A stretch of DNA of 64,000 nucleotides, taken from contig NZ_CP048387.1 of NCBI RefSeq assembly GCF_010365785.1, positions 248,001 through 312,000 of the forward strand, written 5' to 3'. This document shows positions 1 to 64,000 of this stretch, piece after piece. The translations under genes and the position numbers were made by a program. The stretch's first letter is position 1, and the number at the start of each line of letters is the position of its first letter. Below the pieces are notes generated by a model that saw nothing but the letters and a program-made list of their open reading frames with translations, ran no database searches and had not been told where the DNA came from. Source of the DNA: Spiroplasma sp. TIUS-1. GTDB lineage: Bacteria > Bacillota_I > Bacilli_A > Mycoplasmatales > Mycoplasmataceae.

Positions 1-17
1 TTGTTATTTGTTTCCAT
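1..17 (-). CDS. 5' end of a reverse-strand gene cut by the window edge
   Basis: Only the first five codons are visible, reading M-E-T-N-N. The start is supported by an AAGGAG ribosome binding site complementary to bases 22-27, four bases ahead of the ATG. Too little is present to name the product. It is divergent from the cysteine-rich microgene, so the 18-191 interval holds promoters for both directions. Confidence 0.5.
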
Positions 18-110
18 GAAACTCCTTATTGTATAAAAATTGATTGTCCAAAAAATTGTTAATGTTAATGGTTTTTTTTATGAAATATTATTCTAAAAAT
101 TATTAATTTT

Positions 111-140
111 TTGTCTCGTTTTTTATGTTGTTTTTATAAT
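111..140 (+). promoter_or_regulatory. Promoter of the cysteine-rich microgene
   Basis: A TTGTCT -35 element (111-116) and a perfect TATAAT -10 element (135-140) are separated by 18 bases. An AAGGAG ribosome binding site follows at 174-179. The spacing predicts a leader of about 45 bases. No metal-regulator operator is obvious by eye. Confidence 0.65.
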
Positions 141-191
141 AGCACAATATATAATTAAAGAGTACGAAAGTACAAGGAGATTTATAAAAAA

Positions 192-278
192 ATGATTAGA
201 TCAAATTCAAAATGCAAGTGTGAAAATTGCACATGCACTAACTGCACATGTGCAGCACCACAAGAGGGATGTTGTTAG
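192..278 (+). CDS. Metallothionein-like 28-residue cysteine-rich peptide
   Basis: This tiny gene encodes 28 residues, eight of them cysteine (positions 8, 10, 13, 15, 18, 20, 27, 28). The core has the pattern C-x-C-x2-C-x-C-x2-C-x-C and the chain ends in a CC pair. There are no aromatic residues, and Lys/Asn/Thr fill the gaps. Dense C-x-C spacing is the hallmark of metallothioneins, which bind Zn, Cu or Cd through thiolate clusters; function here is inferred from composition only. The gene has its own -35/-10 promoter, an AAGGAG site 12 bases before the ATG and a hairpin terminator directly after, so it looks like a genuine monocistronic unit. It could alternatively be a redox or metal-sensing peptide. 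Confidence 0.7.
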   Translation: MIRSNSKCKCENCTCTNCTCAAPQEGCC

Positions 279-300
279 TCACTAACAGTTAGATTAAAAA

Positions 301-332
301 AATAAAACTTGCTTAATTGCAAGTTTTATTTT
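301..332. terminator. Bidirectional Rho-independent terminator
   Basis: A 12-base inverted repeat (301-312 with 319-330) around a 6-base loop, with A-rich and T-rich flanks, sits between the convergent microgene and the reverse-strand gene ending at 342. It can serve both. Confidence 0.85.
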
Positions 333-341
333 AAGTATTAA

Positions 342-500
342 TTATTTCTTATGTCTAGCGCAAACGTGGATTTCTCCAGAACCTGAAGCAAATACTTGCT
401 TCATTTTATTTGCCATAATTTGATGCATACCACCTAAGTTCTCTTTTTCTATTTCATCAATGCATTTAAAGCATTGGTAATCATATGATTTTTCAGCCAT
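342..500 (-). CDS. Small Cys/His protein, putative zinc-binding, function unknown
   Basis: A 52-residue reading frame begins MAEKSYDYQC and ends EIHVCARHKK. It has C10-x2-C13 near the N-terminus and H45-x-C47-x2-H50 near the C-terminus, a plausible four-ligand zinc site. An AGGAG ribosome binding site lies seven bases before the ATG. It starts 58 bases downstream of def on the same strand and could be cotranscribed with it. I do not recognise the family; the zinc call rests on ligand spacing alone. It lies convergent to the cysteine-rich microgene, so two small putative metal-binding genes are neighbours. Confidence 0.7.
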   Translation of the reverse strand: MAEKSYDYQCFKCIDEIEKENLGGMHQIMANKMKQVFASGSGEIHVCARHKK

Positions 501-558
501 TTTTGTACTCCTAAATATAATAATATTTTAACAAAAATAGGGTTATATATCAAGTCAA

Positions 559-1143
559 CTACAGTTCAATTCAGCCGTCTTTGAAATATTTTGGATCATG
601 TTTATTGATGTGATCATAGTATAGTTTTCCATGCAAATGATCTATTTCATGTTGGAAAACAATTGATCTATAACTTCTTAGAGTAAGTGTTACTTCTTGT
701 TTTGTTATGTGATCATATCCTTCAACGATAACTTTATATGGACGAGGAACAAATCCAACATGATCTTTTGTAACAGATAGACAACCTTCGCCTTCTTCGA
801 TAAAAGCAATTTGTGTTGAACGAGCAGTTATTTTAGCATTAACCATTGCATATTCTTCAAACTTATTTTCAGGCAATTGAAATCTAACATAAAACATATT
901 TTTGTTAACTCCAATTTGAGGAGCTGCTAATCCAACAGCTGGTCTTAAATAGTCCTTACTATCTTCTAAGTTTAATTCTTCATTTTGTGAATAAACCACA
1001 AAATCAATTAGTTTATTCATTGTTTGTTCATCTTCTATTGAAAGAGGAAGTTTGCAGTCATTTGATTTTGCACGAATTACTTCTTTGTCAGTATCATAAG
1101 TAAGTCAAGAATTAGATGGAATTTCATCAGTTAATAGTTTCAT
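559..1143 (-). CDS. def: Peptide deformylase
   Basis: The 194-residue product removes the formyl group from the N-terminal methionine of nascent proteins at the ribosome exit. All three family motifs are present: GLAAPQIG (about residues 71-78), EGCLS with metal ligand Cys121, and QHEIDH with His165, Glu166 and His169. Two TGA codons are read as Trp, one near residue 13 and one five codons before the TAG stop; ignoring them would truncate both ends. The start at 1143 is preceded by an AAGGAG site. It is divergent from rsmD. Confidence 0.96.
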
Positions 1144-1211
1144 AAATCTCCTTGTTATTCTTGTTTTCATTATATATATAATTTCTTTATAATAAAGTCT
1201 AAGGTGAAATT

Positions 1212-1766
1212 ATGAATGTTATTGCAGGTAAATATAAAGGTAGAAAATTAGTCACATTACAAGGTGACAATACAAGACCAACTTTGACTCGAGTTAAAGA
1301 AGACGTTTTTAATATAATTAATAACTATTTTATTTTTGATAATAAAATAGTTCTTGATTTGTTCGCTGGATCAGGAGCGTTAGGCTTAGAAACAATTTCT
1401 CGAGGAGTAGGTTATGTTGTTTTTAATGACACACATAAAGAAGCTCGTGATGTAATTTCAACAAATTTAATGGGAATTGATCAATCAAGTTATGTAGTTA
1501 TGGATAGGGATTATCTTGATTTATTAAATAACTTTAAAGACAAATGTTTTGATCTTATATTTGTAGATCCACCATATGCTAAAAAAGAATATTATGATTC
1601 AATATTTGAAGCAATTAACAAAACAAATATTTTAAATAACTTTGGAATACTTGTTTGTGAATCTAATTCACTTTTAAACCCAATATTTACTAAAAATTTA
1701 GTATTATTAAAGTATAAAAAATATACGAAGACAAATTTATATATTTGAAGATTAGAAATAGAATAA
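1212..1766 (+). CDS. rsmD: 16S rRNA (guanine-966-N2)-methyltransferase
   Basis: The 184-residue protein is a class I SAM-dependent methyltransferase that modifies 16S rRNA during 30S assembly. The N-terminal MNVIAGKYKGRKL segment is typical of RsmD. The SAM-binding motif DLFAGSGALGLE and the catalytic motif DPPY (in FVDPPYAKKEYY) are intact. A TGA near the end encodes Trp and the gene closes at TAA. gmk follows after 14 bases, so the two are probably cotranscribed. Two TATAAT-like boxes (1177-1182 and 1188-1193) lie just upstream. Confidence 0.93.
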
Positions 1767-1780
1767 GGAAAAGAACAATC

Positions 1781-2647
1781 ATGGCACAAAAAGGGAAAAT
1801 AATTATTATTTCAGGTCCATCAGGAGTAGGTAAGGGAGCTATTAATATAGAACTTGCAAAAGATGAATCATTAAACTTACAATATTCAGTATCAGCTACA
1901 ACACGTGCTCCAAGACCAGGAGAAGTTGAAGGTGTTAATTATTTCTTTATGGATGAAAAAACATTTATCGAAAAAGAAAAAAATGGTGAATTCATTGAAA
2001 CAGCTAAATTTATTGGTAACTATTATGGAACACCAAGGTCTTATATTAAGAAACAAATTAATGATGGTAAAAACGTTGTATTAGAAATTGAAGTTCTTGG
2101 AGCTACTCAAGTATTACAACAAGAAAAAGAATTTGAAATTATTTCAATATTCTTAGTACCACCTAGTTTAGATGAATTAGAATCTAGATTAAGAAAACGT
2201 GGAACTGAAGCTGAAGAAGTTATTAGAGAACGTTTGAATAAAGCATTATTAGAAATTCCTTTAAAAGATCAATATGATTATGTTGTTGAAAATGATGATG
2301 TTCAAAATGTTATTGCAAAAATTCATGATATTTTATTATTTGAAGATGCTATTGCTACAGGTACATTACAAGACAGTTATAGATTCATTTTAGAAAAAGA
2401 AGTTGAAAAATACGTTAACAGTAAATATTCATATTTCATATCAGGATGAATTTCAAACTTACGTGCAAATAAAATCGATTTTGATGAAGACACAATTGAA
2501 GATTACTTGTTTTCTTTCATTGCAGATAAAATTTATGGTTACATATTAAAAACAGAAACTTTAGATTTATTAAAATCAAAAGAATATGTTGATTCAATGA
2601 TTGAATACTATATGTTAGAAGTTAATTTCTTGAATATTAAAAAATAG
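1781..2647 (+). CDS. gmk: Guanylate kinase with a C-terminal extension
   Basis: The enzyme phosphorylates GMP to GDP with ATP in the cytosol. The N-terminal 200 residues carry the P-loop GPSGVGKG, the GMP-binding region SATTRAPRPGE and the YGTP segment. The start at 1781 gives the usual short leader (MAQKGK) and has an AAGGA-type site. Total length is 288 residues against about 200-210 for most bacterial enzymes. The extra 85 or so C-terminal residues are acidic and aromatic-rich, follow a TGA-encoded Trp, and match no domain I recognise. The catalytic assignment is secure; the role of the tail is open. Confidence 0.94.
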
Positions 2648-2665
2648 ACTTAAGTCTATTTTTTT
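2643..2665 (+). terminator. Terminator after gmk
   Basis: A perfect AATAGACTT / AAGTCTATT inverted repeat overlapping the gmk stop codon is followed by a run of T. Confidence 0.85.
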
Positions 2666-2709
2666 ATTTAAGTATAAGATTAATTTAACAACAAGAAGGA
2701 AATAAATAT

Positions 2710-3432
2710 ATGTCAAAAAAATTAGTGGCTATAACAGGAGCATCATCTGGAATAGGAAAAGCATTAGCAATGTTATTTGCAAGTAAGGGTCATCCTGTTC
2801 TTTTAATGGCTCGCCGTATTGAAATTTTAAATGCTTTACCAATTAAAGAAAAAGTTACAGCAAATGTTGATGTAACAAATTTTGAACAAGTTCAAACAGC
2901 AATTAATAATGCAGAAGCAGTTTATGGACCCATTGACCTAATGATAAATAACGCTGGAATAATGCCACTAGATAACTATGTAGATCAATCACTAAAAGAT
3001 AAATATGACACAATTGATGTAAATGTAAAAGGTGTAATTAATGGAATGGATGCAGTGTTAAAACAGATGATTAAAAATCAAACAGGAACAATTGTAAATA
3101 TCTCTTCAATTGCTGGGCGTTATACTTCAAATGCTCATTCAATTTATAACGGAGCAAAATCTGCAGTTAATGCAATTACCGAACAAGCAAGAAAAGAAAA
3201 TGCACATAATAACATTAGATTCATATTGATTGAACCTGGGATGGTAGATACAAACTTATTGAATTTGACATCAGAAGGGGAAATTCTAAATAGCTATAAC
3301 AAAGCAAAAAAATCTTTAAATGGTGGACTGACACCAGAGCAAGTTGCGGATGTTATTGCTTATGCTTATGAACTGCCACAATCAGTAAATCTAAAAGAAA
3401 TACTTTTAACACATACTAAACAAGTTGTTTAA
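2710..3432 (+). CDS. Short-chain dehydrogenase/reductase
   Basis: This 240-residue protein belongs to the classical SDR family of NAD(P)-dependent oxidoreductases. It shows the Rossmann motif TGASSGIG at residues 9-16, the NNAG structural motif, and the catalytic Ser (NISS) and Tyr-x3-Lys (YNGAK) set. A basic ARR after strand beta2 favours NADPH over NADH. The substrate cannot be deduced. An AAGGAA site precedes the start. It is a single-gene unit between two terminators. Confidence 0.9.
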   Translation: MSKKLVAITGASSGIGKALAMLFASKGHPVLLMARRIEILNALPIKEKVTANVDVTNFEQVQTAINNAEAVYGPIDLMINNAGIMPLDNYVDQSLKDKYDTIDVNVKGVINGMDAVLKQMIKNQTGTIVNISSIAGRYTSNAHSIYNGAKSAVNAITEQARKENAHNNIRFILIEPGMVDTNLLNLTSEGEILNSYNKAKKSLNGGLTPEQVADVIAYAYELPQSVNLKEILLTHTKQVV

Positions 3433-3436
3433 TAAT

Positions 3437-3467
3437 AAAAAAAGAGCAGAATTATTTGCTCTTTTTT
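3437..3467. terminator. Bidirectional terminator between SDR gene and msrA
   Basis: An A-rich stem reading AAAAGAGCA pairs with TGCTCTTTT across a short loop, with poly-A and poly-T flanks. The last codons of msrA lie inside it. Confidence 0.85.
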
Positions 3468-3961
3468 CATGCCTGATTTAAATTTATATGACAATAACCG
3501 CCAGGATTTTTATCTAAATATTTTTGGTGATAATCTTCTGCTGTTACATAATTTTTTAAAGGCAATATTTCAGTAACAACTTCAATATTTTTATCTTGTG
3601 CTAATTTATTTTTTGAATCGATAATTACCTTTAATTGAATATCTTTAAACTCATCAAAATAATAAATCCCAGAACGATATTGACTGCCAATGTCGTTACC
3701 TTGTCTGTTTAGTGTAGTTGGATTAATTGTATTTCAATAGTGACTTAATAAAGTCTTTAAATCAATTTTTGTGTCATCGAATTCTAATAAACAAACTTCA
3801 ACAAAACCTGTAGTGCCACTACAAACTTCTTCATAAGTTACTTTGAAATCTTTAATACCATTGGCATAACCAACTTCGCTATAAGTTATTCAATCATAGT
3901 GATCAAAGAATGCTTGAGTTCCTCAAAAACATCCGCCACCTAATATAATTTTTTGTTTCAT
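3452..3961 (-). CDS. msrA: Peptide methionine sulfoxide reductase A
   Basis: The 169-residue enzyme reduces methionine-S-sulfoxide in oxidised proteins. The catalytic GGCFWG motif is at residues 9-14 with nucleophile Cys11; its Trp is encoded by TGA. Other family landmarks are [16 protein letters not shown] and the C-terminal [10 protein letters not shown], whose Cys is a candidate resolving residue. Because of TGA codons the frame appears broken under the standard code but is continuous under code 4. The gene is convergent with the SDR gene and shares its terminator. Confidence 0.95.
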
Positions 3962-4169
3962 AAAATACCTCAACAAATATCACAATTACAATTAATTCTT
4001 GCTAAACATATTTTTAACACTAATTCGACTAAATACTTAAATAAATTAAAAATATTTTATAACATCAATAAAAGTTTTAAGATTAAACAATTAAATTGGT
4101 AATTTTAATCTATTAGCATGTCAGATGCTATAAAATATAAATAGTAAATTTTTTACTTAAAGGATCAAT

Positions 4170-4937
4170 ATGAAATTTAAAACAGTGCAATTAACAGATA
4201 TCGGAAACTATAGAAAATCAAACCAAGATTACTTAGATTTTACAGAAAATAAAACTGGACAGGCTTTAGGTATTGTATGTGATGGAATGGGTGGACACGC
4301 AAGTGGAGACATTGCTTCTAAAATGGCAGTAACAAACTTTGTTTCAATTTTTAAAAAAACTAACTTTACAAAAATGACTGGTTCAGAAGATATACATTCT
4401 TGATTAAGAAGAACTGTAAATGAGGTATTAGAAATTATGATTAAGTATGCTAATTCTCACAAAGAAACTTTGGACATGGGAACTACATTAACAGCTGTTT
4501 TATTTGTTGATGAAGAACGCGCCTTTGTAGTTAATGTCGGTGATTCTAGAACATATAAACTTGATGAAGAAAACGAAGCACTAAATCAAATTACAATGGA
4601 TCAAAACCTAGAAAATACAACTAATGAAAAAGAAAAAGAAGCAGCTAAAAATACAATACTATTTCAAAGAATGACAGAACAAACTTTTTGAAAGGTATTG
4701 ACAAGTGCGCTTGGTCCTAAAAAACAATTAAAAATAGATATATATGATGTTAAACCTCAAGGAACTTGAATATTAACAACTGATGGTGTTCACGATTATG
4801 TTGATGAAGAATTGGTTGTAGCAACTTTATTAAATGAAAAAATGAAACAAAAAAGAAAAGGGCAATTAATCATTGAAGATGCTAAAGACAATATGTCTAC
4901 AGATAATTTATCAATATTGTTAATTGAAGCAGAATAA
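4170..4937 (+). CDS. prpC: PP2C-family Ser/Thr protein phosphatase
   Basis: The 255-residue metal-dependent phosphatase would dephosphorylate targets of the kinase encoded two genes downstream. PPM/PP2C metal-site motifs are present in order: the NQD of YRKSNQDY near residue 20, DGMGGH, VGDSRTY, TTDGVHDYV and the final DNLSILLI. Two internal TGA codons read as Trp. A TATAAA box near 4129 and an imperfect AGCAT/ATGCT repeat lie upstream. In Bacillus the order prpC-prkC-rsgA-rpe is conserved; here a transporter gene is inserted between phosphatase and kinase. Confidence 0.93.
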
Positions 4938-4981
4938 TATATTCTGTTTTTTTATTTTAAAAACAAAGATAAACTAATCAT

Positions 4982-5485
4982 ATGAAACCAAGAATTTTTA
5001 CAACAAGAAATATTGCCTATACAGGTTTGTTAACTGCGCTAATGTATGTCATCGGATTAATTACTATTTTTATTGGAACAGCTACAGGTAGTTCAATAAT
5101 TCAGTTTTCTGATGTAATTTTATTTTCTTTATTTGGTATATTGGCAAACCCAGTATTAATTGTTTCTTCAATTGTTTCTTCAATATTATTGGATGCAACT
5201 TCTGGAATGTTTATATATATTCCAATCACAGCTTTAATAAAAATATTAATAATTATTACATTAATTATTACTTACAAATTAACAAAAATAAAACCATTAT
5301 CGATTGTAGTTGCATACCTTTGAGTTTTTTTATATGTATTATTTGCATATTTGTTATTTGATGAAAGCTATGCAATTAGAGAAGCAATAATTGACACAAT
5401 TCAGTATGGTGTTACAGTTATATTTGCTTCAATTTTTATTAGCTTATATGACTTTAAAAAAATAAAAATACTTAAGGAAAATTAG
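4982..5485 (+). CDS. Putative ECF transporter substrate-binding (S) component
   Basis: The 167-residue protein is almost entirely hydrophobic, with about five or six membrane segments. The N-terminal stretch with TRNIAYTGLLTALMYV and the short charged C-terminus resemble ECF-type S components, which capture a vitamin or cofactor and dock on a shared EcfA-EcfT module. No ecfA or ecfT gene is nearby, which is normal for group II systems. The substrate cannot be assigned. It begins 44 bases after the phosphatase stop and ends before a terminator, so it may be cotranscribed with prpC. Confidence 0.6.
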
Positions 5486-5499
5486 GGTTTAACATAAAT

Positions 5500-5526
5500 C
5501 TACCCTAAATTCGTGGGGTAGTTTTT
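5500..5526 (+). terminator. Terminator upstream of the kinase gene
   Basis: CTACCC (5500-5505) pairs with GGGTAG (5516-5521), followed by five T. It separates the phosphatase/S-component unit from the kinase operon. Confidence 0.75.
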
Positions 5527-5541
5527 AATTCTCTATTATTA

Positions 5542-5547
5542 TATAAT
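5542..5547 (+). promoter_or_regulatory. -10 element of the kinase-rsgA-rpe operon
   Basis: A perfect TATAAT lies 22 bases before the kinase start, immediately after the preceding terminator. No convincing -35 box is seen at 17 bases. Confidence 0.5.
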
Positions 5548-5568
5548 AGAACAAAGAGGGATAGGAAC

Positions 5569-6660
5569 ATGGAATCCAAATCGAATACAGAAAAAACAGA
5601 TATATTTAACTTAAGTAAAGGTGAAGTATTTGATGGTAGATATGTTATTGTAAAAAAAATTGGATCTGGTGGATTTGGATCAGTTTATGAAGTTTTTGAT
5701 AATATTAATAAACAAACTTTAGCTATAAAGTTTGTTAAATCTGATGAATCTAGAGCTGATCTTGCAATTGAAAGATTTCTAGTCGAAAAAGAATCATTTG
5801 CAAACCTATCTATCAATCCATATGTAATTAAGCTTTATGATGTTTTTCAAGAAGATAAAACATGAGCAATAGTAACTGAAATTGTAAGTGGTGGATCACT
5901 ATCAGAATTTAACAAAAGATTTTTTTATATGAACCAAGATGAAATTAAATTATTTTATACTCGTGTATGTTCTGCATTATCAGATGCTCATAAATTAAAC
6001 ATAATTCATCGTGATATCAAAGAAGGAAATATTATGTTAACTAAATTTGGTTCACCCAAGTTAGGTGACTTTGGTATTTCTTACACTGAGCATAGTACAG
6101 ATCTTACAAAAGATGTAAAAGTAGGAACACCAACTCATTTAGATCCCCAATACTTTAAATGAGGAGCAATTTCTAAACAAGGTGACGTTTATCAATTAGG
6201 AATATGTCTATATACATCTGCAGTTGGTGAACCACCATTTTGAATTCACAATTCAAAATGACAGGGTTCTAAAAAAGCTACATGATATAAATTAAATCAA
6301 TGCAGGGTTAATCCAGTGAGACCATCACTAATTAACCCAAATGTATCTATTGAATTAGAAAACATAATTCTAAAAGCTTTAGATAAAAACCTATCAAGAC
6401 GATATAAAAACATGGATGATATGCAAAATGATATTCAAAATCTTGGCACAAATCCAAACGCAAAACCATTTAAATCATCAACAAGATGAGATAAGTCTGA
6501 GTTTTTTGCGGAGATGAAATCTTATAAAAAGGAAAGGAATATTATAGAGGTTGGTGTTGTAAATAGTTCAAGTATGAAATCCAGTTTTGTTTTTTCACTA
6601 TTGGCTATATTTTTAGTAACAATATTAACGTTCATAATAATGGTAATGATATATGTATAG
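5569..6660 (+). CDS. prkC: Membrane-anchored Ser/Thr protein kinase (PrkC-like, no PASTA domain)
   Basis: The 363-residue protein has a complete Hanks-type kinase core: glycine loop GSGGFG (32-37), catalytic Lys54 in AIK, HRDIKEGN with Asp149, and DFG at 167-169. Seven in-frame TGA codons encode Trp. One hydrophobic segment forms the extreme C-terminus (about 336-363) and essentially nothing follows it. Firmicute PrkC proteins carry extracellular PASTA repeats that bind peptidoglycan; these are absent, as fits a wall-less cell. The stop overlaps the rsgA start by 8 bases, implying translational coupling with rsgA, itself a kinase substrate in other Firmicutes. Confidence 0.93.
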
Positions 6661-7504
6661 AGTTATTAGTACATCAGGAAAATCTTGTCTTGTTTATAAA
6701 GACGGAGAATTTCTACAAGCAGGTTTACAAGGAAAATTATTATTTAATAAACAAACTGTTGTAGCAGGCGATTTAGTTGAAGTTTTAACTGAGGGTGAAA
6801 TTTCATTAATCAGCGATGTTGCTAAAAGAAAAAATGAATTATATAGACCACGTGTTTCTAATGTAGATAATGTAGTTATAGTAACTTCACTTACAATTAA
6901 TGATAAAGATCTATTTACGTTAAATAAATATATTGCATTAGTTGAGGTAATGGGATTAGAAGTGATTCTATTATTTACAAAAAGAGATATTGTTGGTTCA
7001 AATGATTCAATTTTACAATTTGCTGAAGAATATAAAAAACAAGGCTATAAAACATTTTCTATATCTAATATGTATGATTCAAAAGATTTTGATGATTTCT
7101 TAAAAACAATTTCAACTGGACTTAATATATTTACTGGGATGACTGGAGCTGGTAAATCAAGAACATTAAACAACATTTTACAAAATGAAGTTCAACGTGT
7201 TCAATCAGTCAGTGAATACACTAACAAAGGTAAGCATACTACTACTACATCTAAGTTATATAATTATGCTGACGGATATATTTGTGATACTCCTGGTTTT
7301 TCATCATTTGATATTCAAGGTGTTACAAAACAACAATTGGCTCATAGTTATAAATTTTTTCAAAAACATATTAATGATTGTAAATTTAATGATTGTCTAC
7401 ATACACAAGAAACACAAGGATGTTATGTTGTTGAAGCGGTCAACAAAAACGAATTTCCAATGTTTATTTATGAAGACTACTTAAAATTTTTAAAGGAGAT
7501 ATAA
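6653..7504 (+). CDS. rsgA: Ribosome small subunit-dependent GTPase A
   Basis: The 283-residue circularly permuted GTPase acts in late 30S maturation. It has an N-terminal OB-like domain, then G4 (TKRD), then the P-loop GMTGAGKS (about 162-169) and G3 DTPG, the permuted order that defines the family. A C-terminal zinc-binding segment with CKFNDCLH and a later Cys follows. The ATG sits inside the end of the kinase gene as ATGTATAG. rpe begins one base after its TAA and uses an AAGGAG located inside the rsgA coding end. Confidence 0.96.
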   Translation: MYRVISTSGKSCLVYKDGEFLQAGLQGKLLFNKQTVVAGDLVEVLTEGEISLISDVAKRKNELYRPRVSNVDNVVIVTSLTINDKDLFTLNKYIALVEVMGLEVILLFTKRDIVGSNDSILQFAEEYKKQGYKTFSISNMYDSKDFDDFLKTISTGLNIFTGMTGAGKSRTLNNILQNEVQRVQSVSEYTNKGKHTTTTSKLYNYADGYICDTPGFSSFDIQGVTKQQLAHSYKFFQKHINDCKFNDCLHTQETQGCYVVEAVNKNEFPMFIYEDYLKFLKEI

Positions 7505-7505
7505 G

Positions 7506-8168
7506 ATGTCAATAATTGCACCAAGTATATTAAATTCAAATTTATTAAATTTACGAGAAGAATTAATCAAATTTAAAAATGAAGGCATTGAGTGAATACA
7601 TTATGATGTTATGGATTTCCACTTTGTTCCAAATTTAACATTTGGTCCAAAGTTATTAAAAGACATTAACCAAGAATTTAATTTTAAAATTGATGCTCAT
7701 ATGATGGTTGAAATAAAAGGCAAATTTGAAGATTACTTAGATACATTTATTAAAGTAGGTGTTGATCAATTCACATTCCATATTGAATCATTTAAAAATA
7801 AAGATTATTTAATTGATTTAATTAGATACATTAAACAATCTAAAATCAGGGCTTCAATTGCTCTTAATCCAGGAACATCTATCAAAGAGTTAACTGATGA
7901 TATTCTTGTATATCTTGATAATGTTTTGATTATGAGTGTAAATCCTGGATTTGGTGGTCAATCGTTTATGGAACCAGTTTTAGATAAGGTTAGACAGCTT
8001 GTTATTAAAAGAAAAGAAAACAAACAGAGTTTTACAATTCAAATTGATGGTGGAATTGATGATGTTACTTTTCCTTTAGCAAAAGTAGCTGGAGTAGATT
8101 CTTTTGTTTCAGGAAGTTATCTTGCAAATAAAGATGACTTAAAATCTAGATTAAAAAAACTTGTATAA
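7506..8168 (+). CDS. rpe: Ribulose-phosphate 3-epimerase
   Basis: The 220-residue TIM-barrel enzyme interconverts ribulose-5-phosphate and xylulose-5-phosphate in the pentose phosphate pathway. Visible motifs are the N-terminal IIAPSIL, the metal-ligand segment HYDVMDFHFVPN, DAHMMVE, and the phosphate-binding MSVNPGFGGQ and QIDGGI. One TGA Trp near residue 30 would hide the true N-terminus under the standard code. It is the last gene of the kinase-rsgA-rpe operon and is followed by a terminator. Confidence 0.96.
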
Positions 8169-8171
8169 ATA

Positions 8172-8198
8172 AAAAACACTCAAACGAGTGTTTTTTTT
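8172..8198 (+). terminator. Terminator after rpe
   Basis: AAAAACACTC, loop AAAC, GAGTG and eight T. Confidence 0.85.
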
Positions 8199-8207
8199 GT
8201 TTCTAAA

Positions 8208-8293
8208 TGGTGCTCCCTATCGGAATCGAACCGATACGAGTTACCTCGCTTGATTTTGAGTCAAGTGCGTCTACCTATTCCGCCAAAGGAGCA
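8208..8293 (-). tRNA. tRNA-Leu, anticodon CAA, with encoded CCA
   Basis: Read on the reverse strand, the acceptor arms TGCTCCT and GGGAGCA pair and CCA is encoded. The anticodon stem CTTGA/TCAAG holds the loop CTCAAAA, so the anticodon is CAA (codon UUG). A variable arm GCGAGGTAACTCGT gives the class II shape, and the T loop reads TTCGATTC. No other tRNA was found in the window. Confidence 0.95.
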
Positions 8294-8336
8294 TTTTTCA
8301 CTATAAATTAGTAATATATTTCTATATAATTATTAT

Positions 8337-11045
8337 ATGTTAAAAAATAAAAATAATTATACAGTTCCAACAGAACTTAACTATAAAAAAGAAGAGTACC
8401 TTTATAAGGTCTCAAAAGCAAATAATATTGAAGAATTAATAAGTGCGCCAATTGGACTTGACTCACTTGAAAGAACTAAATATGGCGAGCTTAATGGTAG
8501 GAATAAAATAAACACTAAGCCGTTTAACCATGTAAAAGTATTTTTAAAATGTCTAACAAGTCCATTTGCTCTATTATTGTGAGCTGTGGCAATTACTGAA
8601 ATGGTTTTTTTTGCAACACTACATCCAACACTTGTTACATTCATATCGTCATTGGTAGTATTTGGAATGGTATTCTTAGCAGCATTCACAGAATTTTTTT
8701 CAAAATATGATGAATATAAAAGAGGTAAACACCAAAGAACAATCATTGAAAACAAGTACTTAACTTTAGAAGGTAGAGTTGGCAATGAAATGAATTTAGA
8801 CTTTAATGAGTTAAAGGAAAGATCAACTTTAGTTAAACAACACAAACTAACAATGGGTGATGTTATCCTTCTAACTGAAGGAGAAGTTGTTCCAGCTGAC
8901 TGTAAAGTTATTTGATCAGAACATTTACGTTTAGATCAAGCTTTAATTAGCGGTAAACAACAACTTGTTAAAAAGAGTATCTATTCATCAGGTGAACCTG
9001 AAAACATTATTGATTTGGAAAACATTTTATTTGCTCAAACAGTAATTCTTTCAGGAGCAGCTATTGTTGTTGTTGTAAATGTTGGTTTAGATAACTATGT
9101 AAAAAATATTGTAGATAAACAACATGAGACTCATTATCATTCAGCATCAAGTGAAGGTGTTCATAAAATTATTAATATTATAATTATGATCGTACTTGCA
9201 GTTATGCCTATATTTATTATATTTGCAGCATTTGTTGTTAAAAACTTTGAACTTGTTGAAGCTGTCATATTTGCCTTTACAATCGCAGTTGTTTTAATTC
9301 CAGAGGCATTGCCATCAGTTATCGCTTCAAACTTAAAAGAAGGTAATAAAAAATTAGTTGATGAATCTATTATAGTTAAAGATCCTGAAACAGTTCAAAA
9401 TATGGGAATGATTGATTTTTTATTTACAGATAAAACTGGAACTATAACATCAAAAGATTTAGATATAGTTAAAGTATTAGACTTCAACGAAAAAGAAAAT
9501 GAAAATTTAAATATGTATCTTCACTTGGCTGCAACACACCAAAGAAATACAAATAGTGCTGTTGATCAAGCTATTATAAAGAAATTTGCATATTTAACAG
9601 AAAAAGAAAAATCAGAAGGATTTGAGTTAGAAGAAACAATTGAATATTCAGCTGAATCTCAAATATCAGGAGCAGTTCTTTCTCAAGGAACTCATGAAAT
9701 TAAATTAACTAAAGGTTCTCCATATACAATACTTTCGTCATTAAAATTTGTTAGAGATGGTAAAAATGTTGAAAAAATAACTGACAAGGCAATGGACAAG
9801 ATTCGTGCTTATTTAAATAATGAAGAGAATTTAAAATATACAATTTTATTAGTTGCGTCTGTTCAAACAGAAGAAAAGGCAGTAGATGATAATGACTATA
9901 TTTTTGAAGGGTATGTTGTTATTGCAAATGAACTACGAGGTAGTGTACAAAAAGTTGTTAAATCTTTTACTGAAAATAATATTGATATTAAAATCCTAAC
10001 AGGTGATTCAAAACATGTTTCAAAACATATTGCAACACAAATGGGGTTAGAAAACTTTGTAATCCTTGATTCTCGTAATTACAAAGGGGATGAGGATTTA
10101 GAAGCTTACAATATTTTTGTAAAAATGTCACCATATCAAAAAGAAATGATTATTAAACAATTAGCAGCAACTCATGACCTTGCCTATATTGGTGATGGTA
10201 AAAATGATGCGGCAGCCTTAAAACAAGCAGATGTTGGTATTGCTGTTAATGACAGTACCTCATTGGCCAAAAAGAATGCTGATGTTATTATGCTAGAAAA
10301 CGATTTACAAGTTCTTGAAAAGGCTTTCATGATTGGACGACATACATTCCACAATGCTTATAAATTTGTGAAAGTTACACTTGCAGCAAACATTGGATTG
10401 TTAATAACAATTTTAGTTGCATCACTTTTATTTAAGTTTCCAATAGTTTCTTCATTACAATTACTTGTTCAAAACTTATTATTTGTAGGTTCAAACTTAG
10501 CCTTTGTTTTTGATAAAGTTGATGGGGATGTAATTAAAAAACCACAACGTTGATCAACAAAATCTGCAATTATATTTATGTTTGTGGCTGGTTTATCTGT
10601 AGTAATGATTAGTTTTATAAACTTTGCAATCATGTTATATGGATTTGATATGTATGAACCAATTATGGATTGAGTAAATAATGGTGGAAATGAGCATTTA
10701 AGAAGTTCAGTTAAAATACCATCTGAGTTGGCTCAATTCCAAACAGGTTTCTTTATTGAAATGATATTCACTCACTTAATATTAATGTTTGTTTATAGAA
10801 GTTCTAAAGTATCTATATTCCAATCAAGACCATCAAAAAAATTCTGTGCAATACTTGCAATAACTGCAGTTGCTGCTTTTGTACTAGCATTTATATTTAG
10901 TTCAATTAACTTCGAGTTTAAACTAATGGTGGGATCAAATATGTGATGATATGCAGCACTTGCTGGAATAATACTTTTATCATGAATGATAATGGAAACA
11001 GTCAAATTTGGTTATATAAAAATATTCAAAGAATGATTATGATAA
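8337..11045 (+). CDS. P-type ATPase, MgtA-like, with degenerate TGES motif
   Basis: The 902-residue protein is a polytopic cation pump. Phosphorylation motif DKTGT (Asp365), TGDSK and GDGKNDAAAL (from 619) are intact. The membrane segment IPEALP and the following KDPETVQNMG region resemble type IIIB Mg2+ ATPases more than Ca2+ pumps. The A-domain loop that should read TGES reads S-G-K-Q at 205-208, so the glutamate that drives dephosphorylation is replaced by Lys207. About ten membrane segments are predicted. Six or more TGA Trp codons break the frame under the standard code. The transported ion is inferred, and the pump may be impaired or use a modified cycle. Confidence 0.88.
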
Positions 11046-11069
11046 AAATAAGCTTAGGCTTATTTTTTG
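11045..11069 (+). terminator. Terminator after the P-type ATPase gene
   Basis: AATAAGC, loop TTAG, GCTTATT and a T run. Confidence 0.8.
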
Positions 11070-11142
11070 TTTTTCATTTCCTTATTGAAAACTTTCAGTA
11101 AGCATTAGAGTGTATAATAAACAAAACAGGCTCAGGTACTTT

Positions 11143-12144
11143 ATGCATAATTCAAACTACCGTCAAATATCTAAATATCATTATAATTGATGAAAGATTA
11201 TCATTATAATTTTACTATTTCCAATAGTTGTTATACTGTCATTATTATTTGCAATTAAATTTTTGCCATATTTATTTAAATATCCTAGATATGGTTTTTC
11301 AAAGTCTTTAGGAGTTGAAATAAATAGTGTGGATCACTACAAACTTGATATTAAAGAAAAAGGATTGATGAATCTGGATGCTCCTTCAGAACTGTTTAAA
11401 GAAATTGTTATAAAGGGTTCAAAAGGGGATATTAGCGCAGTTTATTTAATTAATCCAAACTCAAATAAATGAATCATTGGATTACATGGATTTAAAAGAA
11501 ATAAATATATGGGCATTAGAAATGTTATGCATTTCTATCAACAAGGTTATAACATTATTAGTTTTGATGGGTATGCTCATGGGAAAACTTATGGTACCAA
11601 ATCTGATTTTGGTATAACAAATGCTTTAGTATTGGATAATGTTATTAGCCATATTAAAGAAATTCATAATCCTAGTGAGCTAGGTATTTTAGGGGTAAGT
11701 CTTGGAGCTTCTTCTGCACTATATTGAGCACAAAATTACTATACTGAAAACCAGGTTGACTGACTGATTGCTGATTGTGCATTTTCACAAGCTGTTCCAC
11801 AAATTAGATTCTTTTTACAAAAATATATTAAAATACCTTGATATTTAATGTCATTAGGTATTAACTTTAATTTCAAAATTGTTTCAAAATCATGAATAAA
11901 AAAATTCAATTTGTTAAAAAGTTGATCGACAACAAAAGGCTTACCAATTTTATTTATACACGGTGAAAAGGATGCTTTTATTACTTTATCAAATGCTTAT
12001 GTTATGTATGATATGAAAGCAATAGTTGATGCAAAAACTGAAATAGCTATATTTAGTAATGCAGATCATAGTGAATCAATTGTTAAGGATTTTGATAAAT
12101 ATAATTCATTGACAACTCAGTTTAAACAAAAGTATATAAAATAA
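11143..12144 (+). CDS. Membrane-anchored alpha/beta hydrolase
   Basis: The 333-residue protein has one N-terminal membrane segment (about residues 18-42) and then a serine hydrolase fold. The oxyanion-hole HG motif is in LHGFKRNKY, the nucleophile elbow is GVSLGA with Ser186, and the acid and base candidates are in HGEKDAF and NADHSES. This matches the BAAT/YqkD-type hydrolases of Mollicutes; the substrate is unknown, with lipid or peptide esters likely. A TATAAT box is at 11113-11118. The ribosome binding site is weak. It is a single-gene unit with its own terminator. Confidence 0.85.
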
Positions 12145-12170
12145 AAAGTCGAAATATATTTCGACTTTTT
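12144..12170. terminator. Terminator between hydrolase gene and rpmB
   Basis: AAAAAGTCGAAA pairs with TTTCGACTTTTT in a strong near-symmetric hairpin, usable from both sides. Confidence 0.85.
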
Positions 12171-12198
12171 AAAATAGTTTTCACTTAAGAAATTGATA

Positions 12199-12396
12199 CT
12201 AAACTAATTGATTTCTTTTTTTAAGAGTTTTAAGAGTTCTTGCAGAAACTTTGATTGTCATAACACGACCAGTTTCATCCACAACCTTAATTTTTTGTAA
12301 GTTTAAGTTTCATTTTCTTTTTGTGGCGTTCAATGCATGTGAGCGGTTGTTACCACTCAATGCGCTTTTACCAGTTAAATCATCTCTTCTAGCCAT
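12199..12396 (-). CDS. rpmB: 50S ribosomal protein L28
   Basis: The 65-residue basic protein begins [10 protein letters not shown] and contains the [17 protein letters not shown] segment typical of L28; its conserved Trp is encoded by TGA. The C-terminus is rich in Lys, Arg and Thr. A GGAGA ribosome binding site precedes the start. It sits alone between a terminator and pncA. Confidence 0.95.
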
Positions 12397-12452
12397 GTCA
12401 TTTCTCCATTAAAAATATAATACATTATTATTTTATAAATTGCATTAAAAAA

Positions 12453-12935
12453 TTACATTATTGATTTACTTAATTCGTTTAGTATTTTTGCTTTGTAACC
12501 AAAGTTAATACAGTCAACATAAGTTGCTCCGACACATACATCAAGTGCTAATCCACAAACTTCAATTTCAGTAACATCATTGGCCTTTAATCAAGCATCA
12601 AGACCTGAATCAACTTTATCTCCAATATAAAAAGCCGAATAACTATCGTAATCTATCTTAGTACCTTTTCTAATTATAAGATCAGCATACTTAGTATCAA
12701 TCATAAATCCTGACCCATTTGTTCCTACGACACAATGTACTGGTCATAACCTAAAAGATATATGGTTTTCAGGGTGAAAATCACCACTAAAAACTACTAA
12801 ATTATTATTTGATTTATAATCTTTAATTTTGTCAATAATTGGTTGTTTGATTGTTTCTCCTCCAGATACGTATAGTGAACCTTTAGGGTGGGCAAAATCA
12901 TATTGATAATCAACAACTAATAAGCATTTTGCCAT
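12453..12935 (-). CDS. pncA: Nicotinamidase
   Basis: The 160-residue cysteine hydrolase deamidates nicotinamide to nicotinate for NAD salvage. The catalytic triad is visible as Asp9 (VVDYQYDF), Lys90 (IIRKGTK) and Cys134 (ALDVCVGATY). Metal-site residues Asp52, His54 and His58 lie in GDFHPENH, followed by WPVHC. One TGA Trp (in WPVHC) interrupts the frame under the standard code. The isochorismatase family shares this fold, but the metal ligands favour nicotinamidase. It is divergent from the membrane protein gene at 13016. Confidence 0.93.
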
Positions 12936-13015
12936 ATATTTATTTTCCTCATATTTATTTTATTGGTACATTTTATAATGTTATTATATTATTAATTTAA
13001 TCAGGAGGTATAAAT

Positions 13016-13813
13016 ATGTTTAAAAAATCAAATGTCAATAAATTTATAAAAGATTGAAAATTTTGATTTAAATTAGCAACAATGATATTAATATTTGTTG
13101 CAATTATTTGGGATTTGGTTGTAAATATTTCTAATCCAGCAAAGGAATGAATCTATGAATACAAACCCGAAAATAATGAAGGTGAACCGACTATAATTTA
13201 TAATTCAACTGGAGCAGCATTGAGTTATCTATCATTTTTCACGGTTCAATCAAATTTATTAGTTGCTTTCTGACTTATGATTTCATTAATTAAACAAGAG
13301 GGTGATCATAAATTATTAACAACAAAAGTCTCAATATTTGTAGCTACTTATATAACAATTACGATGTTGATATTTAACTTAGTATTATTACCTGAACTAT
13401 GTATTAGTGAACCAAAGACATCGGACATTCATCCATCTAATTGAAAAGGAACTACATGATTTAAGCAAATGACATTACACTTGGTAGGGCCATTATTATT
13501 TATATTTTATATTTTATTTTTCATGAAAACTGATGAGGCAAAAGGTACAAAGGAATTCTTAAAAAATGATTCACTTAAAGTAATGTATTATCCAATTGTA
13601 TATGGTATCTATATTTTAATTAGAGCCGAAATTAGAATCGCAATGGGGATGCCTACAACAGGTACATCAACATATCCATATTTCTTTATGAACTTACGTG
13701 AATCATGATACTTTTTCATAATGATCGTGTTTATTTTAATTGGATTATGTATCGGATTATCAACACTTTATAATTTAATTATTAGTAAAAGAATTAACCA
13801 AAAGCAAACTTAA
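13016..13813 (+). CDS. Polytopic membrane protein, possibly Pr6Pr/FAR-17a-like
   Basis: The 265-residue protein has about six membrane segments with seven or more TGA-encoded Trp residues. A loop with HPSNWKG followed by LHLVGPLLF resembles the conserved His/Trp/Pro segments of Mollicute Pr6Pr family membrane proteins; this is a resemblance by eye only and no activity is known to me. An AGGAGG site lies directly upstream of the ATG and a TATAAT box is at 12974-12979. Confidence 0.75.
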
Positions 13814-13829
13814 ATGTTTGTTTTTATTT
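13802..13829 (+). terminator. Short terminator after the membrane protein gene
   Basis: CAAAC / GTTTG hairpin overlapping the stop codon, followed by TTTTTATTT. Confidence 0.6.
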
Positions 13830-13850
13830 CTCCCTTAATAGCAGTAATTA

Positions 13851-13879
13851 TTGATTTTTATTCAATATTTATATACTAT
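13851..13879 (+). promoter_or_regulatory. Promoter of the Asp23-fakA operon
   Basis: TTGATT (13851-13856), a 17-base spacer and TACTAT (13874-13879). The downstream gene also has an AAAGGAGG ribosome binding site. Confidence 0.65.
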
Positions 13880-13912
13880 ATAAAGGACTATTTAATTTAA
13901 AAGGAGGCCAAT

Positions 13913-14221
13913 ATGGAGTTAATTCAAGATATTAAAAAAATTATCACATCAGAGTTATTAACAATTCCAGGTGTATTGCAACTTGTAAAACCCTCAACTG
14001 ATTTTTCAGATGATACAGATTCAATTCGCGTTTTTGATATTGAAGATGATGAACCTGAAATAAACATTCACCTATCTTTAATTAAAGGAATTAACATACT
14101 TGCAGTCTCTCAAGAGGTTATTGATAGAATTAAGCCAAAAATCGATAAGATTTTAGAATTTAAAAAGAGCTTTGCAATCAACGTTTTTGTTGATGAAGTT
14201 AAAGCTAAGAAAAAGAAATAA
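13913..14221 (+). CDS. Asp23/Gls24 family protein
   Basis: The 102-residue protein has the alternating hydrophobic/acidic pattern of the Asp23/Gls24 (YloU) family and a Lys-rich tail. Its position 20 bases ahead of the fakA-like gene reproduces the yloU-yloV pair of Firmicutes. In walled bacteria family members are linked to alkaline or envelope stress; what it does in a wall-less cell is unknown. A strong AAGGAGG site precedes the ATG. Confidence 0.85.
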   Translation: MELIQDIKKIITSELLTIPGVLQLVKPSTDFSDDTDSIRVFDIEDDEPEINIHLSLIKGINILAVSQEVIDRIKPKIDKILEFKKSFAINVFVDEVKAKKKK

Positions 14222-14241
14222 AAGGAACAAAATATACACAT

Positions 14242-15933
14242 ATGTCACAATCAATTAAAACACTAAAAGATATGCTTGAAAGTGGAGTTAACAATATTTA
14301 TAACCACTATCCAAAAATAGATAAATTAAACGTTTTCCCAATTCCGGATGGAGATACAGGAACTAATATGAACTTAACATGTACTAATGGGTTCGCAGAT
14401 TTAGAAAATGGATCATTTGAAAATGTCGGTGATTTAATGGCTAAATTTTCAAGAGGACTTATTATGTCTGCTCGTGGAAATTCAGGAGTTATTTTTTCTC
14501 AAATTATTAAGGGTTTTGCAAATGGGCTTTCAGGTCAAAAAGAAACTTCTTCTGAAATTTGAGTTAAAGCATTTGAACAGTCAAAGATTGCAGCATATGA
14601 TGCTGTTATGAAACCAGTTGAAGGAACTATCCTTACAGTTATTAGAGAAACTTCAGAATCAATTTCTAAAACATTTGAAGAAAATCCTTCAATTACTGAA
14701 AAAAAATTATGAGAAGCAATTATTGTTGCTGCAAATATTTCTTTAGAAAATACACCAGAATTATTACCAGTTCTTAAAAAAGTGGGAGTAGTTGATTCAG
14801 GTGGATTTGGTCTTGTTAAATTCTTTGAAGGAATGGAAAAATTTTTAAGAACTAAAAAAATATTAGCTAGATCTAAAAAATTAGAGGATAACGAAGGTGG
14901 AAATGTTGAGATGGATCTTGACGATGAAGAATTTGGTTATTGTACAGAAGCTGTAGTTTTATTATCGGCAGATTATATTGGAACAGTAAATGTTAAAGAA
15001 ATAAGATCAAAATTTGAATCTTTTGGTAACTCATCAATTGTGGTTGTAGCTGATGGAAATATTTTAAAAACACATACCCATGCTTTAAAACCTGGAATTA
15101 TTTTAGAAACTCTACAAAAATATGGAGAATTTGAAAAAATAAAAGTTGAAAACATGACTTTACAATCTGATAAACATGTTAAGGGTGGAAATCCATCAAT
15201 TAAAAAAGGGTCAAATGATGGAAAAACAATGACAATCATTGATTCAGAAGTTGAAAAACCAAGACGTTTATTAAAAGATACAGCAGTTATTTCAGTAGTA
15301 CCGTCAAAAGATATTTTAGATTACTTTAAAGAAGAACTACAAGTTGATTATGTTATTAATGGTGGTTCAAAGATGAACCCTTCTACAAAACACTTTATTA
15401 AAGCTATTGCTGAGGTAGATGCAAAAGAAGTTTATATTTTACCAAATGACAGTAATATTTTAATGGCTGCTAACCAAGCTAAGTCATTTGAAAAAAAATC
15501 TAAAGTACACGTTATTCCAACAAAATCAGTTGTTGCTGGTATGGTGGCTTATCTAAATCTAGATAAAGATGAAAGTTACAAAAAAAACTTAGTAAGTGTA
15601 AATAAAGCACTTAAAGATTTAGTAGCTGTTTCAATTTCAACTGCATCAAGAGATGTTAAATTGAATGGTGTAAATATTAAATCAGGTAATTTACTAACTT
15701 TGGTTAACGAAAAAATATTTGCTTCTTCAAAAGAAATAAGTGATATTTTCAAGAAAGTTTTTGACAAATATATAACACCAAAAACTGAAATTATTACTAT
15801 TTTCCAAGGAACAGAAGCTACCTTTAAAGAGGTTAACTTCCTTAAAAAATATCTAGATGAAAATTTCGATGTTGAATATGAAATCATCAATGGTGGTCAA
15901 GAAATTTACAAATTCTTTATAGCAATCGAATAA
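14242..15933 (+). CDS. fakA: Fatty acid kinase catalytic subunit (DAK2 domain, FakA/YloV-like)
   Basis: The 563-residue protein begins with a DhaL-type kinase domain: NVFPIPDGDTGTN carries the Asp cluster that binds Mg-ADP, and SARGNSGVIFSQ forms the following nucleotide loop. A central domain and a DegV-like C-terminal half (including VVPSKD and NGGSKMNPST) complete the FakA architecture at normal length. FakA phosphorylates fatty acids delivered by a FakB protein, feeding plsX/plsY phospholipid synthesis; no fakB is in this window but plsX is at 21570. Two TGA Trp codons fall in the first 180 residues. Confidence 0.92.
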
Positions 15934-15950
15934 TCTATAACTAATTAAAT

Positions 15951-15974
15951 GTGTTTTATAAAAACACTTTTTTT
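15951..15974 (+). terminator. Terminator after fakA
   Basis: GTGTTTT, loop ATA, AAAACAC and seven T. Confidence 0.85.
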
Positions 15975-15991
15975 ATATATAAAATATTTAT

Positions 15992-18900
15992 ATGCGTCGT
16001 ATATTTAAATCTTATTTGAAACTATTTATATCTTCTTGATTAGAGACATTAGGTACTCTATTATTTTTGATAACTTTTATTATTGTTATTTTGTCAATGC
16101 TTCCAGCTCCACTACAAATTTCGCTAATGGCAAATAGAACAAATAAACAAACTAATCAATGAGATTATAGTGTACATCTAGATGCAGATAATGTTTCTGG
16201 AACTAATGTTATGGATGGAAACGTTAATTCTTTTTCTTCTGAGTTTTTACAAGAAGTTACTAAAAACTTTTTAAAAGGAAAATTAGTTGAGAAAGCTAGA
16301 ACAACTCCAAATCAAGATGAACTTAAAAAAAGATATGAAGAAAATAAAAATGAGACAGTTAATGATGTATATAAATTAACTTCAAAAAGTAACGATCATA
16401 AATACATTTCATTTAAGGATCCAACAGAAATTTTGAATTCAAAATCTAAAGTTAAAGATCAATCTGGAAATAATATACTATTTACAGATTGATTTATAAA
16501 TGCTGAAATGGCTATTATAGAAATAATTAACATCATTCAATCTGAATCACCAAAATTAAGACAAGAAAATGATTATTATGAAAAGCGTGATAAATATATG
16601 TCAGATGTTTTAATTCAAGCTGCTTCAATATATAGTAGTTGGGGACATAATTCTTCTCTTGGAGGATCAATAAATGATGATTATTTTGGAATAAAGAAAA
16701 CTTACTTAAATATAATTTCAAATGTAGTTGGATATAATTTTACATTTGATAGTTCTTGATCTGAAGAAAATACACAAAAATATAATGCTCATAATAATTT
16801 TAAAAAAGCATTTGATGGTGTATTGGTTAAAGATATTTTCAAGCAAGAAGTATTAGATTATTATTACCTAGATGGACATGAAATAAATTTAGCTGAAGAA
16901 ACAAGTAATATTAGCATGCAAAGAGATATCTGAAATGCTATTCAAACAAATGTATATGAACAATTGGGTTTTAAGTACACACGTGAAAATACAATTTATA
17001 CAATTGCAGATATTGGAAATAATAAATCACAAGCAGTTAACTTTACTGAAATATTTGATGAATCAGCCGAAAAAGATAGAGTAAATAATTTAGTTTACAA
17101 CGGAAAAGGTTGAGCTGCTGATACAGGTAAATTAGATTCAATGAATGTATTTGGAAATGATAAGTTTTTTGATTCAATAAGTAGCTATGATAACAAATTT
17201 AAAATTAATGGTATTGATGTAAGACTTCAAAATACATATGTTGCATATAAATTGAATGGAATAACTTCAAAAAAAGATTCTTATAATTATTCATTTTTTA
17301 ATTCTAATCCAAAATTTACTGGTGAATTATATGTTGGACAAGAAACATTCAAAGAAATTTATGATAAATTTATTTATCAAAGAGATAGTGGGAATGACAA
17401 TTTTAATGGAAAACCATTTTTAAAAATGTCAACAACATTTTACTTAGCATTTGGAAAATCAAATTCAGAGGAACAACTTTCATTTTTACGAGGAAATGTA
17501 TCAAATTCAACTCCAAATATTTATTCTATTGATACAAGTTATATTTATTCAAAAGACAAATCACCACAATTGAAAATGATTACAATGGTAAACCTAATGA
17601 CAATTATTTACATTGTTATTGGAACTATTTTATTATTACTAGCTTCAGTGTTTATGTTGTATTCACAGAAAGAAGAACTAAATAGAACACGTAAACAGTT
17701 GGGAGTTTTTAAATCTAATGGATATAAAACTTGAGAACTAAGTCTACCTTCAACACTTAAAGTATTCTTATTAATGTTTATTGGTTTATTAGTTGGTTAC
17801 TTGTGTTCTTTTCCACTACAAATGAATGCTGTGGATAAGCAATTTGGATCAATTGCTGTATTTTCAATTGCTAGAATTTATGCTAATCCAGCGTTCTTAT
17901 TCATACTGTTTGTATGTGTTCCATCTATATTTACATCTATTATCTTTTTGATTTTGTTACATTTTTTAAGTGAAAGACCACTTGATCTAATGAGCCAAAG
18001 CTCTGTAACTAGCTTTGTAAGACATCCATGATGATATTGGTTATTATTACCAGTTATATTTCCATTTGTTTTATTACATAAGCTTTTCACATGATTGTTT
18101 AATAAAACCAGATGAGGATTTACATTTAAATTTCAAGCGGCATTCTTATCTATTTCCAAAGGTAAATTTACAATAGTAATGATATTATTCTCTTTTGCAA
18201 CTTATTTAGTTTCTATGGAGATGAAAGCCATGCCTGTAATGAATAATATGTTTAATGAAGCAACTTCATTCTTAAAAAGTTCAACTGATCATGAATCATC
18301 AATATATGGTGATGATTTAGGATTACCGGATAAAAATGGATATCAAAAAATTTATGAATCATCATTTATCGGTAGACAATTTGTTGACCTAAAGGGTGAT
18401 AGTATTGAAGATTTTTTAAAAAAACAACACTTGGAATCAAATAGTAAAGAAAAAGTTATGGATGACTTTGTATTTAATGCACATGCATTGGTTTCTAGAA
18501 TGTTTGATGAAAGAATTAAATTTTTAGAGAAAACTAAATTTTTAAATGAAGATTTACAAAATATTGCAATGAAGATTTCTTCAGTATTTTCTATAGGATC
18601 ATTAGTATTGCCTGTTGAAATTTCTACGACAAATTCATTTGATAAAATTGAAGAGAAATCAAATAAGCTATTTACAGATATTAAAAATTTATTGTTTAAT
18701 ATTCCAGAAAATTTAAAGGATGAAATTAGAAAATTATTAAATAATTATATTTTAGAAATAAAAGCAATTGCTTTTGATAATGTTAAAAATAAGGAATCGC
18801 TATTAACTTCAAAATTAAGTGAAAGTTATGAACAAATTCAAAAGGTAAAAGCAATTCAAGGTAACGACATTTTTAAAATGACTTGAATGCTATTATCTGG

Positions 18901-20377
18901 TTGAACAGGAAGTATGGAAGCATCACAATTAAGTGATATTAAAGACATTAAAAAATATATAGCAGATATAACAAATACAAATATACCTCAGGTATATAGT
19001 TCATCATATGAGGACTCAAATGAAGATCCAATTGAAAGTATTATTAAATGAATTCAAGAAGTAATAAAAGATATACTGGAATTTCTTTCTGTAGAAGAGA
19101 ATGTTGAAATTGTAGAAAATTCAATTTCAAACTCAAATTTTGTTCAATATTTATTACAACCTTTATTACTTACTCAAGATGGGATTGATCCATTAATCAC
19201 AAATAATTCAGTTATTTTTGATAGTAAAAAAGAAACATTGGTAAGACATGAAAATGTTAGAATAGAAGGACACAATTACTACTCAACATTAATGTCATTT
19301 GACTCTTCAGGGAAATTTGGAGATTTAAGAAATCAATATTTATTTGATGGTGTTTGAAATTGAAATGATTTAGGCAAAAAAAATAATGATGGTTCTATTA
19401 ACGTCATAGTTTCAAAACCAATACAGAAACTTAAAAACTTAAAAGTAGGTGACAAAATAGAGTTGTATGACAAACGTAGTAGTGATCCTCAAAAACCAGT
19501 AGTTGGTAAAGTTATTGGAGTACAAGTTCGTAATATTGCTGTTCACATGGTTTTTGCTGATTATGATAGACTGATAGAAGCAAGAACACCAGAAGAATCT
19601 GAATTGCGCAAACATAAATTTACTTTTAAAATAGGTAAAGAAGAATATACATATGACAATGTTTATGCTTTTAATAAAGTTATTTCGTCTAAGAAAAAAA
19701 TATCATTACCAATAGATGAAATTGGAATTAACATTACAGATTTAATGGACAAATTCTCTTATATGCAAGATTCATATCAATTTATGACTGAAGCTAAAAA
19801 AATAAAAGATATAAATTGATTTACTTCGATGATTGCTGGTTCTAGTTATTTAGATAAAGTGTTGGCAGGTAGTCATAATAAACAATTTATATCGTCATCA
19901 TCTTATTTTTCAAGTGTGCCTTCAACAAGTGACATTATGTCATCATATGCTGTAATCAAGTCTGGTGCAGCGGCAATGATATCTATTATTACAAACATGA
20001 TGATTGTAAATATTGTTATTTCATTAATTTTATTATTAATATTGTTTACAGTTTTAATTAAAATTATTATTTATGATGCACAAGGAATTATTATATTGAT
20101 GCGATCACTGGGATATAAAGATATACAAATTAACTGAATAGTTATGGGGAAATATTTAACATCATCAATATGATCATTTGTAATAATGTACACCTTGTCA
20201 TTCTTTACATGAACTGTGATAGCAGAATTTGCATGATCAAAATATGCAGTAATACTTGCCATTCCAATTTATTGATACTTGCCATTCCTAATTTTCTTAG
20301 TTATGGAATCGGTAATAACAATAGGATTCTTATTTGGGGTATATAGATTGAAAAAATTACCTTTAGCAAGACTTTAA
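15992..20377 (+). CDS. Very large FtsX-type ABC transporter permease
   Basis: The 1461-residue protein has an N-terminal membrane segment (about 20-42), a large extracytoplasmic region, a first FtsX membrane block (about 530-705), a second anchor near 725, a second long extracytoplasmic region, and a C-terminal FtsX block (about 1325-1461). Both blocks carry the characteristic Lys-x3-LG-x3-SNGYK or MRSLGYKD cytoplasmic loop. This duplicated layout is that of MacB/LolCE-like mechanotransmission permeases. No ABC ATPase gene is adjacent, so a partner must be elsewhere. No Shine-Dalgarno is visible before the ATG, which lies only 18 bases after the preceding terminator tract. Confidence 0.9.
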
Positions 20378-20385
20378 TATTAAAC

Positions 20386-20412
20386 AAAGAACTACAATGT
20401 AGTTCTTTTTAT
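20386..20412 (+). terminator. Terminator after the FtsX-type permease gene
   Basis: AAAGAACTAC, loop AAT, GTAGTTCTTT and a T tail. Confidence 0.85.
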
Positions 20413-20460
20413 ATTTGAAATAGAGTAATTATAGATATGTTTGTGGTTTAAAATAATATT

Positions 20461-21531
20461 ATGAAAAAAGATATTTTAAACAATTTAATGAATGATAATG
20501 GAGCTGACGCTGTATTATTACATTCACCACAAAACAGATTATGATTTACTAGATTTAGTTCATCACTTGGTTATGTTTTATTTTCTAAAAACAAAACATA
20601 CTTATTGATTGACGGCAGATATCATACAATGGCAATTGAATCAAAAGAATTAATTAACGTTGATGAGATTATTAATATGAATAACGCTTCGAAACAAATC
20701 AATGAATTAATTCAAAAGCTAAATATTAAAAAAATGATTATTGAATCAGATTGAGTTTATGTAAATCAATTTGATTCATGATCAAAAATATTTAAGGCCA
20801 AACTTATAAAAACAGATACATCAAAAATTAGAATGATTAAAGATCAATGGGAAATTGATCAAATTAGAAAAGCATGTGATATTACAAACTTAGTTTTTGA
20901 AAAGGTTTTGAAAAATATCAAAATTGGAATGTCAGAGTTGGAGATTGCTAGATTTGTATCAAATCAGTTCTTGGAATTGGGAGCTCAAAAATTAAGTTTT
21001 GATACAATTGTTGCAAGTGGGGAAATGAATGGTTCTATGCCACATGCTACTCCGTCTAATAGAACTATTAAAGAGGGAGATTTTGTAACTTTAGATATGG
21101 GATGTTATGTTAATGGGTATTGTTCAGATCAAACTCGTACATTTGCAATTGGAGAAACAATTAATCCAAAACTAATAGATATTTACCAAACAGTTTTAGA
21201 ATCTCAACAAAAAGGTATAAGTGCGTTGAAAGAAGGTATTTCTTCTGGAGATATTCATAAAATATGTTTTGATTATATTGAATCAAAAGGTTATGGTGAG
21301 TACTTTACGCATGGAACAGGTCATGGTTTAGGAATAGAAATTCATGAAGAACCATATAATGCCAAAAACCAAACAGAAATATTAAGAGCTGGTATGACAG
21401 TAACTGTTGAACCTGGAATTTATATTCCAGGTTTGGGAGGAGTTAGAATTGAAGATGATCTTTTAGTTACAAAAGATGGATTTGAATATTTAACAACTGC
21501 AAGACGAGAACTAATACATATCAAGGGATAA
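20461..21531 (+). CDS. pepP: Xaa-Pro aminopeptidase (M24 family)
   Basis: The 356-residue metallopeptidase removes N-terminal residues preceding proline and serves peptide recycling. The N-terminal creatinase-like domain spans about residues 1-125. The pita-bread catalytic domain supplies the five metal ligands: Asp in LDMG, Asp in SDQTR, His in THGTGHGLG, Glu in VEPGIY and Glu in RIEDD. Four TGA Trp codons occur in the first 120 residues, so the standard code would hide this domain. It is followed closely by plsX. Confidence 0.94.
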
Positions 21532-21569
21532 TTTTATTTAATATATAATTATAAAAATAAGAGGTCATA

Positions 21570-22568
21570 ATGATTAAAATAGCATTCGACGTAATGGGTT
21601 CAGACAAAGGTCCTAAATACGCAATTAGAGCAGCAGTAAATTTTTTGAAAAAAAATAATGATACAGAACTCCACTTAGTAGGACAACAAGAAATTATTGA
21701 ATCTGAGTTAAAGTTGAACAAATATAAAGGGACGAATATTGTAATTCATAATGCAACAGAAGTGATTGAAATGACTGATGGTATTTTGAGTATAAGAAGA
21801 AAAACAGATGCATCAATGGTAGTTGCTTTAAAATTAGTTAAAGAAAAAATTTGTGATGGTATGTTAACTTCAGGTGCTTCTGCTCCTTATATAGCTGGAT
21901 GTCATTTCATATTGGGAGAGTTTGAAGGTATTTCAAAACCAGGATTTATGCCAGTTATCCCAACTGAAGTAAAAGGTAAGGCTACTGCTTTATTAGATGT
22001 TGGAGCTAATTTAGAAAACTCACCAGAAGATTTAATAAACTTTGCTTTAATGGCAAATATTTATATGATTGAAATTATGGGAAATGAAAATCCAAAAATT
22101 GGTTTACTAAATATTGGTGAAGAAAAATCCAAAGGTTTACCTTTACAAGTTGAAACATATAAATTGTTAGAAGCAAGAAATGATGTTAACTTTATTGGGA
22201 ATGTTGAAGGTTATGAAATTTTTACTAACAAAGCAGATATCATTGTCTCTGATGGATACTCGGGTAATATTATGTTGAAAACAATGGAAGGAGCTGCAAA
22301 ATCAGTTTCTAGAATTATTAGTGGTCATGTTAAAAAAAATATTTTTAGAAAGATACTTGCAATACCATTAATTCCAGCTTTCAAAGGTGCTAAAAAACAT
22401 CTTGATGTTCGTGAATATGGTGGAGCTATTTTATTAGGTGTTGATGGTATAGCTTTTAAAGCTCATGGTTCATCTGATGAAGTTGGTTTTGCAGCAACTA
22501 TAACAATGGTTCATCAAGCAATTTCTCGTGAAGTTCTAAGTAAGATGAAAGCAAAATTAGGTAAATAA
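21570..22568 (+). CDS. plsX: Phosphate acyltransferase PlsX
   Basis: The 332-residue enzyme makes acyl-phosphate from acyl-ACP for phosphatidic acid synthesis. It starts IKIAFDVMGSDKGP, close to the family signature, and has GANLENSPEDL, GNVEGYEIF, DIIVSDGYSGNIMLK and the GGAILLGVDG segment near the end. rnc follows after one base, the common plsX-rnc pairing of Mollicutes. A GAGG ribosome binding site is present. Confidence 0.96.
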   Translation: MIKIAFDVMGSDKGPKYAIRAAVNFLKKNNDTELHLVGQQEIIESELKLNKYKGTNIVIHNATEVIEMTDGILSIRRKTDASMVVALKLVKEKICDGMLTSGASAPYIAGCHFILGEFEGISKPGFMPVIPTEVKGKATALLDVGANLENSPEDLINFALMANIYMIEIMGNENPKIGLLNIGEEKSKGLPLQVETYKLLEARNDVNFIGNVEGYEIFTNKADIIVSDGYSGNIMLKTMEGAAKSVSRIISGHVKKNIFRKILAIPLIPAFKGAKKHLDVREYGGAILLGVDGIAFKAHGSSDEVGFAATITMVHQAISREVLSKMKAKLGK

Positions 22569-22569
22569 T

Positions 22570-23268
22570 ATGCAAACAAAAAGAACACTAAAAGAATTAA
22601 TGTCTTCATTGGGTATTGAAATCAATGATATTGATATCTTTGATGAAGCATTAACTCATAACTCATGAGCTAACGAAACGGGTAATTCTAAAACTTATCA
22701 AAGACTAGAATTTTTGGGAGATGCAATCTTGCAGATGAAAGTTAGCGAATATTTATTTAATAATTTTGCAACCTTCAATGAGGGATCTCTTACAAAATAT
22801 AGAAGTGCAATGGTTCGTGAAGAATCATTAGCATTTGTTGCAAAAAATTTAGAGTTAGGTCAATATATTAAATTAGGTATTGGAGAAATAAATAGTAAAG
22901 GTCATGAAAAAGCTTCAATGTTATGTGATATATTTGAATCACTAACTGCCGCAATTTATTTAGATCAAGGCATTGAAAAAGTTAATAGTTGATTAGAACA
23001 AACACTATTCAAATCATCAAATGTTAACTACTTTATAGAACAAACACATGATTATAAATCTGAATTACAAGAAGTCATTCAATTAGAAAATAGAAGTGAA
23101 TTGGAATATAAAGTTATTGATAAACAGACAAATGACTATAATCAAACTACTTTCAAGGTTGCCATAATTATTGATAATAAAACTTATGGAACTGGTGAGG
23201 GAACAAATAAAAAAGCCGCAGAACAAGCAGCAGCAAAATCAGCAATTTCTAAAATGAAAAAGAGATAA
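22570..23268 (+). CDS. rnc: Ribonuclease III
   Basis: The 232-residue endonuclease cleaves double-stranded RNA, including the long processing stems flanking 16S and 23S rRNA seen in this window. The catalytic signature [11 protein letters not shown] and the second acidic motif [13 protein letters not shown] are present, followed by a C-terminal double-stranded RNA-binding domain with [17 protein letters not shown]. Two TGA Trp codons are present. The start lies one base after the plsX stop. Confidence 0.96.
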
Positions 23269-23269
23269 T

Positions 23270-23300
23270 AAAAAGTACATAATATGTACTTTTTATTTTT
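23270..23300. terminator. Bidirectional terminator between rnc and rarA
   Basis: AAAAAGTACAT pairs with ATGTACTTTTT. The rarA stop codon is embedded in its distal T tract. Confidence 0.85.
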
Positions 23301-24525
23301 GTTTCATTTTTAAATATAAATCATAAACTCGTTTTTCATATGCTGAATGGGGTTTGTTTTTATAATATTTTTTATCCTTGATTTCATTTGGTAGATATTG
23401 TTGTTCTACTCAATCGTTTTTATAATTGTGGGCATATTTATATCCAATGCCACGACCAAGTTTTGTGGCAGATTTATAATGAGCATCTTTTAAGTGATCA
23501 GGTACATCATAGATTAATCCTTCTTGTACGTCTTTAACTGCATCAGTAGTTGCTAAATATGCTGAATTAGATTTTTCACTTAATGCCATATCAACAATTG
23601 CTAAACCCAACGGGATAATGCCTTCAGGAAATCCAATTTGTCTAAAAGCATTTGTTGCTTGTAAAACGCGTGGAGGGATTGAGGGATTTGCCATTCCAAT
23701 ATCTTCATAAGCCATTATTACCATTCTTCTCATTAGAGTTTCATAATCTCCAATTTCATAAAGTCTTGCAAAATAATATAGTGCAGCATCAACATCGCTT
23801 CCTCTAATTGACTTTTGTAATGCAGACTTTAAATCGTGGAAATCGTCCCCATAAGCTCCACTTGGATTTTTAGCATTGGGAACAATTTTTATAACATCTT
23901 CAGCTTTAATTTCTTGACTCGGATATAGTTTTAAAAATAACTCTAAACTGTTTATTAGAGATCTAACATCACCAGAAGATATCTCACATAGGTGTTCTAA
24001 AGCTATATCTTCAATTTTTAAATCAATCACATTATCTTTAATTAATTTTTTAATATAACTAAACATATCACTACTATCAATACGCTTTAATTCAATAATA
24101 TTGGCTCGTGATCTGATAGCAGGATTAATTACGAAGTAGGGATTTTCTGTTGTTGTAGCAAATAATTTAACATTTCCTTTTTCAATATATTCTAAAAGAA
24201 TATCTTGTTTATCTTTATTCATTCTATGAATTTCATCAATTATTAAAATGAAGTTTTCTTCATTAATAGCTCTATCTATTATCTTGTTTAACTTTTCTTT
24301 TTTATCATAAGATGCATTGAACATATCATATTTAATACCAAGATCTTTTGCTAAAGCAATTGCAAATGTTGTTTTACCAGTTCCACTTGGTCCATAAAAA
24401 ATTAACGAAGTACAAAATTTATTCTCAATCATTCTTGAAATTAGACCGTCTTTATTAAGTAAGTGTTTTTGTCCAATTATATCTTTAATAGATTCAGGTC
24501 TTAGTAGGTAAGCTAAAGGTTTCAT
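23293..24525 (-). CDS. rarA: Replication-associated recombination protein A (AAA ATPase)
   Basis: The 410-residue MgsA/RarA/WRNIP1-type AAA ATPase acts at stalled replication forks. The N-terminus MKPLAYLLRPESIKDIIGQ is typical, Walker A is GPSGTGKT, Walker B is IIDEIH, and sensor 1 is in ATTTENP. The C-terminal tetramerisation part includes YEDIGMANP. A TGA Trp codon followed by 38 residues completes the C-terminus. It is inverted relative to rnc and smc, which are adjacent in many Mollicutes, and so looks inserted between them. Confidence 0.95.
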
Positions 24526-24671
24526 AATAGTTTTCCTCTTTAATTTAATTATATGTTAAACCAATGTAATCAATAAAAATACTAGAGATTTTCCTGGATT
24601 AGAGTTAGGTATTTTTTTAGTAATAATAAGTCATATTTATATATAATAAGAGGGATAACAAGGGAGTCTTT

Positions 24672-27623
24672 ATGATTTTTATTAAGAAATTTGAAGCAAA
24701 CGGATTTAAATCTTTTGCCGATACTACAATATTAAATTTTGATTATTCAATGACTGGAATTGTAGGACCAAATGGAAGTGGTAAATCTAATATTACTGAT
24801 GCTATCAGATGAGCTTTAGGGGAAGTATCTCCTAAATCTTTGCGTGGTGGAAGTATGGAAGATGTTGTTTTTGCAGGTTCTGTATCTCGTAAGGCTTTGA
24901 ATTTAGCTGAAGTCACAGTTACATTTGATAATACAAAGCGAGTGTTTAAATCATTAGATTTTGATGAAGTTGCGATTACTCGTAAGTATTTTAAAGATAC
25001 TAAAGACTCAGAATACTTTATCAATAAAGCACGTGTGAGACAAAAAGATGTTCAAGAGGCAGCTCTAGAAACAGGTATTACAAAATCATCACTTGCAGTT
25101 ATTTCTCAAGGTACAATCTCAAGATTTGCTGAAGCTAAACCAGAAGAAAGAAGAAATATTTTTGATGATGCTGCAGGTATTTCAATTTATAAAAAACGCA
25201 AGGATGAGTCAGTTAGAAAATTAGTTCGTACTGAAGAGAACTTAATGCGTGTAAATGATATTGTTAACGAAATTGAAAGAAAACTTCCTGCATTAAAAAG
25301 ACAAGCTGAAAAAGCAAGACAATATAAAGTTCATTGAGATGAACTGCGTGTAATTGAAATTGCTATTTTAGTAAAAGATATTCAAATGTATGAAAATAGG
25401 TTGAATGAAATTAATGATAATTCATTAGATATTAGATCTCAAATTTCTGAAATTCAAAAAGAATTGGATGTTAAGCAAAGTGAATACAATTCAATTTATG
25501 CTAAATCATTTGAAACAGAAAACCAATTAGAATTATTAAATGCAAAGTTCTCTAAAACAATTGAAAAGATTAGTGAATTTAAAGTATTAAAGATAAATCT
25601 TGAATCAAAGAAAAATACAACAAACTTAAATCAAGAAGAATATAAAATTAATGACATTAAAAATGCAGTTAGAGAAATTCAAATTAAGTTACATGCAGAA
25701 GAAGAAAACTATAAAACTTTAATTGAAGAAAAGAATTCTAAAAATGCATTGAAAGAAGAACTTGCTAGAAAGCGTTTTGATTTAAACAATGAATTAGAGT
25801 CTGTAAAAAGACAACTATCAAGATTAGAATCAACGATTGAAATAAAGTCTTCTTCATCACATCAAAGAGATGGAATGCACCGTGGTGTTGCAGCCATTAT
25901 GGAAAATAAAAAAACAATGCCAGGAATTATAGGCACAGTTGCTGATCTTATCAAAGTAGATGATAAATTTGACACAGCTATATCAGCATTGATTTCAGGT
26001 TCAGCACAAAGTATTGTTGCAAGTGATACTCGTATAGTTAAACAAGCAATTAGTTTTTTAAAACAAAATAATGTAGGATTTGCAACTTTCTTACCAATGG
26101 ATAATATTCGCGCAAATAGAATTCCTGACGATATAAAATTTGCAATTGAAAAAGCAAAAGGTTTTGTATCATTTGCGAATAATGCTATTAATATTGAGAA
26201 AAAATATCAAAGCATTGTTGATTACTTGTGTGGTACTTCAATTATTATTGATGAATATGATAACGCAGTTAATGTATCAAAAATGGTAAATCAAAGATAC
26301 AACATTGTTACATTAGACGGAGAAAGAATTCTGCCTAATGGTGCAATTGTCGGGGGTAAAAGAAACTTTAAAAAACTTTCTTATAACCCATTAGAAGAAA
26401 TAGAAAAGCTTACTGCTGAAAAAAATGAAAAAGAAGAGTTAGAAAGAAATTTAAAGTCTCAAATATTTGAACTATCATCACAAATTGATGTGACATATGA
26501 TGAAATATCTGGTACACAATCTGCTTTAGGTACTTCAAGACAAATGCAAGATCGTCTTGAAGTTAGTGAAGAAAGATTACGTGAAGAATATCGTGTCTTG
26601 ACTGGTAAACAATTAGGTAATGAAAAACTTGATGAAACTTCAATTGATTCTCAAATTATTGAGGCAATTGAAAAAATAGGGCAATTGGAAAACTTTAAAG
26701 TTCAAGCTCAACAAAAAATTACAATATTGAGAAATACAAAAATTAAATACAGTAATAAACAAAGTGAGTTAAATACTGCAATCTTGGAAAGCAGACAAAT
26801 GCTGGATAGATTAAAAGAGCAAATGTCTTCAATGAATACAGATGGTTCTCTTTTAACAGAAAGAAAAACAAATAGTTTACAAAGACTTGCTCAAGATTAT
26901 AACTTAACTTTTGAAACAGCAAGCGCTCTTGAACAACCTTCAATACTTGACGAAGAAAAAACAAGAGCTCGAGTAGCTGAACTGCGTGTGATTATTAAAG
27001 ATTTAGGAAATGTAAATATTGATTCTATTGAAGAATATGAAACTGAAAATGAAAGATATGAAGAATATCAAAAACAAGTAAAAGACATTCTAGAAGGATT
27101 GAACAACATAAAAGAAGCCATAAAAGAAATGGATACTAAAATGGTTGATCAATTTGTTGAAGTTATTACTGAAGTTAATAAAGCATTACCTGAGACTTTC
27201 AAAACTTTATTTGGTGGTGGTACTGCCGAAGTATTCTTTACAGAACCAAATAATATTTTAGAAACAGGAGTTGACATTAAAGTAAATCCTCCAGGTAAAA
27301 AAATATCAAATCTTAACTTGCTTTCAGGGGGAGAAAAATCACTTGTCGCATTGACAGTGTTATTCTCAATTCTAAAAGTTAGACCTTTACCAATTGTTAT
27401 TCTTGATGAGGTTGAGGCTCCTTTAGACGTTGCTAACGTTGAGCGTTTTGCCAAGCATGTTAAAACATTTACAAAAGACACACAATTTATGATTGTGACT
27501 CATCGTCAAGGAACTATGGAAAATTGTGATGTACTATTTGGTGCAACAATGGAACAAAAAGGTATTACAAAAATAGTCCAAATTAGATTAGTTGATGCTA
27601 AACAAATGACTAGTGAAAACTAG
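24672..27623 (+). CDS. smc: Chromosome segregation protein SMC
   Basis: The 983-residue ATPase compacts and segregates the chromosome. The N-terminal head has Walker [10 protein letters not shown] (about 32-40). Two long coiled-coil arms flank a hinge around residues 420-560 ([16 protein letters not shown] onward). The C-terminal head has the ABC signature LSGGEK and Walker [11 protein letters not shown]. Overall length is somewhat shorter than the 1150-1190 of Bacillus SMC, with the shortening in the coils. A TATAAT box (24642-24647) and a GGGAG site precede the start. scpA and scpB are not in the window. Confidence 0.96.
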
Positions 27624-27637
27624 CAGGAAATAAACAC

Positions 27638-28738
27638 ATGAAAAAAAAGACAATCATTTTTATTGCAATAATAGTTTCGGCTGTTATTTCAATTTTTGTA
27701 TGATCAATATCTATGCCAAGTAGACTTGTTTACTTTGGAGGTTCTTCAAGTGTAAACCCATTTATGCAAATTGCAACAAAGGAATTTGATAAAGGTAAGA
27801 ACTATGAAGTTATTTATAATTCGAATGGTTCTCAAAATGGGGTTAGATCTGTAGAAAATGGTACATATTCTGTAGGAATGATTTCAAAAGAAATAAAGGA
27901 AAACACTCTTTCTAAAGGGAGTGTATTTTCTAATTATGAATCAGTTGATGAAGACCTAACAGACCCAGCACATTTACATGAATTTTCAGTTGCTGTTAAA
28001 AATGATAATAGTATAAATGCAATTGAATTTGCAATTGATGCAATTGTTATTATGTATAATCCTCCAGCTTGACTAGATGATGAAATGTTAAATAGCATTG
28101 ATATTGATTTATCTAAAAAAGAACATAAGGATATTATTAAAGAGATTTATTCAAATTCAAAATATACTTGAAGAGATTTTTTATTAGATATAAATAAAGG
28201 AAATAAACAATTACTAAATAAAATCTCACTTCAATCAAATGTGGATCTATTGGTGCCAATATCAAGAGAATCAGGTTCTGGAACAAGAAAATCATTTGAT
28301 GACTTTTTTGGGATAACAAATGTTGATTCAGGAACAGCTAATTCAAATGGTTCTATGATTACACAACTTAGAGATACAAATGGGTCATTTGGATATGTGT
28401 CATATGGCTTTTATAAAAATAGTCAAAATAATAACCTACAAACACCTTGAATTAACAGTCACAGATTAGGACAAGATGGTGAAGTCGAAATCAAAAATAG
28501 TAGTATTATTTCTGAACATGATGGAATGCTAAATGAAGAATATATTAGACAAGGTTACTATTTATTAAAAAGACCATTTATTATGTTGTTTAGTTCTTCT
28601 GATAAAAAAGTAGATATTGTTCTTGAATTCGTTGAATTCTTAGTTTCTGAAAAAGCAAAACATGCCTATGAAGAAGAAGGATTGGTCCCAAAAATGGGAT
28701 ACCTAAAAAATGGTGGTATTAAAACTAATGATTATTAA
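27638..28738 (+). CDS. pstS: Phosphate ABC transporter substrate-binding protein PstS
   Basis: The 366-residue PBP-like protein binds inorganic phosphate outside the membrane. It retains the phosphate-contact motif GSSSVNP near the N-terminus and ISRESGSGTRKSF in the middle. The N-terminal hydrophobic segment (about 5-25) is not followed by a lipobox Cys, so it appears anchored by a membrane helix rather than lipidated. It is the first gene of pstS-pstCA-pstB-phoU and starts 14 bases after smc without an intervening terminator. Confidence 0.92.
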
Positions 28739-28761
28739 TAAAAAAATAAAAGGGAAATAAA

Positions 28762-30852
28762 ATGAAACCAACAGAATCGTCACAATTTAAAATGCCGAAA
28801 CAAAGTTTTTCTAAGAAAGATCAAGTATTTAAATGAAGTATCATTTCAGTTACTAGTTTAGTATTAGTTATTTTAGCTGTTATAGTAGGATTTATTATTT
28901 TTCAGGCAACACCAGGATTTCTTGGTGGTGAAATATCAATTTGACAATTTTTATTCACAAATAATTGAAACCCTGATGGCGGAACCTATGGAATAGCAGG
29001 AATTGTATTATCAACAATGACAATGTTGTTCATTTCGTTAATAATAGCTGTTCCATTAACTATATTTTCTTCACTATTTATTAGTGAATATCTAAATCAA
29101 AAATCAAAAAAAGTAGTTATTACTACAATTCAATTACTTGCAGGTATTCCTTCAGTTGTATTTGGATTATTTGCAATTGATTTTATTGGTCCAATCTTTG
29201 TTAAAATGGGAGCTAGCTCAAGTTATAACATGATGACAGCTTCAACAACTTTGGCTTTCATGGCTCTACCAACAATGATAACATTATCAATTAATGCAAT
29301 TGAATCAGTTCCAGAATCATATAGATTTGCTTCAATTGGATTAGGTATTTCAAAAGAAAGAACTACTCATAAAATTGTTTTAAAAAGTGCAATGCCAAAA
29401 ATAATAGGGGCAATTATTATGGGTATGGCTCGTATAATTGGTGAAACAATGGCTGTTATTTTAATTGCTGGTAACTCAACATCTGGTTTAAATACAAGTG
29501 ATGGATTCTTGGGATTTATATTTTCATCAATTAGAACTCTATCAGGAACAATAGGACTAGAGATGTTAGAAAATGGAGGTTCAACTCATCAATCAGCACT
29601 GTACGCTATTGGTCTAGTACTATTCTTCTTGGTTATTGTTATAAACCTAGTAATTTTAGGTATATCAGGATCAGGTAAAAAGAAAGCTATCAAGGCAAAT
29701 AGAAATCCATCAAAACATTATAAATACAAAAATATTGAATCAAAAGGTGGAATAGAAGATGCCAAGTTATCAACTCTAATTAGAGCTGTTACAGATAATC
29801 GTGCTTTTAGAAAATTTGAATCATTTGTATTCTTAGTATTTTTTATTGGATCTGTTGCAATAATTATGTCGGTAACAGTCTTTGTAATTGGAGCAGTTAT
29901 TTTTCAAGGTTTAATTGGTTTTTCAACTAGTGCAATGATTCAAATTGATGGACAAAAATCAGGAATATTTGCAACTATTTTTGTAACATTGTTATTAGTT
30001 TTCACAACAATTGTTATAGCTATTCCTTTAGCTTTATTTGTTGCAATTTACTTCAATGAATATTCAAATGATAAATCAAAGTTCACACGTATTATTAAGT
30101 TTGCAATAAGTATACTAGCTTCAACACCATCAATTGTGTTTGGTATCTTTGGATTGACATTGTTTGTTCAAATTATGGGCATACCTTTATCTATATTAGC
30201 TGCGTCACTTACAATGACAATGGTTATACTTCCGTCATTAATTATTTCATTTGAAGATGCTCTATCATCAGTTCCAAACATCTATAGAGAAGCAGCTTAT
30301 GGTATGGGGATGAGAAAATCTAAAATGGTATTTTTGGTTGTGTTACCAAATGCAATGCCAGGATTACTAACAGGAACTATTTTATCAACTGCTCGTATAG
30401 TTGGTGAATCAGCTCCAGTATATCTAACACTTGGTACTGTTGTAAGAATGCCCACAGAGGGATTTATGTCTCCAGGAGCAACACTTACAACAGAAATTTA
30501 TATGTTAGTTCAAGAAGGATCAAATGTTGCAGCAATGAAAGTAGCATATCAATTATCATTTATTACTTTATTATTTATATTGTTACTTAATGCTTTATCA
30601 GCATATGCAGCAAAAAGATTTAATCCTGAATATAAAAAACCAACATTTGATCAAGCATGAATGAGAAATGCTCAAGCAATTTTAGATTTTATTAAATTAA
30701 AATGACTCATTAAAATATTTAAAAAAATAGGTAATAAAATAAAAAAATGAAGTCATGCATTCAATTATAAAAATTCAAAAGAAAATATTAAACAATCAAG
30801 GGAACGTAAAAAAATAATAAAAGAAATTTATAAGGAGGTCCAAGATGAATAG
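28762..30852 (+). CDS. pstCA: Fused phosphate ABC transporter permease PstC-PstA
   Basis: The 696-residue protein contains two complete permease halves: a PstC-like half (about 20-310) and a PstA-like half (about 350-640). Each has its own EAA-type loop, seen in the ASIGLGISKERTT and AAYGMGMRKSKM segments, and a GETMAV or GESAPV motif. Separate pstC and pstA genes are usual in Firmicutes; fused forms occur in Mollicutes. A basic cytoplasmic tail with three TGA Trp codons ends the protein. Its stop overlaps the pstB start as ATGAATAG. Confidence 0.93.
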
Positions 30853-31678
30853 TGCAGAAATAATAACAGCTAATATTGATGAGGTTAAAAAACCAAAGAA
30901 ATTGCGGTTATCTCAAAAACCAGTAATTATTGAAATCAGAGATGTAAATTTTTATTACAACAATGGTCAAAAACATGTTTTGAAAGGTATTAATTTAGAT
31001 GTTAAAGAAAATAGCTGTTTAGCATTAATTGGTCCATCAGGTTGTGGTAAGTCGACATTACTAAGAAATATAAACAGAATGAATGATTTAGTTGAAGCTG
31101 CAGGAATTACTGGAGAAATTGTTTTTAATGGTGAAAACATTTTAAATGATTCAGTTGATGTAACTAAGTTGCGTGGTGAAATTGGAATGGTTTTTCAAAA
31201 AGCTAATCCATTTCCGTTCTCTATTTATGAGAATGTTGCGTTTGGACCAAAGAACCAAGGTGTTAAAGATAAAACTATTATTAATCAGATAGTTGTTGAT
31301 TCATTAAAAAAAGCTGCTTTATGAGATGAAGTTAAGGATAATTTAAATGATTCAGCACTTGGATTAAGTGGAGGTCAACAACAAAGGTTATGTATTGCCC
31401 GAGCAATTGCTATGAAACCAAAAGTATTGTTAATGGATGAACCTACAAGTGCACTTGACCCAATTGCAACTTTAAAAGTAGAAGAACTAATATTAAAACT
31501 AAGAGATGAATACACAATAGTTATAGTTACTCACTCTATGGCTCAAGCAGCCCGCGTATCTCAGTTCACAGCATTTCTATTAAGTGGTGATTTAATAGAA
31601 TACAATAGAACAAAAAAAATATTTACAAACCCAAAAGATAGAAGAACAGAAGATTACATTTCTGGAAGATTCGGTTAG
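30845..31678 (+). CDS. pstB: Phosphate ABC transporter ATPase PstB
   Basis: The 277-residue ATPase powers Pi import through PstCA. Walker A is GPSGCGKST (from residue 63), the Q-loop is [10 protein letters not shown] as in PstB, the signature is LSGGQQQR, Walker B is [12 protein letters not shown] and the H-loop is VTHSM. An N-terminal extension of about 25 residues precedes the nucleotide domain. AAGGAGG (30833-30839) serves as the ribosome binding site within the pstCA end. One TGA Trp codon lies in the helical domain. Confidence 0.96.
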
Positions 31679-31686
31679 GAGGCAAA

Positions 31687-32376
31687 ATGGCAGTTAATAA
31701 GATTTTAGACAATGATATAAAACAAATTAAAAAAGAATTAAACTTGATGATTGAAAAAACCAAGGAACAATTTAGATTAACATTTGCTTCTCTAGTAGAA
31801 AAAGATATTGAGTTATGTAAATTAGTGATAGAAAAAGACTTAGAAATTAATAAATTGCAAAATGAGTTTATAAAGCAGGCACAATGAAAAATTGCAAAAC
31901 AACATATGGTGGCCTCAGATTTAAGATTGGCGATTGGTTCAATTATGATTGCTCGTGATTTAGAACGTACAGCCGATGTTGCAAAACACATTTGCCAGTA
32001 TTTAGTTAAATACAAACCAGAAAATATTGCTGTTGAATATATATCATCAATATTTGAAACTACAATGAAAATGTTTAACGAAGTTGCAACTCATATTGAA
32101 AATCCATTTGAGAACAGAAAAACTGAAGCTGTGCAACAACAACTTAACATTGCAAAAGCTTTTGATGAGTTATACAATAAATTAGTAGAAAATGTAGCTA
32201 AAGATAATAGATCAGAAACCATATTAACTAACTTTAGAATGGTTCGTCGTTTAAGAGATTTAGAACATGTTGGAGAATATTTACTAGGAATTGAAGAATC
32301 AATTGTATTCATTAAATCTGGTAAATTTGAAGAAATTCAAAAAGCAATTATAGAAGAAGTAAATTTAAATAAGTAG
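31687..32376 (+). CDS. phoU: Phosphate transport regulator PhoU
   Basis: The 229-residue all-helical protein contains two PhoU three-helix repeats, each with the ARDLER or RRLRDLEH metal-binding signature (RDLERTADVAKHI and RDLEHVGEYLLGI). PhoU normally restrains the Pst transporter and signals through PhoR; no phoR/phoB pair is seen here, so transporter control is the more likely role. It closes the operon eight bases after pstB; ftsY begins six bases later. Confidence 0.94.
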
Positions 32377-32382
32377 AGAAAC

Positions 32383-33690
32383 ATGGGATTTTGAAAGAAA
32401 CTAAAAGAGAGAGTTTTTAGTAGTGATACTAAAACAGAAGAAAATATTGAACAATCAGTTCAATCTTTTGTTGTTTCTGAAGAGCCAAAAATAGTTCAAC
32501 ATGATAATGAAACAAACGTAACAGAGTTAACTAATGAGGTTATTGAAATAAAATCTACAGACACTTATAATGTTGAAAATGAGTTTGTTATTCAAACTAT
32601 AAATGAAGAAAAAAGACCAATTGAAGTAAAAGAAATTAAAAGTGAACCAAATCATAATCTAAAATCTAAACCTGAATTAGTTCAAAAATCTGAAAAACAA
32701 ATTATTAAAGAATTAAAGAAAAAAAATAAGCAAGAAAAAAAAGAAGTTAAAGTTGAAAGAAAACAGCTTCAGTCAGCTCTTACATTTTCAAAAGATATTA
32801 AAAAATTATCTAAAAAATATAAAAAAATTAATAGTGAATTTTTTGAGGAATTAGAAGATGTATTAATTAAAACTGACATGGGTGTAAAAATGGTTTTACA
32901 AATTTCTAACAAGGTTCAAAAGCGTGTAAAACCAAATTCAGCACCTGAATCGATAAATGAAATTTTGGTTGAAGAGATTTATGATGCATATGACTCAGGA
33001 AGGTATGATCCTAGAATGCATTATAAAGATGGTGAATTAAATGTTTATCTAATAATGGGTGTTAATGGTGTTGGTAAAACAACATCAATTGCAAAACTCG
33101 CAAATAACTACGCAATGAATGGAAAAAAAGTTTTAATTGCAGCAGCTGATACTTTTAGAGCAGGTGCAGTTGAGCAATTAGAGAGTTGAGTAAATAATAG
33201 ATTAACTGGAGTTGATCTATTAAAACCTCATAAACCTGGAGTTGATCCTGCTTCTGTAGTTTATGATGGGATGAAAAAAGCAATTGATGGAAAGTATGAT
33301 GTTCTTTTAATTGACACAGCAGGTAGATTACAAAACAAAGTAGGTCTAATGGCTGAACTTGAAAAAATGTACAAAATAATTAAACGCACAATTCCAAAGG
33401 CACCACATGAATGTCTAATGGTTATTGATGCTACAACTGGACAAAATGGTGTAGTTCAAGCTAAACAATTTGCTGAAGTTGCTTCAGTTACTGGAATAAT
33501 CTTAACTAAGATGGATTCAACCTCAAAAGGTGGAATAGCGCTTAATATCAAAGATGTATTAAACATACCCGTTAAATTTATTGGACTTGGAGAAACTGTA
33601 AATGATTTAGTTGAGTTTAACTTAGATGAATATGTTTATGAATTAACTAAAGACTTTATGGAAGATACAAGTGAGGAAAGTGATGAATAA
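32383..33690 (+). CDS. ftsY: Signal recognition particle receptor FtsY
   Basis: The 435-residue SRP GTPase docks ribosome-SRP complexes to the membrane. Residues 1-130 form a variable, highly charged A domain rich in Glu and Lys. The NG domain follows, with P-loop GVNGVGKT (226-233), [17 protein letters not shown] and GLGE. A TGA Trp is the fourth codon. The gene follows phoU after six bases and its end overlaps ylxM by eight bases (ATGAATAA). Confidence 0.96.
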
Positions 33691-33994
33691 TAGTTATCTA
33701 CAAAAGACAGTTGAAATAAATCAACTATTTGATTTTTATAAAGAACTATTAACTACAAAACAAAGAGAATATTTTGAAATGTATTATTTTGAAAATTATT
33801 CATTAAATGAAATTGCTATTGAGTATGGAGTTTCTAAAAACGCGATTTATGATAGTTTACAAAAAACTATAATTTATCTTGAAAACATTGAGGAAAAATT
33901 AATGTTTAATAGTAGAATAAATATATTAAAAGACCTGGCATCAAAAGAAGATGTTGATTTAGATCTTATTAAAAATAAGATTATGGAGTTATAG
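33683..33994 (+). CDS. ylxM: YlxM/p13-like helix-turn-helix protein
   Basis: The 103-residue protein has a sigma-70 region 4-like helix-turn-helix (SLNEIAIEYGVSKNAIYDSLQ) and a helical C-terminus, as in YlxM/p13 proteins encoded with SRP components. It is thought to modulate SRP function. I chose the ATG at 33683 over an in-frame GTG at 33671 because a GAGGAAAG ribosome binding site sits just before the ATG and overlaps the GTG. Confidence 0.87.
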   Translation: MNNSYLQKTVEINQLFDFYKELLTTKQREYFEMYYFENYSLNEIAIEYGVSKNAIYDSLQKTIIYLENIEEKLMFNSRINILKDLASKEDVDLDLIKNKIMEL

Positions 33995-33996
33995 GA

Positions 33997-34782
33997 ATGA
34001 ATATTTTAATAATTGGTGATGTTTACGGACATGCTGGAAGAGCAATGATCGAAAAATTAATTAATGATGTAATTAAAGTAGAAAAAATAAGTTTTGTTAT
34101 TTGTAATGCAGAAAACATAACAAATGGAAGAGGGACTTCAAGAGAAGATTATAACTTCTTAAAATTTCATAATGTAGATGTTTTGACAGGCGGTAATCAT
34201 ACATTTGATCACTATGAAACATTTGATTTATTACAAGAAAAAAATGATATTCTGAGACCAGCAAACTATAATAAATTTACTCCTGGAAAGGGAACTGTAT
34301 TAATTAATTTTGCTGGAATTAAAATCCGCGTTACCAATTTATTAGGAAGAACATTTATGAACCAAAATACAAATAACTTTTATGAAGTTATGGATGATAT
34401 TTTGGAAAATGAAGAAAAGGCAAATATTCATATTGTTGATTTTCATGGGGAAGCATCATCAGAAAAAATAGCCTTTGCTCACAATTATAAAAATCAATTA
34501 ACTGCTGTTGTTGGAACTCATACACATGTTCAAACAGCAGATGATCAAATTATTGATGAAAAACTGGCATATATTACAGATATTGGATTAACAGGTGCCT
34601 TCCATTCAATTATTGGTGCTAACACTAAAGAAGTAATATATAGAGAAAAGACTGGTATGCCAATTCGTTTAAGAACTGCAGATGGTAATGGTCAATTCTG
34701 TGCTGTTGTTATTAAGATTGATAACAACACATATAAACCAACTGAAATTAAAAGAATTTATTTAAAAAATGTAGCTGCTTAG
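33997..34782 (+). CDS. ymdB: YmdB-like metallophosphoesterase
   Basis: The 261-residue dimetal phosphoesterase has the family layout: GDVYGHAGR at the N-terminus, NAENITNGRG, GGNHTFDH, FHGEA and VVGTHTHVQTAD. Bacillus YmdB is a cyclic-nucleotide phosphodiesterase affecting late adaptive behaviours and RNA turnover. Here it follows ylxM after two bases. yhaM, encoded nearby, is another RNA-turnover candidate. Confidence 0.92.
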   Translation: MNILIIGDVYGHAGRAMIEKLINDVIKVEKISFVICNAENITNGRGTSREDYNFLKFHNVDVLTGGNHTFDHYETFDLLQEKNDILRPANYNKFTPGKGTVLINFAGIKIRVTNLLGRTFMNQNTNNFYEVMDDILENEEKANIHIVDFHGEASSEKIAFAHNYKNQLTAVVGTHTHVQTADDQIIDEKLAYITDIGLTGAFHSIIGANTKEVIYREKTGMPIRLRTADGNGQFCAVVIKIDNNTYKPTEIKRIYLKNVAA

Positions 34783-34796
34783 TTACATTTTTTATT
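34767..34796 (+). terminator. Terminator at the end of ymdB
   Basis: AAATGTA pairs with TACATTT across a 10-base loop containing the ymdB stop, followed by T5. Confidence 0.7.
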
Positions 34797-34830
34797 TAAC
34801 TGTGATTTAATAAATAAAGAAAACTAAATA

Positions 34831-34994
34831 ACTTATTCAGAACTACCTAGAGAATAAAACTTGCAAGTAGTAGCAACCCATTAAGTTGGGTGCTTAAATA
34901 GGGTGCTAAATACGCCATCAATGAGATTTCCCATCTTGTAACGTTCTGAATATTCAGGACGTTTTTTATTTTTAATTAGGAGAAAAAGTAGTAT
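34831..34994 (+). promoter_or_regulatory. SAM-I-like riboswitch leader of metK
   Basis: The leader matches SAM-I aptamer landmarks: CTTATTCAG at the 5' end, GCAACC at 34873-34878, GGTGCTAAAT at 34902-34911, and an ACTAC/GTAGT P2 helix. From CTTATT to GCAACC it is 47 bases, the same as in Bacillus yitJ as I recall that sequence. P3 is reduced to a CCCA/TGGG-type hairpin and the P2 kink-turn looks degenerate. The P1 strand TATTCAGAAC (34834-34843) is a perfect complement of GTTCTGAATA (34943-34952), which is also the 5' arm of the terminator. The ligand is inferred from motif and metK context. Confidence 0.75.
34941..34968 (+). terminator. Conditional terminator of the metK leader
   Basis: The ACGTTCTGA arm pairs with the TCAGGACGT arm (one G-T pair) and is followed by six T. 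It uses the same bases as the putative 3' strand of aptamer P1, so the two structures exclude each other. Confidence 0.85.
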
Positions 34995-36140
34995 ATGACA
35001 AAAAATAAAATATTATTTACAAGTGAATCTGTATCAGAAGGACACCCAGATAAATTGTGTGATCAAATATCTGATGCTATATTAGATGCTTGTTTAAAAG
35101 AGGATCCATACTCACGAGTTGCTTGCGAAACTTTTGCATGTAATGATTATCTAGTTGTTGGTGGAGAAATCACAACCAAAGCAAAAGTTAATTATGAACA
35201 AATAGTTCGTAATGTAATTAAAGGAATTGGATATGATGATAGCCAATTTGGTATTGACTGAAAAACGCTAAATATTGAAATAAAACTTAATACTCAATCT
35301 TCAGATATTGCTGAAGGATTAAAAGATGAAGACTCATTAGGAGCAGGTGATCAAGGTATTATGTTTGGTTATGCAACAAATGAAACTCATAAATATATGC
35401 CATTAGCAATTCAAATATCTCATGAATTGGTTTACCTTGCTACAAAGTTAAGAAAGTCGAATGAATTTAAATGAGCAAAACCAGACATGAAGTCACAAGT
35501 AACAATTGATTATACTGATCCAGCAAATCCTAAAATAGATAATATTTTAATGTCTATTCAACATGATCCAAAATATATACGAGAAGAATTTATTGAATTT
35601 ATTACAAACAAAATTATGAAAGTTGTTGCAAGTGAATTTAATATGAATGATGATTTTAAAATTTTAATTAATCCAACTGGAATATTTACAATTGGTGGTC
35701 CAAAAGGTGATACTGGATTGACAGGTAGAAAAATTATAGTTGATACATATGGTGGATATGCAAGACACGGTGGAGGAGCATTTTCAGGTAAGGATGCAAC
35801 CAAAGTTGATAGAAGTGCTGCTTACATGTGTCGTTATGCTGCAAAAAATATTGTTGTAGCAGGTCTTGCAGATAAAATAGAAATTCAAGTATCATATGCA
35901 ATTGGAGTTGCCAAGCCAGTTTCAATTTTTATTGAAACTTTTGGAACAGAAAAAATAGCTAAAGATAAAATTTTAAACGCAATAAACAGTACATTTGATT
36001 TTAGTGTTTCTTCAATTTTAAAAACATTAAATTTAAGAAAACCAATATTTCAAAAGACTGCCGCATATGGACATTTTGGTAAAGAAGGTTTTTCTTGAGA
36101 AAACCTTGACAAAGTTAGTGAGTTAAAAAAGTTTTTATAA
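34995..36140 (+). CDS. metK: S-adenosylmethionine synthetase
   Basis: The 381-residue enzyme makes SAM from methionine and ATP. Family motifs are present: [16 protein letters not shown] near the start, [12 protein letters not shown], and [16 protein letters not shown] in the C-terminal half. Three TGA Trp codons interrupt the frame under the standard code. It follows the SAM-I-like leader, which is the likely regulatory input. cutC begins 35 bases downstream without an intervening terminator. Confidence 0.97.
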
Positions 36141-36175
36141 TTAAAATGATTTAAAATAAAAGCAACGAGGATATT

Positions 36176-36844
36176 ATGATTTTAGAAGTAATAGTAGCAA
36201 GACCAAGTGATATTGAATTTATCAACAAAACAAATGCTGATCGCATTGAATTAGCAGTTATGGAATTTGATGGGCTAACACCATCTTATGATTTTATTAA
36301 ACATGCAACAGAACAAATCAACAAACCAGTTAATGTAATTGTTCGTGATTGACATGAGAACTTTGTTTATAATGAAGAGCAATTTTTAAAAATATTAGAA
36401 CACATTGAATTTATTAAAACAACAAAAGCAAATGGAATTGTGTTTGGTAGTTTAACAACTGAAAATGATATCAGTGAAGAACAACTAAAACGTGTTGTTG
36501 AGTCTAAGGGTCACTTAGAATTAACATTTCATAAAGCTTTTGACTATGTAAATGATTTTGTTAAATCATATGAATTATTAAAAAAATATAAAGTTACAAA
36601 TGTTTTAACAACTGCTGGTCATAAGTTTGAAGATGGAGTAGATATTTTAAATAAACTTGTTTCATTAAATGGGCCAAAAGTTTTAATTGGTGGTGGAATT
36701 AATAAAACAAATTATATTGAAGCCTTTAAAATTTCAAAAAATATTCATATTGGAAGTTTTGCAAGAATAGATAATAAAATTCTTAATGACATTGATGTTA
36801 TTAAAACAAATAATATAAAAAAGGAACTGTTAAAAAATGATTAA
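36176..36844 (+). CDS. cutC: CutC family protein
   Basis: The 222-residue TIM-barrel protein starts LEVIVARPSDIE, corresponding to the family LEVCVDS signature, and has the ADRIELA, LTFHKAFD and VLTTAGHKF segments plus IGGGIN near the C-terminus. CutC was named for copper homeostasis in E. coli, but the biochemical activity is uncertain. An AGGA site precedes the start. Its stop overlaps yhaM by eight bases (ATGATTAA). Confidence 0.88.
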
Positions 36845-37820
36845 ATTAAAAGATATTACAGCAGATTTAAATTCAATTGAGTTTATTGCAAAAGTTGAAA
36901 AATCTATTCAATCAACTGGTCAAAATGGAAGTGATTATTTAATTATTTACTTTATTGATGACACTTCAAAAGTTGAAGCTAGATTATGAAATTCAACTAA
37001 ATCTGATATTCAAATTTTAAGTATTAATAACTTAGTTAAAGTTGAAGCTGATGTAAAAGTGTATAAAGGAATTATTCAATTAAAAGTAAATAAGGCCACA
37101 ATTGTAAGTGAATCTGAATTGAAGGCAAATAAAATTGATCCTGAGACTTTTGAAAGTAAAGTTAAAATGGATGTAGAAAAAGAATTCAATAGAATAATCA
37201 AAGATATTACAGGATTTAAAAATGAAGTATACAGAGAGATTTCTTTGAAACTGCTAAATACTTATAAAGATAAATTCATAAATTATCCAGCTGGAATGTT
37301 TATGCACCACAATTTAGTGGGAGGTTTATTGTGACACAGTATTTCTCTATACGATATGGCTAAAGGTATAAAACCAGTTTATTCTTATTCAAATAACATT
37401 GATTGAGAATTAGTTTATACAGGAGCATTATTGCATGACTTTGGTAAAGTATTAGAAATGAAAGACAAACAAGGAACAGATTATACTGATTATGGAAAAT
37501 TAATTGGTCATATTTCAATTGGTTCACAGTTTGTTTATAGAACGGCATTAGAGCTTGGTTTTGTTAAATCTAAAGACGTTATAGTAAATGAAGATGTAAT
37601 GAAGCTACAACATGTTATTATTGCCTCTCATGGTCAATTAGAACATGGTTCACCCATTGAACCAAGACTAATTGAAGCTATTATCATTTCTTCTTTAGAT
37701 CACGTTGATGCTAGATTAAATAAAGTTAGTTCAGAACTTGACAGAATTGAAGTAGGGAGCTTTACGGCACGTATACCTTCTGAAAAAGGAGCACAATTTC
37801 TTAAACATAAAAAGAATTAA
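36837..37820 (+). CDS. yhaM: 3'-5' exoribonuclease YhaM-like (OB fold plus HD domain)
   Basis: The 327-residue protein has an N-terminal OB-type nucleic-acid-binding region (about 1-100) and a C-terminal HD domain with HHNLVGGLLWHS, LLHDFGK and an ASHGQLEHGSP segment that is diagnostic for YhaM/CBF1. Length is close to Bacillus YhaM (about 314). It would trim RNA 3' ends or assist DNA repair. Three TGA Trp codons occur. It is the third gene of metK-cutC-yhaM and ends at a terminator. Confidence 0.92.
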
Positions 37821-37850
37821 AAAAAGTCGGTTAACCGACTTTTTTATTTT
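37820..37850. terminator. Bidirectional terminator between yhaM and hinT
   Basis: AAAAAGTCGG, loop TTAA, CCGACTTTTTT. The hinT stop lies in its T tract. Confidence 0.85.
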
Positions 37851-38245
37851 GTAATTTGAATAAATGATTTTTCAATATCAATTGGGTCAACAATATTCTT
37901 ATTATGTAAGAAACCTTCATTCTTTTTATATTTTGGTATTACATGTAAATGATAATGGAATACCATTTGCAATGCTTCGCTACCTTCATTAGAAATATAA
38001 TTAAAACCCTTAATCCCGTCAATTTTGCTTGCTAACAGCTTTGCTACAACTTTTGCAGCTTTGCTAACTTCGCTAAGAAATAAATCATCAGATTCACTAA
38101 AGTTATCAAAATGCTTTTTTGGGATTATTAGTGAATGACCTTGACTTACAGGAGATATATCTAAGAAAGCAAAAGCATAATCGTTTTCATATATTTTTTT
38201 AGATGATATTGTTCCGTTTAAAATTTTACAAAACAAACAATCCAT
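37844..38245 (-). CDS. hinT: HIT-family hydrolase HinT
   Basis: The 133-residue purine nucleoside phosphoramidase has the histidine triad HYHLHV with His97, His99 and His101, an N-terminal CLFCKI segment (possible zinc pair Cys3/Cys6) and the GHSLIIPKKH strand. Its start shares one base (TAATG) with the stop of the upstream lipoprotein gene, so translation is likely coupled. In Mycoplasma hominis HinT is encoded with and binds the P60/P80 surface complex; the same gene grouping is seen here. Confidence 0.95.
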   Translation of the reverse strand: MDCLFCKILNGTISSKKIYENDYAFAFLDISPVSQGHSLIIPKKHFDNFSESDDLFLSEVSKAAKVVAKLLASKIDGIKGFNYISNEGSEALQMVFHYHLHVIPKYKKNEGFLHNKNIVDPIDIEKSFIQITK

Positions 38246-39930
38246 TACATATCCTCATCTTCAGAATCATCAATATATTTTGAAACCATGTTTCAAATAC
38301 CTGAATAGTAGATAGTTTCTTTATCTAAGTATTTTGAATATATGTCACGTTTTGCAGCATCTACAAAGTTTGAATTAGTACATGCCATATACATTAATTC
38401 ATTAATTAAGTTTTCTCTATTTTCATCTTGAGCTAAAGTATCTCTAACATCAACTGAACCTTTAATATTTTTGAATCCTTCTCATTTTCTTCAAATATCT
38501 TCAGTAGAAGAACCTGCTCTACGCAAGTTTACTTCTTTTACATCTTTACCTTCTGAATCTTTAATAGCATATACTGAAGTATCACTTGAATCAGAATTTC
38601 TATCAACACGATTACCTGCCATCAATTCAACAAAGTAAATTGGCAGAACCACAACAATTTCATTATAGTTTGGATTATCAGTATCAAATCCAGGTTGTAG
38701 GTCATTATTAGAAATAATGTGAGCACCATTTTGTTGCTTGTTAACTTTATCGGCTCATGACTTCCCAGAAGTTGGATCATCTCCGAATGTATCAAACTTA
38801 ATACCTTGGAATCCTGACAGACCAAAATATGAATCATAAGATGTACCATCTAATATTGGTTTAACACCAAGAATTGTTTCAGAATTACCACCTTCACCAA
38901 ATAAAACATCTTTAATTGATTTTCCAGACGCTAGTTTTTCGTTTGCATCAGAAATGTTTTTAAATAGATCTTCAGTTTTCACTGAATCTTTATCATCTTT
39001 ATCATATTTAACTGTTCAAATCATTTTAACATTCGAATTTCAATCGTTGTTAGAAGGGTTGAAGTCCTGCAATTTACTTGTAAATAGATTTGTAGGATTC
39101 AAGTATGCTTCATCTTCTCTGTACTTGAATAATTTTGAAGTCATATGACCCATAACCATAATGTTTGAAATTATGTCTGACTCTAATTGATTAACAAAGT
39201 AGTCCTGGAATCTTAAAGATAGGGCTGTTAAAGCAGAAACTTCTTTTTCTCCTTTATCAGTTTCAACATAAAATTGAGCGCCTCCACCAGTATATTCTTT
39301 TGTGAAAGTTTCAATAGGTGGGATTCCAGAAGGATCTTCTTTTCCTTCAACACTTGTTGCTCAAAGTTTTTTCTTTTCACCAAAAGTAATTTTAGCTCCT
39401 GCATTCACTATATATGGATTTCCATCAAAACCAATAATATTAGTATTGTCGTCAATAACTCCAAGTGCAAATCCGTCCATTAAGTTCTGGAAATCAAATG
39501 ATTCATTATTTGATAGGGCAGTAGTATACTCTTTAAATAATTTCTTTTGTGCAATTGAATTTGATTGTTTTTTATAAGACTTAGTATTAAAGTCTGTAAC
39601 AGTTTCATAAAGTTTGTTTTCACTTTGCTTATCTTTAACACCTAAATTATTCAAGTTTAAATTTGTTGCTTCAAATGAGTATTGTAATCCTAAAGTAGAA
39701 TCCAAAGTAGATTGAATAATTTCATTTACTTCTGATTCAGTTAAGTAATCACCCAAGTTAACATCAATGTTAACATCCTCGCCAGTAATCTTAAATAAAA
39801 CTTGTTTTAAAACATCGATGTTGTATTGCAATTTATCTTGCCTTACTACTTCTTTAGTACATGAGACCAATAAAGTACCTGAAGTAACAGTTAAAGAAGT
39901 TACTGCTAAAATAGCTAATAATTTTTTCAT
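38245..39930 (-). CDS. Lipoprotein, P60-like, upstream of hinT
   Basis: The 561-residue protein starts with a short basic/hydrophobic signal peptide and the lipobox L-V-S-C with Cys24, so the mature chain is lipid-anchored outside the cell. The rest is hydrophilic without obvious catalytic motifs. It has seven TGA-encoded Trp. A GGAGG site precedes the ATG. It lies one base after the 731-residue lipoprotein and overlaps hinT by one base. Size and position suit the P60 partner of the M. hominis P60/P80/HinT module; sequence homology cannot be tested here. Confidence 0.9.
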
Positions 39931-39931
39931 A

Positions 39932-42127
39932 TTAATTACCTCCCATTATTGCATATGCAGACATTAAATCAAGATATAAGCTAGATGATGATTTGCTTCC
40001 GAACAATTGGAAATTTTCCAATATATATGTGTAAAGTTTATTTGCATTAAATACATGATCTTCAAATTTTCCTTTTGGAGCCTTATTTCCACTAACAGTA
40101 TTAGACTTAATTGCATCAATAGTTTTTTCTAATTGATTGTATTGTTTTTCCATTGCCATTGCGGATTTTACTTGTGATCCTGAACGCTGTGTTCCAATCA
40201 TTTGGATAACCATATTTTCAAGCTGTGCTTCTTCGTCGTTTTCAAATGTAATAAATTTGCTTAAAAAATCTGTGTCACTTTCAACACCACTTAAATTTTT
40301 AAAGTAATCAAATAGTGCTAATTTGGGTGCAATTGAACCGTCAGAACTTGTTTTAGTTCAATCTCTCATATTTCCAACAATATCATATGTTGAAAAGCTA
40401 TCTGTAATATTAGAAGTTAATGAGTTGTTTAATAGATATTTAGCATAACTATTTTGAAGTGAACCATTGATTTGTCCTAACTGTCCAAGATCTGCTTCTT
40501 CAGGATATACATATACTGCAGCTAATTTTTCTTGATCAGTTGATTCATTAAATTTATTTAAGTCTGCTTGTTGTTTGTAAAGATTTTCTGAAATTTTATT
40601 ATCAGTAAATGTTTGTAGCTTTTCGTATTCTTTTTCTTTTTCTCAATTATTTTTATTTTTAATATCACCATGTAAATGTACAAAATGTACTCCAGATGCA
40701 TCCAAGTAAACTAATTGATTGTGATTTAATGTTTTATAAAGTTTATTGTTATCACTTCTATTAATTTCTTCTAGTCAAAGAACTTTCTCAGTCTCATCAG
40801 CTCTTGAAGTGGCACTTCCTTGAGTACCATTATTACCTTCATTTAATAAATAGTCATAAACTACAGATTTTAGAAATGAATCTTGCTCGTCATCAATAGT
40901 CATTATTTTGTCAGCTTTAGTTACTGTTCCACCAAAAGTAGATTCAAAATCTGTTGTTACTAATTTTATTCAATCTCTATCAGTTTTAACATCAGCTAAT
41001 TTTTCTTCAAAATTGTTTATTTTTGTAGCTGCAAGAGAACCACCATAGTTATTGATACTATCAGCAACAATACCTTCTTCAAAATTTGCATTAGAAGAGT
41101 AGGGGAATGTTACTTGACTTATTACAACTGGAGCTTTTGTTTTGAAATAGTTATTAAAGAAGTAGTTTTGTGAGTTACTTAAAATACCATTTACACCACT
41201 TCCAGTTACTGAGAGACTATCTATTGAATCTGGAACAGGATTTACTTTAGGTTTATCAATTCCTGATGTATTTCAGTTTGATTTTATTTCTTTTAACATT
41301 TCAGTAAATCCATCATTTGAATCTATGTCTTTTACTGATTTCATATCATTAATATTGTCAAATTTAGCATTATATAACTGAGTAAATTCTCTACGCATTA
41401 AATCATTATTTGGGTTAGTGATTAACGCTTCATAGTCAGATGAATCCATTTTATCTTTATGATCATTTCAAATTAAATATAATCTTTGTTCATTGATGAA
41501 AGTTACTCCACTATGATTGTTGTCAATTAGTGCTTTTTGAATTCTTAATTCAACATTATCTTCACCATCAACTAATAGTGACGTTCTGTATTTATTTTCA
41601 AGAAATTCAATTGATTCATCTTCAAAGTTAGGAAACTTAGAAGCTAAGTTTTCTTTTCATTTTTTAGAATCATCCATTATTTCTCTTTCATCAGCTATTT
41701 GGCGATCAACTGATTCTTGTACGTTTGCTCAAGCACTAGTTAGTGTTGAATAAGTTGAATCATCATAAAATTCAAAATTTTTATTTTTTGCTGAACCAAC
41801 TACTTTGTCCTTTCATTCACCTTCAGATTCTGATTCTTTTTCAGTCACAAAAAATTCATTTAAATTTTTTAGGAATGATGAATTAACAAATGATAGTATA
41901 TCTTCTAAAAATTTATTTTTAAAAGTTGGTTTATTTTTGATTGCATCCAAGACGGCTTTTGAATTTAAAGAAGTGATTCCTTTTTCTCCAACTGGTTTAC
42001 CAAACTCAAGTATTATTGAATTTCCATCTTTGTCTAAATGTTTATTATCTGTTCCACAAGAAACTAAAGTTACAACAGGGGCAACCGTTAATGTTATAAC
42101 TCCAAGCATCGTCATTAATTTTTTCAT
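39932..42127 (-). CDS. Large lipoprotein, P80-like, first gene of the hinT operon
   Basis: The 731-residue protein begins MKKLMTMLGVITL and has lipobox L-V-S-C with Cys24 followed by GTDN. Only short ATG-free fragments are visible under the standard code because at least seven Trp are encoded by TGA. The mature part is acidic, Asn/Ser-rich and predicted extracellular, with no domain I recognise. It heads a three-gene reverse operon with the 561-residue lipoprotein and hinT. Its mass (about 80 kDa) matches the P80 slot of the M. hominis complex, an inference from layout only. Confidence 0.88.
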
Positions 42128-42213
42128 TTATTATATATCTCCGTATAAACATAATTATTATATACAATTATAAATAGATAAATTGGGTAAATACCAATCT
42201 CTTATGAGGTCAT

Positions 42214-43419
42214 ATGTTTAAATCACTATTTCAAAAATCAAAGAATAACAAAATTACATATTTAGATAGTGGTGCTACTTCAATGAAACTTGATTTAGTT
42301 GTAGATGCTGAGATTGAATTTTTAACAAAGTTCAATACAAATACTCATAATGAAGTTTCTGAAAACTCATCTATTATTAATGAAGTTATTGAAAAATTAC
42401 GAGTTAAGGTTAAGGAATTTTTAAATGCAAAAGATGGTAATGTAGCCTTTGTTTCTGGTTCAACATTTGCATTAAATCAATTAGCATTTGGTTTAATTGA
42501 TGAAATAGATTCAAAAGATGAAATTGTAATTACATCAGTTGAGCATAGTGCAAATTTATTACCATGAATTGAAATAACTAATAAAACAAAAGCAAAATTA
42601 AATTACTTTGATTTAAATGATAATGGAACAATTAAGATTGAAAACATAAAAAATGTTATTAATAAAAATACTAAAATTGTATCTTTTGCACATATTTCAA
42701 ATACATTGGGATATGAAAATAATGTTAAAGCAATCGTTGACGAGATAAGAAGAATAAATCCAAAAATATTAATCTATGTAGATTGTGCACAATCAATTTC
42801 GCATACAAAAATTGATTTAAATGATTGAGATGTTGATGCAATTGTGTTTTCTGCACATAAAATGTATGGTCCATTTGGACTAGGTATTTTATGAGCAAAA
42901 GATGCTCTTTTAGATAGATTAAAGCCATTAGTTTTAGGTGGTGGAAATATTGTTAATGTTGACAAAAACTCATATTTATTATCAGAACCCCCATATAAAT
43001 TTGAAGCAGGAACAATGAATTTAAGTTCTATTTATTCATTTGACAAGCTGTTGAGTTGATACAAATTAATAGATTTCAATTCAATCAATAAATATGAAAA
43101 AGAACTAAAAGAGTACTTTGTAACTGAATTTAAAAAATTAAATGATGAAAATATTATTATATATAACTTAGATAATAATCAAGTTTCAATCTTGTTTAAT
43201 GTCAAAGGGGTTAGTTCACAAGATTTTGCAATTTTCTTAGAAAAGAAATATCAAATCATAACTAGAGCAGGACAACACTGTGCTCAACTTACAAAAGAAC
43301 TGATAAACAGTAAAACTACAATTCGTGCAACGTTATCTATATTTAATACAAGAAAAGATATTGATAAACTTATCGAAGCATTTAAAGATAAAAATAGCTG
43401 AACTGACTATATTTTTTAG
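42214..43419 (+). CDS. sufS: Cysteine desulfurase SufS-like
   Basis: The 401-residue PLP enzyme extracts sulfur from cysteine for iron-sulfur clusters. The PLP Schiff-base lysine is Lys216 in FSAHKMYGPFG and the active-site cysteine is Cys356 in RAGQHCAQ, the SufS-type short loop. Six TGA Trp codons are present. It is divergent from the lipoprotein operon. A small ATTGG/CCAAT inverted repeat (42182-42198) lies between promoter region and start. sufU follows after 10 bases. Confidence 0.94.
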
Positions 43420-43429
43420 GAACCATAAT

Positions 43430-43843
43430 ATGACAAATAGAGAAATAATGTTAAAAAATTATAGTGAACCAGAATTCAAAAAAGAATTAAATGGTTCAAA
43501 TGTAGTATCAGAAGAATACAAATCAAGATCATGTAATGATGATGTTGTTTTATTTTTTAATATTGATAAAACAATTATCAAAGAAATGACTTTTATGGGC
43601 GAAGGATGTGCTGTTTCAACATCAAATGCTAACTTAATATGCAAGATATTTACAAATAAAAATATTCAAGAGTGTAAAGTAATTGCTGACGAGTATTTAA
43701 AAATGATTAATAATGAAACATTTGATAGAACAATTATGGGTGAACTATTGATTTTTGAAGATATTCGAAATCAAAGAAGTAGAAAAAAATGTGCAACATT
43801 GACAATGAACACATTTATAAATTTCATTACTAAATTTTATTAA
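43430..43843 (+). CDS. sufU: Iron-sulfur scaffold / sulfur acceptor SufU-like
   Basis: The 137-residue protein keeps the SufU zinc/cluster ligands Cys35 and Asp37 (SCNDDV), Cys60 (GEGCAVSTSNANL) and Cys121 (RKKCATL). In Firmicutes SufU accepts persulfide from SufS. With sufS it forms a two-gene minimal SUF unit; no sufB, sufC or sufD is present in the window. A GGAACC-type sequence precedes the start. Confidence 0.93.
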   Translation: MTNREIMLKNYSEPEFKKELNGSNVVSEEYKSRSCNDDVVLFFNIDKTIIKEMTFMGEGCAVSTSNANLICKIFTNKNIQECKVIADEYLKMINNETFDRTIMGELLIFEDIRNQRSRKKCATLTMNTFINFITKFY

Positions 43844-43845
43844 TA

Positions 43846-43888
43846 TATAATATTAGCAAGGCTTGAGCCTGGCGGGAGAAATTATAAT
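43846..43888 (+). promoter_or_regulatory. Promoter and GC-rich 5' leader hairpin of the S1-domain gene
   Basis: A TATAAT box (43846-43851) with a weak TTCATT 17 bases upstream is followed by AGGC-TTGA-GCCT and then GGCGGGAG. The hairpin would lie at or near the transcript's 5' end, unusually GC-rich for this genome and just ahead of the ribosome binding site. Confidence 0.5.
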
Positions 43889-44215
43889 ATGAAAAAAGCG
43901 GATAACATTAAAGTTAAAATCACTGCTATAGAAAACTTTGGTGCATTCATTGAACACCATGATGAAAACCAAATCTGAAAAGGATTAATTCACATTTCTG
44001 AATTTTCTGACTTCTTCGTAACATCAATTACAGACTTTGTAAATGTTGGTGATGAAGTAGAAGTTGAAATTTTAGAAATCAACAATGACAAAAAACAATT
44101 AAAATTAAGTTACAAATCAATTAGACCTGAACTTAAAAAATCATCAGAAATCAGAGAAACTGGTAATGGATTTAACAAACTTAAATCAAACACTGACAAT
44201 AAAGTAAAAGGTTAA
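43889..44215 (+). CDS. S1-domain RNA-binding protein (CvfD/Ygs-like)
   Basis: The 108-residue protein is a single S1 fold: NFGAFIEHH and the GLIHISEFSDFFV segment followed by VGDEVEVEILEIN match the S1 consensus. A 30-residue charged tail ends the chain. It resembles small general stress or virulence-type S1 proteins (Ygs/GSP13/CvfD), which bind ribosomes or mRNA. pgi starts five bases after its stop. Confidence 0.88.
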
Positions 44216-44220
44216 TTTAA

Positions 44221-45501
44221 ATGATAAATACTATTTTAAAATTCTCTGGAATTGAAAAAGAAGTAAAAAGCTTTGATAAAACTAAAGTTGCTAACATACA
44301 CAAAATGATCCATGAAAAAACTGGAAAAGGAAATGATTTTTTAGGATGAGTTGACTGACCAGAAACATTTAATAAAGATGAATATAATAGAATGAAAGTT
44401 GTAGCAAATGACTTGCGTTCTAAAATAGATGTCTTATTAGTTGTTGGAATTGGAGGAAGTTATTTAGGAGCTAGAGCTGCTGATGAAATGATTAGAGGTT
44501 TATACCCTACAGATAAAGTTGAACTAATTTACGTTGGTAACACAATGAGTTCAACATATACTCAAAACATACTTGACTATTTAAAAAATAAAGAATTCGG
44601 GATTGCAAATGTTTCAAAATCAGGAACAACAACAGAACCCGGAATCGCATTCAGAATTTTTGAAGAATTCTTAATTAATAAAAAAGGCAACGATGTTGCA
44701 AAATCAAGAATTGTTGCTGTAACTGACAGAGCTAAAGGTGCATTAAAAGAAATGGCTGATGCAAAAGGATATGAAACTTTTGTTATTCCAGATGATATTG
44801 GTGGTAGATTCTCAGTTACAACACCAGTTGGGATTTTTGCTTTATTAGTAGCAGGAGTGAATACAGATGCTATTATGAAAGGTGCTATGAAAGCTCGCAA
44901 AGAACTTTCAAAACCTTCAAATGAAGCTTACAAATATGCTGTCTCAAGGTACTTATTAAATACAGATAAAAATTATAAATCTGAAATGTTAGTATCTTAT
45001 GAATTGCAATTACAATATTTAACAGAATGATGAAAACAATTATTTGGAGAATCAGAAGGAAAAGACGGAAAAGGTTTATTACCTACAAGTTGTATTTTTT
45101 CAACTGATCTTCATTCAATGGGTCAATTTATACAAGATGGTACAAAAAATATAATATTTGAATCAATAATTCGTGTAAAAAAACCTCAAGTTGACATTAA
45201 CGTTCCTAAATTGGAAAAAGATTTAGATGGCCTAAATTATTTAACAAAAAATTCACTACACAAAATTAATAGTATTGCTATTGAAGGTGTAATTGATGCT
45301 CATGTTAATGTTGGTAAAATGCCAAACATAGTTTTAGAGTTCGATAAAATGGATGATGAAATGTTTGGATATGCCACATACTGATTTATGAAGGCATGTG
45401 CAATGAGTGCTTACTTATTGGATATAAATCCATTCGACCAACCAGGAGTTGAAATTTATAAAAAAAATATGTTTAAACTACTTGGAAAACCAGGAATGTA
45501 A
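44221..45501 (+). CDS. pgi: Glucose-6-phosphate isomerase
   Basis: The 426-residue glycolytic enzyme interconverts glucose-6-phosphate and fructose-6-phosphate. Motifs visible are [22 protein letters not shown], and [11 protein letters not shown], plus the [16 protein letters not shown]-like C-terminal region. Six TGA Trp codons occur, among them the pair in GWVDWPE near the N-terminus. Length agrees with Firmicute enzymes (about 430-450). It is cotranscribed with the S1-domain gene and ends at a terminator. Confidence 0.96.
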
Positions 45502-45513
45502 TTTAATAAAGAT

Positions 45514-45538
45514 AAAAAAACCTTAATGGTTTTTTTTC
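45514..45538 (+). terminator. Terminator after pgi
   Basis: AAAAAAACC, loop TTAAT, GGTTTTTTTT. Confidence 0.8.
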
Positions 45539-45562
45539 TATTAAAATAAAAGAGAGGTATAT

Positions 45563-46063
45563 ATGATAACTAATAAAGAATTAATTTACTTAAGTCAACA
45601 ACAAACTAAATTGGATAATTATATAATGTCATCTAAAAAATTAGTTATAAATGATGATATTAAAAAGAAAAAAAGAATTGCATTTATGGTGGAATTATTT
45701 GAATTTATCAATGAAGAAAAAAGCTTTAAATACTGATCTAATAAAAGAAATATTGATAAACATAATTTAATAGAAGAGTTTATTGATGGTGTTCACTTTA
45801 TTGTTTCTATTGGAAATGACATCAATTATGACTTCAATTTATTTGTTGATAAATATACAACTAATAATATTGATAATTGTATTTTAGAAGCAGTTGATAA
45901 ATTCAACGCGTTCAACAAATTATTAAGTAAAGATTCTTATTACGAACTTCTATCCTCATTTTTAAACATTGGATTTAATTTGAAATTTGAAACAAAAGAA
46001 ATTATAGAAATTTACGAAGAAAAAAATAAAAAGAATTTTGAGAGACAAGACAATGGATATTAA
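45563..46063 (+). CDS. dut: Dimeric (all-alpha) dUTP diphosphatase
   Basis: The 166-residue helical protein resembles the dUTPase_2/MazG-like dimeric dUTPases, which remove dUTP before DNA synthesis. The ELFEFINEEKSFKYW segment and the acidic EEFIDGVHFIVSIG segment supply the expected metal-binding Glu/Asp cluster. An AGAGAGG site precedes the start. Its end overlaps the methyltransferase gene by 11 bases. No trimeric dUTPase is seen nearby. Confidence 0.8.
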
Positions 46064-46811
46064 TAAAATAACAAGTGTAAAAAATGAATACATTAAAGAT
46101 ATAGTTAAACTGAAATCAGATTATTCAGAAAAATATATTTTAGAAGGAGTTCATGTAATTGAAGAGGCTTTGAAATACAATGTCATAGAATCAATTTTAT
46201 TTACAAATAAAAATACATTAAATTTGTCAGAGTATGGTCCGTCAATAAATAAGTATGAAATATCTTCAGAAGTTGCTGAAAAAATAAGTAGTGTTAAAAC
46301 TCACCAAGGTGTTTTTGCAATATGTAAAATTGAAGAAAAAGATATTGATCTAAGTAAAAATATATTACTTTTAGATGATGTTCAAGATCCGGGAAATATG
46401 GGAACTTTGATTCGTAGTGCAAAAGCATTTGGATTTAATTCAATAGTAGCTGGTGAAAGAAGTGTTGGTTTTTATAATCCAAAAGTAGTTCGTTCTACTC
46501 AAGCAAATCATTTTACAATGAGTTTGGTTAAAAAGAACTTAGAACAAATGATTAAATTTTTAAAATCAAATGGATATTTAATAGTAGGTACGTTTTTACA
46601 TCAAGATGTTAAAAATGAAATTAATACCAATACTAAATTAAAAGATAAAAAAATAGCATTGATTTTAGGCAATGAAGGTAACGGAATTGAAATTGAGTAT
46701 AAAAAATATATTGATCTTAATTATGTAATTAAGATGGATAAAGATGTTGAATCATTGAATGTTGCTGTTGCAGGTTCAATTATCATGAGTGACATATATA
46801 AAACTATTTAA
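46053..46811 (+). CDS. TrmH/SpoU-family RNA 2'-O-methyltransferase
   Basis: The 252-residue SPOUT methyltransferase has an N-terminal ribosomal L30e-like substrate domain (KYILEGVHVIEEAL) and the knotted catalytic domain with motif 1 DDVQDPGNMGTLIRSA, motif 2 ILGNEGNGI and motif 3 SLNVAVAGSIIM. The exact rRNA or tRNA target cannot be read off. The ATG at 46053 is preferred to an in-frame TTG at 46038, because it fits the usual family N-terminus (KITSVKNEYIK). Confidence 0.9.
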   Translation: MDINKITSVKNEYIKDIVKLKSDYSEKYILEGVHVIEEALKYNVIESILFTNKNTLNLSEYGPSINKYEISSEVAEKISSVKTHQGVFAICKIEEKDIDLSKNILLLDDVQDPGNMGTLIRSAKAFGFNSIVAGERSVGFYNPKVVRSTQANHFTMSLVKKNLEQMIKFLKSNGYLIVGTFLHQDVKNEINTNTKLKDKKIALILGNEGNGIEIEYKKYIDLNYVIKMDKDVESLNVAVAGSIIMSDIYKTI

Positions 46812-46842
46812 TGTTAAAATAAAAGCATTCAAAGAGGTAAAT

Positions 46843-48258
46843 ATGAATTTTAATGCAATGATTAATAACGAATTTGTTTCAACAACAAATAAGTTGGAAA
46901 TCTTAAACCCAGTAGATAACAAAGTAATTGGGACAGTTAGTGCACTACAAGAAGAAGATATTAACAATGCTTATAGCTTTGCTAAATCGGCTCAAAAAGA
47001 GTGAGCAAACATGCAACTAATGAAAAGAATTGAAGTTGTTGAAAAGTTTAAACAAGAAATAATTAAAAATAAAGAAAAAATTGCTGAAATAATGATGGCT
47101 GAAATTGCCAAACCATTAAAGGAATCAGTTGCTGAAGTACAAAGAACAATAGACATTATTGACTTTTCAATAGAAGAAATTAGAAGATTTTATCCTACAG
47201 CAATGGATGGTAAAGGATGAGGAATTGAAAATAAAATTGGTGTATTTGAACGTGTACCAGTTGGAGTAGTTTGTGCTATATCACCATTTAATTATCCATT
47301 TAATTTGGCAATAGCAAAAATAGTGCCAGCGTTATTAGCAGGAAATAGTGTTGTTTTTAAACCAGCAACTCAAGGTTCTTTAACAGGAGCTTTCATGGGT
47401 AAAATGTGAGTTGACTCTAAATTACCAAAAGGTATATTTAATGTTGTTACTGGTAAAGGTAGAGACATTGGTGACATTATAGTTTCAAACAAAGATATTA
47501 ATATGATTTCATTTACAGGTTCAGTAAACGTAGGACATAGAATTAGAAAAATGGCTAACACTTCAAACATAGTTTTGGAATTGGGTGGAAAAGATGCCGC
47601 ATTAGTATTAGATGATAAAAACTTAGATCATTATGTATCTGAAATTATTTCTGGTTCATTTGGATATGCAGGACAAAGATGTACAGCAATTAAACGTGTA
47701 TTAACTACAAATGAAATTGCTGAAAAATTAGTTCCATTGTTAGAAGCTAAAATTAAAATGTTTAAGCATGGTAACCCAAAAACAAACCCAGATATAGTGC
47801 CTGTTATTAGTGAATCTTCAAGAAATTTTATTATGGGATTAGTAGAAGACGCTAAAGCAAGAGGCGGAAAAATTGTAACTGGAGGTAGCTTTAAGGGTAA
47901 CTTAGTGGAAGCTACATTAATTGATAATGTAACAAGTGAAATGAGAATTGCTTGAGAAGAACCGTTTGGTCCAGTGTTGCCAGTTATTAGATGTAAAAAT
48001 GTAGATGAAATGATATCAATGCAAAATGAATCTAATTTTGGATTACAATCATCTATATTTACAACTGATATTAATTTGGCATTCAATATTGCAAAATTGA
48101 TTGAAGTAGGTACAGTAAACATTAATTCAAGACCTCAACGTGGCCCTGATAATTTCCCATTCTTGGGGATTAAAGATTCAGGAGAAGGAGTACAAGGAAT
48201 TAGAGAATCACTAAATTCTATGACTCGCTACAAGGGGATAGTTATTAATTGAAAATAA
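46843..48258 (+). CDS. gapN: Aldehyde dehydrogenase, GapN-like (non-phosphorylating G3P dehydrogenase)
   Basis: The 471-residue ALDH-fold enzyme has catalytic Cys280 in [10 protein letters not shown] and general-base Glu246 in [10 protein letters not shown]. The segments [28 protein letters not shown] and GIKDSGEG are those of NADP-dependent GapN, which oxidises glyceraldehyde-3-phosphate to 3-phosphoglycerate and yields NADPH without ATP. In cells with limited NADPH sources this supplies reductant for MsrA and the SDR enzyme. Four TGA Trp codons are present. GAGG precedes the start. Confidence 0.92.
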
Positions 48259-48292
48259 AAAAAGTTGTTATTTAATAACAACTTTTATTTTT
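48258..48292. terminator. Bidirectional terminator between gapN and the YczE-like gene
   Basis: AAAAGTTGTTA pairs with TAACAACTTTT; it overlaps the stop codons of both convergent genes. Confidence 0.85.
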
Positions 48293-49178
48293 ATAATTCT
48301 TCCATATTAATTGATGTTTGAACAGGTTGATTAAAATCAACATGTGGTTTCATAACAAATATTTTTGGAATATATTTATTGAATCAAGTCACCATTGGTC
48401 CTAATATTAGTATTAAGAATACTGAACCAAAACTTATATTCACTAATGTAAAGTCTAAAACCTCTTGTCAGGTTCTATGACCTGTAGCGCCATCTAATAA
48501 TATAATTAATACTCCAGGAATGAAGATTAATATATTCATTATTGTTCTACCAAACGAATAAGACATACCTTCGAACATTTTAATAAAGTTTGTACAGATT
48601 GAATTATATGGACCTGGTAAAAATCCTGAATAAACTCATAATGCGATTCCTAATGAATAACATATAAAAGCAATTAAGAATAGATAAGCTCGTATTGTTG
48701 AAGCAGATTCACGTATCCCATCAGGGTTCATATATAAATAATTCATTTTAATTAATAACGGAATTGCAAAGATAACAATAATGTCACAAATAACACTTAA
48801 TAACATTTGAACAAATAACATTTTGTTTCCAGTCTTTTTATAAGATTTATAAACTCAAACTGACATAAAGCATAAAGATACAATTGACATTCCAATGTAT
48901 ATATATGCAACATATAATTCATAGGGGGTATCTACAGTATTAATTGTTCCTGAAACAACTCCATTTGATGTATCTGCTAATCCATGTGAATGGAATATTG
49001 AACCTAAAATTGTTATGTCAATCATACTTACTCCAACTGCAGTGTTGGCCGAAATTGTTATCCCAATTGAAAATAAGTACATTCCCAATATTAGGGCTAT
49101 TAATTTAAAAAAATAATTTCTTTTATTTAAGTTAATATCTTTAATAAAGTAATTAAATTTTGTTTTTAACAAAAACAT
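48291..49178 (-). CDS. YczE/YitT-like membrane protein
   Basis: The 295-residue protein has about six membrane segments. The first half contains LGMYLFSIGITISANTAVGV with a nearby DITILGS, similar to the YczE/YyaS/YitT family of uncharacterised transporters. Four TGA codons encode Trp. An AGGAGG site precedes the start. It is transcribed toward gapN and shares that terminator. No substrate can be suggested. Confidence 0.8.
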
Positions 49179-49261
49179 AAACCTCCTATTATTTAATTGT
49201 GATTAATATATGTAAAACAATACTCATTTATTTTATAATAGTTTAGAGAAAAAGGATAGTT

Positions 49262-50719
49262 ATGATATCGAAAGCAATAAAATTCACAATATTAATAATT
49301 ATTACAGTATTTGCTGTTATGTCCTTTATTTTTTTTAATGGGGATAGTGGATTAGTATTTGGAACATTATTTGATCAATCAATATTTCCAAAAGACGAAA
49401 TTTCATCAGCAACAAAAGCGCTTGTACCGTTAATTGGAACATTATCGTTTGCTCTATTAATATTATTAGTGATTTTCTTTTTGTACGAAACATTTCTTGA
49501 AAATAAAACATTTGGTTTAGTTATGACAATGAACGTTATGTTTTTAATTTCAATGGTAGTTTTTTCTGTTTATTTATATGGATTTATTCTTATTAATAAT
49601 ATATTAAGTGAAAGCATCGTTTTAACTATAAATGAAACTAAAGTATCAGATCTTACTTTTAATATTGGATTAACAGGTGCAATGTTAAGTTTAGTTTTTG
49701 TATTATTTATTTATTCAAATGTTTTATGATTTCCAATTGTTGTTGGAAAGTTTAGAAATAAAAATAAATTAGGTAGACCATCAAGAAAAAATAATACAAG
49801 TGAAAAGAATAAAAAGCAAAATGACTTACAAGATAAAACTCCAAGTAGAAGTAATAATTATTTTGATGAATTACAACCTGGTCTAGAAAGAAATGAATTA
49901 CAACAACGTAAAGTTGCTGCATCATTTGGGCGTGTTCCAATAGATGAGTTTGAAGAAGCGTACGGATTGGATTTAAAAACTCAAGTATTAACTAATCGAG
50001 ATTTAAGTATAAAAGAAACTATCTACAAAACTGAAGTTCCTAAAATAACAAGAGAAGAACTTGAAATACCTAAGAAATCAAATGAAGAAATGAATGATAT
50101 TTTTTCTGATTATGAAAACAAACTTAAAGACAATAAACTTGAGGCTGTAAAACCAAAAATTCAATTAGAACATAATAAAATTGACGAGGGTTATATTATG
50201 CCAAGAAGTAGGTCTAGTGTTTCACAACAAGATAATGATGATTTAGTGTTTGTTCCACCAACAGGTCGACCAAAAGTAAGTGATAATTTTGATGACAGTA
50301 TGTTTAACGATTTGGAAAGAATTAAGAGACTGACGAATTCAAAAAATAGGCAAGTCCAATTTGAACCAATTGAAATAAAAAAAATTGAACAAGTTCAACC
50401 AGAAGTCTCACGTAAGATAAAAAAAGATAAGCCAAAAGTTTCTACAAAGGTTGTAACTTTTGAGTTACCTAATTTTAATGAAGTTGAAGACCCATTAAAA
50501 GAAGTAGTCACTAATACTATTAATATTAGAACTGAAGAAACTGAAAGGGATGTTGATCCAAATTTATTATTTAAATCTTATGAGCAACAAAAAGATATAT
50601 ATGAAGAAGATTCTGATGATTTGTTTTTAGATGAGCCTTTAATTGAAGATGATATATTTGATGAAAATGTTGAGAAAGAATCTGACCCTATTGCTACTAT
50701 AGATTGAGATTTTGACTAG
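49262..50719 (+). CDS. Membrane protein with a long charged cytoplasmic tail
   Basis: The 485-residue protein has four hydrophobic segments in its first 165 residues and then about 320 hydrophilic, probably disordered residues rich in Glu, Asp, Lys and Asn. The junction KFRNKNKLGRPSRK is strongly basic, so the tail is predicted cytoplasmic. The extreme C-terminus is very acidic (EDSDDLFLDEPLIEDD) and ends WDFD, with the Trp encoded by TGA. I do not recognise the family. The layout suggests a scaffold or linker on the membrane's inner face. It is the last gene before the rRNA operon. Confidence 0.85.
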
Positions 50720-50999
50720 AAATATCAACACAAAAAATTTTCTTATGATATTATTTAAAAGTGTGGAAAAGCCACACAAAAAAATTGATAGAGAATTTAA
50801 AATCCAAGAAGTTATTTTTATATAATTTCGAGTTTTTTTTACACTTTGTTGAACGATCTTTGAAAACTAGATAGAACATACAACAAAAAAAATTACTTGT
50901 CTTAACAAGTTAATTTCTTTTAAGTAAACAAATACATACAAAATATGACAATTTAAATGATATTGAGTCTCGAATCAAATTAAACGATAAATAGCAATT
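50720..50999 (+). promoter_or_regulatory. rRNA operon promoter and leader with boxA and 16S processing stem
   Basis: A TATAAT -10 box lies at 50821-50826 without a clear -35 element. A boxA-like antitermination sequence, ATCTTTGAAAACT, is at 50856-50868. The same segment (50851-50876) is complementary, with few mismatches, to 52580-52607 behind 16S and would form the RNase III stalk. A GTGTGG/CCACAC hairpin at 50760-50777 precedes the promoter. No gene is seen. Confidence 0.75.
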
Positions 51000-52520
<1,521 letters not shown>

Positions 52521-52820
52521 ATGGAGTAATAGAAAAGAAGCAGTTGAATCGTTAAACAACTGTGTGACCAATATCATTAGTTCTATCTAGTTTTCAGAGA
52601 TTGTTCGTAAGAGCAATTTCTGAAAGTATCAATCGTTCTTTGAAAACTGAATATTAGATGAAAATTAGACATTTTTCCAACGTGTAACATTTAGTTATAC
52701 GTTTGTAACTTTTATAACCAATTGAAAAATTGAGTTCAAAATAAAAATATATTAATGGTAAAAAATACTAAAATTTCAAACTTAGTTATTAATAATAATG
52801 CAATAGGATTTTCTTAAGAA
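52521..52820 (+). other. 16S-23S internal spacer, no tRNA
   Basis: About 300 bases without any tRNA cloverleaf. It holds the 3' half of the 16S processing stem (52580-52607), a second boxA-like element GTTCTTTGAAAACT (52635-52648), and the 5' half of the 23S processing stem (52631-52657), which pairs with 55760-55789. Confidence 0.85.
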
Positions 52821-55723
<2,903 letters not shown>

Positions 55724-55812
55724 ATAAGAAAATCCAAAAAAATATTGCATAAATTAATTCTAATGTTCAGTTTTCAGAGAATGAAGATTCTTTGAACAAA
55801 ACAAAACACCAA

Positions 55813-55920
55813 TCTGGTGATCATAGTGCTGAGGTCACACCTGTTCCCATACCGAACACAGAAGTTAAGATCAGTAACGCCGACGATAGTACGCAAGTGC
55901 AAAATAGGTAGTCGCCAGTT
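55813..55920 (+). rRNA. rrf: 5S ribosomal RNA
   Basis: The sequence has terminal pairing TCTGGTG/CGCCAG and the conserved ACACCTGTTCCCATACCGAAC and GAAGTTAAG segments. At about 108 bases it is slightly short, as in other Mollicutes. It is 90 bases after 23S. Confidence 0.97.
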
Positions 55921-55925
55921 TGAAT

Positions 55926-55948
55926 AAACACCTTCGGGTGTTTTTTTG
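55926..55948 (+). terminator. Terminator of the rRNA operon
   Basis: AAACACC, tetraloop TTCG, GGTGTTT and a T run. Confidence 0.9.
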
Positions 55949-55972
55949 TTTTTAAATTAATTTTCATAATAA

Positions 55973-55998
55973 AAAAACTAGGATATTCCTAGTTTGTT
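55973..55998 (-). terminator. Terminator of the reverse-strand surface protein gene
   Basis: AAACTAGGA and TCCTAGTTT pair across TAT; read on the reverse strand the stem is followed by seven T. The gene's TAG stop lies in the stem. Confidence 0.8.
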
Positions 55999-57959
55999 CA
56001 ATTTATTATCATTCTAAATGTTAGTTTATTAAGTGATTTAGTTGAACTTTCATTATTAGAGTTTAAAACTATATCTACTGAATAAGCATCATTAATTTGA
56101 TCAGTAGGCTTATTAAATTGATTTAAATACTGTAATTTGATTTCAAATTGTTCTTGTCATTCTTCTAGAGAAATAGCATTTTTATTTATATTTATATTTA
56201 ATTTATTAATTTCATATAAAAATTTATTTGTATTATTTAATCACAATTCTTTAATTTCGTCTTCATTTCCCATATTTAAATTAAGCTTATTAAGATCTTT
56301 ACCATATAGGGAAGTTGATCATAAATCCGAGAAAACTCTAACCTTGTCATCAGATTTAGTTAAATCGTAGTTTGCACTATCTTTAATAATAATTTCATTT
56401 AAATTAGGCTTGTCAATTGATGAAAGTGTTGTTTCATGTTGAATGCGTTGCTTTGTAACTTCATAATCTTTTGATTCAGAAATTCAATATGATTGAAAAG
56501 GTAAGAAATCGTTTTTAAATAATCATCAGTGTTTAGAATTTTTACCATTCTTCAATAAATCTTTTTTTATGTTTTCAAAAGTTTTAAGTAGTAGGTCTCC
56601 AATATTTTCACCATTACCTGAAGCTGCTCCGTTTAAAATGCCAATAATTTCAGTTCTTAAATTATTTAATAATTCTTGAACTTCTAGATCCTCGGGTAAG
56701 AACATAAAATAAAATTGATCAGTTCCATAGTTTTGTTCCAAACTAGTTGTTACATATCTATTTCCAATATCTTTGAATAAACTTTCAAATATTGTTTCTT
56801 TAAAATAGTCTTTATCAAATGCAAAAGAAGAACCCTCATTGATATATATATTTTTAAAGAATAAAAAGAATGCCTTAAGATGTTTTACAGACTCAAGTCC
56901 TATAGCATTTGATATAGCTTCAGATGAATCATCTTCTGATAAGCCAGAACCCAATGCAAAGATTTGATTTATGTCTAATAAGTCTTTAGTATCGTCTATA
57001 ACAATAGGGGTTTCATTAACCAAAATCTTATCTTGAGTATTAGCTCCAGATATTATGAAATTTGAATAAGGGTTAATATCTGTTGATTTAAATTCTTTAT
57101 CTTTATTTTCTTTAAAAAATTCATCGAAGACTTCTGCATATGTTTCATATAGTTTGTCAGTATTTTTTCTATTTTTATCATTATCATAATCGCCATTTTT
57201 AATATCCATCAAGATACTATCTGATTGTGAACCTATTATTGAAGTTTGATTAATAGGATGTAAATTTTCTTTGTCACCATTTTTGTGTAAATTATTTAAT
57301 AAATTAAATTGTAAGAAATTAGATAAAAATCCTTCGTTTCCATAAAATATAGTTGGCATCATAACTGCCTTGTTAACCAGAACTCCATCATATTTTATTT
57401 CCAAGAACAATACACAATCAAGTATGTCAAAGTTGTTGGCGCTAACATCATCTAAATTTAATTTATTTTTTTTATTTTCGTCAGTATATATATTTAGAAT
57501 TTCTACTTTTTTGTCATCAGGATACATCACACTGTAAAATATATTTTTACTAATGTAATTAGCAGCTGCTTTGTTAACAATTTCATTATAAGCATACTGT
57601 AATCTTAAAGATGGTGCATTGAATTCTCTATATTGAAAATTACCTTCGTCATCATATATATCTTTGCTTTGTAATTCAGTTACATCATTGCCAATATGAT
57701 TAATAGGGGCTTTAGCAAAATCGACTTCAAAACCATTACCTTTTTTAAGATTTCAATTTGGAAATTTACCGGTTGTTTTGATGCCACCATAATTAATTAT
57801 CTTGGACATAAAAAAATAAGAAGAGACTCCAAAAGAAGTAATACCTGCAATAAATATAAATGAAAAAATACCAATTCTATATTTTGTATTATTGGATACG
57901 ACTTTAACTTTCCCAGTTAGCTTATTAATCTTTTTTCAACTTCCTGGTTTCTTACCCAT
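55989..57959 (-). CDS. Large membrane-anchored surface protein, function unknown
   Basis: The 656-residue protein has a basic cytoplasmic N-terminus (GKKPGSWKKINKLTGKVK), one hydrophobic helix at about residues 30-52, and about 600 hydrophilic residues predicted to lie outside the cell. No lipobox Cys follows the helix, so it is a signal-anchor protein. The ectodomain is acidic and Asn/Asp-rich without recognisable repeats or catalytic motifs. Seven or so TGA codons read as Trp. It is divergent from the 757-residue lipoprotein gene, and both face a common 110-base promoter region. The first codons and topology resemble the protein at 62609, but homology is unproven. Confidence 0.85.
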
Positions 57960-58068
57960 AATGTAATCTCCTATATTGTTAATATGGTAATTTTATATAA
58001 ATTACCCCCATAAAACAATTAGGTTATACAAATTATTTGAGTATAATATTTATAAACAACCTAATCAA

Positions 58069-60342
58069 ATGAAAAAACTATTGTCACTTCTTACTTCTAT
58101 AACTTTATTGACAATTCCTGTGATGGGAATTGTTTCTTGTGGTACTGGAACTCCAAATATAATAAAAGAAAAAACTAATATTTCAAATACAATGTCATTA
58201 AGTAGTTCAGTTAATATTGTTGGAAGTAAACAAGAAGAACCAAAAAAAGATTATGTACTTAAAAATGTATATGAACAAATTATTAAAGAAAGCAGAATAC
58301 CAAGTGATATAAAGCATTCTGATTTAATATCTTCTGATTATTTTATTTCAGGATTAGACAAAAGCTCTGTACTTAATAATGATAAAGATTATTCAGGTTA
58401 TGTAGTATTTACAGTTAAAGAAGATAATTATAAATATATTGGTTCAATTAATGTTACTTTCTTTTTAACAATTCTTGAAATAGATGGGGGTATTGAAATA
58501 ATTGTCCCTGGAGATAACGACGGTGAATGAGTTGAAAATGAAGAAGGTGATCCTTGAAATCCTGGAGGTAGTACTGCGCCCCCAGGTGGAGGTGGTACTG
58601 TAGTTCCTGAAGGACCTGGTGGTAATGGAACAGGAAAATGGCCAACAAACCCAGAGTCTGAAAAGTATATGACCGACCTTACTAGATTTGACGTTGGTGA
58701 ATTTGGAAAAATTAATGAGAAAGAATTTTTATTATTTAAATCTGAATTATTAAATGATCTAAGATTTAAAAACGAAAGTCAAAAAAAATTCCCATCTGAT
58801 TTTTTTATAGAAGAAAGTAATTTTACTTTAAATTTTGCAGATGGATATGGTTTCGATAGTAATGGTTTTCAAAGAAATAAGAAAAACCAACAAATAGTTT
58901 TTTCACTTCAATCAAAAGAACCATTTTTAAGTCAAGAAGACAACAAATATTATATAGGTAACTTTAAGATTGCTTTTTCAAATGCAATTAGTAACACAAT
59001 AGAAACTAATGTAATCTTTGACGAAAGTCATCCACCTACATCTGAAGATTATGATAAGGCGTTGCTTACACATTTGGTAGAAACTTTACCTAGTTCAAAT
59101 TATGATGCTGTTTTAAACTATGATTCCAATGAAGCAGCAGCTCAAAACAAATATAATTTTTCAGATTGATATGATTTCACTTTATGGGAAGGTTTACCAA
59201 GTAAGTTTGGTGAGGAAAAATGAATTGAACCTAATCCTTATAAAATGGCTAGACCAAAAGTATCTGAGAGTTCTGAAGTTTTAAAACGTAAGATTAGTGA
59301 TATTGCAATTATAAAAGAAATTGCAAAAATAAAAAGTATTGATCTTAGCTTGCATGGTCAAACTGAATTGGCAGAAAGTATTGTTATTGAAGATGATGCT
59401 AAATGAGAAGAAGTAGAATCTAAAATTTGAAAATTGGGAACAAGTCAAATAAGCAAAAATATCCATAATAAATATAATGGATATGATGAAATTCCTGAAA
59501 TTAAAAGAGAATACTTTAATTCTGAAAGCAATGAACAAGCTTGGATTACGCAAATTCAAAAAGTATATAGTGAATTAGGCATTGGTGAGGTTGCAGAAGT
59601 TGATTTAAAAGCAACTATTGATTCTCAGTCAAAACAAGTTAGTTTTATAAATACACTATCTATAAAAATTAAAGTACAGAGAAAACCAAGATATACAGAT
59701 AAAATGATTAAACCAATTAAGTTAGTAGCTGATGAAAACACTAATGAAAATGATCTTTACAATATATTTTTACAACAAATAAGAAAGAATTTATTTGCTT
59801 TCAATGATAGAAGATTCTTGGAAAGAAGTAACGATGGTTTAAAAGAAGCATTTGATAAAGCATGATTGTCAAAAAATACTTGAGTTAACTACAAACAAAA
59901 TATGCCAAATGATACTGAACCACAACCAGAAATATTGGTTGCAATAGGTAAAATATGTATTGGGGATTCAACTTCAGTAATTGAAGATAATTACAGTATT
60001 GATTTTAAAAATGAAAAAGGTCTTGCATATTATATAAATGGACCAGTGTTAGATTCACAAGTAAATTCTTTGTCAGACCGAATCTTTAAGTTTGCTCAAG
60101 AGCAACTGATGAAAAATGCATCTTTCAAAGATATGGAAGGGGTATCAAGTTTAAAACAAGACTGAACCGATGAGCATAATAAAACAATTTATGATATTTT
60201 AAAAACAGAAATTGAAGCGGCAATAGAAAGCAATACTTCTTCATTTAGATTGAATATTGATTTTAAATCTGCGGTTAAAAATACTCCATTTAAAGGACAA
60301 ATTGAGGTTACAAATTTAGAAATTATTATGGTGCAAATATAA
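58069..60342 (+). CDS. Large lipoprotein with Gly/Pro hinge
   Basis: The 757-residue protein starts MKKLLSLLTSITLL and has lipobox G-I-V-S-C with Cys24. A small first domain (about 40-145) includes SDYFISGLDKSSV and a YIGSINVTFFL strand, similar to a beta-rich domain seen in Mollicute surface lipoproteins. A flexible linker rich in Gly and Pro (about 155-200) joins it to a 550-residue second region without recognised domains. It contains both TGA and rare TGG Trp codons (for example in GTGKWPT). It ends at a terminator. Confidence 0.9.
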
Positions 60343-60380
60343 AAAAATAAAAATAGAAGATTGTCTTCTATTTTTATTTT
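60343..60380 (+). terminator. Terminator after the 757-residue lipoprotein gene
   Basis: AAAAATAGAAGA pairs with TCTTCTATTTTT, with a T-rich tail. Confidence 0.85.
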
Positions 60381-60412
60381 CCAAATGCTCCCATTTAATA
60401 TAAAAAATTACT

Positions 60413-60421
60413 TGGTATAAT
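60413..60421 (+). promoter_or_regulatory. Extended -10 promoter of the membrane-protein cluster
   Basis: TGG followed directly by TATAAT gives a TGn extended -10 element. It precedes a run of four closely spaced genes. Confidence 0.6.
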
Positions 60422-60442
60422 TAATTAAATTAATTGGTGAAT

Positions 60443-61060
60443 ATGATTGAAAACAAAATTAAAACTACTAATAAAAATCAAACTATAAGTAGACAACAAC
60501 TAAAGTTAGAAAAATCCGATATTCAATTTACTAGAATGTATTTTTCAATAAAAGGTGAACGTATTGGACGTTCAATTCTTTTATTTTCACAAATTATTAT
60601 GTTAGCGGTATTTGTTATAAACTTTGCTTCATTATCTTCTTTTGTTGCAAGTAAACTACCTGTACATGAAATAATTAATGCATTTGGAGTAGCGGATGCT
60701 TTTTTTAGGTCTATGTTAATTTCATTAACAGTATTGGGGTTATTGGTTTGTTTGGGTTTTGTTATTCCATTACTTACTGCACGTACAGCTCAAGCAGTTA
60801 ATTTAATTGCAAAAATAGTTCTTTGAGTAGAAGTTCCACTTGCCATAATTTTATTTATTACTTCATTATTTGCAGCACTATATTTGCCAGTTGAATTTAA
60901 TTGAATGGGAGTTGTTTTTGCAACAATGAATATTGTTTTGATTATTGTGGGAAGTATTTTTGTTATTAGTTCTTCAAAAAACTTAGTTAAAAAAATTGAT
61001 AAAGCAATTGATGATAGTAATAATCTTGATGAGCATTATTCACTAGGGTATGGGGAGTAA
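60443..61060 (+). CDS. Four-segment membrane protein, cluster member A
   Basis: The 205-residue protein has a hydrophilic N-terminus of about 45 residues and four hydrophobic segments, ending in a charged cytoplasmic tail. The stretch TRMYFSIKGERIGRSILL before the first helix resembles TDIYFSTGKDGFARLLI in the next gene, pointing to paralogy. The ATG at 60443 is preferred to an upstream TTG; the GGTGA just before it is a weak ribosome binding site. No function is recognised. The next gene starts one base after its stop. Confidence 0.8.
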
Positions 61061-61061
61061 C

Positions 61062-61835
61062 ATGGCTAAGAAAAAATATAGAATGAGAACTCCAAAAGAA
61101 GTACAAGAACCAATAATTAACTATGTAGATCCAAGATCTAAGTCTCTTCAAAGTTTAGATGAAGAACCAAAAGACAAAATTATTCATTCACTAGCTATAA
61201 GTGACTTAGAAAAAGCAAATGGTAGATTTAGAAGTAGAACAAAGAAAAAAAGTTTAACAGAAGTAACTGATATTTATTTTTCAACTGGTAAGGATGGATT
61301 TGCTAGATTACTAATAACTGCCTGTCAATTAACAATAATTGGTTCATATATGTTATTGTTGATTTCATTATCATTTCTTATCCCTGTAGTCAAAGATTTA
61401 TTTTTAGAGTTATTGCCAGTAAATGATGAAATATTCTTACTTCTTTTTGTTCCAATCGCAGTACTTATAACAACAATATTTATTGTGCATATTGCTTTTA
61501 CTATAGTGATAATACTATTGCCAATATTGGTAGCGCACAAAATAAAGACATTAATAAAATGATCTAAGATCTCTTGATATTTTTCTGTATTTTTTGGTCT
61601 TGCAACTCTACTTGCAGTAATCTTAATAAAACAAGTATTACAATCAATATCTTGGAGTTATGAACATTGAAATATAGAACTGAAGTTATCAAAAATACAA
61701 TTTAATAATTATGTAATAACAATTGGAGTTGCACTAGCTATATCTACATTGTTAGGTTATCCATTATTGATTAGTTCAACTAAAAAACAGCACAATAAAA
61801 ATATAAAAATTCAACAATATAATTTAAGAAGATAA
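61062..61835 (+). CDS. Four-segment membrane protein, cluster member B
   Basis: The 257-residue protein repeats the plan of the preceding gene: a basic, hydrophilic N-terminal region of about 75 residues, four hydrophobic segments, and a short basic tail. Shared features are the YFS-x6-R motif at the first helix boundary and the ISS(T/S)K motif after the last helix. GGGGAG upstream, inside the previous gene, is the likely ribosome binding site. Function unknown. Confidence 0.8.
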
Positions 61836-61863
61836 ATAAAATAAACAAAAAAAGGAGGTCTTT

Positions 61864-62598
61864 ATGATTGTACGAGTAGAAGATAAGACAAATAATTTAA
61901 GAGTATCTTGAAACACTAAGATTGAAGTAGCGTGTAGAGTTTTAATAATAACAGTTACAATTGCAATTCTATTGATGTCTTTTTTTGTAGGCGCAGGTTT
62001 TGCAAAAATATATGATCAGTTTTACAATTTAATAGGTGAGATTGCCCATGAAGACCTAAAAGGTCACTATATAAAAATGGGATCAATTGCGTTAATAATA
62101 TTTTTGCCTCTATCGATATTAATATCTTTTCCATATATCTTTATGAAAAATCCTAATACAATTCGTATTTTTATTTTAATTTCATTATTCATAGTTATTT
62201 CCTATGTGGTCAGTGTTTTTTCAATAATGTTGCATTTTGAAAAAACATATGAATTTACAAACCCATATATAAAAGCCAGTTACTGAGTTATTGGCATAGG
62301 TGGACTAATAATATTAGTTTCAAAAGTGTTTCTTTGAAGAGAAATTAAAAAGCAATTTAAGATTAAAAAGACTTTTGAATATTTAAATGAAGAAAAAGAG
62401 TTCATTAAAATTTCAAAAAAACAGCAAGACATTGTTATTAAACGTGATCAATTATTAAAGGATGGAATTGAATTAGAAGATGTAGAACAGCACATTTTAG
62501 ATAATGCAAATGAGATATCTGGAAATACAATCAAGAAAAAACATTTATCAAGTGTATGAGAGAAAAAAGCAAAAGCAAAAGAAGCTGATAATAAATAA
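61864..62598 (+). CDS. Four-segment membrane protein with helical tail, cluster member C
   Basis: The 244-residue protein has about four membrane segments in residues 22-160, then a charged, probably coiled-coil cytoplasmic tail (FKIKKTFEYLNEEKEFIKI onward) of about 75 residues. The pattern of the first helix (RVLIITVTIAILL after a polar stretch) parallels members A and B. A strong AAAGGAGG precedes the ATG. The next gene starts 10 bases later. Not a family I recognise. Confidence 0.8.
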
Positions 62599-62608
62599 AA
62601 AGGAAAAT

Positions 62609-64000
62609 ATGGCAATGAAGAAATTCTGAAAATTAACTAGATTTCAAAACAAACTTTTGTTTGTTATTTTAGGTATTTCAGTAGTTGTTGCACCCACAGG
62701 AGCAATAATTTATTCTTTTACAACTAGTTCATCATATTCAATTAAAGATCCTTGGGCTGATGCCAGTGATTTAAATAAAAGCTTAGATAAATATTTCAAT
62801 GATAAATTGTCACCAACCAGAACAACATTTAGAGTTGGGGAAACTCAAGGTACTGGAATATATGTCAAAGAAAGTGACATTACTGATATCAGGAAAGAAC
62901 TTATCAATGGAAATGAATGAATGTCAAAAATGTCTGAAGCAGATTTAAATGAAATGCTTTCAGGAACAGGAGTTTCAATTTCTGAAAATAATAAGCTGAT
63001 ATTCAATGATAAAGAAATGAAGGAATTAGCATTGTTTCCAACAATCTTAAAATATCCATATGAAGGGAATAATAAATTAGGTGAGGTATTTTTTTCTCCT
63101 TCAAATAAAGAGGCAGGAATATTTAAATACAATATTAGATTTTGTTTAAGACTTGGAATAGTGGGATTCGATAATAAAAAATATGATCTAAAGAAAAAAT
63201 ATGACTTTACCTTAAGACATGATCAAGAAACAACTTTACCTGTATTATTAAAATTAATAAATAATGAAAGTATTCAAAAATTCATTCAAGTCAATGAATC
63301 ATTTAATTCAAATGAATCAGTATTGAAAGGTTTATTAAAAACATACTACAATTTAGCAAATAACAGTGGAATGGATTTTTATAGTGAAATTAAACCAAAG
63401 TCAGGATCATTGCCAGCTAATAATAAATATGCACAAGATTATGCAAACGCAAGTTCAATTCACATAAAATATGACAGTAGGAAAATTAATAATATAAAAA
63501 GCTTTGGATCTAATTTATATAATCAACATTTAGGAGACTACAATACCGTTGAATATATCTTTAATAAAATTGGAATTAGTATGCCTAAGATTGAAAATGA
63601 TATTACTGGTTTTAGGTTACGTGATCGCAATTCAGGGTCATGAACATCAATGAGTTCTAGTGATATTAAAACATACAAGGGTTATATAAATTATGGATAT
63701 TCTGATGGAAAAGAAATTACTGATGATGTCGAAAATTCATTATTTCAATCAGAACATAAAATTTTTACAAATAAAGTTAACATTAAATTTTTAGATGTTA
63801 ATAAATCAACAGATATTTACTATGACCAACAACCATATAGCAGAGGGTCAATTAACTATAATAATTACAATATAGTAAATGATGTAAATGATGTAGTAAA
63901 TAATATTAAATATGAAGATTCAAGAGATTTGATCAATCAAAAATTATCTTCTAAACAAAATCAAATTGAACAATCAATAGTTAATACAATTAAAAAAAGT
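62609..64000 (+). CDS. Large membrane-anchored surface protein, 3' end outside window
   Basis: 464 codons are visible and the frame is still open at the window edge. The N-terminus KKFWKLTRFQNKLLFVILG leads into one hydrophobic helix (about 15-38) followed by a long hydrophilic, Asn/Ser/Lys-rich ectodomain. There is no lipobox. It lies immediately after the three small polytopic proteins and is probably cotranscribed with them, suggesting one membrane complex. AAAGGAAAA is the likely ribosome binding site. The function is unknown. Confidence 0.85.

Follow-up and report, generated by a model that had tools for sequence, protein, structure and literature searches.

The window, as we call the whole 64-kb stretch of DNA analysed here, carries a gene of only 28 codons that probably encodes a micro-metallothionein, a cysteine-rich peptide that would buffer soft metals and whose relatives would be metal-inducible. 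It had been proposed earlier that this is a real, metallothionein-like gene, and in favour of that proposal stand the same kind of cysteine lattice in micro-ORFs of 25 genomes, purifying selection on the Mesoplasma copies, and the ArsR/SmtB repressors and SmtB-type operators that accompany the relatives; on the other side, the window gene itself has no such regulator and the only congener examined is without the gene.

The window microgene and its surroundings

The micro-ORF (table 1) specifies 28 amino acids, eight of them cysteines in the order C-x-C-x2-C-x-C-x2-C-x-C followed by a terminal CC; it stops at a TAG and has no internal TGA codon. Within the six frames of the window the motif C-x-C-x2-C-x-C occurs solely in this ORF, the cysteine pattern has a single match in the whole surrounding genome of 811,521 bases, where the window spans C1:248001–312000, and the motif is absent from all 30 random 64-kb sequences generated with a second-order Markov model. 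The first-pass annotation had described a 28-residue ORF with eight cysteines in C-x-C and C-x2-C spacing, which our reading confirms, and had judged a chance ORF very unlikely, a judgement borne out by the random sequences, the ribosome binding site, the strong terminator and the ORFs of the same kind in 24 other genomes. It had also credited the gene with a promoter, ribosome binding site and terminator of its own. The last two stand; the promoter-like site may function as such, but it is a match at the level of chance (nine such sites in positions 1–1300 of the window against 9.0 expected from shuffles). The terminator hairpin has a z-score of −6.0, with none of 200 shuffles folding equally well, and could be shared by the microgene and the 52-aa gene that converges on it. 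The fold of positions 146–200, which takes in the leader hairpin, has −3.9 kcal/mol and a z-score of −2.4 (5 of 200 shuffles are equally good), and an Rfam search gave two matches, both far under their gathering scores. Small hairpins or palindromes directly 5' of the ribosome binding site can also be seen by eye in Mesoplasma (AAGGAATAATTCCTT) and in genus g11 (AGATAACTATCT); folding was applied to the window copy only.

Table 1. Features of the microgene locus (window coordinates)
Feature	Position	Strand	Basis
Promoter-like site TTGTCT-18 nt-TATAAT	111–140 (TTGTCT 111–116, TATAAT 135–140)	+	Consensus scan, 10/12 matches
Leader hairpin GTAC-GAAA-GTAC, immediately 5' of the ribosome binding site	162–173	+	RNA fold
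Ribosome binding site AAGGAG, 12 nt 5' of the ATG	174–179	+	Sequence reading
Micro-ORF MIRSNSKCKCENCTCTNCTCAAPQEGCC, 8 Cys, micro-metallothionein-like	192–278	+	Cys lattice; 24 further genomes of the order have related micro-ORFs
Terminator hairpin, palindromic 14-bp stem	299–332	. (scan listed −)	Hairpin scan and fold
52-aa Cys/His protein MAEKSYDYQCFKC...CARHKK	342–500	−	ORF reading

Judged by eye, what we take to be an RNase J gene diverges from the microgene, and the gene for the 52-aa Cys/His protein converges on it; beyond the 52-aa gene presumably lie def, rsmD and gmk. In G001, the sole other genome of the genus examined, the order RNase J, def, rsmD, gmk is kept; the RNase J–def interval there is about 125 bp long and holds no cysteine-rich ORF, and a profile search of the G001 genome found none either. 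The microgene has been gained in the genome of the window (G000) or lost in G001. The 52-aa protein has matches in 30 of 60 genomes of the family and no family model above cut-off. A functional tie between it and the microgene is not supported, since the two genes are tens of kilobases or more apart in the g11 carriers listed and in G001 the 52-aa gene lies on the opposite side of the RNase J gene.

Relatives across the order

Pattern, profile and context together place cysteine-lattice micro-ORFs of 21–38 residues in 25 genomes from seven genera of the order. A pattern of six cysteine codons matched in 26 of 99 related genomes, and on reading 17 of these (G000 included) were found to have a true micro-ORF; the matches in the other nine (G096, G066, G072, G095, G031 at that place, G040, G048, G061 and G026) were dropped for stops within or just 5' of them, low complexity, lack of a fitting start, or being the tail of a long protein. 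With profile A1, built on 12 rows, 20 of 320 genomes from the order matched at E≤0.01, and the micro-ORFs of G005, G034, G037, G020 and G085, which it missed, were found via pattern or context. Class-wide, profile A4 matched at least 11 of 395 genomes, a lower bound because it missed most of the Mesoplasma copies in the sample; one of its matches lies outside the order (G487, MSSQKCNCQNCSCQNCKCNNKK). A ribosome binding site is visible by eye for most of the relatives, not clearly so in G077. The lattice varies, with two CxCx2CxC blocks in the Mesoplasma copies and CxCxCxCx2CxC in G020, and across genera only Met1 and the six core cysteines are invariant, so common descent between the genera is not separable from convergence. 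The cysteine pattern, on whose conservation among close relatives the first-pass annotation had staked its proposal, is absent from G001 and present in several genera.

Two further arrangements were noticed. In G085 (L046, near 5750–5930) another, similar cysteine-rich ORF begins shortly after the micro-ORF MLFKNECDCQCETTNKCTCDKCECENCSCAC. In G026 (L045) a membrane-like ORF of 283 aa that ends near 6203 has a C-terminal tail, QCQCLNCACQHCAC, with the same cysteine lattice, apparently fused to it.

The Mesoplasma peptide is under purifying selection: the six 36-aa copies (a sample that leaves out the 37-aa copy of G015) have a pooled pN/pS of 0.11 over 15 pairs, and all 11 of their cysteine columns are invariant, with TGT/TGC changes in eight of those. 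Purifying selection is less clear in g11, where six of the ten copies were usable by virtue of equal length and pN/pS, calculated over few sites, is 0.56 for four 22-aa copies and 0.33 for two 23-aa copies.

Regulators and predicted operators of the relatives

The microgene is present in 10 of the 20 genomes of g11, in each of which it is convergent with an ArsR gene of 105–107 codons (for one, an earlier predicted start gives 114). A profile made from seven of those ten proteins identifies exactly the same ten genomes within g11, and outside it only G009, G020 and G026 (in 60 family genomes at E≤1e-5 and, across the order, in 320 at E≤1e-15). One of the ten proteins was scored, that of G024; it exceeds the cut-offs of the NCBIfam metalloregulator model NF033788 (65.3 against 55 bits) and of HTH_5 (44.5 against 22), and the solved structure closest to it in sequence is the arsenic-responsive ArsR 6j0e (E 7.9e-13). 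The cysteine clusters CxCxCxxC and CxxC are invariant in the seven aligned g11 proteins.

At the promoter of the g11 microgene there is a 14-2-14 inverted repeat in all ten carriers, perfect in seven. Its two palindromes TATCTATATAGATA, 16 bp apart, are both exact in seven of the ten, and in the other three one is exact and one has a mismatch. No further exact copy of the palindrome was found in the ten carriers or in 13 other genomes searched (23 in total), and the 140 bp upstream of arsR itself have no such site save one with two mismatches in G045. SmtB/ArsR operators are described, in an excerpt of PMC8790569, as 12-2-12 inverted repeats with a 2-bp gap, and the g11 pair shares that topology and is a predicted operator. 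In a second genus, represented by G020, arsR and MCNCNCKCNDCTCASNGTSCK form an operon with a one-mismatch core site in front. G026 has a one-mismatch site in front of arsR (L261, 4498–4851, minus strand), directly after which comes an 8-residue ORF, MCPDCGCC, with a ribosome binding site. In a third genus (G009, L259:4003–6525) two sites with two mismatches each are followed by an operon of a heavy-metal ATPase (TIGR01525, 467.6 bits) and then arsR. The number of sites with up to three mismatches expected from mononucleotide shuffles is 0.05–0.19 in the G020, G026 and G009 regions. The N-terminus of the G009 ATPase is histidine-rich, with HNHSE repeats. The arsR-microgene pair of G054 has other neighbours than those of the nine other g11 carriers, and G054 falls outside their supported clade, as is consistent with the two genes having been transferred together.

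In all seven Mesoplasma genomes the microgene is instead divergent from a gene for a cysteine-bearing protein (L252–L257 and L034; 103–109 aa in the five read fully), and the intergenic region between the two contains direct repeats of TATATACATATTT or close variants. Two of these proteins were scanned and have no Pfam match, and a profile of the protein against the PDB returned mainly designed proteins and nothing convincing. By eye the first half of the protein looks like a ribbon-helix-helix, and we consider it a candidate for a new metal sensor. Profile searches of G000 found neither an ArsR of the g11 type nor a regulator of the Mesoplasma type, and the operator site is absent at the window microgene. 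With ArsR in g11, the cysteine-bearing protein in Mesoplasma and neither in G000, the regulator therefore differs by genus.

Distribution of heavy-metal efflux ATPases

A heavy-metal ATPase that passes the TIGR01525 cut-off is encoded by 20 of the 60 family genomes, by none of the 19 microgene carriers and by 20 of the 41 others (Fisher p 7.7e-5, with G026 and its 8-residue ORF placed among the non-carriers). Weaker matches to the model occur in all 60 genomes and were taken as P-type ATPases of other kinds; fragments below the cut-off are present in G044 and G046. Within g11 the figures are none of ten carriers and seven of ten non-carriers (p 0.003). A Pgi tree covers 30 of the 60 genomes, two of the seven Mesoplasma among them. 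On it the microgene label needs four changes against a shuffled mean of 10.2, with none of 500 shuffles as low, and the ATPase label needs six; when the two labels are compared on this tree, only three independent pairs lie on supported branches (sign test p 0.25–1). Because its statistical force is lost on the tree, the mutual exclusion of microgene and ATPase is suggestive only.

Comparison with known metallothioneins

With its eight cysteines in 28 residues, the window peptide fits the description of a metallothionein as a short, cysteine-rich protein with CxC and CxxC motifs, yet it matches no Pfam family at E≤10 and no NCBIfam model. The only Pfam match of a Mesoplasma relative is to Metallothio_Euk, at E 0.51 and with 10.8 bits, where the cut-off is 22. 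SmtA is roughly double the length of these 21–38-residue peptides, and the window peptide also differs from it in having no Pfam match (to the Pfam prokaryotic metallothionein family, among others) and no histidine. Histidine is present in the g25 relatives and, according to an excerpt of PMC10612145, is common in bacterial metallothioneins. Like SmtA/SmtB of Synechococcus and NmtA/AzuR of Anabaena, the g11 and G020 relatives combine a small cysteine-rich protein with an adjacent ArsR/SmtB-family gene, and at the promoter they have an inverted repeat whose halves are 2 bp apart, as described for SmtB/ArsR operators (PMC8790569, in excerpt). They differ from SmtA/SmtB in that their repressor gene is convergent or in the same operon, and in the genome of the window none was found. 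A literature search whose scope left out most subscription journals found no report of a metallothionein gene in Mollicutes, Mycoplasma or Spiroplasma, and one on ArsR in Mollicutes gave no report of such a microgene. MymT, the mycobacterial copper metallothionein, is likewise a small, cysteine-rich bacterial protein, but it is longer and has another cysteine spacing, and the window peptide has no NCBIfam or Pfam match. Closer in length and CxC density are the short fungal copper metallothioneins of the Neurospora type; these are eukaryotic, however, no family model matched, and a literature search on them gave nothing to compare.

Look-alikes in viral contigs

Contigs were scanned with a pattern that joins a ribosome binding site to cysteine codons. 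Among the matches listed from IMG/VR viral contigs (L297–L416), 71 of 120 loci hold a cysteine-lattice ORF of at most 60 aa led by a ribosome binding site, against 5 of 120 among those listed for a control with threonine codons in the same pattern. These 71 ORFs represent, among the matches listed, 62 distinct peptides, a few of them of low complexity. In genome contigs 11 of 116 loci among the matches listed have an in-frame ORF of that size with a ribosome binding site, some of them evidently low-complexity frames. The viral ORFs have the spacing of the window ORF, a similar length and likewise a ribosome binding site, and 12 of the 71 among the matches listed contain its octapeptide CKCENCTC. 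The earlier statement that such peptides are few is not upheld: other phyla also have look-alikes, and in viral contigs they are frequent. Of the nine peptides tried, none had a PHROG match at E≤1, and one of five viral peptides matched a Pfam pentapeptide-repeat model below cut-off; tblastn against plasmid and phage records gave no match, in a search weakened by the low-complexity filter. No report of viral metallothioneins was found in a literature search. The viral ORFs are possibly a widespread viral micro-metallothionein.

Proposed function and alternatives

We propose that the microgene is expressed as a stand-alone cistron, giving a cytosolic peptide whose eight thiolates, in a CxC-x2-CxC-x2-CxC lattice, would hold ions of soft metals (Zn, Cd, Cu(I) and perhaps As(III)) in a small cluster, thereby buffering metal that is in excess. 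For the relatives linked to ArsR, the predicted course of events is that metal binds the cysteines of the repressor, the promoter-overlapping operator becomes free, and more peptide is made to sequester the metal. We infer metal binding, the release of the repressor by metal, the cytosolic site and the identity of the metals. The window copy may work like its relatives; since neither type of regulator was found in its genome, its induction by metal would be by analogy only.

The cysteines might, alternatively, store reducing equivalents or cysteine and not metal, the peptide acting as a thiol reserve or redox buffer. Its high cysteine content would suit such a role, as would a lipoprotein-like ORF just past arsR in g11 with weak, sub-cut-off similarity to thioredoxin, but the adjoining repressor belongs to a metalloregulator family, the same operator core stands at the heavy-metal ATPase of G009, and CxC spacing is typical of metal-thiolate clusters; we regard a thiol store as unlikely. 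We give rather little credence to the idea that the window ORF is of a viral type, arrived by transfer, with a role in the virus and only a passenger here. The frequency of such ORFs at the viral loci listed, the shared octapeptide and the missing locus at the same syntenic place in G001 argue for it; against it, no phage gene was recognised adjacent, the neighbours are by eye housekeeping genes, tblastn against phage records was empty even if the filter weakens that result, and the octapeptide may be convergent. Such an ancestry is a matter of origin and would not conflict with metal binding.

Two other readings are very improbable. A short cysteine-rich ORF followed by a terminator could be a leader peptide whose cysteine codons govern attenuation of a downstream gene, the hairpin being the attenuator, and the next gene is indeed on the same strand in G020 and three g25 genomes; it is, however, convergent in the window, in all ten g11 carriers and at five Mesoplasma loci (L034, L223, L224, L226 and L227), and for the window ORF we reject a leader peptide on this gene order. 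The extreme shortness of the ORF, its absence from the closest genome examined (G001) and the chance-level promoter match would be expected of a frame open by accident, which we reject on the Markov sequences, and which the ribosome binding site, the strong terminator and the counterparts in other genomes also speak against. A micro-metallothionein is the reading that we prefer.

Implications

These results suggest an unannotated kind of tiny, metal-binding-like protein that may be among the smallest metal-buffering devices. To our knowledge, wall-less bacteria have few known metal-response genes, and a metal buffer of 21–38 residues with a dedicated repressor and a single-site operator would rank among the smallest complete systems for responding to metal. 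Microgenes of this size are concealed by the length cut-offs applied to ORFs. One of the genus in which the peptide is under selection, Mesoplasma florum L1, is described as a near-minimal organism that lacks pathogenic potential (PMC7745072, in excerpt). The frequent viral look-alikes hint at a viral trait that may be common yet has gone unrecognised, the capture of metals or thiols by tiny peptides. We put forward, tentatively and as the less probable side of the question, the wider idea that micro-metallothioneins of about 20–40 residues form a large unannotated class common to wall-less bacteria and the viruses of microbes, and that in Mollicutes they take the place of heavy-metal efflux ATPases within a single ArsR-operator system, with the regulator exchanged from genus to genus. 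If that reading is true, sequestration would supplant efflux in these bacteria, under the control of ArsR, of the cysteine-bearing protein in Mesoplasma and of something else in the genome of the window.
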